Source: Clostridia bacterium
GTDB lineage: Bacteria > Bacillota_A > Clostridia > TANB77 > CAG-508
DNA length: 8,736 nucleotides
Reading direction: 5' to 3'
Assembly: GCA_017621295.1 (NCBI GenBank)
Contig: JAGATI010000164.1
Location: forward strand, 1-8,736
Shown here: one piece after another, positions 1 through 8,736 of the stretch
How the letters are laid out: each line of letters begins with the position of its first letter
Numbering within the stretch: the stretch's first letter is position 1
Program-made: the position numbers and the translations under genes
The notes under the pieces: generated by a model
Told to the model about the DNA's origin: nothing
The model's input: only the letters and a program-made list of their open reading frames with translations
Databases searched by the model: none

Positions 1-25
1 AAAAAAATAAGCATTCATAATGCTT
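1..25 (-). terminator. Rho-independent terminator, minus strand
   Basis: Read on the minus strand, a perfect 7-bp stem (AAGCATT/AATGCTT, positions 25-19 and 15-9) with a 3-base loop is followed by a T-rich tail (TATTTTTTT) ending at position 1. It would end transcription of the short minus-strand unit at 15-92, and perhaps of the excisionase-like gene further upstream. Confidence 0.6.
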
Positions 26-92
26 TTAAAGTTTTTTTTATTTGAAAAGTGTCAAACTCCCGTGTTCCTACAGTATAACCTTTTGTATTCAT
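15..92 (-). CDS. Possible 25-residue peptide of unknown function
   Basis: This minus-strand reading frame starts at ATG 92-90 and stops at TGA 17-15, giving a peptide that begins MNTKGYTVGTREF and ends KKTLKAL. A GAGGAAG ribosome site lies just upstream of the ATG, and the stop codon falls in the loop of the terminator at 1-25, so the frame is bracketed by expression signals. The peptide is polar and basic at its C-terminus, with no membrane segment or cysteine motif, and I recognise no family. It lies downstream of the excisionase-like gene, where an integrase gene would normally begin in Tn916-like elements, but it does not look like an integrase start. It could be chance or the relic of a longer gene. 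Confidence 0.3.
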   Translation of the reverse strand: MNTKGYTVGTREFDTFQIKKTLKAL

Positions 93-177
93 TAATACTT
101 CCTCACTTTCTCAAATTTTTCGAGGAAATACCTTGCTCATTTTTTAAATTGGTAGTATAATAATTTTACAAACATAT

Positions 178-237
178 CGAACAGGGCATTTCCTGTTTGT
201 TTAGAAGATTTAAATAGTGCAAATATTTAAGTCTTCT
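178..237. repeat. Two adjacent hairpins downstream of the excisionase-like gene
   Basis: The first inverted repeat has arms AACAGG (180-185) and CCTGTT (192-197), extendable by a G-T pair and a C-G pair to 178/199, with a 6-base loop. The second has 14-base arms at 203-216 and 224-237 (AGAAGATTTAAATA and TATTTAAGTCTTCT), which pair throughout with one G-T wobble on the plus strand. It sits 5 bases beyond the excisionase-like stop codon and is followed on the plus strand by a loosely T-rich stretch. It may be a plus-strand terminator for a gene left of the window, or a recombination or excision-protein site. The sequence does not decide. Confidence 0.5.
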
Positions 238-242
238 TATTT

Positions 243-440
243 TTATTCTGCCATAATTCTTTTATGGCTTAGAAATTCATTTAAACAGTCAGCTTTTATC
301 CAAAACTTTCTGCCTATTTTAATACTTGGGAAATCTTCTTGATGAAATAACTGTAAGCATTTTTGTTTTCCTATATGCAATAATCTGCATACATCATCTG
401 TTGAGTATAATTTTATCTCAATTTCTTCTAAATTCTGCAT
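243..440 (-). CDS. Excisionase-family small HTH DNA-binding protein
   Basis: This 65-residue protein looks like a small excisionase/MerR-type winged helix (HTH_17 class). The helix-turn-helix spans about residues 11-32 (LYSTDDVCRLLHIGKQ, then CLQLF). A typical wing, FPSIKIGRKFWI, follows at 37-48, and a short helix (LNEFL) closes the fold. In integrative elements such proteins bind near the ends and steer integrase toward excision; some act as transcription regulators instead. I chose ATG 440-438 because a very strong GGAGAGGAGG site (458-449) lies just before it. A TTG-initiated frame from 476 would add 12 residues that include that site. Its promoter is at 480-509. No integrase gene is visible within the 242 bases downstream. 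A homologous but truncated copy lies at 5153-5254. The DNA-binding call is firm; the excisionase role is inferred. Confidence 0.8.
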   Translation of the reverse strand: MQNLEEIEIKLYSTDDVCRLLHIGKQKCLQLFHQEDFPSIKIGRKFWIKADCLNEFLSHKRIMAE

Positions 441-479
441 AATTTTTACCTCCTCTCCTTGACAATCATTTTCCAATGT

Positions 480-509
480 AGTATAACTATATTGTGAAAG
501 ATTTGTCAG
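480..509 (-). promoter_or_regulatory. Promoter of the excisionase-like gene
   Basis: On the minus strand, a -35 box CTGACA (509-504), an 18-base spacer and a -10 box TATACT (485-480) lie about 40 bases before the chosen ATG. Both boxes are close to the sigma-A consensus. Confidence 0.6.
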
Positions 510-520
510 AGCTTTTTAAA

Positions 521-541
521 ATTGTATATTGATTATACAAT
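521..541. promoter_or_regulatory. Perfect 8+8 palindrome, candidate operator
   Basis: The arms ATTGTATA (521-528) and TATACAAT (534-541) are perfect inverted repeats around a 5-base centre. The site lies between the minus-strand excisionase-like promoter and the start of the plus-strand operon at 616, where a dimeric repressor could control both. No T-run follows on either strand, so a terminator is unlikely. The protein that binds it is not known from the sequence. The plus-strand operon promoter is not clear. TTGTCA at 554-559 with TAAAAT at 579-584 is the best pair, but its 19-base spacer is long. Confidence 0.45.
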
Positions 542-615
542 CACATTTTATATTTGTCAACATATTTTAAAAATAAATTAAAATACTTCACATTTAATTT
601 TAGGGGGATTAAAAA

Positions 616-1719
616 ATGCGAAAATTACCTCAATATTCCTTTAACGAGGGATTTTACATATGGTTTGATGTCGATTCTAAAGAAGAATACTATTCAACAC
701 CTGTATATATGTATAAAACTGATTTTAATGATGATTTAGAAAATCATAAAAGAAGAATCGTTCAAGAAAAAGATTTTTATAAAAAGAAACCAAGTAAAAA
801 AGACTCAGCACAAAAACACCCAGCCACTATTCTTTACCCCTTCGCTGAACAGTTTGGAAGATTTTTAATCAGTTTATTAAATGCAGACTTTTCAAGTTTT
901 AATACTGCTTATGATACATTTTTCTATTTGTATGGATTCGAATTATTAAAAGAATATACTCCTGATAAAGAATTAATGAATACATATTCAACAGAAGAAG
1001 AACTAATAAAAATAATGAAAATGGTATATGAGAACAGTTATGGATATTTAACAGATATACAATATAATTTTAGAAGATGTGTAGATTTCATATATAATCT
1101 AAATGGAAACGAAGAATTAAAAGACTGTAAACCAACTTCAAAATTGACAGCCTCATTAGTTACTCATCATAACGATGTTTATACATATTCAAGTAATATA
1201 GAGGTTATTTTAGATACATATTCAGATAAATACTTAAAATATGGTAATCAAACAATAGAAAAACTAACTAGAGAACTAGATAAAAATGACTCTTTTATAA
1301 AAATGACTAATGTATATACAAGTGAAAAATTAAGTAATATTGCTTTTGTAGTATTAGAGCAATTTGTAAAAAACTCTAATTTACCAATAAAAAGATGTCA
1401 ATATTGCAATAGATACTTTATTCCAGCAATTAGGCAAGATGAACTATACTGTGATTTACCAAATGAAGATGGAAAACTTTGTAGAGAAAAAGGAGCAAAA
1501 CAAACATATAAACAAAACCTAGAAAAAATTCCTGCTTTACTAGAATATAGAAAAGCATATCAAAAGAAATTTATGGAAGTTGCTAGAAGTGATAATAACA
1601 AAAAATTGAAAAAAGATTTTGACAGTTGGAAGAAAATTGCACAAAGTAAGATAAAAGATTATAAACAAGGAAAAGTTACAGAAGATGAGTTGTATAAATG
1701 GATGATAGAAAATAAGTAA
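616..1719 (+). CDS. DUF6076-type zinc-cluster protein, first gene of operon
   Basis: This 367-residue soluble protein has no signal peptide or membrane segment. Its recognisable part is C-terminal. A treble-clef-like cluster CQYCNRYFIP (C261, C264) continues to C279 (ELYCD) and C289 (KLCREKG), then a basic, helical tail rich in lysine, tyrosine and glutamine. I associate this spacing (CxxC-x14-C-x9-C, then CREKGA) with DUF6076, a family without an assigned function; the zinc binding is inferred. The N-terminal 250 residues are mostly helical, with no motif I know. ATG 616 has an AGGGGGA ribosome site 7 bases upstream. An upstream frame from 554 lacks such a site and runs in another frame. It is the first of three co-directional genes, ending 17 bases before the ATPase start. 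It may be a nucleic-acid sensor or regulator for the nuclease pair downstream, which is inference. Confidence 0.75.
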   Translation: MRKLPQYSFNEGFYIWFDVDSKEEYYSTPVYMYKTDFNDDLENHKRRIVQEKDFYKKKPSKKDSAQKHPATILYPFAEQFGRFLISLLNADFSSFNTAYDTFFYLYGFELLKEYTPDKELMNTYSTEEELIKIMKMVYENSYGYLTDIQYNFRRCVDFIYNLNGNEELKDCKPTSKLTASLVTHHNDVYTYSSNIEVILDTYSDKYLKYGNQTIEKLTRELDKNDSFIKMTNVYTSEKLSNIAFVVLEQFVKNSNLPIKRCQYCNRYFIPAIRQDELYCDLPNEDGKLCREKGAKQTYKQNLEKIPALLEYRKAYQKKFMEVARSDNNKKLKKDFDSWKKIAQSKIKDYKQGKVTEDELYKWMIENK

Positions 1720-1736
1720 TAATGGAAGGTGTTCTT

Positions 1737-3530
1737 ATGAAATTAAAAAACGTAACAATTAATAATTATAAATCATTTGGAGAAGAAGACAATTTCTTAT
1801 TTACTGATAAACTAAATGTAGTCATTGGTAAAAACGAATCAGGAAAATCTAATATAATAGATGCTTTAGCAAATATAAATAAAATTGGTTTTACAGATAA
1901 AAAGTATTTCATTCCTAAGAATAGAAAAACTAATAAAGATATTAATATATTGTTAAACTTTGAAACATATAAAAATGAAAAAACATTTTATGGATTTCAA
2001 GGTAATGCTCATATAGAATTAAAATCTTATGGCAATTATTTACTTTCAGGAGATTTGTCAGAATTTATATCAAATAATGAAAAATATAACTCTCTCTTAA
2101 GCCAGATTGAAGAATTAAAAAAAATAGGTATATTTTTTCAAAATCAAAGTTCTAAAACTACCTTTAATGAAATGCTAGAAAATTTAAACTGTGCTAGTAC
2201 TAATATATTTGTTTACTATAATACCTATGAAACAATTCTAAATTCATTAAAAAGAACAAATAACGAAAATTATATTAATATAGCTAATTTGATAGAGGAG
2301 GCTATAAACTTTCTTCAAAGTTTATATAACAATTTTCCAAATTTTATTAAAATAGAAGATATAATGTTGAGCTCAAAATATAATACGCAAGATATATTAG
2401 AAGATACACTATTAGCAAAATTTTTATCAATATGTAATATAGATATTGAAGAATTAGTTGAAAAAATGAACTCAACTGATATAGCAGATGTAAGAAATTA
2501 TGAAAGAGATATAAATAGTAATATAAAAAATTATTTTACAAACGAATTTAATAATTTTTATAGCCAAGAAAATGTTGAGATAGAACTTGCAATCAACTCA
2601 AAAGAAATTAATATCATGGTAGACACGACACAGCGATATTTAGATTATGATGAAAGAAGTAATGTGCTTAAATGGTATATAAGTGCATTCATACAATTAC
2701 AGTATATGGAAAAGAATAATACAAAATCAACTAAAAATAATATAATTTTAATGGATGAACCTGGAGTTTATTTACATGCTAATGCTCAAAAAGAAGTCAC
2801 AAAGCTATTTTTAGATTTAATAAAAAATGAAAACCAGATAATTTATACAACGCATTCTCCATTTATGGTGGATATTGACTCTATACAAAATGTTAGAACT
2901 ATAATTAAAGATGAAACTGGTTTGTCACACATATATAATAAAATTACAACTGTTCCTACAAGTTCTAAATCTACATATGACACAATTACACCTTTAACAA
3001 ATGCACTAGGATTAAATTTAAATTATAACGTTGGACCAAATTTTAATAAAAAAAATATAATTGTAGAAGGTGTATCAGATTATTTCTATTTACATGGATA
3101 TTATAAAAGTAAAAATATTAAGAATGTGCCTAATATTATACCTTCTACTGGTGGAAATAATATACCTGCTATTGCGTCAATACTATTTGGATGGAATTGT
3201 GATTTTAGTATATTATTAGATCAAGATAGCAAAGGGCATTCAATATATAATAGTATTAATGATTCTAAACAACCATTTATAGATAAAATTTTATTTATAG
3301 ATGGAGATACAAAAAAGCATTTAGAAAAGGATTTTGAAATAGAAAATGTTTTTTCTGATAGTGATAGATTAAAATTTGGAATTACAGAAGAAGACTATTC
3401 AGACAATAAATATAATTATTCTTATATAACATATAACAAAATATTATTGAATGAGGATAAATATGATAAGGAAACAATTCAAAGATTTGACAATTTAGTT
3501 GAAAACATTAATATACAAAGTAAAAAGTAG
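1737..3530 (+). CDS. OLD-family ATPase/TOPRIM endonuclease
   Basis: This 597-residue, full-length OLD (overcoming lysogenization defect) type protein fuses an ABC/SMC-like ATPase to a C-terminal TOPRIM nuclease. In order: Walker A GKNESGKS at about 31-38 after a typical YKSFG start; a helical insertion to about 300; a degenerate signature region (ERSNVLKWYISAF, about 316-328); Walker B ILMDEPG with D340/E341; and the switch histidine in YTTHSPF (H373). The TOPRIM acidic residues appear as VEGVSD (E444, D448) and LLDQDSKG (D495, D497). OLD proteins are metal-dependent nucleases, and GajA of the Gabija antiphage system belongs to the superfamily. I chose ATG 1737 because AAGGTG lies 7 bases before it; ATG 1722 would add five residues and swallow that site. 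No UvrD-like GajB partner is present. The stop codon directly abuts the DUF3800 gene. The domain call is firm; a defence role is inferred. Confidence 0.9.
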   Translation: MKLKNVTINNYKSFGEEDNFLFTDKLNVVIGKNESGKSNIIDALANINKIGFTDKKYFIPKNRKTNKDINILLNFETYKNEKTFYGFQGNAHIELKSYGNYLLSGDLSEFISNNEKYNSLLSQIEELKKIGIFFQNQSSKTTFNEMLENLNCASTNIFVYYNTYETILNSLKRTNNENYINIANLIEEAINFLQSLYNNFPNFIKIEDIMLSSKYNTQDILEDTLLAKFLSICNIDIEELVEKMNSTDIADVRNYERDINSNIKNYFTNEFNNFYSQENVEIELAINSKEINIMVDTTQRYLDYDERSNVLKWYISAFIQLQYMEKNNTKSTKNNIILMDEPGVYLHANAQKEVTKLFLDLIKNENQIIYTTHSPFMVDIDSIQNVRTIIKDETGLSHIYNKITTVPTSSKSTYDTITPLTNALGLNLNYNVGPNFNKKNIIVEGVSDYFYLHGYYKSKNIKNVPNIIPSTGGNNIPAIASILFGWNCDFSILLDQDSKGHSIYNSINDSKQPFIDKILFIDGDTKKHLEKDFEIENVFSDSDRLKFGITEEDYSDNKYNYSYITYNKILLNEDKYDKETIQRFDNLVENINIQSKK

Positions 3531-4211
3531 GTGATTAAGATAAAACGAAGACTTAATATCTTTATAGATGAAAGTGGAGACTTTGGCTTTATAGGAGGTA
3601 GTTCGGAATTATATGCAGTATCTTTTACAATACATGAAAGTGATAATCCTATAACAAATGAATTGCAATATTTAAATGATAGCCTAAATAAGCAAAACTA
3701 TAATGGAATGTTACATTTAGCCTATTTAATAGCGAAAAGAGATGACTATTCTTCATTTAATTTAGAACAAAGACAGAAAATATTTTGGACAATCTTTAAT
3801 TTTGCGAGAAAAGTACCTGTAAAATTAAAAACAATAATATTAGATAAAAGATATATGAATAGCAAAAGTCAATTAAATAAAGCTATATCCATTGAAATAA
3901 ATAAATTCATAAAAGAAAATCAAAGTTATTTTAATTCTTTTGAAAAAATCGTTATCTATTATGATAATGGCCAAGAAACTTTAGCAACAATACTTGATAT
4001 TGTTTTTGCTACTAATGAAAGGGTTGAAAGAAGAATTGAATTTGATCACACTAAAAAAAGACTATTTCAAGTATCTGATATGCTAACATTTATTGATAAA
4101 CTAGATTACAAATTTCATAATAATATACCATTTACTAAAGCAGAAAAATATTTCTTTACAAATAAAGAAATTGAATACATAAAAAGAAAATTAAAAAATA
4201 AGAGATTATAA
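3531..4211 (+). CDS. DUF3800 domain protein, last gene of operon
   Basis: This 226-residue protein carries the DUF3800 hallmarks: an N-terminal beta strand ending in an acidic motif (NIFIDESGDFGF, about residues 9-20), a central strand with an acidic end (KIVIYYDNGQE), and a C-terminal QVSDMLTFIDKL helix with a conserved aspartate. The family is thought to have an RNase H-like fold with acidic active-site residues, so a nuclease role is plausible but unproven. The GTG start at 3531 immediately follows the TAG of the ATPase, which implies coupled translation. The best anti-SD match, AGGTGAT, overlaps that GTG instead of preceding it, so initiation may rely on ribosomes terminating at the ATPase stop. 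The rare codons ATT/ATA just downstream cannot be excluded as starts. A terminator begins at the stop codon. With the OLD nuclease it forms a tight two-gene unit. Confidence 0.85.
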   Translation: MIKIKRRLNIFIDESGDFGFIGGSSELYAVSFTIHESDNPITNELQYLNDSLNKQNYNGMLHLAYLIAKRDDYSSFNLEQRQKIFWTIFNFARKVPVKLKTIILDKRYMNSKSQLNKAISIEINKFIKENQSYFNSFEKIVIYYDNGQETLATILDIVFATNERVERRIEFDHTKKRLFQVSDMLTFIDKLDYKFHNNIPFTKAEKYFFTNKEIEYIKRKLKNKRL

Positions 4212-4237
4212 AAAGCCATTCGTTTGAATGGCTTTTT
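4210..4237 (+). terminator. Terminator of the DUF6076/OLD/DUF3800 operon
   Basis: A perfect 12-bp stem (AAAAAGCCATTC / GAATGGCTTTTT) with loop GTTT overlaps the stop codon of the DUF3800 gene. The T-run forms the 3' arm end. Confidence 0.9.
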
Positions 4238-4300
4238 GCGACGACTACCGTCAGCGCGGGTCAGGTCCTACTTAAGCTAAAACTATTTCAGACCCAGTAA
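4238..4300. other. Short GC-rich patch between operon terminator and cupin gene
   Basis: The first 28 bases (4238-4265) hold 20 G or C, against roughly one in four in the surrounding DNA. There is no reading frame of note. Weak pairing is possible between GGGTC (4258-4262) and GACCC (4291-4295). It starts exactly where the operon terminator ends, so it may be a junction remnant from the GC-richer DNA that brought the cupin gene. I cannot assign it a function. Confidence 0.4.
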
Positions 4301-4353
4301 ATAATATTATTTATAATATATATTATTCATTTCTATAATCAAATTATACACTA

Positions 4354-4388
4354 TTTTTTTGAAAATGTACATAGTTTTTTCAAAAAAA
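4354..4388. promoter_or_regulatory. Inverted repeat just upstream of the cupin promoter
   Basis: Perfect 12-base arms TTTTTTTGAAAA (4354-4365) and TTTTCAAAAAAA (4377-4388) flank an 11-base centre containing TGTACA. The right arm ends one base before the -35 box of the cupin promoter, a usual place for a regulator site. The arms are nearly homopolymeric, so chance in AT-rich DNA is possible. Confidence 0.35.
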
Positions 4389-4389
4389 T

Positions 4390-4418
4390 TTGCTAAAATT
4401 ATGTAAATATGATATAAT
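4390..4418 (+). promoter_or_regulatory. Extended -10 promoter of the cupin gene
   Basis: The -35 box TTGCTA (4390-4395), a 17-base spacer and a perfect TATAAT (4413-4418) are present. A TGA triplet just before the -10 forms an extended -10 element. The ribosome site AAGGAGG follows at 4444-4450. This makes the cupin gene an independent, probably well-expressed unit. Confidence 0.8.
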
Positions 4419-4457
4419 TATTTCGTAAACCAAAACATTTTACAAGGAGGTAACAAT

Positions 4458-4844
4458 ATGAGCAATATGATTAAGACTATCGAGCTTCCAGAAGAATTTA
4501 TTGCTGGAACAGCTGAAGCAAGTTCCTATCGGTTTGGAGGACCTAAGGTAGAAAAAAGTACACTTGAAGGTATTGATGAAATACAATATCTGTACGTGGC
4601 ACCTCGGACTTCCATTAAGATGCATGGACATGACAATCAATGGGAAGTGTGGGCAAGTATCTCCCATAAAACCGCTCATATATGTCTTATAGGCGAAGAA
4701 CATGAGTTGGTAAACAATAGCGGGGCAATGATGCTTCTCATGGCAATTAAAGGTCATATTAATTATTCATATGATGACCTTGCAGAACTTTTTTACAAGT
4801 GGGGATTCTCCGTAACACACGGCTCTCTGGTAGTCAATGACTAA
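4458..4844 (+). CDS. Small single-domain cupin-like protein
   Basis: This 128-residue cytosolic protein is probably a small beta-barrel of the cupin type. Cupin motif 1 appears as MHGHDNQWE (H56, H58, E63), matching the HxH-x4-E metal-binding pattern. A second conserved-looking segment, GEEHELVNNSG, offers H82 as a possible fourth ligand. The substrate cannot be read from the sequence; such proteins can be isomerases, dioxygenases or ligand sensors. The start is clear: a near-perfect AAGGAGG site lies 7 bases before ATG 4458. It is monocistronic, with its own extended -10 promoter and a terminator at 4883-4915. Sampled 60-base stretches run about 40-45% G+C, far above its neighbours, with codons such as CGG and GGG that the others avoid. 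That indicates recent transfer from a different host. The fold call is moderate; the function is unknown. Confidence 0.7.
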   Translation: MSNMIKTIELPEEFIAGTAEASSYRFGGPKVEKSTLEGIDEIQYLYVAPRTSIKMHGHDNQWEVWASISHKTAHICLIGEEHELVNNSGAMMLLMAIKGHINYSYDDLAELFYKWGFSVTHGSLVVND

Positions 4845-4847
4845 TCA

Positions 4848-4915
4848 CTCCTAATAGCAGGAGACCGAAAATTCGGACCAAAGGTGGCATAGTATTTTAA
4901 CAATACTGTGCCATC
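4848..4915 (+). terminator. Hairpin cluster and terminator after the cupin gene
   Basis: Three hairpins follow the stop codon. CTCCT/AGGAG has arms at 4848-4852 and 4859-4863. CCGAAAATTCGG is a short palindrome at 4865-4876. The main stem is 14 bp, 4883-4896 paired with 4902-4915, containing two G-T pairs and a 5-base loop, followed by a weakly T-rich tail. The last is the likely terminator. Confidence 0.65.
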
Positions 4916-4926
4916 TAACTTTATAT

Positions 4927-5152
4927 TTAATATTCTAATTCATCTTCTTTTTCTTTCTTTTCAAATTTACTTATATCAAGTTGTTTCTCAAAATTAAAGT
5001 TAGTGTATATGTTTCTTTTTCAAAATTCCTTATAAGGTCATCCTCAGAAGGATATGAGAATTTATTACATACCCAAGTAATAAACTTTTGAACTGTAATT
5101 TTAAATCTATCAATAACTTTCTTTAAATAATTGTTTTCTTTTTCCAATTTGT
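4927..5152 (-). pseudogene. C-terminal remnant of a second MobV relaxase
   Basis: The minus-strand frame from about 5153 encodes INKLEKENNYLKKVIDRF, then ITVQKFITWVCNKFS and LIRNFEKET. About half its residues match the C-terminal tail of the relaxase at 6929-8101 (LENENRKLHNVIDRF, ISKFIKWVCYKFG, IIRDFEREN). Near 4996-5010 the homologous frame is lost. It resumes one frame over with an acidic-basic tail (KQLDISKF...DELEY, stop TAA 4929-4927), like the charged tail of the other copy. No catalytic region is present. It is therefore the frameshifted stub of a related mobilization gene, not an active protein. Upstream it is joined to a truncated excisionase-like gene. Confidence 0.75.
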
Positions 5153-5254
5153 TTATAATCTTCTGAATAGCTCTAAACAAGTTTGATTACCTATATTTAG
5201 TGCTTTTCTAATATCTTTTGTTTCTAAAAATACAATTCCATTAAGTGTTTTCAT
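5153..5254 (-). pseudogene. Truncated second excisionase-like HTH gene
   Basis: The minus-strand frame from ATG 5254-5252 has a good AAAGGAG site (5269-5263) and encodes 33 residues (MKTLNGIVFLETKDIRKA, then LNIGNQTCLELF) before TAA. It aligns with the helix-turn-helix of the gene at 243-440 (YSTDDVCRLLHIGKQK, then CLQLF), with about 10 of 20 core residues identical. It then breaks off where the wing (FPSIKIGRKFW) should begin. Just past the break, the adjacent sequence becomes relaxase tail in another frame. Promoter, ribosome site and start codon are intact, so a short helix-turn-helix peptide may still be made. It most likely reflects a deletion fusing two genes of an older element. Confidence 0.7.
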
Positions 5255-5337
5255 AAGTGTTTCTCCTTTCGTAAAAATTTAATTTATATCTCAAATATAT
5301 ATTTAATAAAGTGCTAATATATCTTTGAGTTGTTTTG

Positions 5338-5366
5338 ATAATATATTGATTATTAGAAAATGTCAA
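5338..5366 (-). promoter_or_regulatory. Promoter of the truncated excisionase-like gene
   Basis: On the minus strand, a perfect -35 box TTGACA (5366-5361), a 17-base spacer and a -10 box TATTAT (5343-5338) lie about 84 bases before ATG 5254. Upstream of the -35 are TTTCAAA-type repeats shared with the promoter at 8613-8641. Confidence 0.7.
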
Positions 5367-5393
5367 TGAACGTTTTTTGAAAGGATTTTGAAA
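5361..5393 (-). repeat. 11-base phased repeats upstream of promoter, copy A
   Basis: Read on the minus strand, three 11-base units run up to and include the -35 box: TTTCAAAATCC, TTTCAAAAAAC and GTTCATTGACA. The same 33-base block occurs at 8636-8668 with 26 of 33 positions identical, also ending in TTGACA. Helical phasing suggests a regulator site or an UP-like element. Confidence 0.5.
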
Positions 5394-5406
5394 GAATTAA
5401 AAAAAA

Positions 5407-5456
5407 TTAAACTAATCCACTCCACAGGTATTGACTCATGGAGCGGATTAGTTTAA
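5407..5456. promoter_or_regulatory. Large inverted repeat at the abiE promoter, candidate AbiEi operator
   Basis: A 12-bp outer stem (TTAAACTAATCC at 5407-5418 with GGATTAGTTTAA at 5445-5456), one A-C mismatch, and a 5-bp inner stem CTCCA/TGGAG (5420-5424, 5439-5443) enclose a 14-base centre. The -35 box of the abiE promoter lies in the centre and the -10 overlaps the right arm. AbiEi antitoxins are known to bind inverted repeats in their own promoter and repress it. On the minus strand the repeat is followed by a run of eight T, so it could also act as a minus-strand terminator. Confidence 0.65.
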
Positions 5457-5459
5457 AAT
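5431..5459 (+). promoter_or_regulatory. abiE operon promoter
   Basis: The -35 box TTGACT (5431-5436), a 17-base spacer and the -10 box TAAAAT (5454-5459) would start a transcript near 5466. That leaves about 16 leader bases, which carry the GGGGGAAG ribosome site before ATG 5482. Confidence 0.7.
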
Positions 5460-5481
5460 ATTGTTTGGGGGAAGATAGAAA

Positions 5482-6024
5482 ATGTTATATAATTATAGTG
5501 AATTATTAGCTAAATATCAAAGCGATTATCAAATAAAAAAAGCTGTTAATAAGAAAGAAATATATAAAATAGAAAAAGGGATATATTCAGATGTTCTTAG
5601 TGTTCATTATTTGGAAATTATAAATAAAAAATATCCTTATGCTGTAATAACTTCATTTTCAGCATATTACTATTACAACTTAACAGATGTTATTCCAGAT
5701 AAAATATATTTATCTACAGATAGAAATAATAGAATGATTTATTCTAATAAGATAAAGCAAATTCGTATGAAAGATGAATTATATAATCTAGGAAAAACAC
5801 AAATTGAATATGAAGGAATAAAAATAAATATATATGATAAGGAAAGAATGCTAATTGATTTAGCTAGAAATAAGAATCAAATAGGATATGATTTATACAA
5901 AGAAATAATTGCAAATTACAGAAAACAAGTAACTACACTAGATACACAAAAGATAGAAGAATATTTACAATACTTTGTAAATGGAGATAAGATTTTTGAA
6001 ATAATACAAGACGAGGTGTTTTAA
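5482..6024 (+). CDS. abiEi: AbiEi antitoxin and transcriptional repressor
   Basis: This 180-residue protein is the antitoxin of a type IV AbiE toxin-antitoxin/abortive-infection system. The N-terminal winged helix-turn-helix is visible at about residues 5-36 (YSELLAKYQSDYQIKKAV, then a wing with KIEKGIYSD). The AbiEi core follows with VITSFSAYYYYNLTDVIP (about 55-72), a KIYLSTDRN strand, and the C-terminal signature YDKERMLIDLARNKNQIG (about 118-135). In studied systems AbiEi represses the operon by binding promoter repeats and counteracts AbiEii without forming a stable complex with it. The start is supported by GGGGGAAG 7 bases upstream and by the promoter/operator immediately before. The stop overlaps the toxin start by one base (TAATG), giving coupled translation. 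It is somewhat shorter than the longer AbiEi proteins but seems complete. Confidence 0.9.
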   Translation: MLYNYSELLAKYQSDYQIKKAVNKKEIYKIEKGIYSDVLSVHYLEIINKKYPYAVITSFSAYYYYNLTDVIPDKIYLSTDRNNRMIYSNKIKQIRMKDELYNLGKTQIEYEGIKINIYDKERMLIDLARNKNQIGYDLYKEIIANYRKQVTTLDTQKIEEYLQYFVNGDKIFEIIQDEVF

Positions 6025-6845
6025 TGGATATATATGAAGCTGTTAATAAGTACATACAATCAGGTTATTCAGAAGACGATGCTATTCCAAAAGTAGCACA
6101 AGATATTATTTTGCTTAAAATTGGAAATAGCAAATATAGTAAAAATATAACCATAAAAGGTGGGGTTGTAATGCATAATATTTCTAAAGATATGCGTCGC
6201 GCCACACGAGATATGGACATAGATTTTATAAAATATTCTTTAGAAGATAAATCTATTCGCGAATTTATAAAAGAATTAAATAATGTAGATGATGGCATAA
6301 AAATTAAAATAGTAGGAAAAATTGAACCATTACATCATCAGGATTATGACGGAAAAAGAGTATATATACAATTAACAGATAAAAATAAATATTCTATAAG
6401 TTCAAAATTAGATATTGGAGTACATAAATACTTTGATATAGAGCAGGATGAATATTATTTTGATTTTAGTATCATAAATGAAAGTATTAGCTTACTTATA
6501 AATTCTAAAGAACAGATTATTGTAGAAAAGCTTAAATCCTTATTAAAATTTGGTATTACTTCTACTAGATTTAAAGATATATTTGATTTTTATTATTTAA
6601 TAAATAATGAAAATATAAATAAGGACAAGCTTATAAAGTACATAGATGTATTAATTTTTAAAGATGAAAAAATGAAAGAAAAAACAATAGAAGATATTAG
6701 TAAAAGACTCACAAGCATTTTAAACAACAGCAGATTTCAGTCAAGAATAAATACTGCGAATAATAATTGGTTAGAAGTACCAATTACTGACGTTATTACT
6801 AACGTTTTAGAGTTTTTTAGTGGATTAACTAAAATTGTGTCTTAA
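6024..6845 (+). CDS. abiEii: AbiEii nucleotidyltransferase toxin
   Basis: This 273-residue AbiEii/AbiGii-type toxin has the nucleotidyltransferase fold. Motifs in order: KGGVVMH (about 45-51) with RATRDMDID (59-67, acidic D63/D65/D67); SKLDIGVH (127-134) with the third acidic residue D130; KEQIIVEKLKSLLKFG (162-177); and STRFKDIFDFYYL (180-192). All expected catalytic positions are present, so the toxin seems intact. The family blocks growth, probably by adding nucleotides to a cellular RNA; related enzymes modify tRNA. The ATG shares its A with the antitoxin stop, and a GAGGTG ribosome site lies within the end of abiEi. A strong convergent terminator follows at 6869-6917. The system can both stabilise the element and protect the host against phage. 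Confidence 0.93.
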   Translation: MDIYEAVNKYIQSGYSEDDAIPKVAQDIILLKIGNSKYSKNITIKGGVVMHNISKDMRRATRDMDIDFIKYSLEDKSIREFIKELNNVDDGIKIKIVGKIEPLHHQDYDGKRVYIQLTDKNKYSISSKLDIGVHKYFDIEQDEYYFDFSIINESISLLINSKEQIIVEKLKSLLKFGITSTRFKDIFDFYYLINNENINKDKLIKYIDVLIFKDEKMKEKTIEDISKRLTSILNNSRFQSRINTANNNWLEVPITDVITNVLEFFSGLTKIVS

Positions 6846-6868
6846 ACCATATTTAATATAAAAAATTA

Positions 6869-6917
6869 AGTTATCGACCATTTTTAAGTACATACTGCTT
6901 AAAAGTGGTCGATAACT
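6869..6917. terminator. Bidirectional terminator between abiEii and the relaxase gene
   Basis: Two 20-base arms (6869-6888 and 6898-6917) pair at 19 of 20 positions around a 9-base loop. On the plus strand a T-rich tail GTCTTTTTG follows; on the minus strand AATTTTTTATAT follows. It serves both convergent genes. Confidence 0.9.
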
Positions 6918-6928
6918 GTCTTTTTGAA

Positions 6929-8101
6929 TTACATTTCTTCCTCATCTTCTTGCTCATCAGCTATTTGTTTATATGGATCAATATAAGTATTATTTTCTCT
7001 CTCAAAATCTCTTATAATTTGATTGGAATTGCCTAAACCAAATTTATAACATACCCACTTAATAAATTTACTAATAGTTATATAAAATCTATCAATTACA
7101 TTATGCAATTTACGATTTTCATTTTCTAATTTTTCATATTTATTTTCATATTCAAGTTCCAGCTCAATAGATTTATTTTTGTATTCACATTCTAGTTTAT
7201 CAATTTTATTGTGCAAAACTTTATTATCGGAAATAATAGCTGTACGTTCTATTTGATATCTTTCTGCTTCATCTACAATATTTGTCTGCCTTGAGAGTTC
7301 CTTATGTAAGGCTTTATTTTCTTTATATAGTTGTTTTATCATATCATCTTTAGGTTTTATAATATCATTCAAAATTTTCTCATTTTTATTAAACATTATT
7401 TTTTTCAAATCTTTTATATTAGTTTCTTCAGGAATATCATAGGTTATACTTTCTACTAATTCTTTTGCAACTTCAAAATTAGTTAATTCTTTATATTCTT
7501 TTATATCAAGATGTTGTCTGTTAGTTTCTTCTTTTGGTAATCCTCTTAATAAATTAAAATTATGAGATACCATATAATTATAAAAAGCATTTTGTAATTC
7601 TCTATAACTATCTTTGCTCTTCCAAAATTCACTACAAGCAAGTTTATCAATTTTATTTCCTTTTTTATCTGTTGTATGAACTACTGGTAAAAAAACAAGG
7701 TGCATATGTGGAGTTTACTCGTCCATATGTACCTGTGCAGACATTATATAATTTTCACCTAAATTTTTATATTTAGCTACAAATCTATATGCTGTTTCAA
7801 AATATCTTTTTGTTTCAGCTTCTCCAATGCTAACAAAGAACTCTTTATCTGATGTAATTATATATTCACAAGCAATATTACTAACTGTTTTAATTTGTCC
7901 TTTTAAATTATATTCTTCTTTTAATCTGTCAAATTCTTTTTCATAACTATACATAGGCTCTTTTAAAGCGTAGTTTAGATATGATTTTTCTTTATCTATA
8001 TTTTTATTGGAATAGTTGAAATTTTTTCTTTCATTATGACGATATATTCCTTTAAGATTTTCTCTTTTGTATTTCACATTTCTTATAATAGCGTAACTCA
8101 T
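6929..8101 (-). pseudogene. mob: MobV-family relaxase interrupted by an in-frame stop
   Basis: This is a plasmid mobilization relaxase of the MobV (Pre/Mob, pMV158 MobM-like) family, which nicks oriT and pilots the strand during conjugation. ATG 8101 follows an AAAGGAGGTG site (8120-8111); the frame extended to 8185 lacks one and runs through oriT. Motif I is YRHNER with H22, the position of the catalytic histidine in MobM, followed by YSNKNID. The metal-binding motif reads VHMDE, then TAA at codon 129 (7717-7715), then TPHMHL in the same frame; related proteins have one residue there. The rest is intact: about 389 codons in all, with a long coiled coil (about 225-330) and the tail FIKWVCYKFG. 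One base change would restore it. No ribosome site precedes ATG 7705, so reinitiation is unlikely. I call it a recent pseudogene unless the stop is read through. Confidence 0.9.
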
Positions 8102-8153
8102 TTTTATATGCACCTCCTTTATAATTGACTTTTTTAGAAACACATTGCAAGAA

Positions 8154-8183
8154 ATTTTAGCCTTTCTTTGTATGTGTTGTAAC
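8154..8183 (-). promoter_or_regulatory. Probable relaxase promoter overlapping oriT
   Basis: On the minus strand, GTTACA (8183-8178), an 18-base spacer and TAAAAT (8159-8154) form a moderate promoter whose -35 begins at the presumed nick site. In pMV158 the mob promoter also overlaps oriT, so the relaxase represses its own gene. Here the box match is only 4 of 6 at -35. Confidence 0.5.
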
Positions 8184-8229
8184 ACACTACAACACTTTTA
8201 TTGCCAATAGCAAAAAAGTGTTAGTGTGG
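8174..8229 (-). other. oriT, pMV158/MobV type
   Basis: Read on the minus strand, the exact pMV158-type nick motif TAGTGTG/TTA occurs with the nick expected between 8183 and 8182. It lies in a hairpin whose 8-base arms GTGTTGTA (8195-8188) and TACAACAC (8181-8174) surround the loop GTGTGT, the same architecture I know for pMV158 oriT. A second, overlapping repeat pairs CACACTA-ACACTTTT (8228-8214) with AAAAGTGT-TG-TAGTGTG (8199-8183), a 15-bp stem with a 2-base bulge, and holds a further TTGC/GCAA stem in its loop. The two foldings are mutually exclusive, as in pMV158. It lies 73 bases upstream of the relaxase ATG, on the relaxase sense strand. All parts seem intact even though the relaxase is not. 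Confidence 0.85.
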
Positions 8230-8231
8230 CA

Positions 8232-8463
8232 GGGAATACCCTACAACCCCAAAACACAAATTTCGTTTATTACTCAATTTATGTTTTAGCCAAAATTGTT
8301 ATCACAATTTTGGCAAGTAGAGGTAAAAAAATTTTTTCCCTCTACATAGAAAAAGCAGACCTGCTTTTTCTAATTCACTTCATTTTGAAATGAAAAATAA
8401 AACAAGTTTATGAAGTGAATGGGGTAGTTATATTATTTTTATATTAAAATTGAATATAACTAC
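8232..8463. repeat. Chain of hairpins beside oriT, possible single-strand origin
   Basis: Almost every base here lies in an inverted repeat. Arms: GGG/CCC (8232-8234, 8239-8241); 8251-8262 with 8276-8287 (one mismatch); 8289-8298 with 8305-8314 (perfect, GCCAAAATTG); 8317-8323 with 8339-8345 (perfect, plus an A-run/T-run core); 8347-8358 with 8361-8372 (perfect 12 bp, 2-base loop); 8373-8382 with 8411-8420 (perfect); 8424-8434 with 8453-8463 (perfect 11 bp). No reading frame of note crosses it. The 8347-8372 hairpin could also be a terminator. The layout resembles lagging-strand (sso) origins of rolling-circle plasmids, which fold only as single strands. I cannot identify a known sso class, so that role is inference. 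Confidence 0.6.
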
Positions 8464-8559
8464 TTTCTAAGCAAAATCTGCGTTAGTATTTTTATTTCTC
8501 TATGGAGCATTTTTTTATTCTTTCTGGTAATAAAAAATAAATTTTATACAAACTAGAGC

Positions 8560-8606
8560 AAAAAAAGCCAGTTACTTAAAACTGACTCTTGCTCACGATT
8601 TTTTAT
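8560..8606 (-). ncRNA. Candidate small RNA of about 47 nt
   Basis: The minus-strand promoter at 8613-8641 predicts a start near 8606. Only about 20 bases on is a terminator with stem GTCAGTT/AACTGGC (8586-8580 and 8573-8567; one G-T pair), loop TTAAGT, then seven T (8566-8560). The result would be a short RNA with one terminator hairpin, similar in size to plasmid copy-control antisense RNAs. It could equally be an attenuated leader. No rep gene or antisense target is visible in this window. Confidence 0.45.
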
Positions 8607-8612
8607 AATAAG

Positions 8613-8641
8613 ATTTTATATTGCTTTTTTCTATGTGTCAA
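8613..8641 (-). promoter_or_regulatory. Strong minus-strand promoter
   Basis: A perfect -35 box TTGACA (8641-8636), a 17-base spacer and a -10 box TAAAAT (8618-8613) are present. It is the only clear promoter in the rightmost 250 bases and drives the candidate small RNA. Its upstream 11-base repeats match those of the promoter at 5338-5366. Confidence 0.7.
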
Positions 8642-8668
8642 TGAATGAATTTTGAAGAAAATTTGAAA
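8636..8668 (-). repeat. 11-base phased repeats upstream of promoter, copy B
   Basis: Read on the minus strand, TTTCAAATTTT, CTTCAAAATTC and ATTCATTGACA form three 11-base units ending in the -35 box. The block matches copy A (5361-5393) at 26 of 33 positions without gaps. Beyond it, 8669-8736 is AT-rich with no gene or clear signal that I can support. Confidence 0.5.
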
Positions 8669-8736
8669 TCTGTAATTCATTTTTAGATTAAATTAAATGT
8701 AAGCGCTAGAAGAAAAGGCGTATAGACCTTCTTTAA

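Follow-up and report, generated by a model that had tools for sequence, protein, structure and literature searches.

An OLD-family gene in the DUF6076-headed cargo slot of a putative mobilizable element from gut Clostridia

The 8,736-nucleotide stretch of Clostridia DNA analyzed here (the window; contig JAGATI010000164.1) most probably derives from a small integrative mobilizable element (IME) of gut Clostridia, in which a slot for defense cargo is headed by DUF6076, is closed in this clade by an RNA gene, and here holds a Class-1-like OLD gene and a DUF3800 gene. A sequence-only reading had proposed DUF6076, OLD and DUF3800 as a candidate defense operon. An ORF check showed the three genes to be co-directional at 616-4211, with gaps of 17 and 0 bases, as described. 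They nevertheless probably do not constitute an immune system of three fixed parts, and OLD is probably an interchangeable gene of anti-phage type that occupies a cargo slot. The features of the window are as follows.

63..92, minus strand: N-terminal remnant (~10 codons) of a tyrosine integrase (blastn, window 63-117 against L001 7373-7427)
243..476, minus strand: HTH_17/excisionase-type (Xis-like) gene, divergent from DUF6076 (Pfam HTH_17, 3.4e-7)
616..1719, plus strand: DUF6076 gene of the backbone, leading the cargo operon (Pfam PF19553, 4.8e-10; conserved position)
1737..3530, plus strand: OLD-family ABC-ATPase/TOPRIM cargo, most likely Class-1-like (AAA_15, 7.7e-27; PADLOC AriA and Old)
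3531..4211, plus strand: DUF3800 gene, RNase-H fold, semi-conserved last gene of the slot (Pfam DUF3800, 8.5e-6; GTG start)
4204..4339, minus strand: putative conserved structured RNA gene, ~135 nt, convergent to the cargo operon (cmsearch, covariation, strand test)
4343..4371, minus strand: promoter-like site, TGTACA-17-TATAAT, serving the putative RNA gene (10/12 matches; 7 such sites in a 351-base stretch, against 2.7 expected)
4458..4844, plus strand: 128-aa gene, cluster F19, also in L001, L002 and L005
4920..5180, minus strand: MobV C-terminal fragment, a second, partial copy (blastn matches in the MobV region of sisters)
5482..6845, plus strand: AbiEi/AbiEii pair, second defense-type cargo module (PADLOC 1.3e-64, 3e-106)
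6929..8185, minus strand: MobV (Mob_Pre) relaxase with an in-frame stop between 7705 and 7715 (Pfam Mob_Pre, NF041497)

The probable mobile element and its integration site

The suggestion that the operon sits in accessory DNA was supported, and the window is most likely part of a mobile element. Nine elements (L001, L003, L004, L006, L008, L188, L189, L221 and L231) carry TGGTCG[AG]GG at both ends, and all but L221 contain DUF6076. In six of the nine, the right-hand copy coincides with the 3' end of a tRNA-Pro(TGG) gene. Sister elements combine an integrase, Xis, a relaxase and att repeats on one unit, the hallmarks of an IME. The window shows these only in part, with a truncated integrase and an interrupted MobV. 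Its homology to sister elements ends at position 63 (blastn), within the integrase, which in L001 occupies 6098-7402(-); the remnant peptide MNTKGYTVGT is found close to the beginning of the L188 integrase too. No att repeat was seen in the window, and this, together with the truncated integrase, suggests that the window may be a decayed element. Integration at the tRNA-Pro(TGG) 3' end, observed for sister elements, presumably applied to the window as well.

The Xis-like gene belongs to cluster F11 (nine loci, window included) and matches TIGR01764 at 2.1e-6 (28.0 bits, cut-off 28.8). The two pieces of the interrupted MobV relaxase match Pfam Mob_Pre at 3.6e-6 and 1.1e-25, the N-terminal piece also matching NF041497 at 1.3e-21 (77.6 bits, cut-off 100). 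The AbiEi/AbiEii module lies between this relaxase and the partial second MobV copy. The operon had been described as lying next to AbiE; the pair is real by PADLOC, but starts 1.3 kb downstream, with other genes intervening. The 128-aa gene has no Pfam match. No T4SS family was found among the proteins scanned, a minority of the element genes.

Like the MobV IMEs of Firmicutes such as Tn4451/Tn6215, as portrayed in PMC5704250, these elements combine a MobV relaxase with a cargo gene. The same text lists tRNA 3' ends among the integration sites of IMEs with one tyrosine integrase. Whereas Tn4451 is described there with a serine integrase and a resistance gene, the present elements have a tyrosine integrase, RepA_N, DUF6076 and defense-type cargo.

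DUF6076 and the genes that follow it

The DUF6076 gene was correctly recognized as encoding a cysteine-cluster protein, and C261, C264, C279 and C289 are invariant in 31 aligned sequences. In sister elements its place is after the integrase and the Xis-like gene and ahead of variable cargo and the MobV relaxase. DUF6076 is thus an IME backbone gene heading a cargo slot. Of 10 sisters compared, 8 lose DNA homology within 10 bases of its stop codon, and the other two, L007 and L016, lose it about 50 bases inside the cargo.

Exchangeable cargo directly follows this stop codon, and is often a known or candidate phage-defense gene. The next gene is OLD in the window; elsewhere it is a fused PARIS AriAB (L006 and L016, PADLOC 1.3e-135 and 1.7e-140), a type-VI-like retron RT (L010, RT_VI 1.8e-81), a PDC-M04A/B pair (L007, 2.2e-88 and 1.6e-55), a Schlafen-type gene, an unmatched gene, or DUF3800 directly. 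L005 has no slot cargo. PADLOC at 1e-5 assigned no family to the cargoes of L001 (297 aa), L004 (208 aa) and L008 (296 aa), and transporters and other genes are among 50 cargo proteins taken from DUF6076 elements in general. These cases count against the defense-slot reading.

The modules are mosaic, with DUF6076 closest to L001 (95% DNA identity) and DUF3800 closest to L010 (92%). Two to five DUF6076 copies were present in 16 of 22 genomes, all chosen as DUF6076 carriers, so that recombination partners co-reside. Cargo is presumably exchanged when co-resident elements recombine within the flanks they share.

The OLD start was placed at MKL (1737), 17 bases after the DUF6076 stop, and M1, K2 and L3 are nearly invariant among relatives; translation could also begin further upstream, at 1722. 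OLD-like_TOPRIM scored 1.8e-4 (22.4 bits, just below the 23.2 cut-off), and the best PDB sequence match was TsOLD 6p74 (2.4e-14). The claim that the protein is complete held. Walker A GKNESGKS (31-38), D340-E341 of Walker B, the switch histidine H373 and the TOPRIM acidic residues E444 and D495/D497 are invariant in 30 aligned sequences, the Walker A lysine being K37 in MKL numbering and not K32 as first stated. PADLOC matched OLD to both AriA (1.4e-27) and Old (3.6e-27), in keeping with a defense-type family. Known or candidate defense systems recur in the position that it occupies. PARIS was rejected for the window, as the Pfam scan showed no DUF4435 (AriB).

The Walker A/B motifs, switch histidine and TOPRIM acidic residues of Class 1 OLD proteins lie on one chain, and the ten window proteins scanned against Pfam include neither the GajB UvrD-like helicase of Gabija (Class 2) nor the RT of retron-associated OLD (Class 3). 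The cargo is therefore most likely a Class-1-like OLD protein by its sequence features, sharing the single-protein ABC ATPase and TOPRIM architecture of P2 Old and TsOLD (6p74). Its setting differs from the lone-gene pattern of that class: it shares an operon with two other genes, DUF6076 and DUF3800, and lies 2 kb from AbiE, whereas PMC10568477 describes single genes away from other candidate defense genes.

Among 287 genomes of the order, three contained OLD at E ≤ 1e-40 (32-37% identity), with no DUF6076 or DUF3800 within flanks of up to 1.5 kb. No OLD like that of the window was found in 79 DUF6076 sister loci, of which L032, L040 and L055 stop immediately downstream of DUF6076. L046 (25% identity over 275 aa) and L048 encode a distant OLD-type protein of 637 aa, and a 494-aa weak OLD match (45 bits) adjoins DUF6076 in a further locus, L160.

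The identity of DUF3800 was upheld, and the protein has a nuclease-like RNase-H fold. DUF3800 is present in 7 of the 10 closest sister loci; it also heads its own cargo in other elements, and occurs without DUF6076 or OLD. PADLOC gave no match for the window DUF3800 up to E 0.1. PDC-M04 was considered for the window and rejected; the M04A/M04B pair is instead in L007, and BLASTP found no meaningful similarity between the window DUF3800 and the DUF3800-type protein (PDC-M04A) there.

The putative convergent RNA gene

The putative RNA gene lies tail-to-tail with DUF3800. Its terminator-like hairpin spans 4210-4237 and shares bases with the stop codon of DUF3800 (4209-4211). The operon had been credited with a shared terminator; the hairpin is present, but a terminator scan listed none there, probably because the T-run lies inside the stem. 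In the R1 cmsearch the window RNA scored 141 bits against a model of 17 sequences that includes the window itself. The covariance model found the gene in the window and in 10 of 10 loci of its clade, and in 0 of 69 other loci, many of them cut contigs. Rfam searches of the window and 18 loci to E ≤ 1 gave no DUF3800 motif and no other family match.

The segment also adjoins cargo genes other than DUF3800, and abuts the stop codons of unrelated last cargo genes (≤12 nt in 29 of 44). This resembles a cassette-recombination site, and the segment could instead be a DNA site, either attC-like or a terminator with flanking repeats. We regard this as a minority possibility. TATAAT is missing from 11 of the 47 upstream stretches, which would fit a DNA site, but a promoter-like box is present in the other 36. 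Proximity to stop codons is equally normal for a terminator. The helices covary, and three lie beyond the terminator, two with changes on both sides. A strand test (37 G-U against 4 A-C cells) favored the minus strand as RNA, and subtypes judged by eye appear linked to element type. Conservation, covariation and the promoter-like site thus point to a gene that is presumably transcribed.

The Rfam motifs DUF3800-I and -IX, named in PMC11701678 and PMC7657543, are likewise structured RNAs near a DUF3800 gene, but the window RNA has no Rfam match and also occurs beside cargo lacking DUF3800. A small RNA gene at the far end of the slot is apparently undescribed.

Functional readings of the slot

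A true three-component system, with a DUF6076 zinc-cluster sensor activating OLD and DUF3800 nucleases, would account for the tight operon and shared hairpin. AriAB, likewise an ATPase-TOPRIM-type effector, occupies the same position in L006 and L016, as do the distant OLD-type proteins in L046, L048 and L160, which would allow DUF6076 to be an accessory that such effectors have in common. However, DUF6076 also precedes RT, Schlafen-type and unmatched genes or DUF3800 directly, this OLD recurs in none of the 79 sister loci, and the modules have different nearest relatives. The three families rarely co-occurred in the data searched, the outcome that the sequence-only reading itself had named as counting against a dedicated trio, and we consider such a system very unlikely. 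Its two-nuclease idea survives insofar as DUF3800 has a nuclease-like fold, but not as one system with a DUF6076 sensor. Somewhat less improbable, yet still unlikely, is a two-gene OLD-DUF3800 system in the slot with DUF6076 as backbone only. The 0-base gap, the RNase-H fold, the DUF3800-type PDC-M04A of a candidate defense system in L007, and the TPR-DUF3800 proteins linked to Cas12a2 in PMC10910872 favor it. Against it, the same DUF3800 family follows AriAB, RT, unmatched genes or DUF6076, and heads other cargo elsewhere, and the window protein lacks both a PADLOC match and meaningful similarity to the L007 protein.

In the preferred reading of an exchangeable OLD cargo, the OLD protein would attack nucleic acid upon phage infection under the control of its ATPase, probably via the TOPRIM metal site, and so would protect both host and element. 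DUF3800 would act as an accessory RNase-H-fold nuclease not tied to OLD. A 2023 review (PMC10568477) names P2 Old, acting against lambda, as the sole Class 1 OLD with known phage protection, and P2 old and tin together are reported to protect broadly (Rousset et al., PMC9122126). A 2026 paper states that E. coli ybjD, a Class 1 OLD, needs its ATPase but not its TOPRIM domain, which speaks against the proposed TOPRIM step.

The slot is comparable to the P2/P4 phage and satellite defense hotspots of Rousset et al. 2022 (PMC9122126), where variable defense genes, including PARIS (P4) and old (P2), are likewise swapped between conserved element genes. Here, in contrast, the slot resides in a Clostridia IME with MobV and a tyrosine integrase rather than in a phage or satellite, and it opens at the DUF6076 leader and closes, in this clade, at the structured RNA gene. 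By analogy with attC/integrase in integrons, one might speculate that this is a dedicated cassette-exchange slot, bordered by the stop codon of the leader (DUF6076 or DUF3800) and the RNA gene, in which the RNA and/or DUF3800 would help to capture or swap cargo by an RNA-linked mechanism; we think this improbable.

These observations show how small mobilizable elements of gut Clostridia can carry and exchange defense genes, and caution against taking operons of this kind for fixed multi-gene systems. The covariance-supported RNA family is now available, and is directly testable by RNA-seq. The stretch from DUF6076 (or DUF3800) to the RNA gene, which holds the 297-, 208- and 296-aa proteins among others, can serve as bait for new defense genes.

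The DUF6076, OLD and DUF3800 genes

ORF and Pfam checks of the window revealed all three genes that the sequence-only reading had taken for a candidate defence operon:

616-1719, plus strand, DUF6076 gene
1737-3530, plus strand, OLD ATPase/TOPRIM gene
3531-4211, plus strand, DUF3800 gene

The OLD protein most likely starts at the MKL encoded at 1737, which is nearly invariant among its relatives, so that the 17-base gap after DUF6076 is borne out; the DUF3800 gene begins with GTG immediately after the OLD stop codon. Alignment with relatives showed every ATPase and TOPRIM residue to be present. The Walker A lysine is K37 (MKL numbering); K32, named earlier as the residue to mutate, is a different lysine within that motif. 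A Pfam scan of the window proteins did not reveal a helicase or RT neighbour of OLD. The closest solved relative of OLD by sequence is the Class 1 TsOLD.

A DUF6076 alignment was scanned over genome contigs, giving 79 sister loci (L001 and so on; from 164 confirmed stretches, the best 80 were retained). Their records are titled Clostridia, Clostridium, Clostridiaceae, Clostridiales, Eubacteriales or Lachnospiraceae, with one Erysipelotrichaceae. The window OLD was found in none of the 79 loci, of which L032, L040 and L055 end straight after DUF6076. Weak matches to the OLD profile were given by a 637-aa protein in L046 and L048 (83 bits; 25% identity to the window OLD over 275 aa for L046) and, outside the 79, by a 494-aa protein adjoining DUF6076 in the further locus L160 (45 bits). 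DUF6076 is not tied to OLD. Single-protein searches of 287 genomes of the order TANB77 detected DUF6076 in 76 and DUF3800 in 40 (both E ≤ 1e-20), and OLD in at least 3 (E ≤ 1e-40; at most four candidates were scored per genome, and some may be missed).

The window clade comprises ten loci (L001-L008, L010 and L016, with L001 and L002 nearly identical) with DUF6076 identities of at least 69%, the next being at most 59%. The DUF3800 family lies downstream of DUF6076 in seven of them, preceded by a protein of 297 aa (L001/L002), 208 aa (L004), 531 aa (L006) or 527 aa (L016), by two of 99 and 330 aa (L010), or by nothing (L005). Four cysteines, invariant in the DUF6076 alignment, suggest a metal site. 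Fold searches with DUF6076 gave no usable result, and no paper of the literature searched mentions it.

A probable integrative mobilizable element

Gene clustering over the window and its 79 sister loci showed a stereotyped order: an integrase, an HTH_17 excisionase (Xis)-like gene, often a gene of ~160 aa, DUF6076, variable cargo, and, on the opposite strand, a MobV relaxase.

Gene clusters among the 80 loci (many contigs are cut, and counts are lower bounds)
Integrase, F3: 46 loci; representative a tyrosine integrase
Integrase, F5: 23 loci; representative a serine recombinase
HTH_17 Xis-like gene: F4, 35 loci; F11, 9 loci
~160-aa gene, F1: 61 loci; representative without Pfam match
MobV relaxase, F2: 52 loci; opposite strand; mixed, with 57 MobV and 9 RepA_N genes

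The F1 gene (e.g. L012:1930-2391, minus strand) adjoins DUF6076 in its 61 loci, and is absent from the window clade.

The repeat TGGTCG[AG]GG, sought in 15 sources, was found at both ends of nine elements (L001, L003, L004, L006, L008, L188, L189, L221 and L231), all containing DUF6076 except L221, with distances between repeats from 5.3 kb (L221) to 11.4 kb (L189). The right copy is the 3' end of a tRNA-Pro(TGG) gene in L003, L004, L006, L008, L189 and L221; ARAGORN, run on L001 and L188 as well, detected no tRNA in either. Support for this 9-base motif as the putative element end comes from the coincidence with the tRNA gene. A second integrase gene follows L001, apparently forming a tandem element. 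Such a backbone with end repeats is how an integrative mobilizable element (IME) is built.

The window contains part of such an element. About ten integrase codons remain at its left edge, where integrase homology ends at 63 and bases 1-62 match none of the compared sister loci, indicating that the element is truncated or rearranged there. The TGGTCG[AG]GG repeat was not found in the window. AbiE lies between two MobV pieces, and its arrival seems to have involved a mob duplication or recombination:

4920-5180, minus strand, partial second MobV (C-terminus)
6929-8185, minus strand, MobV broken by an in-frame stop

Inverted repeats at 8180-8270, upstream of the MobV start, were noted by eye as a possible oriT.

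Variable cargo after DUF6076

For eight of the ten loci compared (L001, L003-L006, L008, L010 and L188), DNA homology between the window and its sisters stops at 1714-1729, where DUF6076 ends (stop codon at 1719); L007 and L016 remain homologous up to 1770 and 1774, respectively. Several cargo genes have a ribosome-binding-like sequence a few bases from this stop. With L001/L002 taken as one and the window included, five of ten slots hold a known or candidate defence-family protein (a raw count): the window with OLD; L006 and L016 with fused AriAB (72% identity between them); L010 with a type-VI-like retron RT, and L007 (2898-4158) with the candidate defence pair PDC-M04, consisting of a different DUF3800-type protein and a 176-aa protein, the sister cargo being assigned by PADLOC. 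The 208-aa (L004), 297-aa (L001) and 296-aa (L008) proteins had no PADLOC match at 1e-5, and the L005 slot has no gene. Schlafen-type proteins of L003 and L008 were left uncounted; their best match is to a pAgo model, at about 1e-30, and their other matches are weaker still. Schlafen AlbA_2/HATPase-type cargo recurs beside the RNA gene described below (L003:9531-11021, L008:10021-11508, L222:6919-8407).

For DUF6076, the window DNA shares 95% identity with L001 and 83% with L010, where the gene is partial; for DUF3800 the values are 74% with L001 and 92% with L010, and the OLD DNA matched none of the ten compared loci. These mosaic identities indicate that exchange of modules gave rise to the operon. 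Two to five DUF6076 copies are present in 16 of 22 genomes chosen as carriers, which offers partners for homologous recombination; recombination between co-resident copies may be the exchange route.

The earlier observation is real and more general than stated, and its reading changes from a three-gene defence operon to a probable defence-cargo slot of an IME. OLD would be a payload of the element, acting by ATPase-linked attack on nucleic acid upon phage infection, as proposed from Class 1 OLD properties (PMC10568477). For E. coli ybjD, a Class 1 OLD, the TOPRIM domain is reported as dispensable, which counts against the cleavage step. P2 old likewise occupies a variable hotspot, that of P2, and old-tin jointly gave broad protection (PMC9122126).

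A probable convergent structured RNA

Downstream of the slot, the DUF3800 loci have a conserved segment of ~185 bp. L003, L007 and L008, without this DUF3800, share the segment. It includes:

4204-4339, minus strand, RNA gene

On the minus strand, a TGTACA-17-TATAAT promoter-like site (the AT-rich stretch has 7 such sites where 2.7 are expected) is followed by a structured body and by a T-run hairpin overlapping the DUF3800 stop codon. RNAalifold on 28 sequences, with short forms imperfectly aligned, predicted 18 pairs, 11 of them changed on both sides. A hand-drawn structure was assessed against shuffles on 17 long-form sequences, the same related sequences from which it was drawn, which biases the result in its favour; its first helix and terminator hardly vary. 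Paired cells amounted to 97.2% (91.4% shuffled), pairs changing on both sides to 9 (4.4 shuffled), and the covariation score to 0.252 (0.142 shuffled); sliding the partners gave at most 47% paired. Further pair types were less clear (20 vs 17.0 shuffled, with 17 of 500 shuffles reaching 20). The excess of G-U cells (37) over A-C cells (4) favours the minus strand as the RNA, and 90.0% of cells paired on the other strand vs 97.2%.

A covariance model of the 17 long-form sequences matched the window and all ten clade loci (the window and L010 being model members), and none of the other 69 DUF6076 loci, many of them cut, at E ≤ 0.1. Of the longer DUF3800 regions (L170-L189), 19 out of 20 contain the RNA, L174 being the exception, with a contig that stops shortly past DUF3800. 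Within the order, it was found in 39 out of 191 genomes (E ≤ 0.01); a search of 299 phylum genomes with stricter filters (E ≤ 1e-4) found it nowhere beyond the centre genome. No Rfam family matched it at E ≤ 1 (window; 18 loci). Long and short forms are joined in a 182-nt tandem chimaera in L001:10708-10889 and L005:2017-2198, and L010:4131-4233 holds a second, weaker copy (47.5 bits). L171, L173, L175, L177 and L181 show a second IME type, with a distant MobV, DUF3800, variable cargo, the RNA gene and TnpV, and a serine recombinase upstream in L173, L175 and L177.

At 21 of 40 RNA places with E ≤ 1e-6, the contig has a DUF3800 match no more than about 4 kb away (tables compared by eye; some of these matches are fragments). 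For the neighbour count, 47 places, not all independent, were taken from the model searches of loci and longer regions, leaving out near-duplicates and weak or opposite-strand matches (L002, L237, a second copy in L010 and a second match in L188). A convergent gene was present on the contig at 44 of these (19 DUF3800, 3 Schlafen-type, 22 others), at most 150 nt away in 39 and at most 12 nt in 29. The convergent structured RNA closing the slot is the newest part of the finding; it may be a companion of the terminator, an element regulator or part of cargo capture.
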